Shown here: positions 1 through 49,216 of the stretch, in pieces
Numbering within the stretch: the first letter of the stretch is position 1
Layout: each line of letters opens with the position of its first letter
Origin: Bacillota bacterium
GTDB lineage: Bacteria; Bacillota; Sulfobacillia; DUSP01; JBFMCS01
Direction of reading: 5' to 3'
Assembly (NCBI GenBank): GCA_040754315.1
Contig: JBFMCS010000048.1
Coordinates: 1-49,216, forward strand
Length of the DNA stretch: 49,216 nucleotides
Translations under genes and position numbers: made by a program
The notes under the pieces: generated by a model
What the model was told of the DNA's origin: nothing
Database searches by the model: none
What the model saw: only the letters and a program-made list of their open reading frames with translations

Positions 1-213
1 GTTGAGAACCCGAATAGCGTGTTTTCTGTGATAGCCAAGCACATTCACTACTTCGTCGATCATGGCAGTCTTGGCTGATTGACTCCCGGTCTTGCAGTAC
101 CGTTCATGCATCTTCTCCAAGTACTCTTTACGGCTTCTCACTGACATCCTCACTAAGACCCCCCGTCGCGGTAACATTCTGTCGTGAGTGAGCCACTCCT
201 CTTTGGGTAGCAT
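1..213 (-). CDS. Transposase/integrase N-terminal fragment, cut by window edge
   Basis: Reading the minus strand from an ATG at 213 gives 71 codons open to the window edge. In-frame ATGs at 177 and 147 are alternative starts. The segment EYLEKMHERYCKTGSQSAKT followed by a GYHRKHAIRVLN motif is the N-terminal helix-turn-helix region typical of a group of integrase-core (DDE) transposases in Firmicutes (IS481/ISNCY-like). In those families the catalytic DDE domain follows, which would lie outside this window. The gene is AT-richer than the flagellar genes next to it, as expected for an insertion sequence. The family level (transposase) is fairly sure; the exact IS family is not. Confidence 0.75.
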   Translation of the reverse strand, partial: MLPKEEWLTHDRMLPRRGVLVRMSVRSRKEYLEKMHERYCKTGSQSAKTAMIDEVVNVLGYHRKHAIRVLN

Positions 214-731
214 TATAGGTGAGTGATTGCGAGTCCTTGCCAGAACCCGTAGGTCTTGTTAATGTATTTGGTGAACTGACTCGCCATATCTTTCACAGTG
301 TACCCCCGCATCTTTTTTGTGGTGTCTTGTCAAACATCCACTTCGCAAGATGCAGGGGTATTCCTTTTAACCTGCTCAAAGTCTATATTGCAAGTATTGA
401 GCTAACAGATCCAATTGAGCTAACCGTCTGACAGCGTTTTCGAAAATAGACCCTCCCTCAAACCTCTCCCTTCCCCCTCATCCTTGGCCATTTCTGTGAT
501 TCACCTGCGGAACCCCTGTATCGCGATCACCTGAAAGTTACCCAGGAAGGAGTAGCCCACTCACCGAAGAACGCTAGCCAGCGGGGGGTCATTCTGAAAA
601 TGCCAGTGCAGGGCTGTAAAGAGTACTTGGGGGTGCAAGGTAGGATATGGGCAGAAACCGCACATGGCATCCCGGCGCTGCGGACCGGACACTGGGTCCG
701 GGGCAGGCCTCTCCCGCCTGGCCTGGCGGGG
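214..731. other. Intergenic stretch, probable IS end and flank
   Basis: No convincing gene is seen in these 518 bases. The part to about 450 is AT-rich and probably belongs to the upstream end of the insertion sequence whose transposase starts at 213. The rest is GC-rich and resembles the flagellar operon DNA. A 6-bp stem with 8-base loop (681-700) lies about 30 bases beyond the last flagellar-operon gene but has no T-run, so it is not called a terminator. Confidence 0.4.
396..424. repeat. 11-bp direct repeat, two copies
   Basis: ATTGAGCTAAC occurs at 396-406 and again at 414-424, 18 bp apart. It lies upstream of the transposase fragment and may be a subterminal repeat of that insertion sequence. 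The other end of the element is outside the window, so this cannot be confirmed here. Confidence 0.45.
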
Positions 732-1028
732 CTAGCACAGCACATCCAGGATCCTTCCGGTATCATCCGGGTCCTCCGGACTCTTGCCCCTCTGCCCAGC
801 CTCGGAGTCCCCACGGCCGCTGCGGTTCCTGCTGTCCCGGTCCTTCAGGATGCCACTGTCCTGTGGCTTAGGCGAGGGACGAACCTCCTTCAGGCACTTC
901 TCGGCCTCCTCCTGGAAGCTGGCCCTGAGACCGTACTGCGCGGTTTCAGCCTTGATTTCTTGCATACGTTGAGCCCTGGCCACGTCAGGCACCCGGCCCA
1001 CCGAGCCCAGGTTGACATCGGAGGCCAT
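732..1028 (-). CDS. Small conserved protein at distal end of flagellar operon
   Basis: A 98-residue hydrophilic protein, with an AAAGGGGG stretch about 12 bases before the ATG. No catalytic motif is seen. It starts with a short region (MASDVNLGSVGRVPDVARAQ) and a charged helical stretch (KAETAQYGLRASFQEEAEK), followed by a basic/acidic low-complexity part and an ending of the form G-x-x-L-D-V. From memory, proteins of this shape (N-terminal glutamine/lysine-rich helix, charged linker, C-terminal LDV-like end) are commonly found directly after fliA in Clostridia flagellar operons and are annotated as hypothetical. That position is shared here: it is the next convincing gene after the sigma factor. 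Function unknown; opposite-strand frames across the same bases look like shadows. Confidence 0.6.
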   Translation of the reverse strand: MASDVNLGSVGRVPDVARAQRMQEIKAETAQYGLRASFQEEAEKCLKEVRPSPKPQDSGILKDRDSRNRSGRGDSEAGQRGKSPEDPDDTGRILDVLC

Positions 1029-1166
1029 GGAGAGGATACCCCCTTTCTATTGCAGTGTCCTCTCAGAAAGTCTGACCCAATGCTAGTTGGGGCTTTGGGG
1101 AGACACATCTGAGTTTTCCTCCACGTTGCCCCCTTAACCACTAAATCTCATGTGTTAGATTGATTT

Positions 1167-1454
1167 CTAGCGATAACGAGCGCCTCTTGGCATGAACGCC
1201 GCATCCGTGTACTTGGCGATCGAAAACTGCTCATCGTGCTTCCCAAATGTCGCTCCCATACCGACTTCCGTGAGTTCTTGCCACGTAGCTTTCCCCCTTG
1301 CCTCTCCTTGATCCCTCAAGGGGTCCGTTTTACGCCCGGTTTGACGGGCATTGTTCCCTATACTGATTCTTGAGGTGCGTACCCGCTCGCGGCGCTGGCT
1401 GTCCCTAAAAGCCGCCTTTTCGATCCCATACCGCAACTTACTCCTGTAAATCAC
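1167..1454 (-). CDS. Doubtful small ORF between fliA and the distal operon gene
   Basis: A 95-codon frame opening with GTG; an in-frame TTG at codon 7 has AGGAG four bases upstream. It encodes a basic protein without recognisable motifs, and its codon choice is less GC3-biased than the flagellar genes. It lies in the 483-base gap 1029-1511. The same strand also carries two small stem-loops, at 1306-1321 (6-bp stem, 4-base loop) and 1334-1349 (5-bp stem, 6-base loop), so the stretch might instead be untranslated RNA or IS debris. I would not rely on it as a gene. Confidence 0.2.
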   Translation of the reverse strand: MIYRSKLRYGIEKAAFRDSQRRERVRTSRISIGNNARQTGRKTDPLRDQGEARGKATWQELTEVGMGATFGKHDEQFSIAKYTDAAFMPRGARYR

Positions 1455-1511
1455 TCACTTTCCCACGGTTCCCAGCCCTTTGGCAATCCCTGGGGGTTTC
1501 TGAGATGACTC

Positions 1512-2294
1512 CTACAGGAGGGACATCTTATCCCTGGCCAGCTTGCCTCTAAGCCTCATGATGGCCTTGCTGTGGAGCTGGGAAATGCGCGACTGCGACA
1601 GTTCCATGACCTCGGCTATCTCCTTGGCCGTGAGTCCCTCGTAGTAAAAGAGCGCCACCACCAGCCGTTCCTTTTCCGGGAGCACCTCAATGGCCTCGGC
1701 AAGGACCCTCTTGACATCCTCGATCTCCGCCTGGACGTCAGGGGGATTCACCGAGTCATCGGCTAGGGCCCAACCGTTTCGCCTGCCGGTTGAGTTAGGC
1801 TCGTCGCTCAGCAATTCATCCAGGGAAAGCAGGCTGGTGCCTGCGGTCTCCTTGAGCCGTCCCTGCAACTTGTCCATGGTGATGCCTAGGTGCCCGGCGA
1901 TCTCCTCATCGGTCGCCGCCCTTCCCAGCTTGGCCTCCAGCTGCTGGTAGGCCCTTTCTATCTCCTTGGTGCGCTGTCTTACGGATGTGGGGACCCAGTC
2001 CAGTGCCCTCAGGCCGTCGAGCATTGCCCCCCTTATCCTGGCTACCGCGTAGGTCTCGAAACGAACCCCTCTCTCGGGTACGAAGCGTTCAATGGCCTCC
2101 ATGAGCCCGAAGAACCCGTAACTTACCAGGTCATTAGGGTCGATGTAAGCCGGCAGGGTCATGGCTAGCCTGCCAGCTACGTACTTGACCAGGGGAGCAT
2201 AGTTGAGGATCAGGTCCTCCCTGGCATGACTATCTTTGGTTATACTGTAGTAGGCCCACAGTGAAGACCTTTCCTGGCTGTCAGCGGAGCCCAC
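1512..2294 (-). CDS. fliA: Flagellar/motility RNA polymerase sigma factor, sigma-28 type
   Basis: Sigma-70-superfamily factor of the FliA/SigD/WhiG class, which directs transcription of late flagellar and motility genes. Region 2 is visible as DLILNYAPLVKYVAGRLA, then DPNDLVSYGFFGLMEAIERF and FETYAVARIRGAMLDGLR. Region 3 carries the DWVPTSVRQR motif characteristic of this class, and region 4 ends with LTAKEIAEVMELSQSRISQL, the -35-binding helix-turn-helix. The chosen start is the GTG at 2294 behind GGAGGGG; an in-frame ATG at 2324 would overlap the preceding gene and lacks as good a ribosome site. About 260 residues, normal for the family. It lies 16 bases after the PilZ gene, so it is probably cotranscribed with the class of genes that build the hook-basal body. 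No FlgM anti-sigma gene is present in the window. Confidence 0.95.
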   Translation of the reverse strand: MGSADSQERSSLWAYYSITKDSHAREDLILNYAPLVKYVAGRLAMTLPAYIDPNDLVSYGFFGLMEAIERFVPERGVRFETYAVARIRGAMLDGLRALDWVPTSVRQRTKEIERAYQQLEAKLGRAATDEEIAGHLGITMDKLQGRLKETAGTSLLSLDELLSDEPNSTGRRNGWALADDSVNPPDVQAEIEDVKRVLAEAIEVLPEKERLVVALFYYEGLTAKEIAEVMELSQSRISQLHSKAIMRLRGKLARDKMSLL

Positions 2295-2310
2295 GGCTAC
2301 CCCTCCCCGG

Positions 2311-2967
2311 CTACAGAAGTCCAAGGCGCCTCATCCTGGCCTGCTCCGCAAAGACAAACCTGGTTATGTGGTCTTGAGTCTTCTCACTAGTATCCACAAA
2401 GGTGATGCCTGCCAGGTACCTTCCCTCGTCCCCAAGATCCAGCGTTTCCATCCACCTTACCTCGCCTTTCAGGGGCAGGAGCCCGTACTTGTCCAGGTCA
2501 ACCCAGATCTCAAGCATGCTGCCCAGGGAAAGCCTCCCGCGTGATACCAGGGCCATGCCCCCACTGCTGAGATCCACGGTCCTGGCCTCAAAGACCTCCC
2601 CTTGACACGACTCCTTGCACTTCACCGGCAGCGAGATACTCAGCCTAACGAAGCCCCGCCGCTGGACCCGGCTTACCTCCGCTGGAGGCTCCAGGCCCAC
2701 CAGGGTGATACCCTGTTGCACCTGGCGGGTGACAACACTCTCGAAGCTGTAGAGTGCCCTCTTCCCGGTGTAACGCACCTTTACCGGGGCGCCCGCAGTG
2801 AACAGCGCCAGCATGCTGGGATCCGCCGCCAGGGACACCAGGATCTCCTCGCCCCGGGGGCTGTTCACCCTGCCTGGCATCCAGGCCTCCAGGGAGGACC
2901 CCTTTCGCAGGAGGACTATCTCCACCCGGGTACCCTTCACAAGGGGTTCCACGCTCTTCACTTTCAT
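2311..2967 (-). CDS. PilZ-domain protein of the YcgR/flagellar-brake type
   Basis: About 218 residues. The N-terminal half (about 1-100) matches the layout of the YcgR N-terminal domain that precedes PilZ. The C-terminal PilZ domain has the two c-di-GMP-binding signatures: an RRGFVR segment (RxxxR) and DLSSGGM (D/NxSxxG). Proteins of this family bind cyclic di-GMP and slow or stop the flagellar motor or alter its export. Start at ATG 2967, overlapping the flhA stop as ATGA, implies translational coupling; the longer frame to 3096 would run deep into flhA and is unlikely. Its presence near the end of an operon that begins with a c-di-GMP riboswitch is notable. The domain call is sure; the brake role is by family only. 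Confidence 0.9.
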   Translation of the reverse strand: MKVKSVEPLVKGTRVEIVLLRKGSSLEAWMPGRVNSPRGEEILVSLAADPSMLALFTAGAPVKVRYTGKRALYSFESVVTRQVQQGITLVGLEPPAEVSRVQRRGFVRLSISLPVKCKESCQGEVFEARTVDLSSGGMALVSRGRLSLGSMLEIWVDLDKYGLLPLKGEVRWMETLDLGDEGRYLAGITFVDTSEKTQDHITRFVFAEQARMRRLGLL

Positions 2968-5006
2968 CTTAGCGTCACCATCCCAACAGGTTCGACCTTG
3001 ATGCCTGGCAAGAGCTCGCGATAACTCAGCACCGCGATGCGAGGCTCGTAGTGGTGGACAAGGGCTTTGAAGTGCCTCCTGATCTCCGGTGCGCACACCA
3101 CTACCGGCATCCGCCCGTGCAGTGTGAACCTCTCCGCCAGGTCCGAAAGGGACTTCAGCATTGCCCGGATCTCCTCCGGCCGGAACAGGCCCAGTACCGA
3201 GGCCCCCGCGTTGATGCCCTCAGCTATACGCTTCTCCAGATCTGGATCCAGGGTCATAACCTGTGCGCGATCCTCATCCAATTCATAGACCTTGGTGATC
3301 TGCCGTCTCAGGGACACCCTTACCCAGTCAATGAGATCCTCGGGGTTCTTGGAGTACACGGCCCCATCCGCCAGCGCCTCGAGGATGGTGATGAGGTCAC
3401 GCACGGGTATCCCCTCCTGGAGAAGCCCCTGGAGAACCTTCTGGACATCACCTATGCTTAGGGCGGACGGGACCAGTTCGTCCACGACAGCGGGATGAGT
3501 CTCCCTGATGGCCTCCACCATGGTCTTGACTTCCTGGCGTCCCAGGAGCTCGTGGGCGTGGCCCTTGATAACCTCAGTAAGGTGGGTCGCCAGCACCGAG
3601 GAGGGGTCCACCACTGTGTAGCCGCCCAGTTCCGCCTTCTCCCGGGCGTCCAGCGTCACCCACACAGCCTCCAGCCCGAACACGGGCTCGCGGGTGGTGA
3701 TCCCCTCCAGCTCACCTGAGGCCGAGCCAGGGTTCATGGCCAGGTAGCGGTCGGGAAAGATCTCTCCCCCAGCCACCTTGAGTCCCCTGAGTTTGATCAC
3801 ATATTCGTTGGGCCTCAGGTGCCCGATGTTGTCCCTGATCCTCACAGGAGGCACCACGATCCCCAGGTCCGCCACGAGCTGGCGCCTTATGGAGACCACC
3901 CTGTCCAGGAGGTCACCGCCTTGACCCCCGTCAGCCAGGGGGATAAGCCCGTAGCCCAGTTCCACTCCCAGGGCATCCACCTCAAGAAGGCCCCTGACGT
4001 TCTCCGGGGCCAGGGGGTTGTCCCTGGCAACCCGTACCGGCCCGGCATGCTTGTTTTCCGTGACATGACGGCTGAGGTTCAGCGCCATGGTAGCCATGAG
4101 CCCGGACAGGAGGAAGAAGGGCAGCTTGGGCAAGCCCGGCGTCAGTGCCAGGAAGAAGAGGAGCCCCGATGCAACCCAGAGGACCTTCGGGTGCCCTAGC
4201 ACCTGCTTAATCAGTTCACTGCCCAGGTTGCTCTCAGAGGCCGCCCGGGTGACAACCATGCCTGTGGCGGTGGATATAAGGAGGGCGGGGATCTGGGTTA
4301 CCAGGCCGTCACCCACTGTGAGCAGGGCATACTTCTGCAAGGCAATCTCGAAGGGAAGCCCCTGCTGGAGCACACCGATGGTGAACCCCCCCACCAGGTT
4401 GATGGCGGTGATGATGAGACCGGCTATGGCGTCTCCCTTTACGAACTTGGCAGCACCGTCCATGGCCCCGTAGAAGTCAGCCTCTCGTTCAATGTCACGG
4501 CGACGCTGCCGGGCCTCGGATTCCGTTATGAGGCCGGCGTTAAGGTCCGCGTCTATGCTCATCTGCTTTCCTGGCATGGCATCCAGGGTGAACCTAGCCG
4601 CAACCTCAGCCACCCGCTCGGCACCCCGGGTGATGACGATGAACTGGATCACCACGAGGATCAGGAACACTATGAAGCCCACAACGGCGTTACCACCCAC
4701 CACAAAGTCCCCGAAGCGCTCGATCACCTCCCCCGCGTAGCCGTAAAGGAGTATCAGCCTGGTGGAGGAAACGTTCAAGGCCAGCCTGAAGAGGGTGGCC
4801 ACCAGGAGAAGTGCGGGGAACACTGAGAACCCCAGGGGCTCCGGGTTATACATGCTCACCAGGAGAACGACCAGGGCAAAGGCGAGGTTAAGGGATAAAA
4901 GCAGGTCCAAGAGGATGGTGGGCATGGGAATGACCATCATCACGACCATCCCGATGATGCCCACTGCGACTATGATGTCCCCAACCCTCAAGAGCCTCTG
5001 GTCCAA
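2964..5006 (-). CDS. flhA: Flagellar export gate protein FlhA
   Basis: 680 residues, full length for the family. The N-terminal half holds about eight membrane segments (first at roughly residues 15-35). The FHIPEP-family signature region is seen as GAERVAEVAARFTLDAMPGK followed by QMSIDADLNAG, in the cytoplasmic loop. The C-terminal half is the soluble domain that forms the nonameric docking ring for export substrates and chaperones. FlhA sits inside the basal body and uses proton motive force for type III flagellar secretion. The gene follows flhB by 14 bases. flhF and flhG, usually next in Clostridia, are missing; a PilZ gene follows instead. Confidence 0.97.
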   Translation of the reverse strand: MDQRLLRVGDIIVAVGIIGMVVMMVIPMPTILLDLLLSLNLAFALVVLLVSMYNPEPLGFSVFPALLLVATLFRLALNVSSTRLILLYGYAGEVIERFGDFVVGGNAVVGFIVFLILVVIQFIVITRGAERVAEVAARFTLDAMPGKQMSIDADLNAGLITESEARQRRRDIEREADFYGAMDGAAKFVKGDAIAGLIITAINLVGGFTIGVLQQGLPFEIALQKYALLTVGDGLVTQIPALLISTATGMVVTRAASESNLGSELIKQVLGHPKVLWVASGLLFFLALTPGLPKLPFFLLSGLMATMALNLSRHVTENKHAGPVRVARDNPLAPENVRGLLEVDALGVELGYGLIPLADGGQGGDLLDRVVSIRRQLVADLGIVVPPVRIRDNIGHLRPNEYVIKLRGLKVAGGEIFPDRYLAMNPGSASGELEGITTREPVFGLEAVWVTLDAREKAELGGYTVVDPSSVLATHLTEVIKGHAHELLGRQEVKTMVEAIRETHPAVVDELVPSALSIGDVQKVLQGLLQEGIPVRDLITILEALADGAVYSKNPEDLIDWVRVSLRRQITKVYELDEDRAQVMTLDPDLEKRIAEGINAGASVLGLFRPEEIRAMLKSLSDLAERFTLHGRMPVVVCAPEIRRHFKALVHHYEPRIAVLSYRELLPGIKVEPVGMVTLR

Positions 5007-5020
5007 GACCGTGCCTCCTC

Positions 5021-6085
5021 CTAAATCCTTCCCTTGAGCCGGTAGACGAAGGCGAGCACCTCCGCGACGGCCTTGTAGAACTCTGCGGGAACGTAGTCCC
5101 CTATCTCCACAGCCCGGAAAAGCCCCTGCGCCAGGGGGACGTTCCTGACCACCATGACACCATGCTTCTCCGCCTCCTGGCGGATCCGGCGAGCCATGTG
5201 GCCCTCCCCTTTGGCCACCACCCTGGGCGCCGCCATCTTTAGGGCATCATACCTCAATGCCACGGCGTAGTGCGTGGGGTTGGCAACCACCACATCCGCC
5301 TTGGCGACATGGGCCATCATCCTTAGCCGTGCGATGGCCCGCTGGCGCTCCCTTATCTTCGCCCTCACCTCGGGACGACCCTCAAGGTGCTTCAGCTCTT
5401 CCTTCATCTCCTGCTTGGTCATCATGAGGCCCCGCTCGTGCTCCCAGCGCTGGAAGGCGTAGTCCATTCCAGCCACGACCAGGAGGGCAAACCCGCACCG
5501 GGTCATGATCTTGAAGGCAATGCTGCCTACGTAACCCACCGCTGGCACTAGGTCCGTGTGGGCCAGGGCAATGAGGGTGTCCAATTCAGCCCTGATGGTG
5601 AGATATGCAATGCTTGCCACGGCAGCGGTCTTTAGCAGGGCCTTTGCCATCTCAACCAGGGCCTTCTTGGAGAGGATCCGCTTTAGTCCCTCCAGGGGGT
5701 TGAGCCGGTTGAACTCGGGGTTCAAAGGAACAACAGTGAACAGGAAGCCCCCCTGCAGGACCCCTGTGGAGGTGCCCACCACCATCGCCACGGCAAAGAG
5801 GGGAAGCAGCATGAAGGCATAGCCCTGGAACGCGGGCACCACCAGACTGCCGAGACCCTCCCGGGTCACCTCGGGAAACCCCGAGCCCCAGAAGGCCTTT
5901 CCCAGTCTCCACATCCTGTCGGCCATGGCAGGACCCCATACCCTGAAGGCAACCGCCAGCGACAGCAGGAGCAGGGCTGAAGCCACCTCCGGGCTCCGGG
6001 CCACCTGCCCGCGGCCCCTGGCTTCCTGCCTGCGCCGAGGGGTCGGCGCCTCGGTCTTCTCTTGCGAAAATAGCTGCAAGTTCAC
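5021..6085 (-). CDS. flhB: Flagellar export switch protein FlhB
   Basis: 354 residues with the usual plan: a short basic N-terminus (KTEAPTPRRRQEARGRGQVA), four membrane segments (about residues 35-210), and a cytoplasmic C-domain containing the NPTH autocleavage motif near residue 267 (VVANPTHYAVALRY). Cleavage between Asn and Pro switches export specificity from rod/hook to filament substrates, together with FliK, which is encoded in the same operon. All key residues are intact. It lies four bases after the fliR stop. Confidence 0.97.
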   Translation of the reverse strand: MNLQLFSQEKTEAPTPRRRQEARGRGQVARSPEVASALLLLSLAVAFRVWGPAMADRMWRLGKAFWGSGFPEVTREGLGSLVVPAFQGYAFMLLPLFAVAMVVGTSTGVLQGGFLFTVVPLNPEFNRLNPLEGLKRILSKKALVEMAKALLKTAAVASIAYLTIRAELDTLIALAHTDLVPAVGYVGSIAFKIMTRCGFALLVVAGMDYAFQRWEHERGLMMTKQEMKEELKHLEGRPEVRAKIRERQRAIARLRMMAHVAKADVVVANPTHYAVALRYDALKMAAPRVVAKGEGHMARRIRQEAEKHGVMVVRNVPLAQGLFRAVEIGDYVPAEFYKAVAEVLAFVYRLKGRI

Positions 6086-6089
6086 TGCT

Positions 6090-6872
6090 CTACCCCTTCC
6101 ACGCGGCCAGAACCCTCATGAGAAACACCGGGAGGTCTTCCACCAGGCGACCTGCCAGCCGTACGTACAGGGGCAGGGCAAGCCACATCATCACAGACCC
6201 CATAAGAACCTTCAGGGGAAGTCCCACTATGAAGACATTGATCTGTGGCACCGTCCTGGCGATGACGCCCAGGCCCAGGGTAGCCAGGAACAGGGCCGCT
6301 CCCACCGGCAGGCTCATCTTCAGGGCCACGAGGAACATTCCCCCGAAGGTTGCCACGGCCAAGTCTCCTATGCCTTTCCCAAAGGCGAAGGTGCCGGCGG
6401 GGATGAGCCTGAGGCTCTCCCAGTACCCCCCCAGGACCGAGTGGTGCCCCCCCATTTCCAGGAAGAGAACCAGGGCCAGGAGGTGCAGGAAGGTGCCCAT
6501 CACCGGCGCCTGCCCACCTCGTTCCAGGTCGAGCGCGTTGACGATACCAAAGCCCATCTCCATGTCGATGAGCTGCCCCGCCACCTGGAGGGATACGAAG
6601 ATGAGATTGGCCATGAAGCCCAGGGTAGCCCCGGTGGCGAACTCCCCAAGGCAACCGAGGGCAAAAGACACCAGGCCCGAGGGAATTCCGGCACCAGACG
6701 CCACAACGGCAGGAAGGGCAAAGGCCGTCAGGCCTAGAGCCAGCCCCGCCCTGACCTGGACGGGCATGTAGCGCCCCCCAAAGGCAGGTGCCAGGAAGAA
6801 AACACCCAAGCTCCTCATGAAGAGGAGGAAGAACAGCCCGCCATGGGAGGTTATGCCACTGAGTTCCCACAT
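6090..6872 (-). CDS. fliR: Flagellar export gate protein FliR
   Basis: 260-residue integral membrane protein with about six hydrophobic segments, starting MWELSGITSHGGLFFLLF. Length and hydrophobic pattern fit FliR, which with FliP and FliQ forms the helical FliPQR export gate at the centre of the MS ring. The order fliP-fliQ-fliR-flhB-flhA is the classic one. A longer overlapping open frame on the same strand (6082-6954) is out of frame, proline/glycine/histidine-rich and without membrane segments, and is a shadow. Confidence 0.95.
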   Translation of the reverse strand: MWELSGITSHGGLFFLLFMRSLGVFFLAPAFGGRYMPVQVRAGLALGLTAFALPAVVASGAGIPSGLVSFALGCLGEFATGATLGFMANLIFVSLQVAGQLIDMEMGFGIVNALDLERGGQAPVMGTFLHLLALVLFLEMGGHHSVLGGYWESLRLIPAGTFAFGKGIGDLAVATFGGMFLVALKMSLPVGAALFLATLGLGVIARTVPQINVFIVGLPLKVLMGSVMMWLALPLYVRLAGRLVEDLPVFLMRVLAAWKG

Positions 6873-6884
6873 GTTGTACCTCCG

Positions 6885-7154
6885 TTACCGCATGAGTCCC
6901 GGCAGCATCAGGAACACCCTGCTGGTGAAGTCCAGCATCACCGTGAGCATCCATGGGCCGAAGAGTGCCAGCGCCGCCATGACGGCTATGATCTTGGGGG
7001 CGAAGGCCAGGGTTTGCTCATGGATCTGCGTGGTGGCCTGGAAGATGCTGATCACCAGTCCTGTCAGGAGCGCCAGTGCCATTGCAGGCAAGGCCACCAG
7101 CACGGTGGTCACCAGCGCATCACGGCCCAGGGAGATGATGAAGTCCTCTGTCAC
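6885..7154 (-). CDS. fliQ: Flagellar export gate protein FliQ
   Basis: 89 residues with two membrane hairpin helices, the standard FliQ plan; the segment FQATTQIHEQTLAFAPKI is the conserved loop of the family. Start chosen at the GTG at 7154, which has AGGAGG 8 bases upstream; the ATG-like start at 7208 would overlap fliP and add a hydrophilic tail not seen in the family. Subunit of the FliPQR gate. Confidence 0.95.
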   Translation of the reverse strand: MTEDFIISLGRDALVTTVLVALPAMALALLTGLVISIFQATTQIHEQTLAFAPKIIAVMAALALFGPWMLTVMLDFTSRVFLMLPGLMR

Positions 7155-7165
7155 TGGATTCCCTC

Positions 7166-7921
7166 CTACCTGACGCTCATCACCAGGGATCGAACCACAA
7201 GATGCCACCCGTCCACCAGCACAAAGAGCAGTATTTTCAGGGGCAAGGATACCATCATGGGGGGAAGCATCAGCATACCCATGGACATGAGGGTGCTTGC
7301 CACTACCATGTCGATGACCAGGAAGGGCACAAATATCATGAAGCCCATCTGAAAGGCCGTCTTGAGCTCGCTTATGCCAAAGGCAGGGATCAGCACATAT
7401 GTGGGTATGTCACTGGCGTCCTCAGGGGCCGGCAGGTTGGCGAAGTTCATGAATAGGGCCAGGTCTTTCTCTCGAGTCTGCCGCAACATGAACTCCCTGA
7501 CGGGCTCCATAGCCCTGGATGCCGCCACGTCTTCCCTGATCTCCCCGGCGAGGTAGGGGGTAAGGGCACCGCCGTATACCTGGGTCCACACAGGTGACAT
7601 TATGAAGAACGTGATGAACAGGGCAAGGCCGATTATGACCTGGTTTGGAGGCATCTGGTGCAAGGCGAGGGCGCTCCTGACGAAGGAGAGCACCACAACA
7701 ACACGGGTGAAGCAGGTGATGAGGATCAGGAAGGCCGGGGCCAGAGAAAGCACGGTGAACAGGAAGATAATCTGAAGGCTCACCGACATTTGCTGGGGCT
7801 CCTCCACCAGGCCGGTGATGAGATCCAGACCCGGCACCATGGGCTGGGCGAAGGCCTTGGACGAGGTTAACACCAGCGCGGCCCCCACGGCCAGCGCCAG
7901 GTAAAGACGCCTAGACCTCAT
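7166..7921 (-). CDS. fliP: Flagellar export gate protein FliP
   Basis: 251 residues starting with a signal-like segment (LYLALAVGAALVLTSSKAFA), as is usual for FliP, which is processed by signal peptidase in several species. Family signatures follow: CFTRVVVVLSFVRSALALHQ, then PPNQVIIGLALFITFFIM, and PAFGISELKTAFQMGF before the C-terminal membrane hairpin. FliP pentamers form the core of the export gate. It overlaps the end of fliO by 11 bases, indicating coupled translation. Confidence 0.97.
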   Translation of the reverse strand: MRSRRLYLALAVGAALVLTSSKAFAQPMVPGLDLITGLVEEPQQMSVSLQIIFLFTVLSLAPAFLILITCFTRVVVVLSFVRSALALHQMPPNQVIIGLALFITFFIMSPVWTQVYGGALTPYLAGEIREDVAASRAMEPVREFMLRQTREKDLALFMNFANLPAPEDASDIPTYVLIPAFGISELKTAFQMGFMIFVPFLVIDMVVASTLMSMGMLMLPPMMVSLPLKILLFVLVDGWHLVVRSLVMSVR

Positions 7922-8291
7922 GGTCGTCCTCCTTCCGACGGCGGAGACAGGGTAGCCCTAGGCGCAACCCAACACTTCTATAGATGTCAAAGGGCTGCAG
8001 GGAGGCTGCCTCATCACCCGCACAGGGTTCCAGGTCCTCGTAGGCCCCCAGGGCAATCATGGTACGATCCGTCAGGCCTAGGAGCTGGTGGTGACGCCCC
8101 ACCCTCACCAGGCAAATATGCCGGTTGTGGCCCATGGAGATGACCTCGACCAGCCGCAGGTACCGGCCGCCCGAGGAGGGTCCTGGCCTCCTGGCCAGGA
8201 GCCGGGTTCCCCAGATCGCCAGGGCCAGCACTGCGACGAATCCTGCGAGCATTCTCAGGGTCTGCCAGGTTGACTCCACCACCGGTATCAC
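7911..8291 (-). CDS. fliO: Flagellar biosynthesis protein FliO/FliZ family
   Basis: 126 residues. One N-terminal membrane helix (about residues 10-30, [20 protein letters not shown]) is followed by a small cytoplasmic domain with the family pattern [20 protein letters not shown] and a LLGLTDRTM-type segment. FliO helps assemble the FliP ring and is not part of the final gate. The poorly conserved C-terminus ends in a basic then acidic run. Position between fliN and fliP is the canonical place and supports the call. It overlaps fliN by four bases. Confidence 0.85.
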
Positions 8292-8632
8292 CTGCCTAGT
8301 TTCTTCACTCTATCTTGGGGGCTGAGGATGTCAGACACACGGACACCGAAGTTCTCGTCGATAACCACAACCTCACCCTTGGCGATGGGTTGCCCGTTAA
8401 CCAGGACGTCCACGGGCTCGCCAGCCAGCTTGTTCAGCTCCACGATGGAGCCCGGCCCTAGGGCCAGCACCTCCTTGAGCAGTTTCCGGGTGCCGCCCAG
8501 CTCCACCCTGACCTCCAGGGGAATGTCCATGAGCAGGTCAATATTGTAGGGCTCACCATCGCTAGGCACCTCGAGGATCTCCTCGAAGTCTGCCGGGGAC
8601 ACGTCGACCTTCTTCTCACTCGCGCTTTTCAC
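8288..8632 (-). CDS. fliN: Flagellar motor switch protein FliN
   Basis: 114 residues, made of a short acidic N-terminus and one SpoA/FliN C-terminal domain: [20 protein letters not shown], then [20 protein letters not shown] and [13 protein letters not shown]. FliN forms most of the C-ring. In many Firmicutes the equivalent protein is the long FliY with an N-terminal CheC-like phosphatase domain; here that domain is absent. No fliM precedes it, which is unusual because FliN normally assembles on FliM. The start overlaps motB by 17 bases. Confidence 0.95.
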
Positions 8633-9404
8633 TCTCTCCGGCCCCCCTCCCGTAACCGGGCTCGTTCATGGATAGGCTGAGTCTGAGTATGACCACGTCA
8701 ACACGGCGATTGCGCTGGCGGTTGGCCTCACTGTCATTGGGTGCCAGCGGCCTGTATTCCGCATATCCCGCCGCGGAGAGCCTCTCCGGACTGAACTCGT
8801 GTGCCTCCACGAAATGGCGGATAACCTCGGTGGCCCTTCTTGTGGAGAGCTCCCAGTTGGACGGGTACAGGCCCGTTTTTATCGGGAGATCATCGGTGTG
8901 GCCCTCCACCCTTATGTGATTGGGTATGTCCCGGATAATCGTGGACAAGCGACCCAGAATTAGCCGGGCCTCGGGCTTCAGGTCAGCCTTGCCCAGGTCA
9001 AAGAGGACAGTGTCGGCGAAACGCAGCACCAAGCCTCTTCCCTCCCTGTTCAGATCGATCAGGGTCTCAATGCGTTCCTCCGAGATGTAGGCCCTGAGCC
9101 TTCTCTCAATCTCCAGGAGCTGCCTGAGGTCCTCGGTCAGGAGATCATCATTCCAGAAGCTGTCCGTCACGTCATTATCCTGGGACTGGGGCCCCAGGGG
9201 AATCTCCTCCACTGATAGCGGCAGGCCAAATGCATTCTGGAGGGAGACAATGGCCGCCTCGAACTTCTTTGACTCGACTGTGGATAGGGCGAAGAGGAAT
9301 ACGAAGAACGTCAATAAAAGGGTGACCATATCCCCGTAGGTGGTCATCCAAGCAGGCGAGCCCTGGGGGCCCTGCTCGGCCTGGTACCGGCCCCTCCTAG
9401 ACAT
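8616..9404 (-). CDS. motB: Flagellar stator protein MotB
   Basis: 262 residues. N-terminal membrane helix with the proton-carrying Asp in the motif [20 protein letters not shown] (Asp25). A linker is followed by an OmpA-type peptidoglycan-binding domain (about residues 130-245) with [10 protein letters not shown] and [16 protein letters not shown], and the [12 protein letters not shown] ending. It anchors the MotAB stator to the cell wall. The Asp plus surrounding sequence suggests a proton-type rather than sodium-type stator, but this is inference. It overlaps motA by eight bases. Confidence 0.97.
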
Positions 9405-10206
9405 TAGCCTCCGCTCCTTCCACTCCCTCAGCCCTGGGCTTCTCCCGGACCACCCGGTCCCTCTGTGTGGGCGAGAGGAAGGCCTTCAATTTCTGCTCTA
9501 CGATGCGAGGGTTGTCCCCAGCCTGTATGGAGAGGATGCCCTCTATTGTGAGTTCCTTCTGGAAGACCTCCTCGGACGTTTTCACCTTGAGTTTCCCGGC
9601 GATGGGGATGAAGATGAGATTGGCAGCCAGGGCCCCGTAGAAGGTGGTAATCAACGCTGTAGCCATCCCGGGGCCCACAGAGTCCGGGTCCTGCAGGTTC
9701 CGGAGCATCTGGATAAGGCCAATCAGGGTACCGATCATCCCGAAGGCAGGCGCCAGGGCGCCCATGGTCTCGAAAAGGGATTGTCCCCTCTTGTGGCGAT
9801 CCTCCACAAAGGAGAGCTCCGTCTCCAGGATTCCCCGGACAAGCTCCGAATCCGTGCCGTCCACCAGGAGCTCAATCCCTCTTTTCAGAAATGGATCACG
9901 CATCTCCTCAGCGTCGTCTTCCAGAGCCAGCAGGCCCTCTCTCCGCGCCTTCTGGGCGAGGTTGACCATGTCGGCTATGAGGTCCTCGGGTTTCCTCCCC
10001 TTGCCCATGAAGGCGTTCTTGAGTACCCTGAGAACCCCGATCGCCTGCCCAAGGGGATAGTTGATAAGCGTAGCCGCAAATGTGCCTCCCATGGTAATGA
10101 GCAGGGACGGCAGGTGAAAGAATATCGTGACCGACCCTCCCATGATGAGCGCCCAGAACAGGAGCCCTAGTCCAGATACGATCCCCAGGATGGTCGCAAG
10201 GTCCAT
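9397..10206 (-). CDS. motA: Flagellar stator protein MotA
   Basis: About 269 residues, four membrane segments, with family segments SLLITMGGTFAATLINYPLG and APAFGMIGTLIGLIQML; the cytoplasmic loop between helices 2 and 3 contacts FliG. Start at ATG 10206, which overlaps the flbD stop as TGATG, so translation is likely coupled; the upstream in-frame ATG at 10236 lies within flbD. Stator genes placed inside the flagellar operon between flbD and the switch genes are found in several Clostridia. Confidence 0.96.
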   Translation of the reverse strand: MDLATILGIVSGLGLLFWALIMGGSVTIFFHLPSLLITMGGTFAATLINYPLGQAIGVLRVLKNAFMGKGRKPEDLIADMVNLAQKARREGLLALEDDAEEMRDPFLKRGIELLVDGTDSELVRGILETELSFVEDRHKRGQSLFETMGALAPAFGMIGTLIGLIQMLRNLQDPDSVGPGMATALITTFYGALAANLIFIPIAGKLKVKTSEEVFQKELTIEGILSIQAGDNPRIVEQKLKAFLSPTQRDRVVREKPRAEGVEGAEANV

Positions 10207-10439
10207 CAGGTGCATCCTCCCTCGGTCTGGAGGCACTTCCTGGGCCTTAGCCGCATGGGCTGCCTTACCTTACGCTGGTATTCCATGGCCCTCCACACTA
10301 CCTCTTCCGGGGTTTCCCGTACTATGATCCGCCGGCCGTTGGTGAGCCCCACGATGGTGTCGGGCGTGGCCTCAACGCTCTCAAGGAGCTCAGCGTTAAT
10401 CCATACCTCCTGGCCGTTCATCTTGGCAAGCCTAATCAT
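10206..10439 (-). CDS. flbD: Flagellar protein FlbD
   Basis: 77 residues. FlbD (FlbD/SwrD family) is a small conserved protein of Firmicutes and spirochaete flagellar operons; in Bacillus the homologue SwrD raises motor torque. Sequence pattern MIRLAKMNGQEVWINAELLE and LTNGRRIIVRETPEEVV matches the family. Start at ATG 10439, preceded by GGAGGTG at a normal distance; an earlier GTG lies inside that ribosome binding site. Its location between flgE and motA is canonical. Confidence 0.93.
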   Translation of the reverse strand: MIRLAKMNGQEVWINAELLESVEATPDTIVGLTNGRRIIVRETPEEVVWRAMEYQRKVRQPMRLRPRKCLQTEGGCT

Positions 10440-10459
10440 GAATCTCACCTCCGGTGTGT

Positions 10460-11671
10460 TTACCGTTTGAGATTCACCAGTTCTTGGAGCATTTCATCTG
10501 TGGCGCCGATGATCCTGGAGTTTGCCTGGAACCCCCTCTGGGTGAGGATCATGTTGGTGAATTCCAGCGAGAGGTCCACGTTGGACATCTCCAGCGAGTT
10601 CGGGGCCACCATGCCTCGTCCCCCGGTGCCGGGAATGCCTATCTGCCTCAGACCGGAGTTGTTGGATTCTGCGAAGTTGTTCTCACCTGACCTTATCAGG
10701 CCCCCGGGGTTGGTGAAGTTTGCCAGCGCCACCTGGGCCAGCTTCCGGTTGAGGCCGTTTGAGTAGACCCCGGTGATCACGCCGGTGGCATCAACGGTGA
10801 AGGTCTGGAGGGAACCCATCTGGTGACCGTTCCTCTCAGACGCCGCTACGGTGGTCTCAGCAAAGTACTGGGTCACCTTCCCGAAGTTCACCGTTATTGA
10901 CACTGGGTTGGCTCCCGTCGGGGTGAAGGCAACGGTTCCGGTTCCACCCGTTCCCAACTGACCGTTGGAGCCAAACCCCAGAGTCCCGCTGCCAGCAGCG
11001 ACTCCCTGTACCCTCGCATCCCAGGACCAGCTGTTTACGCCCGTCTTGCGGAAGGTGACAACTACGCTGTGGGTTGTACCGAGGGAGTCGAAGACGTCCA
11101 CAGTCTTCACGAAGGAGTCCCCCACATTAGATGAGGAACCCAGGTTCTGGCCAAAGGCCATAGCGTCGGTGGCGCGGGCGCCCACGGTCACCCCTGCCGG
11201 GATCTGGATGGAAGTCAACGTGCCCTCATCCTTGGCGGTGAACTCACCATCCACAGCCATCCAGCCCTGGAGCCGCATTCCCCCGCCGCCTGTTAGGTAA
11301 CCAGAGGCATCCAAGTGGAAGTTGCCCGCCCGGGTGTAAACCAGGCGGCCCGCGCCGCTGAGGAGGAAGAACCCTCCACCCTCTATGGCGAGGTCCGTGA
11401 GACCCCCAGTCATCTGAGGGCTGCCCTGGGTGTGAATGACGTCGATGCTGGACAGGGTCATACCAAGCCCAACCTGCTGGGGATTGGTGCCTCCCCTCTC
11501 ACCGCTAGGGGAGGAGGAACCCCTTAAGGTCTGGCTGAAGGCCTCCTGGAAGTCGGCCCTGGACGCCTTGTACGCTACAGTGTTCACGTTAGCTATGTTG
11601 TTGCCAATGACATCCATCCGGACCTGGTGGTTCCTGAGGCCGGTCACTCCAGCGAACATTGAGCGCATCAT
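10460..11671 (-). CDS. flgE: Flagellar hook protein FlgE
   Basis: About 403 residues. N-terminal rod/hook motif MRSMFAGVTGLRNHQVRMDV followed by IGNNIANVNTVAYK; C-terminal helix SNVDLSLEFTNMILTQRGFQ and the family ending with NSRIIGATDEMLQELVNLKR. The middle (about 100-330) is the variable hook domain, rich in Gly, Thr and Ser. Start at 11671 (tandem ATG ATG) behind AAAAGGGGG; the upstream frame to 11722 is outside the conserved protein. Monomers polymerise into the hook, with length set by FliK. The first convincing hook gene in the operon; flgK and flgL are not in the window. Confidence 0.97.
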   Translation of the reverse strand: MMRSMFAGVTGLRNHQVRMDVIGNNIANVNTVAYKASRADFQEAFSQTLRGSSSPSGERGGTNPQQVGLGMTLSSIDVIHTQGSPQMTGGLTDLAIEGGGFFLLSGAGRLVYTRAGNFHLDASGYLTGGGGMRLQGWMAVDGEFTAKDEGTLTSIQIPAGVTVGARATDAMAFGQNLGSSSNVGDSFVKTVDVFDSLGTTHSVVVTFRKTGVNSWSWDARVQGVAAGSGTLGFGSNGQLGTGGTGTVAFTPTGANPVSITVNFGKVTQYFAETTVAASERNGHQMGSLQTFTVDATGVITGVYSNGLNRKLAQVALANFTNPGGLIRSGENNFAESNNSGLRQIGIPGTGGRGMVAPNSLEMSNVDLSLEFTNMILTQRGFQANSRIIGATDEMLQELVNLKR

Positions 11672-11756
11672 CTTGAAACTACCCCCTTTTAGTAGTGGTC
11701 TGGGCCGCTTCAGCCGATCCACGGCCCGGGGGCGCCCCCTTTGGGGGGACCCGCCC

Positions 11757-12116
11757 CTAGAGGATCACCGTGCTGTCTATCTGGGTAAACACGCTCTCCT
11801 TGAGCCTCTCCGCGTCAATGGCAGTCACCACGGTGCGGGATGGGACGTTTACGATGTACGCCATGTCCCGTGACAGGATCAGGGAGGACCGGCACCCCTT
11901 GGCTGACGCCCTGTCCATGGCCTCGCCCAGCTTCAGGATTTCCTGGCTCTCCGGGAGCCTGGCACTGACCATCAGCCTCTGGGTTGCATGCTTGCTGAAG
12001 CGCACCCTCTCTGAATCCATGGCTTTGCGAAAATCCGCCTGGAAGTCCCCTGGGGTCCCCTGGTGCCGGGCACCGCTGGGACTGGCAGGCCTCGTTCCGT
12101 CAACCCGCTGGATCAT
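11757..12116 (-). CDS. Flagellar operon protein of the TIGR02530 family
   Basis: 119 residues. Matches a small family found between flgD and flgE in Firmicutes (YlzI-type in Bacillus). Family-like core: FSKHATQRLMVSARLPESQE, ASAKGCRSSLILSRDMAYIV and NVPSRTVVTAID. The function is unknown; a hook-assembly link is suggested only by its fixed position. It overlaps flgD by four bases, and 85 bases separate it from flgE, enough for the leader of that gene. Confidence 0.88.
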   Translation of the reverse strand: MIQRVDGTRPASPSGARHQGTPGDFQADFRKAMDSERVRFSKHATQRLMVSARLPESQEILKLGEAMDRASAKGCRSSLILSRDMAYIVNVPSRTVVTAIDAERLKESVFTQIDSTVIL

Positions 12117-12610
12117 GGGAGACTGCCTCCCTTAGCCTGGTTTACTATCCCGTAGACCTCCAGCACATCAGGGAGAGCCACCTCTCCTAGGGCTGTCTCC
12201 AGCACCGGGCCGCTTTCCTTAAGGCGAACCGCCAGCACTGTGGTAACCTCCGTACCGGACTTCACCTGGACCTTTACCGTTCTCCCCACCAGATCCAGCG
12301 CGTGTCGCATGTTACCGATGCCTCCCAGGTACGCCAGGCTCTTCAGGATCCCGGTGTTGAGCACCCCCAGGTCTTGCAGGCACTCCGTTATGCCGGCTAG
12401 GGCCTCGTTCTGGGCTTTAGCCTCATTTAACAGTGCGAACTGGGTCATCTGCCCCATGAACTCGTTGTTGTCCAGGGGTTTCATGGGGTCCTGGTGCTTC
12501 ATCTGTGTCACCAGGAGATTGATGAAGTCTATCTCGCTAATCTGGACCCTTGCCCGCGGCGAACTCGCGTTGGCCCAGGGCTGCGATGTAGCGTCGCCTA
12601 CTGTAACCAC
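12113..12610 (-). CDS. flgD: Flagellar hook capping protein FlgD
   Basis: About 165 residues, a short FlgD. The conserved N-terminal motif is FINLLVTQMKHQDPMKPLDN followed by NEFMGQMTQFALLNE, which defines the family. The C-terminal half is a small beta domain with weak conservation. The start is unsettled: AGGAGG directly abuts the ATG at 12619, too close, so the GTG at 12610 with normal spacing is preferred. The longer frame to 12673 would overlap fliK. FlgD caps the growing hook and is later discarded. Confidence 0.93.
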   Translation of the reverse strand: MVTVGDATSQPWANASSPRARVQISEIDFINLLVTQMKHQDPMKPLDNNEFMGQMTQFALLNEAKAQNEALAGITECLQDLGVLNTGILKSLAYLGGIGNMRHALDLVGRTVKVQVKSGTEVTTVLAVRLKESGPVLETALGEVALPDVLEVYGIVNQAKGGSLP

Positions 12611-12627
12611 TTGTTCCATCCTCCTTT

Positions 12628-14100
12628 CTAGGCAAGGTAGTTCAGGGAACAGGGTGAAGCCTCTAGATCCCACGGCACCTCCCAGGTCTTGACGGGGAAT
12701 ACCCGCCTGCCCAGGGCCTTTTCACGGTGGTCTCCCCGGGGATCCTGGCCTCCTTGGCCCATGTCCACGATGACACTCCCCAGTCTCACGCCGCTTGCCT
12801 CCAGGCTCTGCCTGAGGTCGGCTATGTGGTACTCGACCAGGGACTTGGCGGCCACGGAGCCAACCTCAAACCTTGCCGTCACCCCGTCTTCTGTCCCGGT
12901 TATCCTCACACTCAGCTTGCCAAGGTGTGGAGGTTTGAGGTCCATTTCCAGGTGATGCCTCTCGCCGGTCCTCACAAGGCGGAACCTCTCCACCATCTGC
13001 TGCATCGCCTCGGGGACCTCCTGAAAGGGCTTTTTCTCCGGGGAAGCCTGCCCGCGCGACTGATCCGTCTCCGGCAGAGCAACCTCCTCTACCTTGCCAG
13101 GCCTGGTCCCTATCTCCCCAGCCTGGACTGGCCCCTCCGCCAGTTCCGGCCGGGGCATGCTGGCCGGCATCTGGACATGAGCCCTGCTAGGCCATGGCTC
13201 TCCGGCCGGGTCACTTACCCCTCGCCTTGCCACGTGGTTGCCTTCCCCTTCCTGCAGGACGTTATCCCTACCGGGGGCTACCGGGGCCCGGCCAGGCTCG
13301 TCCGGCTCCTCCTGCGTGTCCAGGGCGCCCGGGACTGTCTCCTTCGCGGGGGCTGGCCCCTGGGGGCCCCCGGGCACCTCACTGCCCTGGAGTGGGGATG
13401 TTTCCCCCGGGATCTCGCCGCGCACCACCAGTGGGGATGCGCCCACGGGGGATGGCCGAACCGGGCCACCAGGGACCGGCCGGGTGTCCCTGGCTTGAGC
13501 CTTGAGGACCACTCCATCCAGAGCCTCCCCGGGCCCTGGCACGCGCCCGGAGGCCTGGTATGCAGCGTCCTCCGGTTCCAGGGAGATGGTCACAGGGAAA
13601 TACCCGCTCTCTTGGCTGGCTTGAGGTGCCCCTTGCCTTAAGCCAGGTATTCCCGGCGTTGCAGGACCCATCTCACCCGGTGCCGCCGGTTCAGGGGGTT
13701 CTAAGCCCTCCGTGGCCTTGGCCTGGTCACCCCCTTTACCGGCAGCCTCGGGGGCCAGGACCTCTTCCTTGACTGCAGTGCCGCCCAGGTGTGGGATGCC
13801 CTCTGTCTCCAGGCTACCGGCCCCGCCCGCCGGGATGCCCTGCATGGGGCCCAACGCCCAGCCTGCCCACGGTGCCCCTGCCGATGGGCTCGACCCGCCA
13901 GGCGCGCGGACCCCTGGAAGCCCTGGCTCAAGGGGGACGCCCAGAGCCTCGCCCTGGGGCTCGGCCATACTGGGCCACAGCAGATCCCCGAGCACAGGGT
14001 GAAACAGGTTTCCCAAGATGGCCTCTGCCGCGACATCGTCCCTGCCCGCTTTGGGAGGCTGGGGCTGAGGCACCATGGAGATACTTACGCCCATATCCAT
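12628..14100 (-). CDS. fliK: Flagellar hook-length control protein FliK
   Basis: About 490 residues. The first 360 or so are low complexity, rich in Pro, Gly, Ala and Glu, as expected for the secreted ruler part. The C-terminal Flg_hook domain (about residues 370-470) shows HHLEMDLKPPHLGKLSVRIT and a YHIADLRQSLEASGVRLGS segment. FliK measures hook length and triggers the FlhB specificity switch. Start at ATG 14100 with AGGAGG upstream; an earlier in-frame codon at 14178 lies in fliJ. Opposite-strand ORFs across this gene are GC-driven shadows. Confidence 0.93.
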   Translation of the reverse strand: MDMGVSISMVPQPQPPKAGRDDVAAEAILGNLFHPVLGDLLWPSMAEPQGEALGVPLEPGLPGVRAPGGSSPSAGAPWAGWALGPMQGIPAGGAGSLETEGIPHLGGTAVKEEVLAPEAAGKGGDQAKATEGLEPPEPAAPGEMGPATPGIPGLRQGAPQASQESGYFPVTISLEPEDAAYQASGRVPGPGEALDGVVLKAQARDTRPVPGGPVRPSPVGASPLVVRGEIPGETSPLQGSEVPGGPQGPAPAKETVPGALDTQEEPDEPGRAPVAPGRDNVLQEGEGNHVARRGVSDPAGEPWPSRAHVQMPASMPRPELAEGPVQAGEIGTRPGKVEEVALPETDQSRGQASPEKKPFQEVPEAMQQMVERFRLVRTGERHHLEMDLKPPHLGKLSVRITGTEDGVTARFEVGSVAAKSLVEYHIADLRQSLEASGVRLGSVIVDMGQGGQDPRGDHREKALGRRVFPVKTWEVPWDLEASPCSLNYLA

Positions 14101-14140
14101 TTGCGTCACCTCCTTTCCCGTAGTCTCCCGTGAACCATCA

Positions 14141-14581
14141 TCAACTGTCGCCGGTGTGACGCTGGGAGGCCATCTCATCTATGGCCTGCTGGTCCTCCCT
14201 GAGCCCCTCCTTCACGTGCTCCGCGAGCCTAGACTCCCTGAGGTGTTCCAGGACCATGCGGTCGCGCCGGCGCCTCATCAATTCCTCCCTCTGCATCACC
14301 TCCCTTTCCTCGGCTATAGCCACCTCTTGAACCCTGATCCGTATGGCGCCTCTGAGGTAGCCTAGACGGCTTGACCACACCATGAGGTCTCTGGCCTGCA
14401 CCATCCCGTCAAGGCTCATGGCCTCCTGGGACTCCCTTAGGAAGTCCTCCCTGGACCGCTCCAAATGCTCCTTAGATGCCGCTGTTGCCCTCAGGGCCTC
14501 CCCAAGGGAGACCTCAGAGAGCCTCTCCCGGTCACGGCTCAGATTCAGCACCCTCTCCAGACGGAACAAGAAGCGCCTCAC
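14141..14581 (-). CDS. fliJ: Flagellar export chaperone/stalk protein FliJ
   Basis: 146 residues, almost wholly alpha-helical with charged coiled-coil heptads (RFLFRLERVLNLSRDRERLS at the start, then long Arg/Glu-rich helices). FliJ is the stalk that sits in the FliI hexamer and links it to FlhA. Conservation is low in the family, so the call rests on length, coiled-coil content, the RFLFRLERVL start and its position between fliI and fliK. The start overlaps the fliI stop by four bases. Confidence 0.88.
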   Translation of the reverse strand: MRRFLFRLERVLNLSRDRERLSEVSLGEALRATAASKEHLERSREDFLRESQEAMSLDGMVQARDLMVWSSRLGYLRGAIRIRVQEVAIAEEREVMQREELMRRRRDRMVLEHLRESRLAEHVKEGLREDQQAIDEMASQRHTGDS

Positions 14582-15921
14582 GGGGTACTGCCCTCCCAGT
14601 CTGGCCCCACCAGGGATACCATCTGTCCCACGCTGTCATCGAAGGGGGCCTTCTCCGTGACGCCCTGGCGCAGGAAGGCCCTGACCCTTCCAATGCGCTC
14701 CACGGCAAAGTCAATCTCCGGGTTTGAGCCCTTCACGTAGGCGCCTATGCTGATGAGGTCCTCCGCGTCCTGGTAGGTGGCGACGGTCCTCTTGACCAGT
14801 GCCGCCGCCTCCAGGTGCTCCTCACTGACCACATCCATCATCACCCTGCTCACGCTCCCTAGGACATCGATGGCAGGGTAGTGGCTCCGCATTGCCAGCT
14901 TGCGGGAGAGCACCAGGTGACCGTCGAGTGTGGCTCTCACCGTATCGGACACCGGCTCGTTCAGGTCGTCCCCCTCGGCCAGGACTGTGTAGAAGCCGGT
15001 GATGCTCCCGGCGGTGTCCGAGCCAGCCCTCTCCAGAAGCCTGGGAATGATGGCGAACACCGAGGGCGTGTAGCCGCGGGTGGCAGGGGGCTCCCCCACA
15101 GCCAGCCCTACCTCCCTCTGGGCCATGGCAAAACGCGTGAGGGAGTCCATCATGAGCAGCACATCCATGCCCTTGTCCCTGAAGTACTCGGCAATGGTGG
15201 TTGCCACGAAGGCCGCCTTGATCCTGATCAAGGGGGCCTGGTCCGACGTGGCCACAACAACCACCGAACGCTTGAGACCTTCATCCCCCAGGTCCTTCTC
15301 TATGAAGTCCTTGACCTCCCGGCCCCGTTCGCCTACCAGCCCGATGACATTGATGTCAGCCTCAGTGTTCCTGGCGATCATGCCCAGGAGGGTGCTCTTG
15401 CCCACTCCGCTCCCGGCCAGGATGGCCACACGCTGCCCCCTTCCCGAGGTAAGCAGGCCGTCAATGGCCCTGATCCCTGTGGCCAGCCGCTTGGTCACCC
15501 GCTGCCTGCTTAGCGGCAGGGGCGGGGAGTTATAGGTGGGGTAGGACGCCTCAGCAGTGAAGGCACCCCGGCCGTCGATGGGTCTCCCCAGCCCGTCAAG
15601 GACGCGGCCAAGAAGCCCCCTTCCCACCCTGACCTCCAGGGCCTTCCCCGCCGCCACCACTACACTCCCCGGCCCTATCCCGTTCATCTCACCCAGGGGC
15701 ATCAGGACGACCCTCTCCTTGCGAAAACCCACGACCTCACCCAGGGTCATGTGATCGCCAGACCTCAGGTAGCACAGGTCGCCTATGTTCACCCCAGGTC
15801 CCTCGGATTCGATGGTCAAGCCTATGACCTTGAGCACCCGCCCGCTGTAGGACAGGGGATCCAGATGGCCCAGGTGCGCCTTCCACTGGTCTATCCAATT
15901 GACAGCCGCCTCAGCCATCAT
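14578..15921 (-). CDS. fliI: Flagellar export ATPase FliI
   Basis: 447 residues. Rotary-type ATPase with Walker A GSGVGKST, the arginine and aspartate-rich Walker B region VLLMMDSLTRFAMAQREVGL, and the FliI/YscN hallmark GEPPATRGYTPSVFAIIPRL. Start is the tandem ATG at 15921/15918 behind GGAGG; the frame to 16032 reads through fliH. It energises unfolding and delivery of export substrates at the cytoplasmic face of the basal body. It overlaps fliH by 11 bases. Confidence 0.98.
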   Translation of the reverse strand: MMAEAAVNWIDQWKAHLGHLDPLSYSGRVLKVIGLTIESEGPGVNIGDLCYLRSGDHMTLGEVVGFRKERVVLMPLGEMNGIGPGSVVVAAGKALEVRVGRGLLGRVLDGLGRPIDGRGAFTAEASYPTYNSPPLPLSRQRVTKRLATGIRAIDGLLTSGRGQRVAILAGSGVGKSTLLGMIARNTEADINVIGLVGERGREVKDFIEKDLGDEGLKRSVVVVATSDQAPLIRIKAAFVATTIAEYFRDKGMDVLLMMDSLTRFAMAQREVGLAVGEPPATRGYTPSVFAIIPRLLERAGSDTAGSITGFYTVLAEGDDLNEPVSDTVRATLDGHLVLSRKLAMRSHYPAIDVLGSVSRVMMDVVSEEHLEAAALVKRTVATYQDAEDLISIGAYVKGSNPEIDFAVERIGRVRAFLRQGVTEKAPFDDSVGQMVSLVGPDWEGSTP

Positions 15922-16585
15922 GGCCCGCCTCCAGCAGGGCCTCGCGGACCATTGCGAGCTGGCTCTCCAGCGTTGCGTCGACGCGGCCCCGGTTTCCCTC
16001 CACAATGCAGCCTCCGGGCTCGACCGTGTCATCCTCCAGTATGTGGAGGGACTTGATCCCGGTCACACCCTCCAAGAGTCTCGCCTTGCCCTCGCTCACA
16101 ACCACCACATCCCTGGGGTTGACCCTCACGACGACGGCCTCTTCGGCCTTGACCTTCTCCATGGCCGCCTCGGCCATGGAAAGCAGTGCCTCAGGGCACT
16201 GGCTTACCTCCCGTCTCATGATCCTGCGGGCTATCTCCACGGCCAGGTCCAGCACCTCTGGGCGCACCTCTTGGAGAAACGCGGCCGCCTCGGCCTGGGC
16301 ACGGGCCACAATGGACTTGGCTTTCGCCTGAGCGTCCTCCAGCATGCCCTGGGCCTCAGCTATCTTAGCCTCGGCCTCGGCAATACCGTCCCGGTAGCCC
16401 GTCTGGAAACCCTCCTGGTATCCCTGGTGCAGGGCCTCATCCCTCAGGGACTCCATACCGGCTAAGGGGAGGTCCTGGACCTCTTCCACGGGCCCCGAGG
16501 CAGTTCTGGGCTTCGGGGATGGACTGTAGCCCAGCCGCCTGAGTTCGGCTATGGAGAACTGTCCTGGCTTCAGGAGCTTAGACAA
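15911..16585 (-). CDS. fliH: Flagellar export regulator FliH
   Basis: 224 residues. A long helical, Ala/Glu/Gln-rich middle part with GxxxG-like repeats (EGFQTGYRDGIAEAEAKIAE, about residues 60-90) is followed by the V-ATPase-E-like C-terminal domain with VRVNPRDVVVV and VEPGGCIVEGNRGRVDATLE, both typical. FliH binds FliI and docks it to the C-ring protein FliN. It overlaps fliG by eight bases. Confidence 0.93.
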   Translation of the reverse strand: MSKLLKPGQFSIAELRRLGYSPSPKPRTASGPVEEVQDLPLAGMESLRDEALHQGYQEGFQTGYRDGIAEAEAKIAEAQGMLEDAQAKAKSIVARAQAEAAAFLQEVRPEVLDLAVEIARRIMRREVSQCPEALLSMAEAAMEKVKAEEAVVVRVNPRDVVVVSEGKARLLEGVTGIKSLHILEDDTVEPGGCIVEGNRGRVDATLESQLAMVREALLEAGHDG

Positions 16586-17594
16586 CCATCTCGGCCTCCC
16601 CGCCCCGGCTGATGACTATCTCGCCTTCCTCATCCAGCTTCCTGATGATATTGACGATACGCTGCTGAGCCTCTTCTATGTCCTTGAGGCGAACGGGGCC
16701 CATGTACCGCATATCCTCCGTGAGGGTCTCCACGGCCCGGGAGGACATGTTCCGGAACACCTTGGCCTTCACGTTTTCCGGCACGTTCTTTAGGGCCAGC
16801 GGCAGGTCCTTGCTGAGGTCCACCTCGCGGAGAACCCGCTGTACTGCTCTGTCATCTAGGATGACGATGTCCTCGAACAGGAACATGCGCTTCTTGATCT
16901 CGCCGGCAAGCTCGGGGGCCTCCATCTCGAGGTTCTCCATGATGCTCTTCTCGGTGGACCGGTCCACCCGGTTCAGGATGTCAACAATGCACTGGACCCC
17001 GCCCACCGGCGCGTATTCCTGCTGCACCAGGGTGGAGAACTTGCGTTCCAGGATCTTTTCGATCTCCCTCACCAGGTCCGGAGATGTCCTTTCCATAAGG
17101 GCAAGCCTTCTTGCTACATCGAACTTGAGCTCGGGCTCCAGCGCCATCATGATGGCCCCCGCCTGCCCCGGGTCCAGGTATGCTAGGATAAGGGCGATGG
17201 TCTGGGGGTGCTCCCCCTGTATGAACTGGAGAACCTCCGAGGGGTTCGTCCCCCTTATGAACTGGAAGGGCCTAACCTGCAGGCTTGATGTGAGTCTCCG
17301 TATGATGTCGACCGCCCTCTGGTTCCCCAGTGCCCTCTCGAGCACGTCCTTGGCGTAGTCGATGCCACCCTGGGTAATGTAGTCCCTGGCCCTGCACATG
17401 TTCTGGAACTCCATCATGACGCTGTCACGCAGCTCGGGCTCGATCTTCCTGGCGGCAGCGATCTCCAAGGTAAGTTGCTCTATTTGCTCCTCGCTAAGGC
17501 ACCTGATGATCTTTGCGGACAGCTCAGGGCCCACCGTCACTAAGAAGACGGCTGCCTTCTGTCTTCCTGTCAACCGCCCGCGAGTCTGCATCAT
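16578..17594 (-). CDS. fliG: Flagellar motor switch protein FliG
   Basis: 338 residues. N-terminal FliF-binding domain (LTGRQKAAVFLVTVGPELSA), middle armadillo domain with EHPQTIALILAYLDPGQAGA (EHPQ motif) and C-terminal torque domain with FEDIVILDDRAVQRVLREVD, where charged residues face MotA. Start at ATG 17594, behind GGAGG and overlapping the fliF stop; the frame to 17615 extends into fliF. Length is normal. FliG is the rotor-stator interface of the switch complex. Confidence 0.98.
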   Translation of the reverse strand: MMQTRGRLTGRQKAAVFLVTVGPELSAKIIRCLSEEQIEQLTLEIAAARKIEPELRDSVMMEFQNMCRARDYITQGGIDYAKDVLERALGNQRAVDIIRRLTSSLQVRPFQFIRGTNPSEVLQFIQGEHPQTIALILAYLDPGQAGAIMMALEPELKFDVARRLALMERTSPDLVREIEKILERKFSTLVQQEYAPVGGVQCIVDILNRVDRSTEKSIMENLEMEAPELAGEIKKRMFLFEDIVILDDRAVQRVLREVDLSKDLPLALKNVPENVKAKVFRNMSSRAVETLTEDMRYMGPVRLKDIEEAQQRIVNIIRKLDEEGEIVISRGGEAEMVV

Positions 17595-19141
17595 GCCTGG
17601 TCCTCCGCTAGCCATGCTTGAATGAGCTGGGCTGCAGCCTCAGGCTGGTCCTTGACGAGGCTCTCTATCCCTGATAGCTCTGTGCGCTTTTCGATCGCCG
17701 CCATCAGGGCTGGCATGTCGACCTCCTTGGGCAGATGGACCTTTTGTGGTTCCGCTGCGGCCCGAGCCTTCTTGCCCTTCCTCCGCCAGCGCATGGCCAC
17801 GAGGGCAAGTAGCCCCGCGCCTACCCCCGCCCCAATGTAGTGGGGCAACCTAAGGCCGGAGGACCCCGGGGCAGGTTCGGAAACCGGGTCGTCCCCGACC
17901 AGGTCATCCATCCACGATGTGTCGAAGGACATGCCCGTGACCATAACCTGATCACTACGGTTGGGGTCATACCCGATGGCGGCAGACACCGTCTCCTCTA
18001 CCGCCAGGCTCTCGGCTTCAGTCAGATCCCGGTTGATGACAACAGCCACCGACAAGCGCTTTAGCATGCCGGGGGCCACGACGATTCTCTCTTGGATCTG
18101 GTTTATTTCCACGTTCCGGGTGACCTCGGTCCTGCTGTACTCCTGTGGCCCGGACTGGGCACCCGTGGGGTATCCCGGGATGTCACCCTGGGTGGGAGGA
18201 CCTCCTGCCATCGCCCCCTCGCCGCGAAACACCTCTTCCAGCTCCTGCACCGAGCGAACCAGCCCGTCTGCGGTATCCGCAGGCTCAAAGAGATTGCGTT
18301 CCACGATGCGCTGGTCGAAGTCCATGTCCGCGGCGACCCTCACGAGCACATTGCCTGGACCGAACACCTGTTCCATGAGGGTCTCGACGCTGGATTGCAG
18401 TTCATACTGGAACTGCCTCAGTACGTCCCGGTGAACCCAGGCGTCCTGCCCCTGAGGGGATAGGTCAAGGATCCCTGCGGATAATATGTGGCCGTGGAAG
18501 TCCACCACGGTTACATTTTCAGGGTTAAGGCCCTCCACGCTGTGGGCTATCAGGTGGATAATGCCTTGGACCTGTTCAGGCTCGAGTTTAGCCATGGGTC
18601 TTAGTTTAAGAAGGACAGCAGCGGTGGCAGGGCGGTTCTGGCTTACAAAGAGGCTTGCCTCAGGAAGGACAATATGGACTCTGGCCTGTTCCACCTGGGC
18701 CACGCTGAGGAGGGTCCTTGAAAGCTCTCCCTGGAGTGCCCGGACATAGTTGGTGTGCCTTTCTGATTCGCTGGAGCCTATGCTGGTCTTGTCCAGGATC
18801 TCGAACCCTACGCTTCCTCCCCGGGGCAGCCCCTGCCCTGCCAGGAGCAGCCGGACCCGGTCGGCCTCTGAGGGAAGAACCTCCAGGCTGGTACCCCCCT
18901 CAGCTATCCGGTATGGCACCTTCTGCTGGTCCAGGATCTCCACCATGGCGGAGGCGTCAGCAGCGTCCAGGTTCCGGTAAATGGTAGTGTACTGGGGCCC
19001 CTTGGCTGACAACGCCAAGAAGACGACCAGGCCACATGCGACCGCAAGCCCAGCCAGCGTTACCGCCAGCCGGCTCCCTCCTGTCATGCCTGACCAAGTT
19101 TGAAGCAAGCGCTGGAATAAGGTCTTAGGCTCCCCGGCCAT
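17591..19141 (-). CDS. fliF: Flagellar MS-ring protein FliF
   Basis: About 516 residues. Two membrane helices, near residues 25-45 and 430-450, flank the periplasmic ring-building domains; family segments include YTTIYRNLDAADASAMVEIL, GSVGFEILDKTSIGSSES and ARVHIVLPEASLFVSQNRPA. The C-terminal tail binds FliG. Start at ATG 19141 (MAGEPKTLFQRLL); the GTG-type start at 19168 is further out and lacks support. FliF starts basal body assembly. Confidence 0.97.
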   Translation of the reverse strand: MAGEPKTLFQRLLQTWSGMTGGSRLAVTLAGLAVACGLVVFLALSAKGPQYTTIYRNLDAADASAMVEILDQQKVPYRIAEGGTSLEVLPSEADRVRLLLAGQGLPRGGSVGFEILDKTSIGSSESERHTNYVRALQGELSRTLLSVAQVEQARVHIVLPEASLFVSQNRPATAAVLLKLRPMAKLEPEQVQGIIHLIAHSVEGLNPENVTVVDFHGHILSAGILDLSPQGQDAWVHRDVLRQFQYELQSSVETLMEQVFGPGNVLVRVAADMDFDQRIVERNLFEPADTADGLVRSVQELEEVFRGEGAMAGGPPTQGDIPGYPTGAQSGPQEYSRTEVTRNVEINQIQERIVVAPGMLKRLSVAVVINRDLTEAESLAVEETVSAAIGYDPNRSDQVMVTGMSFDTSWMDDLVGDDPVSEPAPGSSGLRLPHYIGAGVGAGLLALVAMRWRRKGKKARAAAEPQKVHLPKEVDMPALMAAIEKRTELSGIESLVKDQPEAAAQLIQAWLAEDQA

Positions 19142-19193
19142 GCTCAGCCCAACCCCCCGGCAATCCACTGTTCTCGTCTAGTGATCGGTTTTG

Positions 19194-19490
19194 TCAGACC
19201 TGCATCCGCATTATTTCCTGGTACGCCTCCAGCGCCTTGTTGCGGATCTGAATGGCCAGTTCCGTTGCGATCCTAGCCTTCTCCGTGGCTAGCACCACCT
19301 CATGCAGATCCTCAACGTCCCCGGCAGCGAGGCGCACCGACTGCGTATCCGCTTCCTTCTGCAGGGCATCAGCCTGGTTTATGGCGTCCCTCAGAAGATC
19401 CCCAAAACCATTCCAGTCAGTCTTGGGGGTTGCTGGGCGCCCCAGGCTCGCGGGCGCGCCTATCCCCGGCCCAACCTTCAGCACTTCCAC
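19194..19490 (-). CDS. fliE: Flagellar MS ring-rod junction protein FliE
   Basis: 98 residues, alpha-helical, with the family pattern FGDLLRDAINQADALQKEAD, LAAGDVEDLHEVVLATEKA and the ending LEAYQEIMRMQV. FliE joins the MS ring to the proximal rod. It lies between flgC and fliF, the canonical place, 16 bases after flgC. Confidence 0.96.
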   Translation of the reverse strand: MEVLKVGPGIGAPASLGRPATPKTDWNGFGDLLRDAINQADALQKEADTQSVRLAAGDVEDLHEVVLATEKARIATELAIQIRNKALEAYQEIMRMQV

Positions 19491-19506
19491 TCAGGCTCCC
19501 TCCCAC

Positions 19507-19968
19507 TTAACCCCGGCCAATATCCAGGGCCCGAGTTGCCATGCGCTTGAAAGACTCTATGGCCGCCAGGTTTGCCTCATAGGCTCGCGTGGCGGAAATC
19601 ATGTCCACCATCTCTACCACTACGTCAACGTTGGGCCCCTCGACATAGCCGTTTTCGTCGGCGTCGGGATGCCCAGGATCGTACCTCACCAGCAGTGGTG
19701 ATGTGTCCTCTGCCACCGCGGTTACCCTCACCCCGGCCGATAAACCCGCTGCCCGGTCCAGCCAGGACCCACCCTTCATGAAGCCCTGGAGCATCTGGAT
19801 GAAGCCACCGCCCCTGGTGGCCAGCACCGGCACCCTCCGCCTGAAGGGCCCTCCCTCGGCGGTCCTAGTGGTGTTGGCGTTAGCCAGGTTGTTAGCTATG
19901 AGGTCAAGCCTGAGCCGCTGCGCGGTGAGACCCGAGGCGCTAGTGTTCAAGGCATTAAAGAACCCCAT
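19507..19968 (-). CDS. flgC: Flagellar rod protein FlgC
   Basis: 153 residues. Begins MGFFNALNTSASGLTAQRLR with the rod-protein motif ANNLANANTTRTAEGGPFRR, contains the family PGHPDADENGYVEGPNVDVV segment and ends in the C-terminal helix DMISATRAYEANLAAIESFK. Builds the proximal rod with FlgB and FlgF. It starts three bases after flgB ends, so the two are probably coupled. Confidence 0.97.
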   Translation of the reverse strand: MGFFNALNTSASGLTAQRLRLDLIANNLANANTTRTAEGGPFRRRVPVLATRGGGFIQMLQGFMKGGSWLDRAAGLSAGVRVTAVAEDTSPLLVRYDPGHPDADENGYVEGPNVDVVVEMVDMISATRAYEANLAAIESFKRMATRALDIGRG

Positions 19969-19971
19969 TCA

Positions 19972-20388
19972 TCAGCGCCTCCCCTCATTGACGGCGGTGC
20001 GCAAGAGCGACATCTTCTTGTGGATTTGCTGCGACAGGGCGTCGAAGAACAGTGTGTTCTTGGTGAGTTCGGCCATCTCGCGCTCAATGTCCACATTGTT
20101 TCCGTCCGGCCTCTGTGATGTTGCACCGCCGGGTACCACAACTGCCCTGACCTGTCCCAGTCTCCCGGCCTGTCCTTGCAGGTGCATAACACTAGTGGTA
20201 ACCATTGTCACACCCTGTCTTGCCGCCACAGCCTCCTTCAATGCCTCGGAAAACCTTACGTCCGACCTTTTGAACCCCGGCGTGTCAGCGTTGGATATGT
20301 TGTCGGACAACACCCGGTGCCTTAGCCCTGCCGCCTGAAGGCCCCGGCGCAGGACGTCTACAACGCCCACTCTTCCCTCAGCCAGCAT
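19972..20388 (-). CDS. flgB: Flagellar rod protein FlgB
   Basis: 138 residues. Rod-protein motif RHRVLSDNISNADTPGFKRS near the N-terminus; C-terminal part EMAELTKNTLFFDALSQQIH as in FlgB. The ATG at 20388 follows a GGGGGG stretch seven bases away; a GTG seven codons in, behind GAGGGAAGA, is a possible alternative. It is the first gene of the flagellar operon, and its leader carries the c-di-GMP riboswitch at 20471-20555. Confidence 0.96.
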   Translation of the reverse strand: MLAEGRVGVVDVLRRGLQAAGLRHRVLSDNISNADTPGFKRSDVRFSEALKEAVAARQGVTMVTTSVMHLQGQAGRLGQVRAVVVPGGATSQRPDGNNVDIEREMAELTKNTLFFDALSQQIHKKMSLLRTAVNEGRR

Positions 20389-20419
20389 ATGGACACCCCC
20401 CCCCGGTCAAAATACTGAA

Positions 20420-20451
20420 GGCCCATCCTTGCCGTCTGGCGAAGATGGGCC
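20420..20451 (-). terminator. Riboswitch expression-platform hairpin, possible terminator
   Basis: On the minus strand the arms GGCCCATC and GATGGGCC pair over eight bases, with an inner GCC-AGAC-GGC helix, followed by TTCAGTATTTT. The U-tract is interrupted, so intrinsic termination would be imperfect. The position, 20 bases after the riboswitch core and 32 bases before flgB, fits an expression platform. Whether ligand turns expression on or off cannot be read from the sequence without modelling the alternative fold. Confidence 0.55.
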
Positions 20452-20470
20452 AAGCAAAACTTCATTCCCC

Positions 20471-20555
20471 CTTCGGCAGCCCGGCCGTCCTAACCTGTTG
20501 GTCGTAGACCCGTAGGCTTTGCGTCCCCGTCTTTTGACGGGTTTGCCCTTTTCGG
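20471..20555 (-). ncRNA. Cyclic di-GMP class I (GEMM) riboswitch
   Basis: The minus strand shows the class I landmarks in order: AAAAGGGCAAACC, a P1b-like hairpin CCGTC-AAAA-GACGG, GGGACGCAAAGCC, the second stem with the CTA segment, and the closing GGCCGGGCTGCCG. The GGGCAAACC and GACGCAAAGCC blocks are the most diagnostic parts of the GEMM-I consensus. It lies in the leader of flgB, a frequent site for such riboswitches, and is followed by a stem-loop. A short frame across the same bases (20462-20653, minus) is not a gene. Confidence 0.88.
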
Positions 20556-20598
20556 TTTGGGAAATCCCTTAAAATGTTCCTACTAGCAATTGACGCCA

Positions 20599-20670
20599 TT
20601 CGGCATATATCCGAAATCTCCTTCTTTTTTGGAAAAAAATTTAGGCCGACCATTTTTTGCTAAGTTGGCG
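20599..20670 (-). repeat. Direct repeat copy A, upstream of the riboswitch
   Basis: About 70 bases sharing a core with copy B at 21507-21580. On the minus strand the core reads TTTTTTCC-AAAAA-N-GAAGGAG-ATTTCGGAT, then a variable stretch and TGCCGAA. TTCGG and CCGAA can pair as a small hairpin, and TGCCGAA fits the Spo0A-box core TGNCGAA. Role unknown: it could be a promoter-type element or a duplicated flank of the transposase relic that lies between the copies. Confidence 0.6.
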
Positions 20671-20771
20671 CCGCAAGAGTAGCATGTAGTATGTATGGAG
20701 GTGTTGCCGTAGGCAAAAGAAAACGGCCATCGTTATTTTTTACATTCTTGGCTTTCGGTTGGTATAAAACT

Positions 20772-21431
20772 ATGTGCGGCGCAAACAAGGAACTCAAGGA
20801 TTACATCCTCGACGGCTCTGGGTACCGGCAGATCGGCGATGATTACAGAATCAAGTCCAGGCTGTATACGCCCGAAATTGCCGGCAGCAATGCCAAAGGA
20901 AGCAGGAGCAAAGTCCGCATTGACGAAAAGCAGGTCATGTCTTACAGCCCCGAGTACGGTCGCAAGGCAAAGGCTGACGGTGAACCAGTCCTCCTAATCA
21001 TAACTATGGAAGGCAAGGATATTAAGGAAATTATTACTGCAAACAGCTCAGTTCCAGGCCCTTAAATCAGCATAGTTATTGCGCGGGAGGTCAGGCAGTC
21101 ACGAAAAGACCTTGAAGTCCGCCCCTGTCTATCTTTCGCGCAATGACCACATACAGGCGCATTTCCTTGCTGTTTCGTTGCTCTTGTTATCGCACGCCTG
21201 CTGGCGCAGTGTCTCCGAAACAAATGGTCGATCCCAAGGGTCGTGGAAAGCCTGAACAAATAATCAGGAAGCCATCTCGAAGAAAGCTGGCATGTCTTCG
21301 ACCACGCCGAAGGGATCACAATACCAATCACCGAAAAGCTCGGTGTAGATCTCAGCCGCAAGCATCTTAGATTAGGGGGCATTAAAAAATCCTGGGAGCA
21401 CGAAAGCCTGAATTCGCACCTCGTTATGTAA
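20772..21431 (+). pseudogene. Decayed IS1634-family transposase
   Basis: The frame from about 20772 encodes NKELKDYILDGSGYRQIGDD, YRIKSRLYTPEI and VRIDEKQVMSYSPEYGRKAK, which match the middle of IS1634-type (IS4-superfamily) transposases. That frame runs off to a stop at 21063-21065. C-terminal pieces follow in other frames: SRKDLEVRPVYLSRNDHIQA-like sequence around 21095-21160, and EESWHVFDHAEG, LGVDLSRKHLRLGGIKKSWE up to the TAA at 21429-21431. So there is an internal deletion, at least two frameshifts and an internal stop. The N-terminal third is missing. The element is dead, and its open part is often called as a hypothetical protein of about 124 residues (20691-21065). Confidence 0.85.
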
Positions 21432-21506
21432 CATAAAGATACCGCCGAGTACTTACTACACAGGTCTCGGCGGCATCTATTGCTCCGGTTTCTGCAAGAG
21501 CCAGAG

Positions 21507-21580
21507 TTCGGCACGAAATCCGAAATCTCCTTCGTTTTTGGAAAAAACTTAGACGTGCCTTTTCTTACTTAACTGGGCGC
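21507..21580 (-). repeat. Direct repeat copy B, just downstream of codY
   Basis: Same orientation as copy A, about 910 bases apart, with a 16-base identical block (20609-20624 and 21518-21533) inside a longer, imperfect match. On the minus strand it again shows AAGGAG, TTCGG and a TGCCGAA box. It begins 24 bases downstream of the codY stop codon. The decayed IS1634 transposase lies between the two copies. Confidence 0.6.
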
Positions 21581-21603
21581 GCCTGGTTTGAAACAAAATA
21601 CGA

Positions 21604-22386
21604 CTATACGCGCAGTTTGTTCAGTTCATCCAGAAGCCGGGGGTTCAGGACCTTGATGTAGGTTCCCTTCATGCCGAGGGAGCGAGATTCGATCACACCC
21701 GCGCTTTCGAACTTCCTCAAGGCATTGACGATGACCGAACGTGTGATCCCAACCCGGTCAGCAATCTTCGATGCCACGAGGAAGCCCTCCATGCCGTTGA
21801 GCTCCGAGAAGATGTGGTGTATGGCCTCGAGCTCTGAGTAGGAGAGGGTGCCTATGGCCACCTGCACAGCTGCCTTCTTTCTCGCCTCTTCCTCCACCCG
21901 CTCGGTTTTCCCTCTCAGCATCTCCATGGAAACCACTGTTGAACCATACTCCGCCAGGATCAGGTCTTCATCATTGAACTTGGAGCCATACCGGGCTAGG
22001 AGCAGGGTACCCAGGCGGTCACCCCCCCCAGCCATGGGGACTATGGTTGTAACCTTGCCCTCGAAGATGCAGGGCTCGCCCTCCTGGAACACGCACTTCT
22101 TCCCCTCCTGCATGCTGTTGGGGAACGTGTCGTCGATCTTCAGTAACTTGTCGTTATACCGCTGGGGGAATCTGCCCGCTGACAGCACCTCGTCCTTCAT
22201 GATACCACACTCAAACTCCCCCAGGAGGGCGTGACCCAGTATCATACCCTCCTTGTCAAGGAGGTACACGTTGGCCTCCACGAGCTCGGATAGCACCTTC
22301 GCCATGTCGTTAAACTCCACCGGGTGCCCGGCGGACTTCTGGAGTAGCCGGTTGAGTCTTCTTGTCTTCTCCAGCAGTGTTCTCAT
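21604..22386 (-). CDS. codY: GTP/branched-chain amino acid-sensing repressor CodY
   Basis: 260 residues. N-terminal GAF domain (about 1-155) with the BCAA-pocket region, starting [21 protein letters not shown]-terminal winged helix domain with [20 protein letters not shown], the conserved CodY recognition helix, and the ending [20 protein letters not shown]. CodY is a Firmicutes-wide regulator that represses nutrient-limitation genes, often including motility. Start at ATG 22386 behind GGAGGAA; the frame to 22425 overlaps hslU. The order xerC-hslV-hslU-codY-flgB is the standard Firmicutes arrangement. Confidence 0.97.
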
Positions 22387-22421
22387 ACTTTTTCTTCCTC
22401 CCTTCCCCGCTTCTGGGCCTC

Positions 22422-23825
<1,404 letters not shown>

Positions 23826-23827
23826 TC

Positions 23828-24373
23828 CTATTCCTCCTGCAACCCAATGTCTTCCACCGTGAGGGTGTCATTGGTGAAGACACATATTGAAGATGCGATT
23901 TTCAAGGCCTCCTCTGCTATGCGCCGGGGCTCCAGCGTGGTGTGGGCCTTGAGGGCCCTGGCGGCAGCCAGGGCATACGGGCCACCGGATCCGATGGCGG
24001 CAATCCGGTCATCAGGTTCGATGACCTCTCCGCCCCCCGACACAAGAAGGAGGTGGTTCCTGTCCATGACCAAGAGCAGTGCCTCCAGGCGCCTAAGGAC
24101 CTTGTCGGTTCTCCAATCCTTGGCGAGTTCCACGGCAGCCCTAGGGAGGTTCCCCCGGAATTCCTTGAGCTTGCCTTCGAACTTTTCGAAAAGGGTAAAC
24201 GCGTCCGCCACCGACCCGGCGAAACCGGCCAGCACCTTCCCATCATAAAGCCTGCGAACCTTGTGAGCCTGTTGCTTGATAATTGTCCTGTTCTCCAGGG
24301 TAACCTGGCCGTCGCCGGCCATGGCACCCCGGCCATCATCCAGGACCGCCACTATCGTCGTGCCCCGGATCAT
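23828..24373 (-). CDS. hslV: HslUV protease peptidase subunit HslV (ClpQ)
   Basis: 181 residues. N-terminal segment [20 protein letters not shown], whose first Thr becomes the catalytic residue after processing, the usual [20 protein letters not shown] and a [14 protein letters not shown] segment near the C-terminus. The ATG at 24373 is preceded by GGAGG; the frame to 24391 overlaps xerC. It is a bacterial proteasome-like peptidase of the HslUV complex. Confidence 0.97.
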
Positions 24374-24387
24374 TACGTGCCCTCCGT

Positions 24388-25308
24388 TCATGCCCTGGGG
24401 TGAGCCCTCAGGTAGACCTCCTTGAGCCTTTCCTTGGTGACGTGAGTGTAGATCTGGGTTGTGGACACACTGGCATGGCCTAGCATCTCCTGAACGCTCC
24501 TGAGGTCCGCCCCGGCATCAAGCATGTGCGTGGCGAAGGAGTGCCTCAAGGTGTGGGGGCTGGGGGCTCCTGCGAGGCCCGCCTTGCGGCTGCACCGTGT
24601 CATGATCTCCCTGACCCCGCGGTCCGTAAGGCGGCTGCCCCTGGCGTTCAGGAACAGGGCCCTCTCTCCAGGGTTCCTGGCAAGCCGGGACCTCCCCCGG
24701 GCGAAGTAAAGTCCCAGGGCCTCGATGGCCTTACTTCCCAGGGGCACGAAGCGTTCCTTGCCCCCCTTGCCCACGACCTGGACGTAGCCCACGGAGCTGT
24801 CCACATCCCCCAGGTCCAGGGATACCAGCTCAGCCACACGCAGGCCAGCGCCGTAAAGGGTCTCCAAAATCGCCCTGTCCCGGGTGCCCAGGGGTGAGGA
24901 TATGTCCTGAGACTCTATGAGGCGTTCCACATCCGGCGAGTAAAGGAACCCCGGGAGTGGCCTGCCCTTCTTGATCAGAGGGATCATGGCCGCTGGGTTC
25001 AAGGTGAGGTGGCCCTCCCTGACCAGGAACCTCATGAAGGACCTCAGGGCTGAGTGCTTGCGCGCGATGCTTCGCTTGGAGTAGCCCTGGTCGTGCAGGT
25101 AAGCCAGGAACCTGCGCACGGTGGAGACATCCATCTGGGAACCCCCCCCTGCGCACCCTGGGAAATGAAAAAACTGGGACAGATCCCCAGAATAGGAGCT
25201 AATGGTCCTAACCGAACAGCCTTTTTCAGCGGAAAGGGTTCCTAGAAACATGTCCACCAGACGGCTCCACTCAGCTCCGGGTTCTCTCGGCTCGCCGCCC
25301 ACAACCAT
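24388..25308 (-). CDS. xerC: Tyrosine recombinase XerC
   Basis: 306 residues. N-terminal SAM-like core-binding domain (about 1-95) and a catalytic domain with the R-H-R-H-Y set: Arg in [38 protein letters not shown], a His in [15 protein letters not shown] and the nucleophile Tyr there. It resolves chromosome dimers at dif with XerD. The ATG at 25308 sits behind GGGGGAG; a GTG at 25338 has no good ribosome site. Position between trmFO and hslV is the usual one. XerC rather than XerD is by synteny. Confidence 0.93.
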
Positions 25309-25363
25309 AGCGGTCTCCCCCGTCTCCCATTTTGACACGCATTTATGTTACCACACCTAGGCT

Positions 25364-26683
25364 CTAGTTGGCAATAGTATAAGTCATAATTTTCACCATA
25401 TTATCCACACACTCCAGTGCCCGCTGGGCCATGGCCTCATGCCGCTCCCGCTTGGACCTCGGTCCCCCCTGAAGGGGAGGCAAGAGGCCAAAGCTGGCCT
25501 TCATGGGTTGGAAGACCTGGGGATTGGCCCGGCATATGTAGCCTATGAGAGCCCCCAGCATGGACTCGGGGGGTAACTCCACCGGGTCCAGCCCGGAGGA
25601 GCGCCTGGCCGCGTTCAGCCCTGCCCAGATGCCCGAGGCCGCGGATTCCATGTAACCCTCAACCCCCGTGACCTGGCCTGCCACGAAGAGGCCCTGTCTT
25701 GACCGGACCTCCAGGGTGGGCTCCAGCGCCCTAGGGGAACAGATGTAGGTGTTACGGTGCATGACCCCGTACCTCACGAATCCCGCCCGCTCCAGGCCGG
25801 GGATCATGCGGAATACCCTTCCCTGCTCCCCCCACTTGAGTCCCGTCTGGAAGCCCACCAGGTTGTAGAGGCGTCCTGAGGCATCCTCTCTTCTAAGCTG
25901 GACCACCGCGTAGGGTTGCCGGCCAGTGGCGGGGTCTACCAGGCCCACAGGCCTCAGCGGGCCGTAGCGAAGGGTGTCTTTGCCACGGCGGGCCAGCTCC
26001 TCCACGGGCAGGCAGCCCTCGAAGAACCGGGCCTCCTCAAAGGCGTGGCGCTGGGCTGCTTGGGCTCCCACCAGGGCGTTCCAAAAGTCCTCATACTCCT
26101 CCCTGTTCATAGGGCAGTTCACATAATCCTCGGAGCCATTTTCGTAACGGGAAGCGGTGAACACCCTCTCCCATGCTATGGAGTCCCCAGCGACTATGGG
26201 GGCGACTGCGTCGTAGAAGTAGAGGTTGTCCTCTCCTACCAGGCCTCTCAGGGCCTTGGCCAGTGACGGGCTAGTCAGCGGGCCTGTGGCCAGCACAGCA
26301 GGGGCCTGTGGTACTGCCTGGACCTCGCTGCGGTCCACCACAATAGAGGGGTTCCCCTCGATCTCCTGGGTGATGTGCCTGGAGAAGAGTCGCCTGTCCA
26401 CGGCCAAGGCTCGCCCGGCGGGCACCCGGGTGGCCTCGGCCGTCCTGAGCACCAGGGAGTCCAGTCTCCTCATCTCCTCTTTGAGGAGGCCTGAAGCACT
26501 GGACAGATCCCAGGAGCCCAGGGAGTTGGAGCACACAAGCTCGGCGAGGTCTCCTGTGGCGTGGGCGGGCGTCATTAACGCAGGCCTCATCTCCCGCAGG
26601 GTAACCTGGCAGCCCATGCGGGATGCGGCCCAGGCAGCCTCCACACCCGCAAGGCCGCCCCCTACAACCTCGATGGAGGGCAT
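25364..26683 (-). CDS. trmFO: tRNA (uracil-54-C5) methyltransferase TrmFO, folate/FAD dependent
   Basis: 439 residues. FAD-binding motif EVVGGGLAGVEAAW at the N-terminus, the conserved CSNSLGSWD and NCPMNREEYEDFW segments with the catalytic cysteines, and the ending motif FVAGQVTGVEGYMESAASGI. It makes m5U54 in the T-loop of tRNA with methylenetetrahydrofolate as carbon donor. Start at ATG 26683 overlapping the topA stop as TGATG; the longer frame to 26953 is topA read in another frame. Confidence 0.97.
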   Translation of the reverse strand: MPSIEVVGGGLAGVEAAWAASRMGCQVTLREMRPALMTPAHATGDLAELVCSNSLGSWDLSSASGLLKEEMRRLDSLVLRTAEATRVPAGRALAVDRRLFSRHITQEIEGNPSIVVDRSEVQAVPQAPAVLATGPLTSPSLAKALRGLVGEDNLYFYDAVAPIVAGDSIAWERVFTASRYENGSEDYVNCPMNREEYEDFWNALVGAQAAQRHAFEEARFFEGCLPVEELARRGKDTLRYGPLRPVGLVDPATGRQPYAVVQLRREDASGRLYNLVGFQTGLKWGEQGRVFRMIPGLERAGFVRYGVMHRNTYICSPRALEPTLEVRSRQGLFVAGQVTGVEGYMESAASGIWAGLNAARRSSGLDPVELPPESMLGALIGYICRANPQVFQPMKASFGLLPPLQGGPRSKRERHEAMAQRALECVDNMVKIMTYTIAN

Positions 26684-28764
26684 CAGGTAAGTGCCCCCTC
26701 CGCACCAGAGGGGCAGCCTGGGTTGGCACACTGCAGGTAGGTACCAGCCTTCCCCCGGCGATGGATCATGAAGGAGCCACACTGGGGACACCGCTCGCGG
26801 GTAGGCTTGTTCCACACGCTGAACTGGCACTTGGGATAGTTCTCGCAGCCGTAGAAGGCCCTCTTCTTCTTGGAACGCTTCTTCATCATCTGCCCACCGC
26901 ATAGCGGGCATGCCGCATCCACGCTCTCCATTATGGGCCTGGTGTTCCGGCACTCAGGGAACCCTGGGCAGGCCAGGAACGGTCCGAACCTGCCAACCTT
27001 CTTCACCATCATCTTGCCGCACTTGTCACACTTCACGTCAGAGGGTTCGTCTGGCACCTTGACCCTCTCCAATGCCTCGTCAGCGTTCTCCAACCTCTCT
27101 GAGAAGGGCCTGTAGAATGCGCCGACAAGGCGCTGCCAGTCGTCCTGGCCCCCCTCCACCCTATCCAGATCCCCCTCGAGGCGGGCGGTAAAAGCGGCGT
27201 CAACTATGTCAGGGAAGTGCTTCCCTAGGAGTTCAACAACAACCTTGCCGAGTTCTGTTGGGAAGAACTTCCTGTCCTCCAGATGCACATACCCCCGCTC
27301 CTGTATTGTGGAGATGATGGGCACGTAGGTGCTGGGACGACCTATGCCCTTTTCCTCCAGGGTCTTCACAAGCATGGCCTCAGTGTAGCGGGGCGGGGGC
27401 TGGGTAAAGTGCTGGCAAGGTTCAAGTCTGGTGAGGTCAAGCCTCTCCCCCTTGGTGAGCGGAGGCAGGGTCTCCTCACTCTCTGGGTCCCCGTTGTCCC
27501 TGCCCTCGATATATATCCTGGTGAAGCCCGGGAACTTCATTGTGGAACCCGTTGCCCTGAACACGTGGTCCCGGGCTCCCACGTCGCATGACACAGCGTC
27601 GTACACTGCCGAGGCCATCTCGCTGGCCACCATTCGCTCCCATATGAGCCGGTAGAGCCTGTACTGGTCCCGGTTAAGATACTGCTTCATGCCCTCTGGG
27701 TCCCTCAGCACTGAGGTGGGCCTTATGGCTTCATGGGCATCCTGGATGTTAACCTTGGCCTGGGGCCTTTTCGGGGCGCCTCCCAGGTATTCCTTGCCGA
27801 AGGTACTCTCGATGTAGTGCCGCGTCTCTTCCCTGGCCACCTGGGATATCCTCGTGGAATCCGTGCGCATGTATGTGATGAGCCCGGTTGCGCCCTCCTT
27901 CCCTACCTCTAGTCCCTCGTAGAGCTGCTGGGCCAGAGCCATGGTCCTCTTGACCGGGAAACCCAGTTTCCGTGCGGCCTCCTGCTGCAGGCTGGAGGTG
28001 TTAAAGGGGGCCGCCGGTCTCCGTCTCCTGTCCTTTCGCTTGACCTCCAGCACCTCATAACGGGCGCCCTCCAGGTCCCGCATGGCGGCTCGGACATCGT
28101 CCTCGGTGTTCATCCGGGATTCCTGGCGGCCCTTCCCAAGGAGCTTGGCCCGGAAGCCGGCACCGTCCGCCTTGGCCAGGTGAGCGGTGAGGCTCCAGTA
28201 CTCCTCTTGCTGGAACGCCTGGATCTCCGCCTCCCTGTCACAGATGAGCCTGACCGCCACCGACTGGACTCGCCCGGCGCTGAGGCCCCTTTTCACCTTC
28301 TTCCACAGGAGTGGGCTGAGCTTGTAACCCACAAGGCGGTCAAGGACCCTGCGGGCTTGCTGGGCGTCTACCAGGTGCTGGTCCACCACCCTGGGTGACT
28401 TGAGGGCGTTCTTCACGATGTCCCTGGTGATCTCGTGGAAGACCACCCTGCAGGTGGCGTCCCCAGGGATCCCCAGCACCTCCAGGAGGTGCCAGGAGAT
28501 GGCCTCACCCTCCCTGTCCGGGTCTGTAGCGAGGTAGACCTCCCTGCCCGAAGCGCTCTTCTTGAGGTCTGAGACGACCTTGGCCTTGCTCTTTATCCCC
28601 ACGTACTGGGGCCGGAACCCGTTCTCCACGTCCACGCCCAGGGAACTCTTCGGCAGGTCCCTGACGTGACCCATGGAGGCCTTGACCTCAAAGGAGGAGC
28701 CCAGGAACTTCTGGATTGTCCGGGCCTTTGCCGGAGACTCCACGATGATGAGCGGTTTGTACAT
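26683..28764 (-). CDS. topA: DNA topoisomerase I
   Basis: 693 residues. N-terminal TOPRIM domain (LIIVESPAKARTIQKFLG and DPDREGEAISWHLLE), active-site Tyr in GLITYMRTDSTRIS, and three C-terminal four-cysteine zinc fingers: CDKCGKMMVKKVGRFGPFLA with the CPGFPEC end, CPLCGGQMMKKRS with CENYPKC, and CPQCGSFM with CANPGC. Type IA enzyme that relaxes negative supercoils. A sigma-A promoter is visible upstream at 28807-28835. The usual Firmicutes neighbour dprA is not upstream here. Confidence 0.98.
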   Translation of the reverse strand: MYKPLIIVESPAKARTIQKFLGSSFEVKASMGHVRDLPKSSLGVDVENGFRPQYVGIKSKAKVVSDLKKSASGREVYLATDPDREGEAISWHLLEVLGIPGDATCRVVFHEITRDIVKNALKSPRVVDQHLVDAQQARRVLDRLVGYKLSPLLWKKVKRGLSAGRVQSVAVRLICDREAEIQAFQQEEYWSLTAHLAKADGAGFRAKLLGKGRQESRMNTEDDVRAAMRDLEGARYEVLEVKRKDRRRRPAAPFNTSSLQQEAARKLGFPVKRTMALAQQLYEGLEVGKEGATGLITYMRTDSTRISQVAREETRHYIESTFGKEYLGGAPKRPQAKVNIQDAHEAIRPTSVLRDPEGMKQYLNRDQYRLYRLIWERMVASEMASAVYDAVSCDVGARDHVFRATGSTMKFPGFTRIYIEGRDNGDPESEETLPPLTKGERLDLTRLEPCQHFTQPPPRYTEAMLVKTLEEKGIGRPSTYVPIISTIQERGYVHLEDRKFFPTELGKVVVELLGKHFPDIVDAAFTARLEGDLDRVEGGQDDWQRLVGAFYRPFSERLENADEALERVKVPDEPSDVKCDKCGKMMVKKVGRFGPFLACPGFPECRNTRPIMESVDAACPLCGGQMMKKRSKKKRAFYGCENYPKCQFSVWNKPTRERCPQCGSFMIHRRGKAGTYLQCANPGCPSGAEGALT

Positions 28765-28806
28765 CTATTCACCTCCGACTCCCCTGGGTCTTGGACTTCA
28801 TGGAGT

Positions 28807-28835
28807 ATTATATAGACAACCGTGGCGCCTTACAA
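28807..28835 (-). promoter_or_regulatory. Sigma-A promoter for the topA operon
   Basis: On the minus strand TTGTAA (28835-28830) and TATAAT (28812-28807) are separated by 17 bases. The -10 is a perfect match. The topA ATG lies about 43 bases downstream of the -10. This is the most likely start of the topA-trmFO-xerC-hslV-hslU-codY transcript. Confidence 0.7.
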
Positions 28836-28999
28836 GTTGGCCTCGGCCCAAACCCGCTAGATGGATTATGTCCGTCACGGCGGGATCTCTTCCACATGGG
28901 CTGGATCCTGGGGAATAGCGGCAACGTGGCCTCTTAAGCAAGGGCTCTAGGGAGCCTCGGGCGGTGCCTTGCCCTGGGAATGACCATGCCCGGGCTCGA

Positions 29000-29029
29000 T
29001 TGCTTTCCCTAGGTGACCCCAGTTATAAT
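29000..29029 (+). promoter_or_regulatory. Sigma-A-like promoter for the QueG-like gene
   Basis: TTGCTT (29000-29005), an 18-base spacer, then TATAAT (29024-29029) on the plus strand. The start codon at 29151 is about 120 bases downstream, so the leader would be long. The 386 bases between topA and this gene hold this promoter and the divergent topA promoter and no gene that I can see. Confidence 0.5.
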
Positions 29030-29150
29030 CGAAGGGCAAGGGCACCTGGCTTAGCCTTCGCTAGTGTGCGGCTAGGCCCTGCGCGGGCTGCCACATTGCG
29101 ACCTTGCCTATCCCCCGGTGAGGTCTCACCCATCGAGAGGAGGAACCCAG

Positions 29151-30311
29151 ATGCCATCCCCCAGGACACTCCTGGATGACTTGAGGGCGCGGGCGCACGA
29201 CGCAGGGCTTGAGGTGGGAGTCAGCGCCTCGCTGGCCTTCACCCAGTGGCGGGAGGCTGTGGAGGATCGCCCGGAATACGCCCCTTACCGCTACATGGCC
29301 CAGGAGTACGACGCCAGGCGGCTTCTTCCCGAAGCTAGGTCGCTGGTGGCCGTGGCCTACGACTACGGCCGCAAGGGCGTCCCTTCCCCCCTCCGGGGGC
29401 ATGTGGCCCGCCTTTACTTCACCGGCGTGCACCTGGGGTACCCTAAGTCCCAGGCAGTAAGGGCATTTGAGTCTGGGCTGGCGGCCCGGGGCTGGGGTAT
29501 GGTGCCCTTTAGCCAGGCAGTGAGACCCGCGGCCATCGCGGCCGGGCTGGTCCATCAACGGGTGAATTGCCTGGCCTACAGGCCGCGGGGTGCCTCCTTG
29601 GTATCGCTGCACGCATGGGCGGTGGATGCCGAGATCGAGCCCACTGAACCCCTGGCCCAGGCCTCATGCGGGGAATGCAGTAGGTGCGTGGAGGCCTGCC
29701 CCACCGGCGCCATCCTAGAACCCTATCACCTGGACCCCAGGAGGTGTTTGGACTTCCTGGCTACCCGGGGGGGCCGGCTGCCCCTTGAACTCAGGTCGCG
29801 TATGGGCGGGTGGATACTGGGGTGCGACGCCTGCCAGGAGGCTTGTCCCCACAACCGGCACGTTGCGTGGGTAGCGCCGGAGCCAGGCTTGGAGGAAGCC
29901 TCCCAGAATTTCCATCCCGCAACCCTCCTTTTGAGCACACCCCGGGAGTTCGACCTAGAGTACAAGGACCTCTTGGCCGGCAGGCTCGGGCACAGGGAGG
30001 CCCGGAGAAACGCCGCCGTGGCCCTGGGCAACCTTGGGGCCTGGCTCTCAGGAAGGGTACCCGTGTGGGATGAGCTGGGCCACGCGGAACCGGCCTTCGC
30101 CGGTGCCAGCCAGACCCTGGACACGGGGGCCCTTGTCTCCGTGCTGGGAAAGGCGCTGGAAGACCCAGAGCCTCTCGTCCGGTCCCATGTGGCCTGGGCT
30201 CTGGGCCAGGTGGGATCGCCCAAGGCGCTCTCTCTCCTTGAGGCTCACACTTCTAAGGAGCAGGATGTCTCAGTCCTGGATGAGGTGCGCTGGGCCCTCC
30301 AGGGGGCCTAA
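29151..30311 (+). CDS. QueG-like iron-sulfur protein, catalytic site degenerate
   Basis: 386 residues. The layout resembles epoxyqueuosine reductase QueG (last step of queuosine tRNA modification): an N-terminal cobalamin-binding-like part, a double 4Fe-4S segment, and a C-terminal HEAT-like tail (RSHVAWALGQVGSPKALSLL). The cluster motifs are CGECSRCVEACP and CDACQEACP, with a further Cys in RRCLDF. However, the region corresponding to QueG's conserved D-x-x-P-V-x-E-R and G-L-G-W-I-G-K motifs reads FSQAVRPAAIAAGLVHQRVN, so the catalytic Asp and the WIGK motif are not there. The call is therefore a QueG-family paralogue rather than proven QueG. Start at ATG 29151 behind AGGAGG. Confidence 0.75.
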   Translation: MPSPRTLLDDLRARAHDAGLEVGVSASLAFTQWREAVEDRPEYAPYRYMAQEYDARRLLPEARSLVAVAYDYGRKGVPSPLRGHVARLYFTGVHLGYPKSQAVRAFESGLAARGWGMVPFSQAVRPAAIAAGLVHQRVNCLAYRPRGASLVSLHAWAVDAEIEPTEPLAQASCGECSRCVEACPTGAILEPYHLDPRRCLDFLATRGGRLPLELRSRMGGWILGCDACQEACPHNRHVAWVAPEPGLEEASQNFHPATLLLSTPREFDLEYKDLLAGRLGHREARRNAAVALGNLGAWLSGRVPVWDELGHAEPAFAGASQTLDTGALVSVLGKALEDPEPLVRSHVAWALGQVGSPKALSLLEAHTSKEQDVSVLDEVRWALQGA

Positions 30312-30348
30312 GGCAGGGAAACCCGGCCCCCTGACCCCGGGCACAGGG

Positions 30349-30705
30349 TCACGGCGATGGGATGGAGTGTTGGTAGTAGCGGGTCTCCAGCGTGACGCAG
30401 CCAAAGGGAATGTCGTAGGGTCCGTGGACCATCCCTGGCGGCCTGCAGGCGTACATACCCCTGGTGAAGGTTTTTCCCTTGGCCCGGTCCACGAGGGCAC
30501 CCTCCAGGATGAATACCTCCTCCCAGAAGTCGTGGACCAGCGTGTCCTGTAGCCGGAGGCCTGGACTGAACTTCAGGAGCCTGGTGTAAGAGCCCGTCTC
30601 CTCATCCCTGCTGAGTATCTTCTCAAAGACCCCTGCCTGGCTCCCCGGCACAGGCTTCCACGGCACCATTTCGGTATCGAAAAACTCCAGTTCCGGTTTT
30701 TGCAT
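30349..30705 (-). CDS. Cupin-fold protein
   Basis: 118 residues with a cupin-like core: GLRLQDTLVHDFWEEVFILE then FTRGMYACRPPGMVHGPYDI, the two motif regions that place metal-binding His/Glu on a beta barrel. It resembles the ChrR-like cupins. Substrate and reaction cannot be told. Start at ATG 30705, preceded by GGAAGGGAGAAG. Upstream at 30733-30749 lies the inverted repeat GTGAC-N7-GTCAC, a possible operator. The gene converges with the QueG-like gene, 37 bases apart, with a short GACCC/GGGTC hairpin between them that lacks a U-tract. Confidence 0.75.
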   Translation of the reverse strand: MQKPELEFFDTEMVPWKPVPGSQAGVFEKILSRDEETGSYTRLLKFSPGLRLQDTLVHDFWEEVFILEGALVDRAKGKTFTRGMYACRPPGMVHGPYDIPFGCVTLETRYYQHSIPSP

Positions 30706-30795
30706 GAGATCTTCTCCCTTCCATTACTCCCTGTGACAAGTTGAGTCACGTCCACTGGGTCTATGCAAGTCCGGTAGTTCTAGGACAGCGTGAAC

Positions 30796-31897
30796 CTAGG
30801 CCCAGGGACCCTCAACTGATATCTTTCTTATCTCCTCCAGCCCGAGGCCAGCCAAGCCCAGTCTCGCCAGGTTCCTGCCGTTCTTGCGGAAGTCCTCCTA
30901 GCATACCACGGAGCCGAGTGTCACGATGGAATCCAGCACCGGGCAACGCACACCGGCCTTCTTCCCCAGCTCCACCACAGGCACGATGCCGTCGCCAATG
31001 TTCTCCATCATGTAGCGGCCCCGCACCGTGCTGGGCCCATCCATCCTGGCGAAGTCCTCAACGCCTCCAGGCGAGGTGAAGTTGATCCCCTCGATGCTGG
31101 CAGGCTGCCGGAATTCCTCCTGGGTGTAGTGGGGAACGGAAAGACCCAGCGCATCCCCCACCCTTTCGATCTCCAGGTGGGCGGCATGCATCACATCAGC
31201 CACTCCCGGAGTGATGCCCTCGGCGAAGAGGTAGAACCTGCCTTGGGTGTGCTGGATCCTGCCCACATTCAGAAGGGCGCCTATGCCGAAGACAACCAGC
31301 GCGGGATTGCTAAAGGCCGCCGACAGGAGGCTGCCCGAACCCGTTATTCCCCTGTAGAGGTCCCCCAGCCTGAGCAGCGTCTCTTCAGAGCGCCATCTAG
31401 GCACGGAAGCCACGTACAGCCTCACCGCCGTGTAGAGTATTCGAGCGGTGCTGGGGCCAGTGCGCCTTACCCCGTAGGGCAGCGTATTGGCCTCCGCCAC
31501 GGTGATGTGCCTCCCTAGCCCAGTCTCCTTGAGCAGGTGGAGGAGCCGGAGCGAGCCAAAACGCCCTGACCACACCACCACGGTGTCCCCATCCCTGAGA
31601 TGGGGCAGCATGACCTGGAAGAAGGTCTCCTGTGCCGTGGAGGGTACCACCAGGTTGAGGAAGGACGAGACCTCCAGGATCTCTTCCATGCGTGTGGTGG
31701 CCAACTCTACCCGCGCCGTCCTCTCCCGACAGCGCCTTCCAGGACACATCCCTTGTGGATAGAGTCCCGGCGAAGGAACTGGCAAAGGAAGGGTACTCGT
31801 AGAAGACCACGGGATACCCCCGGGAGGCTAGGTCTCCGGCCATGGCATAGCCTGCGTTCTTCGCACCCAGTACAGCTATGGCGTCTCTTCGTTCCAT
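30796..31897 (-). pseudogene. NAD/NADP octopine/nopaline dehydrogenase family, broken
   Basis: The N-terminus, from ATG 31897, has a Rossmann motif (RRDAIAVLGAKNAGYAMAGD). After about 55 codons the frame shifts, between 31716 and 31728, and the protein continues in the next frame as ATTRMEEILEVSSFLNLVVP, then the octopine-dehydrogenase-like NPALVVFGIGALLNVGRIQH and the His-containing middle domain, up to a TAG at 30898-30900. In frame beyond that TAG the text continues DFRKNGRNLARLGLAGLGLE and stops at 30796, which matches the C-terminal end of this family. So there are two lesions in one gene, a frameshift and an amber codon. The family reaction is NAD(P)-linked reductive condensation or cleavage of opines. 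The lesions are seen directly; whether they are real or assembly errors needs reads. Confidence 0.8.
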
Positions 31898-32038
31898 GGG
31901 TTTTCCCCCCGAGTTCTAGGCTCCCCCCCGTAACTGACCGTAGGGCTTGCCTTGGAAGCGTTGTCTCTACCAGTCACCCCGTGTGTCCCCCCTCCCCCCG
32001 GCTGGGGTCTCCCGGGACCAGGATCACCAGGACTCAGG

Positions 32039-33000
32039 TCAGGCCTTCAGGCGATCCATCTTGGCCTTGGTGGCTCCCAAGTACTGCATGACCAGGGCCG
32101 CCGCCATCATGGAGGTGAGGCCTTGGACGTCCAGGGGGGGCGCCACCTCCACGATATCCATTCCCCTCACGAGAGGGTGCTGCCCGATGAGCCACACCGC
32201 CTCCAGGGCCTGGAAGGAAGTGAGGCCGCCAGGGTTGGGCGCCGAAGTGCCTGGGGCCGCCGCGAAGTCCAAGCCGTCGATGTCGACGCTGAGGAACACA
32301 GCCTCAGTGCCATCGGATGCCCTCTCCAGCGCCCTCTCCACCGCGGCCTCTATCCCTTCGAGGTGCACCTGGCGGGCAGGTATGATCGTGACGCCCTTCT
32401 CGTGACAGTAGTCCCGGTAGAACTTAGAGTTGTGCCACCCGTTGATACCCAGTTCCACCAGGTTCCTGCCCCTCAGGGGCGCGCCGGGAACCTCCAGGAG
32501 GCGCCTGAAGGGTGTGCCGCTGGAGACCTCGCCATGATGGGAAATGCGCACGTCAAGGTGGCCGTCGATCATTATCAGGCCGATGTTCCCCTGGGTCGTA
32601 TTCATGAGGGACTTGGCGGTAGCATAGGTGATGCTGTGATCACCGCCGAGGATCACGGGACTGACCCCCAGCCTGAACACCTCCGTGATCACTGTCTCAA
32701 CGCGCTGGTGGGTCCCCAGCACGTCTGTGTGGAGGCAATCCACATCACCGAAATCCACGATGGTGATGCCATTCGACAGGTCCACGTCCAACCCCGGCTC
32801 GTAACTGGTGGAGAACACCAGAGCCTCCCGGATGCCCTTGGGACCGAAGCGGCAGCCACGGCGCATCATGACCCCCGTATCGAAGGCACCCCCACGATGC
32901 CTATGTCAGCCGACGCTAATTCCTTCCAGGGCCTGATAAGGTCGGCCAACTCGATGTCGTACTCATCCGGCACGAACTTGCCCGGTTTCCCCACCGGCAT
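32039..33000 (-). pseudogene. Agmatinase/arginase family (ureohydrolase), frameshifted
   Basis: The N-terminal part starts near ATG 33000 (MPVGKPGKFVPDEYDIELAD) and leads to GIVGVP, then falls into stop TGA. One base missing near 32882-32886 restores the second frame, which runs GVMMRRGCRFGPKGIRE and on to 32039. Mn-ligand motifs are present: GGDHS, a variant IDGHLDVR (usual form DAHxD), and SVDIDGLDFAAAPGTSAPNP. With the one-base correction the protein would be about 320 residues, normal for the family. The second part alone is often called as an intact 276-residue agmatinase starting at 32869. It lies 49 bases downstream of the aldehyde oxidoreductase gene and likely shares its transcript. 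Confidence 0.82.
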
Positions 33001-33049
33001 TAGGAGCCTTTCTGCTTCTGGAGGTACGCTCCTTTCGTCTGAGGGTAGC

Positions 33050-34921
33050 TCACTTCTTGCCTCCCCAGGGGAAGCCAGCCAGGCCAAGCCTCTTGGCGGT
33101 CTCAGGTTTCGGGATGCCCCGCTCATCCCAGCCGCGCGCCCTGTAGTAGGGGAGGAGCACAGCCTCAAGGTCAAAGACCTCCCCTTGGGCTGACCCGTCC
33201 GGGAGAGGCTCCCGCAGGAACCTTGCGGGCACAGTGTCATCACTACGGCTTACCCCCAAGCGCACGTTGTAGAGGCGCTCGAGGTTCACCACGCGCTCCC
33301 CAGCCCTGAGCAGCTCTTTGACGCTGAAGTGCTGGCCAGTGGCGGCCTCCATCAGGTTAGCTATGTGCCCGGTGGGCAGGGCCAAGCTCATGGAGACGAA
33401 CTTGCACAATTCCGCGGAATCGCTCACTGCGCTGATCTCCTCAGACCACTTCACCAGCATTTCCTTGCCCTGGTACCGCAGCCTGTCCGTCACAGCCGGG
33501 GTGCCGAAGAGCCGTGTGGCCTCCTGTTTCGTGAGGGTGGTCTCCGCCACAGGGAAGGCCCTGAGATGGTCTGCTCCCCGGCTTGACACCGCCCACCCGA
33601 GCCCCCAGGCCTTAAGGCCCCTGATCTCCTGTTCTGGCACCTCTAGCCCTTTGACGTGAAGCGCGTAGCGCTCCGAACCAGGGATGCCTTGGGACGCCCT
33701 CCTGACCCCCTGGGACAGCAGGTCACCGATGCCCTCCCTCCTGGCTATCTTGCGGGTCAGCTGGATTAGGGCCTCGGGCCTTCCCCACCCGGGAACGATG
33801 TCGTCCAGGTCAGTCTCACTCACAAGTCCTGCCTCGAAGGCCTCAATCAAGAAGCCGAGCACGCCCCCCAGGGAGATGGTATCAAGCCCCTCCCTGTTGG
33901 CCAAGGTGTTCAGGTATAGAATGGAACCAAGGTCACTGTTGCCGCAGCGGGATCCCAGGGCCGCCAGGGTCTCAAACTCCGGCCCCTCACCGTGGGTTCC
34001 CGCGTAGGGGCCTTCATCTACCTGGTAGTAGCGGCTGCAGTGAACGGGACAGGCAAAACAGGAAAGAAGCCTGCGGGTGTAGCGGGATTCCAGGGCCTGG
34101 CAACCGATGTCAGGTGCCCGGTCGAACACGCCCTGCCTGTTGTTGAAGGTGGGCAACAGGCCCAGGCGATTATAGAGGTCTATGAGCATTGTGGTGCCGT
34201 AGCGGGCGCGCACCGGGAAGGAGGGCGCCTGCCGGAGGTGAGCCTTGGCGTTCCTGGAGGCCCTGGCCCAGCGCCTTGGGTCAAAGACCCTCACAGCCCC
34301 GGCACCCTTCACGGCCACGGCCTTGAGCCCTTTGGAGCCCATGACCGCCGCCAGGCCTGTCCTGGCTGCTGCCCTGCCGTAGCTCGTAATGATCGCGGCC
34401 ACCAGCACAAGCCTCTCGCCGGCAGGTCCGATGCAGGCTACCTGCACTGAAGGATCATCAAGGTCGCGGCGGATGACATCATGGGTCTGCCAGGTGTCAA
34501 GGCCCCAGATGGCTCCGGCGTCCCTGATCTCGGCCTTGCCGTCGATGATAGCGAGGTACACAGGGGTAAGGGCCCTTCCCGTTATCACCACCTGGTCGTA
34601 CCCGGCGAACTTGAGCTCAGGGCCGAAAAAGCCCCCTGCGTTGGAATCACCCAGGAGCCCTGTGAGAGGCGAGAGCCCCCCCACGCTGAAACGGGAACTG
34701 CCCGGAGCATCGGTGCCTGCCAGGGGACCCGTGGCAACCAGGAGAGGGTTCTCCGGCCCCAGCGGGTCGGTACCCGGCCCAGTCATGGTGCTGAGGACAT
34801 GGGCGTTGAGGCCACGTCCACCCAGGTAGGAACTGGCTATGCCATCCGATATGGTCTCCTTATCGATCCTCCCCGATGATAGGTCAACTACCAGGCGCCT
34901 CCCCGTCCATCCCCAGGACAC
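33050..34921 (-). CDS. Aldehyde:ferredoxin oxidoreductase, tungsten type
   Basis: 623 residues, close to the family's usual 600-620. The N-terminal pterin-binding domain has LVVDLSSGRIDKE and YLGGRGLNAHVL, followed by the conserved GLSPLTGLLGDSNAGGFFGP and GSKGLKAVAVKG. The 4Fe-4S cysteines are in SCFACPVHCSRYY, with a further one near ELCKFVSMSL. The enzyme oxidises aldehydes to acids using ferredoxin and a tungstopterin cofactor. It is intact while the two genes after it are broken. No moaD or ferredoxin gene is adjacent. Confidence 0.92.
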   Translation of the reverse strand: MSWGWTGRRLVVDLSSGRIDKETISDGIASSYLGGRGLNAHVLSTMTGPGTDPLGPENPLLVATGPLAGTDAPGSSRFSVGGLSPLTGLLGDSNAGGFFGPELKFAGYDQVVITGRALTPVYLAIIDGKAEIRDAGAIWGLDTWQTHDVIRRDLDDPSVQVACIGPAGERLVLVAAIITSYGRAAARTGLAAVMGSKGLKAVAVKGAGAVRVFDPRRWARASRNAKAHLRQAPSFPVRARYGTTMLIDLYNRLGLLPTFNNRQGVFDRAPDIGCQALESRYTRRLLSCFACPVHCSRYYQVDEGPYAGTHGEGPEFETLAALGSRCGNSDLGSILYLNTLANREGLDTISLGGVLGFLIEAFEAGLVSETDLDDIVPGWGRPEALIQLTRKIARREGIGDLLSQGVRRASQGIPGSERYALHVKGLEVPEQEIRGLKAWGLGWAVSSRGADHLRAFPVAETTLTKQEATRLFGTPAVTDRLRYQGKEMLVKWSEEISAVSDSAELCKFVSMSLALPTGHIANLMEAATGQHFSVKELLRAGERVVNLERLYNVRLGVSRSDDTVPARFLREPLPDGSAQGEVFDLEAVLLPYYRARGWDERGIPKPETAKRLGLAGFPWGGKK

Positions 34922-35221
34922 CAGGGCTCACCCCCTTTGAAGTCAGGGAAGTAGCGGTGCCGCCCATCACGGGCGCAAGGCCGCCTCGCCAGTAATCCCG
35001 TGTCAAGCCTGGGTCTTGCGGGCAAACCGGGCAGGCCCTGGGCCCGCCAAGGGGTCTCGAGGACCTTGGCTGCGGGCCTGCCTCCGCGAGAGCCATCCTT
35101 GTGCCGGGCGCCCGGGAACATGGGAGCCCGCGCCGCCGGTCAATGTAGAGTGTTTGACAGCACCCAGGGAATACCTGCGTTGTCGCGAAACCACATTCAA
35201 CGGAAAAGGCAGTCAGTAAGG
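34922..35221. other. Intergenic stretch upstream of the aldehyde oxidoreductase
   Basis: 300 GC-rich bases between the aldehyde oxidoreductase (minus) and a relic gene (plus). Small open frames here have no recognisable product. A TTGACA occurs on the plus strand near 35154 and on the minus strand near 35012, but neither has a good -10 at the right distance. No RNA motif is recognised. Confidence 0.4.
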
Positions 35222-35545
35222 ATGGATCGCCCAGGCGAGGGAACCATTGCGTGGGGAAAGGAGGCTCACCGGGTTATCTCCGACCCCCCCCTCGTGGCCA
35301 TCGTCGCCGTGTCCAAGGATGGGTACCCCCATCTCATAATGGTGGGAAGGTCAAAGAGTTCACCCCAGGAGGAGACCTGGTATTCGGGGTGTGGAAGATG
35401 GAGAAGACCCGCCTAGAACCTGAACGATTAGGGCCAGTGTGGCTTCCGCTTAACCGGTACGGGGATAACCGGCGGGGAAGACATGGTGTTCAAGGTGAGA
35501 CAAGGCAGATTCCCTGCTGTAGGTTCTTCGAAGTCCCCTGGGTAA
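35222..35545 (+). pseudogene. Relic of a pyridoxamine-phosphate-oxidase-like (split barrel) gene
   Basis: From ATG 35222 the frame gives MDRPGEGTIAWGKEAHRVIS and PLVAIVAVSKDGYPHLIMVG, typical of an FMN-binding split-barrel N-terminus. The sequence then continues in a second frame (VKEFTPGGDLVFGVWKMEKT, RLGPVWLPL) and a third (GGEDMVFKVRQGRFPAVG) up to TAA at 35543-35545. So at least two frameshifts break it. The call rests on the order of these blocks and is moderate. Confidence 0.5.
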
Positions 35546-35567
35546 AGAGGGAACACCCTCTTTACCC
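35540..35567. terminator. Perfect 12-bp stem-loop between a relic gene and etfA
   Basis: GGGTAAAGAGGG (35540-35551), loop AACA, CCCTCTTTACCC (35556-35567). On the plus strand a T-rich run (TTTGCTTTTTT) begins about 15 bases later; on the minus strand no T-run follows. It lies 28 bases after the etfA stop, so on either strand it may end transcripts, but a textbook U-tract is missing. Confidence 0.5.
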
Positions 35568-35595
35568 GGGCGTTCCCTCGCTTTGCTTTTTTGGT

Positions 35596-36789
35596 CTAGG
35601 CCTCGCTCAGCGCCTTCTTGAATTCCTCGGTCAGCGCAGGGACCACATGGAAGAGGTCTCCCACAATGCCGTAGGTACATACCTTGAAGATGGGGGCATC
35701 CGGGTTCTTATTGATGGCCACTATGATGTCGGAGGATTGCATCCCGGCAAGGTGCTGGATGGCCCCGGAGATCCCCACAGCTATGTACACCTTGGGAGAC
35801 ACAGTCTTCCCCGTCTGGCCCACCTGGTGGGAGTAGGGTATCCAGCCCGCGTCCACAGCTGAGCGGGATGCCCCGACGGCACCCCCTAGCACCTTTGCCA
35901 GGCCCTCGATCAGCGCGAAGTTCTTGGGAGCGCAAATGCCCCGGCCACCGGAAACGATGATGTCCGCATCCTCCAGGTTGACGGTCTCACCCATCTCCTC
36001 GATGAACTCCAGCACCTGGACTCTTGACCGCAGATCCCCTCGCTTCACCTCGCGTATCAGGGCGGCACGGCCAGGCTGCCGCTCCATCTTCTTCATCACC
36101 TTGGGCCTGACAGTGGCCATCTGGGGCTTCCTGTAGCGGCAGAGGATGGTGGCCATGATGTTGCCGCCGAAGGCTGGGCGCGTCTGCTTGAGAAGCCTGG
36201 ACTCAGGATCGATATCCAACCCCGTGCAGTCCGCGGTGAGGCCCGTCTGAAGGCGGGCAGCTATGCGGGGCGCCAGGCTCCTGCCTGTGGATGTAGCGCC
36301 GAAGAGCACTATCTCGGGCTTCTGGGTCTTAACCAGGTCAACCATGACGGAGGTGTAGGGGTCATCAGTGAACTTCTCCAGTGCCTGGTCGTCCACCACG
36401 TACACCACGTCGGCGCCGTACTCGGCCAGATCCTTCGCCCGGTCCCGTATGTTATGGCCTAGGAGCACCGCGCACAGGGGATGGCCCAGCTCGTCCGCCA
36501 GCCGGCGGCCCACTCCCAAGAGCTCGAAGGCCACCCCGGCCACCCTGCCACCCCTCTGCTCACCGAAGACCCAAACCCCCTGGTGCTCTTCAGAGGGGCC
36601 CTCCTCCTTCTTGCCCTTGGTTATCTCGATGGCCTCGAGGGCACACTCTGGCACACACGCCCCGCAGAGGTTGCAGGCCTCCGTAATGGAGGCAGTGCCT
36701 TCCTTCATCTCTATGGCACCGAAGGGGCATGCGGCGAGACACGCCTCACAGCCCGTGCACAGTTCCTCATGTACCTTTATGTCAGCCAT
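35596..36789 (-). CDS. etfA: EtfA with N-terminal ferredoxin domain, copy 1
   Basis: 397 residues. The N-terminal 60 residues carry two 4Fe-4S motifs, [12 protein letters not shown] and [12 protein letters not shown], followed by the electron transfer flavoprotein alpha domain with a FAD-binding C-terminus: [40 protein letters not shown], then [20 protein letters not shown] and NKNPDAPIF. Ferredoxin-fused EtfA subunits occur with anaerobic acyl-CoA dehydrogenases; the clusters may link to a further redox partner. This is the last gene of the beta-oxidation cluster. Confidence 0.95.
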
Positions 36790-36810
36790 TCTCTGGACCT
36801 ACCCCCCGCC

Positions 36811-37599
36811 TCAGACTACCTTGGCGTCGCGGAGCCGCGCCACCAGGGCCTTGGTCATGTCTGCCACTTCGCCCTCGAGGATCTCGCCCTTGCTTCTCAC
36901 CTCAGGGGTGAAGACCCTGATCACCCAGGTGGGAGACCCATCGAGCCCAGTCTTGCCGCTGTCGTTGATGCCCAGGTCAACCGCGGTCCACACGGTGATC
37001 TCCGTCCTCTTGGCCCTCATGATCCCCTTCAGCGAGGGCAGGCGGGGCTCGTTGATCTCCTTCACCACGGTTATGAGAAGGGGAATGGTGGTCTTGATGA
37101 CCTCGGTGCCGCCCTCCACCATGCGCTCGAGGACTATGTCCGAGCCCTCGATCTCCCGGATCTTCTTGATGTAGGTGACATGGGGGATATCCAGGTTCTC
37201 GGCAATGCCAGGACCCACCTGAGCGGTGTCCCCGTCCACTGCCTGCTTGCCGCAGAGGATCATGTCGAAGTCCCCCAGCTTCCTTATTCCCGACGCCAGG
37301 GTGAAGGAGGTTGCCAGGGTGTCCGAGCCCGCGAAGGCCCTGTCGCTAAGGAGCACCGCCTGGTCACATCCCATGGCCACGGCCTCCTTGAGTGCCTCCT
37401 TTACCTGGGGAGGCCCCATGCTGATTACCGTGACGGTGCCTCCATACTTCTCCTTCAGCCGGATGCCTTCCTCAATGGCATAGGCATCGAAGGGATTGAT
37501 GATGCTGGGCACTCCCTCCCGGACGAGGGTCTTGGTTTCAGGGTCGATCTTCACCTCAGTGGTTTCGGGGACCTGTTTCATGCAGACCACAATGTCCAA
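36811..37599 (-). CDS. etfB: EtfB, electron transfer flavoprotein beta subunit, copy 1
   Basis: 262 residues starting MDIVVCMKQVPETTEVKIDP, with the AMP/FAD-binding segments INPFDAYAIEEGIRLKEKYG, DQAVLLSDRAFAGSDTLATS and a CGKQAVDGDTAQVGPGIAEN block. A TTG at 37599 with GGGAGG upstream is the start. It pairs with the etfA 21 bases downstream and probably accepts electrons from the acyl-CoA dehydrogenase seven bases upstream. Confidence 0.95.
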   Translation of the reverse strand: MDIVVCMKQVPETTEVKIDPETKTLVREGVPSIINPFDAYAIEEGIRLKEKYGGTVTVISMGPPQVKEALKEAVAMGCDQAVLLSDRAFAGSDTLATSFTLASGIRKLGDFDMILCGKQAVDGDTAQVGPGIAENLDIPHVTYIKKIREIEGSDIVLERMVEGGTEVIKTTIPLLITVVKEINEPRLPSLKGIMRAKRTEITVWTAVDLGINDSGKTGLDGSPTWVIRVFTPEVRSKGEILEGEVADMTKALVARLRDAKVV

Positions 37600-37606
37600 A
37601 CTGCTC

Positions 37607-38776
37607 TTACCTCCCCTTTTGACCCCTGGATCTGGACTCCTTGACCAGTTCCTGAGCTATCACGTTCCTCTGGATCTGGTTTGTGCCTTCATATATTTGG
37701 GTTATCTTGGCGTCCCGCATGATCTTCTCCATTGGATAGTCTCGCATGTAGCCGTAGCCGCCAAACACCTGGAGGGCGTCGGTGGCGACCCTCATGGCCA
37801 CATCCGAGGCGAAGAGCTTGGCCATGGCGGATTCCTTGGAATAGGACTTACACCCGGAGTCTATCATCCTGGCGACGCTATATACCAGGGCGCGGGCCGC
37901 TTCCACCTGCGTGGCCATGTCTGCCAGCATGTGGCCTACAGCCTGGAAACTGGATATGGGCTGGCCAAACTGCTTTCTGACCGTGGCGTATTCCACCGCC
38001 CGGTCCAAGGCGCCCTGGGCAACCCCCACGGCCTGAGCCCCAACCCCGGGCCGTGCCTTGTCCAGGGTCTTCATGGCAACTATGAAGCCCATGCCCTCTT
38101 TGCCCAGGAGGTTCTCCCGGGGGACCCGGCAGTCCTGAAATGCCATCTCCCGGGTGGCGGAGGCCCTGATGCCCATCTTCTTCTCTTTCTTGCCGAAGGT
38201 GAAGCCCGGCGTCCCCTTCTCCACAATGAAGGCGCTGGCCCCGCGGGGCCCCTTCTTGGGATCCGTCAGGGCGATAACCGTGTAGACCTCGGCCTCCCCG
38301 CCATTGGTTATCCACTGCTTCGTGCCGTTCAAGACGTAATCGTCCCCATCCCTGGCGGCCACGGTCTGGATGCCCCCGGCATCGCTGCCCGCCTCAGGTT
38401 CGGTCAAGGCGAAGGCGGCCAGCCTCTGGCCGGTGGCCAAGCCCGGAAGGTACTTCTGCTTCTGCTCATCAGAGCCAGCGATGAGAATAGGGGCTGAGCC
38501 CAGCCATGAAGCGGCGTAGGACACAGCCACGGCGGAACAGGCCCAGCTGATCTCCTCCATCACCAGGCACAGATCAAAGACGCCGCCGCCCATACCCCCG
38601 TACTCCTCAGGCATGGAGACGGCGAACAGGTCACTAGAGGCCATCTCCCTCAGGAGGTCCCAGGGGAATTCCTCTCTTTCGTCAAGCTCGGCGGCCTTCT
38701 CCAGGACCTTCTCCCTGGCTACTCGCCGGGCCAGGTCGCGTACCATCTCCTGCTCTTCAGTGAGAGAGTAATCCAA
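37607..38776 (-). CDS. Acyl-CoA dehydrogenase, copy 1
   Basis: 389 residues from a TTG at 38776 behind GGAGGAGGGATATC; the longer frame to 38818 lacks support. Family landmarks: DYSLTEEQEMVRDLARRVAR, a FAD/substrate region with FALTEPEAGSDAGGIQT and YVLNGTKQWITNGGEAE, and C-terminal DALQVFGGYGYMRDYPMEKI followed by IYEGTNQIQRN, whose Glu is the catalytic base of the short-chain class. Likely substrate butyryl- or acyl-CoA; which one cannot be told. A 107-base gap to the next gene upstream contains the palindrome AGGGATATCCCT at 38832-38843. Confidence 0.95.
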   Translation of the reverse strand: MDYSLTEEQEMVRDLARRVAREKVLEKAAELDEREEFPWDLLREMASSDLFAVSMPEEYGGMGGGVFDLCLVMEEISWACSAVAVSYAASWLGSAPILIAGSDEQKQKYLPGLATGQRLAAFALTEPEAGSDAGGIQTVAARDGDDYVLNGTKQWITNGGEAEVYTVIALTDPKKGPRGASAFIVEKGTPGFTFGKKEKKMGIRASATREMAFQDCRVPRENLLGKEGMGFIVAMKTLDKARPGVGAQAVGVAQGALDRAVEYATVRKQFGQPISSFQAVGHMLADMATQVEAARALVYSVARMIDSGCKSYSKESAMAKLFASDVAMRVATDALQVFGGYGYMRDYPMEKIMRDAKITQIYEGTNQIQRNVIAQELVKESRSRGQKGR

Positions 38777-38883
38777 GATATCCCTCCTCCACCAGCTCGT
38801 GGGGGCTTCTCCCCCCAAGGCGCGGCAGCGCAGGGATATCCCTACTGGGCTCCCTTGTGCCCCGGTAAGCCATCTCTAGTAGT

Positions 38884-39993
38884 TCAACGACCCGGCCGGG
38901 ATTCCTTCCCCACCTGGTGAAAGGCCCTTAGTACCGCCATGGGGTCCGCCAGGACGAAGTAGTCGCATATCCCCCTTATGTTACTGTTCTCCCCGGGGGA
39001 CACGGCCACGATTACCCTGGACTCCTCCACGGCCCCATTGTGCCCGGGGGACCCCTCGATGCCGAAGGCCATGTACAGGTCAGGGCACACGGTCTTCCCC
39101 CCGGCTGTGTCCACCAGCCACTCCTGCGGGGCCAAGCCCTTTGCCACCGCCTCCCTGGAGGCGCCAGGGGCACCGCCCAGCAAGGCTGCGGTTTCCTCGA
39201 GGATGGCGAAGCCCTCCTGGGGGAGCCCCTCACCCCCGGACAGCACTACCTGGGCCTCGGCAAGGGGTGGCCGAGCGTCCCAAGGTTGCCTGTCCAGCAC
39301 CGTGAAGGGCCATGGGAAGCCATCCATCCCGGGAAGCCCTGAGAGCGGTGGGTTGGGGCCCCTGGGATCCAGCGTCAAAAAGAGGCAAGGCTCGAAGGGT
39401 GCCCGGATCCGCACCCAGTACCTGGACCCGAAGAGGGGCCTCGTCACCTCGCAGGCCTCCTCGCCGTAGGAGAGTTCAACTTGCCTGGCCCCACTGAGGC
39501 AGGGCAAGCCGGCTAAGGCCGCCACCTGGGGCATGAGCCACAAGGCCTCCCCCACTGCCACTGCCGCAAAGAGCCTGGGCGAGTTGTCCCTGACGGCCAA
39601 AGCCAAGGCCTCCGCGGGGTTTCCCGAGCGGGGGATACGCAGGACCTCGCTGGCACCCGACCCGGCAAGGGCGCTCTCTTCAAAGCCTGGCAGGGCCACT
39701 ACTATAACCCTCGCCCCCACCTCGCGGGCCATGTCCCCAAAGAGCCTCACGGCCCCAGCGGAGAGCCCCTCCTGGGCCAGGACCCAGAAGTCGCCCGGCC
39801 CCCGCGCGGCCATGTTCTCCCCGGGCATCACCAAGGCCGATACCGGGCAGGCCGGGACACAGAGCCCGCACCCGTTACATATCTCGGCTACTACAGCCCT
39901 CCCCTGGATCACATCTATGGCCAGGAAGGGGCAGGCGGGCACGCATGCCCCGCAGCCGTCACAGCGCTCCCTCACTACCAGCGTCTCGGACAC
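38884..39993 (-). CDS. EtfA-like protein with ferredoxin domain, copy 2, divergent
   Basis: 369 residues. N-terminal CDGCGACVPACP and CNGCGLCVPACP motifs, followed by an EtfA body. Compared with copy 1 it is more divergent: the FAD-binding QTGKTV segment reads DTAGGKTVCPDLYMAFGIEG and the IQH stretch is replaced by HNG. It still ends like EtfA (SNIRGICDYFVLADPMAVLR). It abuts etfB2 with no gap, so the two form a second Etf pair. Function as an electron acceptor is likely, but the altered cofactor region makes it less sure. Confidence 0.88.
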   Translation of the reverse strand: MSETLVVRERCDGCGACVPACPFLAIDVIQGRAVVAEICNGCGLCVPACPVSALVMPGENMAARGPGDFWVLAQEGLSAGAVRLFGDMAREVGARVIVVALPGFEESALAGSGASEVLRIPRSGNPAEALALAVRDNSPRLFAAVAVGEALWLMPQVAALAGLPCLSGARQVELSYGEEACEVTRPLFGSRYWVRIRAPFEPCLFLTLDPRGPNPPLSGLPGMDGFPWPFTVLDRQPWDARPPLAEAQVVLSGGEGLPQEGFAILEETAALLGGAPGASREAVAKGLAPQEWLVDTAGGKTVCPDLYMAFGIEGSPGHNGAVEESRVIVAVSPGENSNIRGICDYFVLADPMAVLRAFHQVGKESRPGR

Positions 39994-40740
39994 CTAGAGC
40001 ACCTGCCTTTGCCTGAGAAGCACCCACAGGCTCCGTGCTGTCTCCTCAGGGGTCCCCGGAGGGAGGGCCTCCAGGAGCCTTGCCTTGGACTTCAGACTGC
40101 CGTAACCCTTCACCCTCAGCGGGGTCCCGGGCACCTCTCGGGAGATGACCTTCACTGGGGCCCTCATGGCCTGCATCACCCGGACCGGTGCCGGGTGCCT
40201 GGGTTCAGCCGCCCTGTGACTCACCCCCAGCGCCAGGGGGAGGGAGGCCAGGAACACAACCTTCTCCCGGCCGCTTGCCGCCTCCACCCTGAGGCCGTCA
40301 CCCTCAGCGCTCACTGACATCACCCCGCCGATGAAGGGATAGCCCAGGCACGCCGCGGTCATGGGACCAACCGCCCCCCTGCCCATGTCCGGTGAGACTG
40401 CACCGAAGAGGAGCACGTCCGGACCCTCCTCCCGGAGGGCGCCAGCAAGCAATCTGGCCACCACCAGGGGGTCGTGTTCCTGTTCCTGCGTAAGGAGCGC
40501 GCATACCCTGGTCAACCTAGAGGCACCCAGGGCCAGGGCTAGGCGGAGCACCCTTTCATCCTCAGGGGACCCGGCACAAACCACCGTCACCTCGCCCAGC
40601 CCCAGTCCCAGTTCCAGCGCAGAACGGTCCGCTTGGGAAATCCCCCTCTCTGCCCCGGACACATCCACTTGGCCCCTGGAAGCCGAGAAGAAGGTTCCCT
40701 CAGGGGAGGGCGCCACCCTCCAAGAGACACATACCCTCAT
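39994..40740 (-). CDS. EtfB-like protein, copy 2
   Basis: 248 residues. Starts MRVCVSWRVAPSPEGTFFSA; EtfB-like core segments include LGLGLGEVTVVCAGSPEDER, DVLLFGAVSPDMGRGAVGPM and SLPLALGVSHRAAEPRHPAP, but weaker than in copy 1, and the N-terminal KQVP motif is changed to WRVAP. Together with the divergent EtfA it follows the second acyl-CoA dehydrogenase directly and probably serves it. Start ATG is one base beyond that gene's stop. Confidence 0.82.
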   Translation of the reverse strand: MRVCVSWRVAPSPEGTFFSASRGQVDVSGAERGISQADRSALELGLGLGEVTVVCAGSPEDERVLRLALALGASRLTRVCALLTQEQEHDPLVVARLLAGALREEGPDVLLFGAVSPDMGRGAVGPMTAACLGYPFIGGVMSVSAEGDGLRVEAASGREKVVFLASLPLALGVSHRAAEPRHPAPVRVMQAMRAPVKVISREVPGTPLRVKGYGSLKSKARLLEALPPGTPEETARSLWVLLRQRQVL

Positions 40741-40741
40741 T

Positions 40742-41893
40742 TCACTTCCCCGCCTTTAGCAGATCCCTGGCTATTACCATCCTCTGGATCTCGTTGGTGC
40801 CCTCGTAGATGGGGAGGATCCTGGCATCCCGGTACATCCTCTCCAGGCTGTATTCCTTCATGTAGCCCGTGCCCCCGTGGATCTGGAGCGCCTTGTCGAT
40901 GACCTTGTTCGCCATCTCGCTGGCAAAGAGCTTCACCATGGCAGCCTCCCGGGACACCTTCTGCCCGGCGTCCACTAAAGACGCCGCGTGGTATGTCATC
41001 AGCCGGGCAGCATGGATCTGCACAGCCATGTCCGCCAGCATCCACTGGATGGCCTGGAACTCGGCTATGGGTTTGCCGAACTGCACCCGTTGCCTGGCCC
41101 ACTGGATGCTCATCTCCAGGGCCTTCTGGGCGGCCCCCAGCGCACCTGCGGCCAGCCCTATCCTGCCGAAGTCCAGGGCCTTCATGGCTGTGAGGAAGCC
41201 AGAGCCCACCTCCCCCAGGACGTTCTCCCGGGGCACCTCGCACTCGTTGAACACCAGCTCCGCCGTATGGGAGCCCCTGAGGCCCATCTTCCTGTCGACG
41301 GTGCCCACCTGGAAACCTGGGAAGGCCTTCTCTACGATAAAGGCGCTTACTCCCCCCCTGGGCCCCAGGGACTTGTCTGTGACGGCGAAGACAACGACGA
41401 CATCAGCTATGTCCCCGTTGGTTATCCATATCTTGGACCCGTTCAGGTAGTAGCGGTCCCCCTCCCGGCGCGCCGATGTCTCAATGGCAGCCGCGTCGGA
41501 CCCAGCGTTGGGCTCGGTGAGGGCAAAGGCCCCGATCTCTTCCCCGCGGCACATGGGCTTGAGGTACCGGGTCTTTTGTTCCTCGGTGCCGTCCAGGAAG
41601 ATGGAGCAGGCGGCTATGCCTGTGTGGGCCCCGATGAGGTTGCCGTAGGCCGAATTCACTGCCGCCAGTTCCTCCATGACCACGCAGTAGCCGAGTTCCC
41701 CTACCCCCGCGCCATCGTACTCCTCGGGAAAGGGAAGGCCAAAGAAACCCATCTGGGCCATTTCCCGGACTATCTCCCCGGGGATCTCGTCCTCCTCCTC
41801 CACCCACTGGACCAGGGGCTCCAGCCGTTTCTTCACATAGTCCCTCACCATGCGCCTGAGCATCTCTACCTCTTCAGGCAGTGAGAAGTCCAC
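40742..41893 (-). CDS. Acyl-CoA dehydrogenase, copy 2
   Basis: 383 residues. MDFSLPEEVEMLRRMVRDYV start, FALTEPNAGSDAAAIETSAR, YYLNGSKIWITNGDIADVVV, QIHGGTGYMKEYSLERMYRD and IYEGTNEIQRMVIARDL with the catalytic Glu. It differs enough from copy 1 (especially in the N-terminal helix) to suggest a distinct substrate or partner Etf. It follows the enoyl-CoA hydratase by 12 bases. Confidence 0.95.
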   Translation of the reverse strand: MDFSLPEEVEMLRRMVRDYVKKRLEPLVQWVEEEDEIPGEIVREMAQMGFFGLPFPEEYDGAGVGELGYCVVMEELAAVNSAYGNLIGAHTGIAACSIFLDGTEEQKTRYLKPMCRGEEIGAFALTEPNAGSDAAAIETSARREGDRYYLNGSKIWITNGDIADVVVVFAVTDKSLGPRGGVSAFIVEKAFPGFQVGTVDRKMGLRGSHTAELVFNECEVPRENVLGEVGSGFLTAMKALDFGRIGLAAGALGAAQKALEMSIQWARQRVQFGKPIAEFQAIQWMLADMAVQIHAARLMTYHAASLVDAGQKVSREAAMVKLFASEMANKVIDKALQIHGGTGYMKEYSLERMYRDARILPIYEGTNEIQRMVIARDLLKAGK

Positions 41894-41905
41894 CTGCTAC
41901 GCCCC

Positions 41906-42685
41906 CTATTCCCCTGTGAACTGAGGCTTTCGCTTCTCCAGGAAGGCGTTTATGCCCTCGCGAGCGTCCCTGCTCTGGAACACCTTGACAAAGGCCTCCG
42001 TCTCCAGCCTGAGTCCCTCGGGGAGGGAGGCCCCGAGGCCATCCCAGAGCACAGCCTTTATGGCTGCCACAGCCCTGGGGGCCTGCATGGCCAGCTTCCT
42101 GGCAAGGTTCTTCGCGTGGGCCATGAGCTCGTTGTCAGGTACCACCTTGTTCACCAGCCCAAACCTCAGGGCCTCCGCGGCCTTGATCATATCTCCCGTC
42201 AGGAGCATCTCCATGGCCCTGGTCTTCCCCACCAGCCTGGAAAGCCGCTGGGTGCCCCCCCAACCCGGGATGATCCCCAAGTTTATCTCCGGCTGCCCCA
42301 TGCGGGAGCCCTCCGCAGCCACCCTCACGTCACAGGCCATGGCCATCTCCAGCCCGCCCCCTAGGCAGACACCGTTGATGGCCGCCACCACGGGCTTGGG
42401 CATCGTCTCTATGGTATCGAACACCTCTTTGCCCTTCTGGATAAGCTGCTGGCCCTCTTCGGGCCCCATCTCCAGGAACTGCCCGAGGTCTGCTCCTGCC
42501 ACGAAGCAGTACTGGCCAGCACCGGTGATTATCACAGCCTTCACCGAGGGCTCCCGCAGGACCTCCCCCAGGGCATGGCCCAGCTCCTCAATGGCCTGGC
42601 CGTTCAGGGCGTTTACCGGCGGCCTGTCTATGGTTATCACCTCAAGTGGGCTCTCCCTGCTCACCTTCAACGTTGAATACTCCAC
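41906..42685 (-). CDS. Enoyl-CoA hydratase/crotonase family
   Basis: 259 residues. Crotonase landmarks: GAGQYCFVAGADLGQFLEMG, oxyanion-hole/catalytic region NGVCLGGGLEMAMACDVRVA with a Glu, and GQPEINLGIIPGWGGTQRLS with the second Glu. Both active-site glutamates are present, so hydratase activity is likely. It would hydrate the enoyl-CoA made by the acyl-CoA dehydrogenases, giving the 3-hydroxyacyl-CoA for the dehydrogenase encoded next. Confidence 0.94.
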   Translation of the reverse strand: MEYSTLKVSRESPLEVITIDRPPVNALNGQAIEELGHALGEVLREPSVKAVIITGAGQYCFVAGADLGQFLEMGPEEGQQLIQKGKEVFDTIETMPKPVVAAINGVCLGGGLEMAMACDVRVAAEGSRMGQPEINLGIIPGWGGTQRLSRLVGKTRAMEMLLTGDMIKAAEALRFGLVNKVVPDNELMAHAKNLARKLAMQAPRAVAAIKAVLWDGLGASLPEGLRLETEAFVKVFQSRDAREGINAFLEKRKPQFTGE

Positions 42686-42699
42686 AGGTCATCCCCCTC

Positions 42700-43008
42700 T
42701 CAGTACTCGAAGAAGCCACGGCCGGTCTTCCTGCCCAGGGAAGACCGGGACACAAGGTCCCTGAGAACCTGGGGCACCCGGAAGGCCTCCCCATGGGACT
42801 CCTCCAGGGCATTCATCCTCTCCAGCGCCACATCGAGACCTACACCGTCGGCCCATGCCAGCGGGCCCTCCTTGTACCCGGCGCCCGCCAGCATGGCCAG
42901 GTCAATGTCCCTGGCGCTGGCCACGCCCTCCTCCAGGCACCGGCAGGCCTCGGCCAGGCCTGCGTAGCGAAACCGGTCCACCAGCAATGCCTCCATGGCC
43001 TCCTCCAC
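42700..43008 (-). CDS. Free-standing 3-hydroxyacyl-CoA dehydrogenase C-terminal domain
   Basis: 102 residues with no NAD-binding Rossmann part. It resembles the C-terminal (helical, 3HCDH_C) domain alone: VDRFRYAGLAEACRCLEEGV, GYKEGPLAWADGVGLDVALE and LGRKTGRGFFEY. It lies 16 bases after the full-length dehydrogenase (43025-43876), so it is either a partner subunit or a remnant of a duplicated gene. The frame is intact and codon use matches its neighbours, favouring a real protein. Function unknown. Confidence 0.8.
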   Translation of the reverse strand: MEEAMEALLVDRFRYAGLAEACRCLEEGVASARDIDLAMLAGAGYKEGPLAWADGVGLDVALERMNALEESHGEAFRVPQVLRDLVSRSSLGRKTGRGFFEY

Positions 43009-43024
43009 CTTGACCCCTCCTATC

Positions 43025-43876
43025 TCAGCCCGTGTACTTGAAGAACCCCTCCCCTGTCTTGGCCCCCAGCTTGCCCTCTTTCACCAGGTTCACCAGGGTC
43101 TCACTGGGGGAGAACCGCTCACCGTAGGCCCTTTCAAGCGTCTCGGCGACGTCCAGTACCACGTCAAGCCCTAGGGTATCTGAAAGGGTGAAAGGCCCCA
43201 TGGGAACGCCGCCCTTGGCCTTGATGGCCCCGTCGACCTCCTCCCTTGGGACACTCGTCTCCTCCTGGAACCTCAGGGCCTGCGCCATGGCAGCAAGGAG
43301 TATGCGGTTGACCAGGAACCCCGCGCACTCCTTGACCCTCACGGGTATCTTCCTGAGTCCCTCCGCGAATTCCACCAGGGTATCCATGGTCTCCTCAGAG
43401 GTATGCTCACCAGATATGACCTCCACCAGTTTCATGAAGCTGGCAGGGTAGAAGAAGTGGAGCCCGCCTACCCTCTGGGGCCTGGACGTAGCCTCGGCCA
43501 TCTTGGTGATGCTCAGGGCTGAGGTGTTGGACGCCAGGAGCGCAGTGGGAGGGGTCGCCTGGTCCAGGTCCTTGAATACCGCCATCTTGAGTTCCATCTT
43601 CTCCGGCACAGCCTCAATCACCAGGTCCACAGCGGCAAAATCCCCGTAGGAGGTGGTGGGGATGATCAGGGACATCTTCTGGTCCATCTCTGAGGAGGTC
43701 ATCCTCCCCTTGGCGATCCTTCGCTGGTATATCCCCCTGATCCGGTCCAGCCCCCTGTCTAGCATCTCCTGGTTGACATCCTTCAGGACCACAGGCAGCC
43801 CGCTCCAGGAAATCACCTGGGCGATCTCGGCGCCCATGGCCCCCGCGCCCACGACTCCTGCCTTGAAGATGTACAT
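43025..43876 (-). CDS. hbd: 3-hydroxyacyl-CoA (3-hydroxybutyryl-CoA) dehydrogenase
   Basis: 283 residues. Rossmann motif AGVVGAGAMGAEIAQVISWS at the N-terminus; catalytic His in VGGLHFFYPASFMKLVEVIS; and the C-terminal domain with ECAGFLVNRILLAAMAQALR, PMGPFTLSDTLGLDVVLDVA and the ending LGAKTGEGFFKY. It oxidises 3-hydroxyacyl-CoA with NAD. The hbd name is used for the family; substrate chain length is not fixed by the sequence. Confidence 0.95.
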   Translation of the reverse strand: MYIFKAGVVGAGAMGAEIAQVISWSGLPVVLKDVNQEMLDRGLDRIRGIYQRRIAKGRMTSSEMDQKMSLIIPTTSYGDFAAVDLVIEAVPEKMELKMAVFKDLDQATPPTALLASNTSALSITKMAEATSRPQRVGGLHFFYPASFMKLVEVISGEHTSEETMDTLVEFAEGLRKIPVRVKECAGFLVNRILLAAMAQALRFQEETSVPREEVDGAIKAKGGVPMGPFTLSDTLGLDVVLDVAETLERAYGERFSPSETLVNLVKEGKLGAKTGEGFFKYTG

Positions 43877-43889
43877 GGGTCCCCCTCCC

Positions 43890-45071
43890 TCACTCTCTCC
43901 TCTCCAGTATCACACTGCCCCCCATGCCACCCCCAACGCACAGGGTGGCCAGGCCGTAGCGGGCCCCCCTTCGCGCCATCTCGTGGGCTAGGGTGGTCAG
44001 GAGCCTCAGCCCTGTGGCGCCTATGGGGTGGCCCAGGGCAATGCCCCCTCCGTTGACATTGATCCTGTCAACGTCAAAGCCCATCTCTCTCTGGCATGCG
44101 ATAACCTGGGCGGCGAAGGCCTCGTTGATCTCCATGAGGTCTATGTCCTCCAGCTTGAGCCCTGCCTTCTCCAGTGCCTTCCGGGTGGAGTGGACCGGGC
44201 CGATGCCCATGATGGATGGGTCACACCCTGCGTAGGCCCAGGAACGAAGGTAGGCCATGGGCTTGATGTCCAGCCTGGACGCCGCCTCTTCACTCGCCAC
44301 CACGCAGGCGGAGGCGGCATCGTTGATGGGGCAGGAGTTGCCCGCGGTAACGGTGCCGTCCTTCTTGAATACGGGCTCCGCCAGGGCAAGCCTCTCCAGG
44401 GAAAGGCCCGCCACTGGGGATTCGTCCTGCTTGACTACCTCTGCCGGCCCCCGGCGCTTGGGCACCTCCACCGGGACGATCTCGTCCTTGAACCTCCCCA
44501 TCCGGGCAGCCGTGAACGCCTTCCGGTGGCTCTCCACAGCCCAGGTATCCTGCTCCTCCCGGGTAATCCCGTACCTCTCAGCCAGGTTTTCCGCGGTAAG
44601 CCCCATTATCAGGCCTGTGTAGGGGTCAGTGAGACCCGTCCAGAGGCTGTCCTCGAAGGCCGCGTGGCGGAGCCTCAGGCCCCACCTGGCCCCGTAAACC
44701 TCGTAGGGGGCATTGCTCATGTTCTCGGCCCCTCCCGCCAAGATCACCTCCCCGTCGCCGGCCCTGATGGCCTGGGCAGCACTGGTTACCGCCTGGAGCC
44801 CTCCGGCACAGTTGCGCTGCACGCTGAAGGCGGGTATCTCGTAAGGGAAGGACGCAAAGAGGCTCACCTGCCTTCCAAGGTTTGCCTCCTTCGTGGGGTG
44901 GCCCCCGCTGGAGAATACCACCTCATCCAGGTCTCGGGGCTCGATGCCAACCCGCTGGAGGGCCTCCCTGGCCACGACCACGCCCAGCTGCGTGCTGTTC
45001 ATCTCCCTGAAGGCACCACCGAAGTTGCCCACAGGGGTCCTGCAGAAACCCGCCAAGACAATGGGTTTCAC
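43890..45071 (-). CDS. Acetyl-CoA acetyltransferase/3-ketoacyl-CoA thiolase
   Basis: 393 residues. Nucleophilic Cys in FSVQRNCAGGLQAVTSAAQA, substrate region INVNGGGIALGHPIGATGLR with the catalytic His, and the second Cys in GLATLCVGGGMGGSVILERR. It cleaves 3-ketoacyl-CoA, or in reverse condenses acetyl-CoA. The ATG at 45071 overlaps the DUF2889 stop by four bases, so it is coupled to that gene. Confidence 0.95.
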   Translation of the reverse strand: MKPIVLAGFCRTPVGNFGGAFREMNSTQLGVVVAREALQRVGIEPRDLDEVVFSSGGHPTKEANLGRQVSLFASFPYEIPAFSVQRNCAGGLQAVTSAAQAIRAGDGEVILAGGAENMSNAPYEVYGARWGLRLRHAAFEDSLWTGLTDPYTGLIMGLTAENLAERYGITREEQDTWAVESHRKAFTAARMGRFKDEIVPVEVPKRRGPAEVVKQDESPVAGLSLERLALAEPVFKKDGTVTAGNSCPINDAASACVVASEEAASRLDIKPMAYLRSWAYAGCDPSIMGIGPVHSTRKALEKAGLKLEDIDLMEINEAFAAQVIACQREMGFDVDRINVNGGGIALGHPIGATGLRLLTTLAHEMARRGARYGLATLCVGGGMGGSVILERRE

Positions 45072-45589
45072 TCCTCACTCCCTCCTTTCACTCCTGGCGG
45101 GGACCCGTCTCCCCGCGCGTAGACCACACAGGTGCCCGGCAAGAGTGCCCGTCCAAGTTCCATGAAGTGCCTTGAGACCCGCTCATCGACCTGGGCCGGG
45201 GAAAGTCCCTGCCCTTGAAGGGCCCGGGTGAGGGTCTCCCTCTCCTTCCTGGCCCAGGCTGGAAGGAAGGCCCTCAAGGCATCCAGGCTGAGTTCCGCCA
45301 GGTGGGTGCAGCCTTCCTCACCGCCCAGGAGGCGGAACACCTGGCGGTAGCACCCGGGCTCCACCCTCAGGCCCACCAGGCTTGACACCTGTGAGGCCGC
45401 GCGCCGGCACAGGGAGCCGTAGGGCACCTTCCCCATGCAGGCATAGGCAGAAAGCACCTCCCGGGTCTTTGAGTGGATGACCAGCTGGACATCCATGACG
45501 TGGTCCTCGTCCTCCAGGTGGCCGTTGAGGCTGAACTCCCCCTCCCGGACCTCCCGGGCAGTGATCACCTTTGAGCGGCAAAGAAGCAC
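45068..45589 (-). CDS. DUF2889-family protein
   Basis: 173 residues. Matches the pattern of this uncharacterised family: FSLNGHLEDEDHVMDVQLVI, a Cys-containing VPYGSLCRRAASQVSSLVGL, LLGGEEGCTHLAELSLDALR, and an ending with GTCVVYARG. The GTG at 45589 has GGGGGG upstream. It is the first gene of the beta-oxidation cluster and lies directly behind the sigma-54 promoter at 45621-45637. Its conserved Cys, His and acidic residues could bind a metal, but no function is assigned. Confidence 0.85.
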   Translation of the reverse strand: MLLCRSKVITAREVREGEFSLNGHLEDEDHVMDVQLVIHSKTREVLSAYACMGKVPYGSLCRRAASQVSSLVGLRVEPGCYRQVFRLLGGEEGCTHLAELSLDALRAFLPAWARKERETLTRALQGQGLSPAQVDERVSRHFMELGRALLPGTCVVYARGDGSPPGVKGGSEE

Positions 45590-45620
45590 CCGGACACCCC
45601 CCTTAGGTTGCCAGAAGGTT

Positions 45621-45637
45621 ATGCAAGAGTTGTGCCT
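45621..45637 (-). promoter_or_regulatory. Sigma-54 (-24/-12) promoter of the beta-oxidation cluster
   Basis: On the minus strand AGGCAC (-24 element, 45637-45632), five bases, TTGCAT (-12 element, 45626-45621). This fits TGGCAC-N5-TTGCA with one mismatch at the first base, and the GG and GC pair have the required spacing. It lies about 31 bases before the DUF2889 start. The neighbouring sigma-54 activator gene and the two palindromes upstream support it. Confidence 0.75.
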
Positions 45638-45697
45638 TGTGACACCAGGCGCAATTCCTGGCCAGGGCCATGGGGTTCAATGAGGGGGGAATACGTA

Positions 45698-45737
45698 TGT
45701 CCGGAAGAGCGGACAGTGCTGTCCGCAATGCCGGACA
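45698..45737 (-). promoter_or_regulatory. Two activator sites, TGTCCG-N6-CGGACA
   Basis: Perfect 6+6 inverted repeats at 45698-45715 and 45720-45737, with start points 22 bp apart, about two helical turns. They lie 60-100 bases upstream of the -24/-12 promoter and between the activator gene and its presumed target, so they are the probable upstream activating sequences. The spacer differs between the two (GAAGAG and CAATGC). Confidence 0.75.
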
Positions 45738-45760
45738 CCGGGATGGGGGCAGGGCTCTCT

Positions 45761-47869
45761 TCAGGTCTTCAGGCTCAGTCTCTGCATCTTCTGGTACAGG
45801 GTTGAGCGACTCACGCCCAGGTGCCTGGCGGCCAGGCTCTTGTTGCCGCCTGAGGCCTCAAGGGCCCTCACTATGGCATCCCTCTCCGCGGCCTCCACCG
45901 AGGCCCGGTAGCCTGCCTGCTCACCGCCAGTGACCGGCGTCGCGCTCACCAGGTAGGCCGGCAGGTGGTCCCTCTCTATCATGTAGGCCGCGCCCAGGTT
46001 CACCGCCCTCTCGATGGCGTTCTCCAGCTCCCTGACGTTCCCCGGCCAATCGTGGGCCTGGAGCACGGAGAGGGCATCGGGGGAAACCCCCCTGATCTCC
46101 ATTCCCATTTGCCGGTTCAGCTTCTCAATGAAGTGGTTGGCCAGGGGGAGTATATCCTCCTTCCTGTGTCTCAAGGGCAGGATAGTGAGGGCGACCACGT
46201 TGAGGCGGTAGTAGAGGTCCTCCCGGAACGCCTGCTGGGCAACGAGCTGGCCAAGGTCCCTGTTGGAGGCGGCTATTACCCTGACGTCAACCCGGACTAC
46301 CTCTGTGCCCCCGACCCTCTCGAACTCCCGGTCCTCCAGTACCCTGAGGATCTTGGCCTGCAGGTTTGGGCTCATGTCCCCAACCTCGTCCAGGAAGAGG
46401 GTTCCCCCGTCGGCCAGCTCGAACTTGCCGGGCTTACCGCCCTTCCTGGCACCAGTGAAGGCGCCCTCGGCGTATCCGAAGAACTCCGACTCAAGGAGGT
46501 CCGGAGGTATGGCAGCGCAGTTTACTTTTATGAAGGGTCCTAGCCTCCTGGGGCTTGCGTTGTGAAGCGCCTGGGCGAAGAGTTCCTTGCCTGTGCCGGT
46601 CTCCCCCTGGAGGAGCACTGTGGAGTTGCCCATGGCGGCCCGGCGGGCCTCCTCCTTGAGCCGGGCCATTTCGTGACTGGCCGAGACAATGTGGTCCAGG
46701 GTGTACCTGGCCCGGGTGAACCGGGAGAGTTCTTCCTGGTAGTAGGCAACCCGGGACTCTAGAGTCTCGATGCGCCGGGCGATCTCCCTGATCTCCTCCA
46801 GGCCCCGGAAGGTGATCTTGCCTACCGCACCTGACACCCTGCCCTCCTCAATGATGGGAAGGCAGGAGACCAGGACCTTGCGACCCCTGACTACTTGCAC
46901 TTGGGCCAGCTCCTGGGTCCCCGTGCGGGCCACCATGGGGAGGCAGGTCCCGTCCATCACACTGGACACGGGCTGGCCCACCAGGGCCTCCTGGCAGAGC
47001 CCGGTAAAGTCCGCCATGGCCTTGTTGGCCATGGTGATGGCACCTTTACCATCCACCACCACTATCCCTTCGTAGGCCAGGGCCAGGATGTTATCCAGGG
47101 TCTTGTGAAGGCCGGACACGCTCTCTAGGCGCCTGGCCACAGCCTCGTATTCCGTGAGGTCCTGGAATATGGTGGTGGCCCCGGTTATGATCCCGCCCAC
47201 GCAGATGGGGGTGCTGTTGGACACCACGGTGACTGACCTGAGGGACTGCTTCCGGCCAACCCTGGCCTCCCCTGACGCCAGCACCTCGGGGAGGTCGCTC
47301 TCGGGGAGCACCGACTGGATTGGCCTTCCCAGGGCCTCCCCAGCATTGAGGCCCAGGCATCGCTCTGCGGCAGGGTTGAGAATCGTCATGGTACACTGCT
47401 GGTCGATGGCGAATATGCCGTTGTGCATAGAGTCCAGGACGGTGCCTAGCTCCCCCAGGAGGAGGTCCTTCTGGGAGAGGAGTCCCCGGATGACATCGGC
47501 CTTGGTGAGCATGCCAACGATACGGCCATCCCCCGTAGTCACCACGGCCTGGCCTACCTCGGTGGTCTTGACCTTCTGGGCCACGGTCTCGAAGGACGTG
47601 TTCTGGTCCACCGTGATTACCCCGGTCTTCATGAAGTTCCCCACGCCCCCGTCAAGGTTGCCTGTCTCCAAGAGGCCCTGGTAGAGGCGGGAGCGAGTGA
47701 AAATGCCAAGGATCCTGGCGTCATCATCCACCACAGGCGCGGCGTCAAGCCCTGTCGCCTGGAAGAGCGCCAGGGCGTCTCTCATAGTGTCCCCGGGCTG
47801 GAGCAGGGCCACCTTCTGGGACATGATCTCCTTGACCAGCAAAGGCCATCCCCCCAGAAAGAAGTTCAT
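45761..47869 (-). CDS. Sigma-54-dependent activator with CBS pair and PAS domains
   Basis: About 702 residues. The N-terminal CBS pair (about residues 12-140) shows VKEIMSQKVALLQPGDTMRD and VITVDQNTSFETVAQKV; next come PAS-like regions (about 140-370; GIFAIDQQCTMTILNPAAER and GIVVVDGKGAITMANKA). The AAA+ domain has Walker A GETGTGKE, the sigma-54-contacting GAFTGA loop, and DGGTLFLDEVGDM. The C-terminal Fis-type helix-turn-helix is NKSLAARHLGVSRSTLYQKM. CBS pairs often bind adenylates and PAS domains small ligands, so it probably senses energy or acyl-CoA state. The start is uncertain: ATG 47869 lacks a good ribosome site, while TTG 47842 follows GGGGGGA and would begin LLVKEIM, closer to the CBS start. 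Confidence 0.93.
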   Translation of the reverse strand: MNFFLGGWPLLVKEIMSQKVALLQPGDTMRDALALFQATGLDAAPVVDDDARILGIFTRSRLYQGLLETGNLDGGVGNFMKTGVITVDQNTSFETVAQKVKTTEVGQAVVTTGDGRIVGMLTKADVIRGLLSQKDLLLGELGTVLDSMHNGIFAIDQQCTMTILNPAAERCLGLNAGEALGRPIQSVLPESDLPEVLASGEARVGRKQSLRSVTVVSNSTPICVGGIITGATTIFQDLTEYEAVARRLESVSGLHKTLDNILALAYEGIVVVDGKGAITMANKAMADFTGLCQEALVGQPVSSVMDGTCLPMVARTGTQELAQVQVVRGRKVLVSCLPIIEEGRVSGAVGKITFRGLEEIREIARRIETLESRVAYYQEELSRFTRARYTLDHIVSASHEMARLKEEARRAAMGNSTVLLQGETGTGKELFAQALHNASPRRLGPFIKVNCAAIPPDLLESEFFGYAEGAFTGARKGGKPGKFELADGGTLFLDEVGDMSPNLQAKILRVLEDREFERVGGTEVVRVDVRVIAASNRDLGQLVAQQAFREDLYYRLNVVALTILPLRHRKEDILPLANHFIEKLNRQMGMEIRGVSPDALSVLQAHDWPGNVRELENAIERAVNLGAAYMIERDHLPAYLVSATPVTGGEQAGYRASVEAAERDAIVRALEASGGNKSLAARHLGVSRSTLYQKMQRLSLKT

Positions 47870-48335
47870 GGGTAGAGTTTCAAGGAGGGGATAGGGGATT
47901 CCTGCGCGTGCCAGGACGGGTCTTCCTGGCGTCTCCTGCCCCTGCGCAGGCCGAGGCTCAAAAGGAGCGCGCCTCCCGCCACCTCCAGGATGGCGGCCTC
48001 TTTTCCCCTCGCTGGCCCTCACTTACACCCGGAAGCCAGAGCCCGTGGCCGACCCGTAGACCCAGATACCGAAGGCCATGAGCCCCCGGGGACATCCCTC
48101 CAGGACCTCTCCACTATTGGGGCCCGGGTTCACGAACCCGAAGCCCGTGGTAACCCCCGCGCGGTAGAGACTACCAGGATCAGATCCCCTCTTAAAGAAA
48201 GGCTTCGGGTCGTACTCGAGTGTATCTCACAATGAGGCCCCCCCTGGACCTCTACCCGTAACTTGAAGGTAGACCGCGCGGGGGGTTCCATGGATGTGGA
48301 GCTGCTGGCGGCGCTGCCTTCCCCAGCCAGCGTTC
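47870..48335. other. Intergenic stretch with a possible gene remnant
   Basis: On the minus strand a frame without start codon runs from about 48229 to a TAA at 48023-48025, about 65 codons, with coding-like composition (PGSLYRAGVTTGFGFVNPGP). I do not recognise a family. The remainder to 48335 shows no gene or promoter that I can support. Confidence 0.35.
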
Positions 48336-48980
48336 CTAGTCTAGGAGGCCCTGGAGCACGAGCCCGGAGGCGACAGCCAAAAGCATACTTGATAGGGTGC
48401 CTATCAGGTAGTACTCGGCGAACCTCCTGTCATTCAATTCCTGGAACCTTGCTATGGACTTAGCGGTTAATACGAAGCCCGCAGCCACTAGTGACCCGTG
48501 TAATAAGAGGGTCAGGAGGAGGGCTCTCTCCAGCATACCTATGTATGCCCCCAGGCTGAGGGAGCCGGCGGCCGCTGACACGGCTACCTCCCGGCCGCAT
48601 GTACAGTCCAGAACCTCTCGAATGAAGACAGCGCCACCGGTGACGCAGTAGGCGTACACCACCGCTATGGCGGCAACCCTCTCAAGCGCCCCCGGATCCA
48701 GGAGGAGGCCGGTGATCCCAGGGAATGGTATGATACGCTGGTAGAAGGCCACTATGTCCGGGTCGAGCGCCGGGGAGAACCCGCGCCACAGGAGCCCCAG
48801 CCAGTAGGCGTAGACAGCGTGTTCAGCGAGGAGAACCGCCAGGTGAAGGAGGGAGGTCCGGGTCCTGGCTCTCAGCAGGGCCCGGGTGAGGAATTCCAGG
48901 CATGTGTGAAGTGCTGCGGCGGCCAAGGCGAGCCCCAGCGCCCCTGCTAGTCCGAATGCATGGGTGAAGCCGTAGGTCAA
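48336..48980 (-). CDS. DUF3307-type integral membrane protein, 5' end lost
   Basis: 214 residues from a TTG at 48980, with about six hydrophobic segments. The C-terminal part YIGMLERALLLTLLLHGSLV, AAGFVLTAKSIARFQELNDR and RRFAEYYLIGTLSSMLLAVA closely matches the conserved tail of DUF3307-like proteins, some of which pair with SatD. The frame stays open upstream to TGA at 49089-49091 with no ATG; translated, this adds SPDFLLPAGGAGG, which resembles the D-F-L-L-Q start of DUF3307. So the true N-terminus has probably been cut off by the IS200/IS605 element at the right edge. Confidence 0.75.
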   Translation of the reverse strand: MTYGFTHAFGLAGALGLALAAAALHTCLEFLTRALLRARTRTSLLHLAVLLAEHAVYAYWLGLLWRGFSPALDPDIVAFYQRIIPFPGITGLLLDPGALERVAAIAVVYAYCVTGGAVFIREVLDCTCGREVAVSAAAGSLSLGAYIGMLERALLLTLLLHGSLVAAGFVLTAKSIARFQELNDRRFAEYYLIGTLSSMLLAVASGLVLQGLLD

Positions 48981-49066
48981 GATGAGGACAGCGATGCCCC
49001 GGTACAGGGGGCCCCTGGGCCGCCTGGCGTAGCCGCCAGCCCCTCCCGCTGGGAGCAGGAAGTCCG

Positions 49067-49095
49067 GTGAAGGCTCCCCTGAATGAATTCAGGGG
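49067..49095 (-). mobile_element. Right-end hairpin of an IS200/IS605-type element
   Basis: CCCCTGAA-TGAA-TTCAGGGG (49076-49095) is a perfect 8-bp stem with a 4-base loop, overlapping the end of tnpB and followed on the minus strand by AGCCTTCAC. IS200/IS605 ends are subterminal hairpins like this, recognised by TnpA. In TnpB systems the guide RNA ends here, and bases just outside act as its guide; the candidate guide on the minus strand runs down from 49066. Confidence 0.6.
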
Positions 49096-49216
49096 CTTCT
49101 AGGGCAAAGGCCCAGGGCTTGCCTTCCCAAACCCAAAATGTTTAGCGCGGCATTGTGGTCACGGCCTAAAACCATACCGCAACACGGACAACTGAAAACC
49201 CTCTCCGACAACGGCA
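49089..49216 (-). CDS. tnpB: TnpB (IS200/IS605 OrfB) C-terminal fragment, cut by window edge
   Basis: 41 codons plus stop, open to the window edge. The text contains PLSERVFSCPCCGMVLGRDH, with part of the zinc-finger cysteines, and NAALNILGLGRQALG, with the D-H-N-A-A-x-N motif that carries the last RuvC catalytic Asp. TnpB proteins are RNA-guided nucleases related to Cas12. Only the C-terminal end is here; completeness and activity cannot be judged. Confidence 0.88.
   Translation of the reverse strand, partial: PLSERVFSCPCCGMVLGRDHNAALNILGLGRQALGLCPRSP

Follow-up and report, generated by a model that had tools for sequence, protein, structure and literature searches.

A predicted sigma-54 enhancer and promoter between an activator gene and an eleven-gene fatty-acid breakdown operon in a Bacillota bacterium

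What switches on the fatty-acid breakdown genes that follow an activator gene in this Bacillota contig? The 171-bp intergenic region between them was originally predicted to be a complete sigma-54 control region, and we followed up this prediction in the window (the whole stretch of DNA that was analysed, 49,216 nucleotides), in the 2.92-Mb source genome, and in related genomes (Table 1). The control region very probably provides the enhancer and the promoter through which the adjacent activator switches on an eleven-gene fatty-acid breakdown operon, forming a dedicated sigma-54 regulon of this one operon, as judged from sequence patterns and their conservation.

Table 1. Positions of the genes and of the predicted control elements in the window.
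Feature	Coordinates	Strand	Remarks
Enhancer-binding protein, CBS-CBS-PAS-PAS-AAA+(GAFTGA)-HTH_8	45761..47842	-	domain search, homologue alignment
Predicted activator site, promoter-distal, TGTCCGCAATGCCGGACA	45720..45737	.	centre ~ -118 from predicted start
Predicted activator site, promoter-proximal, TGTCCGGAAGAGCGGACA	45698..45715	.	centre ~ -96 from predicted start
Sigma-54 -24/-12 element, AGGCACAACTCTTGCAT (AGGCACAACTCTTGCA)	45621..45637	-	AGGCAC-AACTC-TTGCAT; sequence and pattern search
Predicted transcription start	45611	-	position rule: 12 bases past the C in the -12 GC
DUF2889 protein	45068..45589	-	first operon gene
Thiolase (acetyl-CoA acyltransferase)	43890..45071	-
3-Hydroxyacyl-CoA dehydrogenase	43025..43876	-
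Stand-alone 3-hydroxyacyl-CoA dehydrogenase C-terminal domain (3HCDH)	42700..43008	-	102 aa
Enoyl-CoA hydratase	41906..42685	-
Acyl-CoA dehydrogenase 1	40742..41893	-
Divergent electron-transfer flavoprotein (ETF) beta-like subunit	39994..40740	-	weak ETF beta
Divergent ETF alpha-like subunit	38884..39993	-	two 4Fe-4S motifs
Acyl-CoA dehydrogenase 2	37607..38818	-
ETF beta (canonical)	36811..37599	-
ETF alpha	35596..36789	-	N-terminal 4Fe-4S motifs; likely last operon gene
Apparent C-terminus of an IS605-type TnpB, CPCCGMVLGRDHNAALNIL	49095..49214	-	contig end

Promoter element and tandem palindromes

The elements named in the original prediction can be read directly from the sequence. The -24/-12 element lies on the operon strand, with exactly 31 bases between it and the GTG start codon at 45589, as had been claimed. 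It has the conserved GG and GC 10 bases apart (GG-N10-GC) in a setting close to TGGCAC-N5-TTGCA, on the coding strand and upstream of a gene, as is expected of a sigma-54 promoter; the first base of its -24 element is A instead of the usual T of TGGCAC, which counts against it. No sigma-70-like promoter was found in the control region. Farther upstream there are indeed two TGTCCG-N6-CGGACA palindromes, both perfect and 22 bp apart from start to start (about two helical turns). The model was said to fall if the genome lacked rpoN, but one rpoN gene is present (Sigma54_DBD, E 5.6e-58).

A search for TGTCCG-N6-CGGACA through the whole genome, which had been proposed as a check, returned no perfect copy besides the pair at 45698-45737 (copies with one mismatch number six, all elsewhere in the genome), and dinucleotide shuffling of the 171-bp intergenic region, repeated 200,000 times, produced no perfect palindrome. 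The looser pattern TGTCC-N8-GGACA occurs seven times in all in the genome, compared to 11 for a reversed-pattern control; since none of its five single copies outside the locus has a strong -24/-12 element nearby, we claim no second target in this genome. For the promoter, GGCAC-N5-TTGCW has 22 matches in the genome versus six for the reversed control, and the promoter pattern appears on the operon strand in 132 of the 200,000 shuffles of the intergenic region. By itself, a -24/-12 match is no rarity in a genome; the weight is carried by the combination of elements.

About 22 strong Sigma54_activat proteins are encoded in the genome. Several of the other -24/-12 matches in the source genome (G000, loci L010-L031) are found upstream of long reading frames that neighbor further activator genes (L011, L015, L016, L019, L028, and L030 are examples), a pattern that suggests a broad sigma-54 network.

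The activator and its candidate input domains

The neighboring gene had been described as encoding a GAFTGA-containing activator with CBS and PAS sensor domains, and the domain search agrees, giving two of each, followed by Sigma54_activat (PF00158, E 1.6e-69), the lid, and HTH_8 (PF02954, E 4.5e-15); the GAFTGA motif is present in the sequence. An AAA+ Sigma54_activat domain with GAFTGA together with a Fis-type C-terminal HTH places the protein among the NtrC/NifA-type enhancer-binding proteins. Dyad sites of such proteins are expected ~80-250 bp from the promoter or start, where the two palindromes lie, and these are kept beside the orthologues (see below). Translation probably starts at TTG 47842 (giving 693 aa) and not at the longest-ORF start, since the homologues begin with MLVK or MLVR at this point; GGGGGG precedes the codon.

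We propose that activator dimers would bind the two palindromes via the Fis-type HTH, at positions ~96 and ~118 bp upstream of the start and on the same helix face. A signal received through the CBS and PAS domains would lead to formation of the AAA+ ring; the DNA would then loop, and the GAFTGA loop would remodel the sigma-54 polymerase at the -24/-12 element. The eleven-gene operon, from DUF2889 and thiolase through the second ETF pair, would be transcribed from ~45611.

Which domain receives the signal can be narrowed down by comparing the activator proteins. In an alignment of six of them, all retain the PAS domain adjacent to the AAA+ domain; G025 and G044 have lost the first PAS domain, and G044 has a truncated second CBS repeat. 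Because the AAA+-proximal PAS domain is kept throughout, while the first PAS domain and the second CBS repeat are not, it is the most plausible candidate for an indispensable input, and the CBS pair may provide a modulating one. The second CBS repeat has the T-x-x-D pattern (GMLTKADVI), and the first repeat is without that aspartate; in known CBS pairs, T-x-x-D contacts the ribose of adenine nucleotides. With CBS and PAS domains present, the input may be acyl-CoA or the energy state, as originally supposed. A bolder version is that the activator is a CBS nucleotide-sensing one-component regulator that ties anaerobic beta-oxidation directly to the adenylate energy charge, and that it defines an unnamed family in several Bacillota lineages, controlling an acyl-CoA ligase-DUF2889-beta-oxidation regulon; we put this forward tentatively and regard it as rather doubtful.

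The operon and its counterparts in related genomes

The eleven genes are all on the minus strand, run from 45589 to 35596 with gaps of at most 65 bp, and are likely to be co-transcribed. The promoter was predicted to precede a beta-oxidation cluster: the cluster is there, but its first gene encodes a DUF2889 protein, not a beta-oxidation enzyme. The DUF2889 gene comes directly after one for an acyl-CoA ligase in six further genomes (G002, G012, G013, G025, G056, and G044, the last with a degenerate ligase; loci with this adjacency are L162, L167, L168 in G044, L189, L190, and L191), and this position suggests a role for DUF2889 in acyl-CoA metabolism. The operon in the window is missing an acyl-CoA ligase, and the source genome's own ligase gene lies elsewhere. 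We considered that gene as a further target and rejected it, as it has no such sites; fatty-acid activation and oxidation are therefore not under unified control in the source genome. Within the operon, a divergent ETF pair (38884-40740) precedes acyl-CoA dehydrogenase 2 and the canonical Fe-S ETF pair, which gives the operon two electron-transfer sets. The stand-alone C-terminal domain that follows the full dehydrogenase is found at the same place in G002, G013, G028, G046, and G058 (59-66% identity).

Full-length orthologues of the activator were identified in four genomes from two other genera (52-61% identity): G002, which belongs to the same order as the source (61%), and G058, G028, and G046, which belong to the same class and to one genus (52-53%). 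All four adjoin a homologous beta-oxidation operon. In G002, the layout is activator, sites, promoter, acyl-CoA ligase, DUF2889, thiolase, dehydrogenase, small C-domain, hydratase, acyl-CoA dehydrogenase, and ETF pair, that is, the order of the window with the ligase added in front (with identities reaching 76%). In G058, G028, and G046, activator and operon are divergent, with the sites between them, and the operon opens with acyl-CoA dehydrogenase, after which come the ETF pair, ligase, and thiolase. Each of the four genomes has two TGTCC-N8-GGACA sequences that carry no more than one mismatch, are spaced by 19-22 bp, and are followed by a -24/-12 element. When each region was shuffled 3,000 times, no such site pair appeared, and none was present in 42 control regions beside the other -24/-12 matches of the source genome. 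The perfect tandem is found in two of 154 genomes of the class (the source and G058, at the orthologous place), and its reversed control in none.

A weaker layout, again followed by a -24/-12 element, precedes the acyl-CoA ligase-DUF2889 genes next to the shorter CBS/PAS relatives in G044 (one perfect site and a neighbor with two mismatches) and G025 (two sites with two mismatches each). At the G044 locus (L168), the acyl-CoA ligase gene is degenerate, and the control region (site and -24/-12 element) and DUF2889 remain. In two Bacilli (loci L052 and L053), a CBS/PAS relative precedes acyl-CoA genes with textbook -24/-12 elements (TGGCACAATAATTGCA and TGGCACGGTTATTGCA) but no tandem TGTCC-N8-GGACA pair, so the tandem motif is lineage-specific. 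L052 has a TGTCC-N7-GGACA repeat, which might just as well act as the activator gene's terminator.

G013 offers the converse case. It has rpoN and a homologous operon (ligase, DUF2889, and thiolase through ETF), and we found no full-length activator orthologue, tandem sites, or -24/-12 element there; this assembly is estimated to be 88% complete, so that a gap could hide the activator, an explanation that does not extend to the missing sites. The model of an activator acting through tandem sites on a sigma-54 promoter is thus supported, as the layout is kept beside orthologues and homologous operons in four genomes and is absent in G013, which is without the orthologue.

The same control logic could also serve a synthetic operon (making butyryl-CoA or acyl-CoA from acetyl-CoA) or a bidirectional one, like CrbR and the crt-hbd-thl-bcd-etf genes of Clostridium, since the same enzyme set catalyses both directions. 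Nie et al. (2019; PMC6615313) predict the sigma-54 activator CrbR for butyrate synthesis genes, and the operon in the window, being without an acyl-CoA ligase, would suit such a direction. We nonetheless consider it unlikely: the ligase is inside the operon in G002, G058, G028, and G046 and is the first gene after the promoter in G025, and its place within the operon in relatives indicates fatty-acid activation and breakdown. It is even less probable that the palindromes are operators of another regulator that shares the region, for example a TetR-type fatty-acid repressor. Perfect short palindromes are typical of repressor operators too, but these sites accompany the activator gene from genome to genome, whichever the gene order, and are missing from G013, which has the operon but no orthologue; their -96/-118 position and tandem spacing fit an enhancer instead of a promoter-blocking operator, and TGT-N10-12-ACA is a common site class for activators with a Fis-type HTH. 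Least probable of all, the inverted repeats, which directly follow the activator stop codon, can pair into one long hairpin, and lie in a stretch that folds at -31 kcal/mol, would be an RNA 3' end structure of the activator transcript with no role as DNA sites, a terminator reading that is largely refuted by G058, G028, and G046, where the sites are upstream of the divergent activator and an end structure makes no sense, and that also meets no T-run, no terminator-like match on the activator-transcript strand, and a fold z-score of only -1.5.

Comparison with known systems

The preferred reading, a sigma-54 switch dedicated to one fatty-acid breakdown operon, has several relatives among described systems. 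The best-scoring NCBIfam model for the regulator is the proline reductase activator PrdR (NF041552), which covers the PAS-AAA+-HTH part; the score of 513 bits is below the equivalog cut-off of 795, and PrdR has other target genes. Against the AtoC equivalog (NF008469), it scores 351 bits, with a cut-off of 714. The named full-length relatives that we found are distant (38-39% identity). Our literature search found no description of this regulator or its sites, and the regulator-operon pairing appears to be unnamed.

Surveys provide the wider setting. Nie et al. (2019; PMC6615313) defined 39 sigma-54 activator groups in Clostridiales; many groups have TGT-N10-12-ACA sites, most have one target operon beside the activator gene, CrbR is assigned to the butyryl-CoA operon, and CBS-containing activators are mentioned but beta-oxidation is not. 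According to a 2025 survey (PMC12316311), genome-wide predicted sigma-54 targets in Clostridia and Bacilli are enriched in beta-oxidation enzymes, namely acyl-CoA dehydrogenases and 3-hydroxyacyl-CoA dehydrogenases; the activator and sites of this locus are not described in its accessible part. Cells of Syntrophomonas wolfei showed a PAS/sigma-54 regulator only when grown on butyrate (PMC4324140).

Among the closest parallels are AtoC and CrbR. AtoC of Escherichia coli, which has been characterised as activating short-chain fatty-acid catabolism with sigma-54, binds two 20-bp inverted sites upstream of the atoDAEB operon (PMC3118216), but it is a two-component response regulator, whereas the activator here lacks a receiver domain and carries CBS and PAS domains. 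CrbR, as described by Nie et al. (PMC6615313), is likewise a sigma-54 activator of an operon with thiolase, hydroxyacyl-CoA dehydrogenase, hydratase, acyl-CoA dehydrogenase, and ETF genes, with multiple upstream sites that are TGT...ACA inverted repeats. It differs, in a comparison by description only, in serving butyrate synthesis in Clostridium, with genes that include crt, maoC, and bcd, whereas the target here includes DUF2889 and, in relatives, the acyl-CoA ligase too. Given the AtoC and CrbR precedents, sigma-54 control of acyl-CoA metabolism is of a known kind; this type of switch is already well known, and the understanding of sigma-54 control itself is unchanged. What this locus adds to these systems is a clean pairing of regulator, sites, and operon for fatty-acid oxidation, with a conserved predicted binding motif that should help in annotating related genomes, and a tie between the uncharacterised DUF2889 family and acyl-CoA metabolism.
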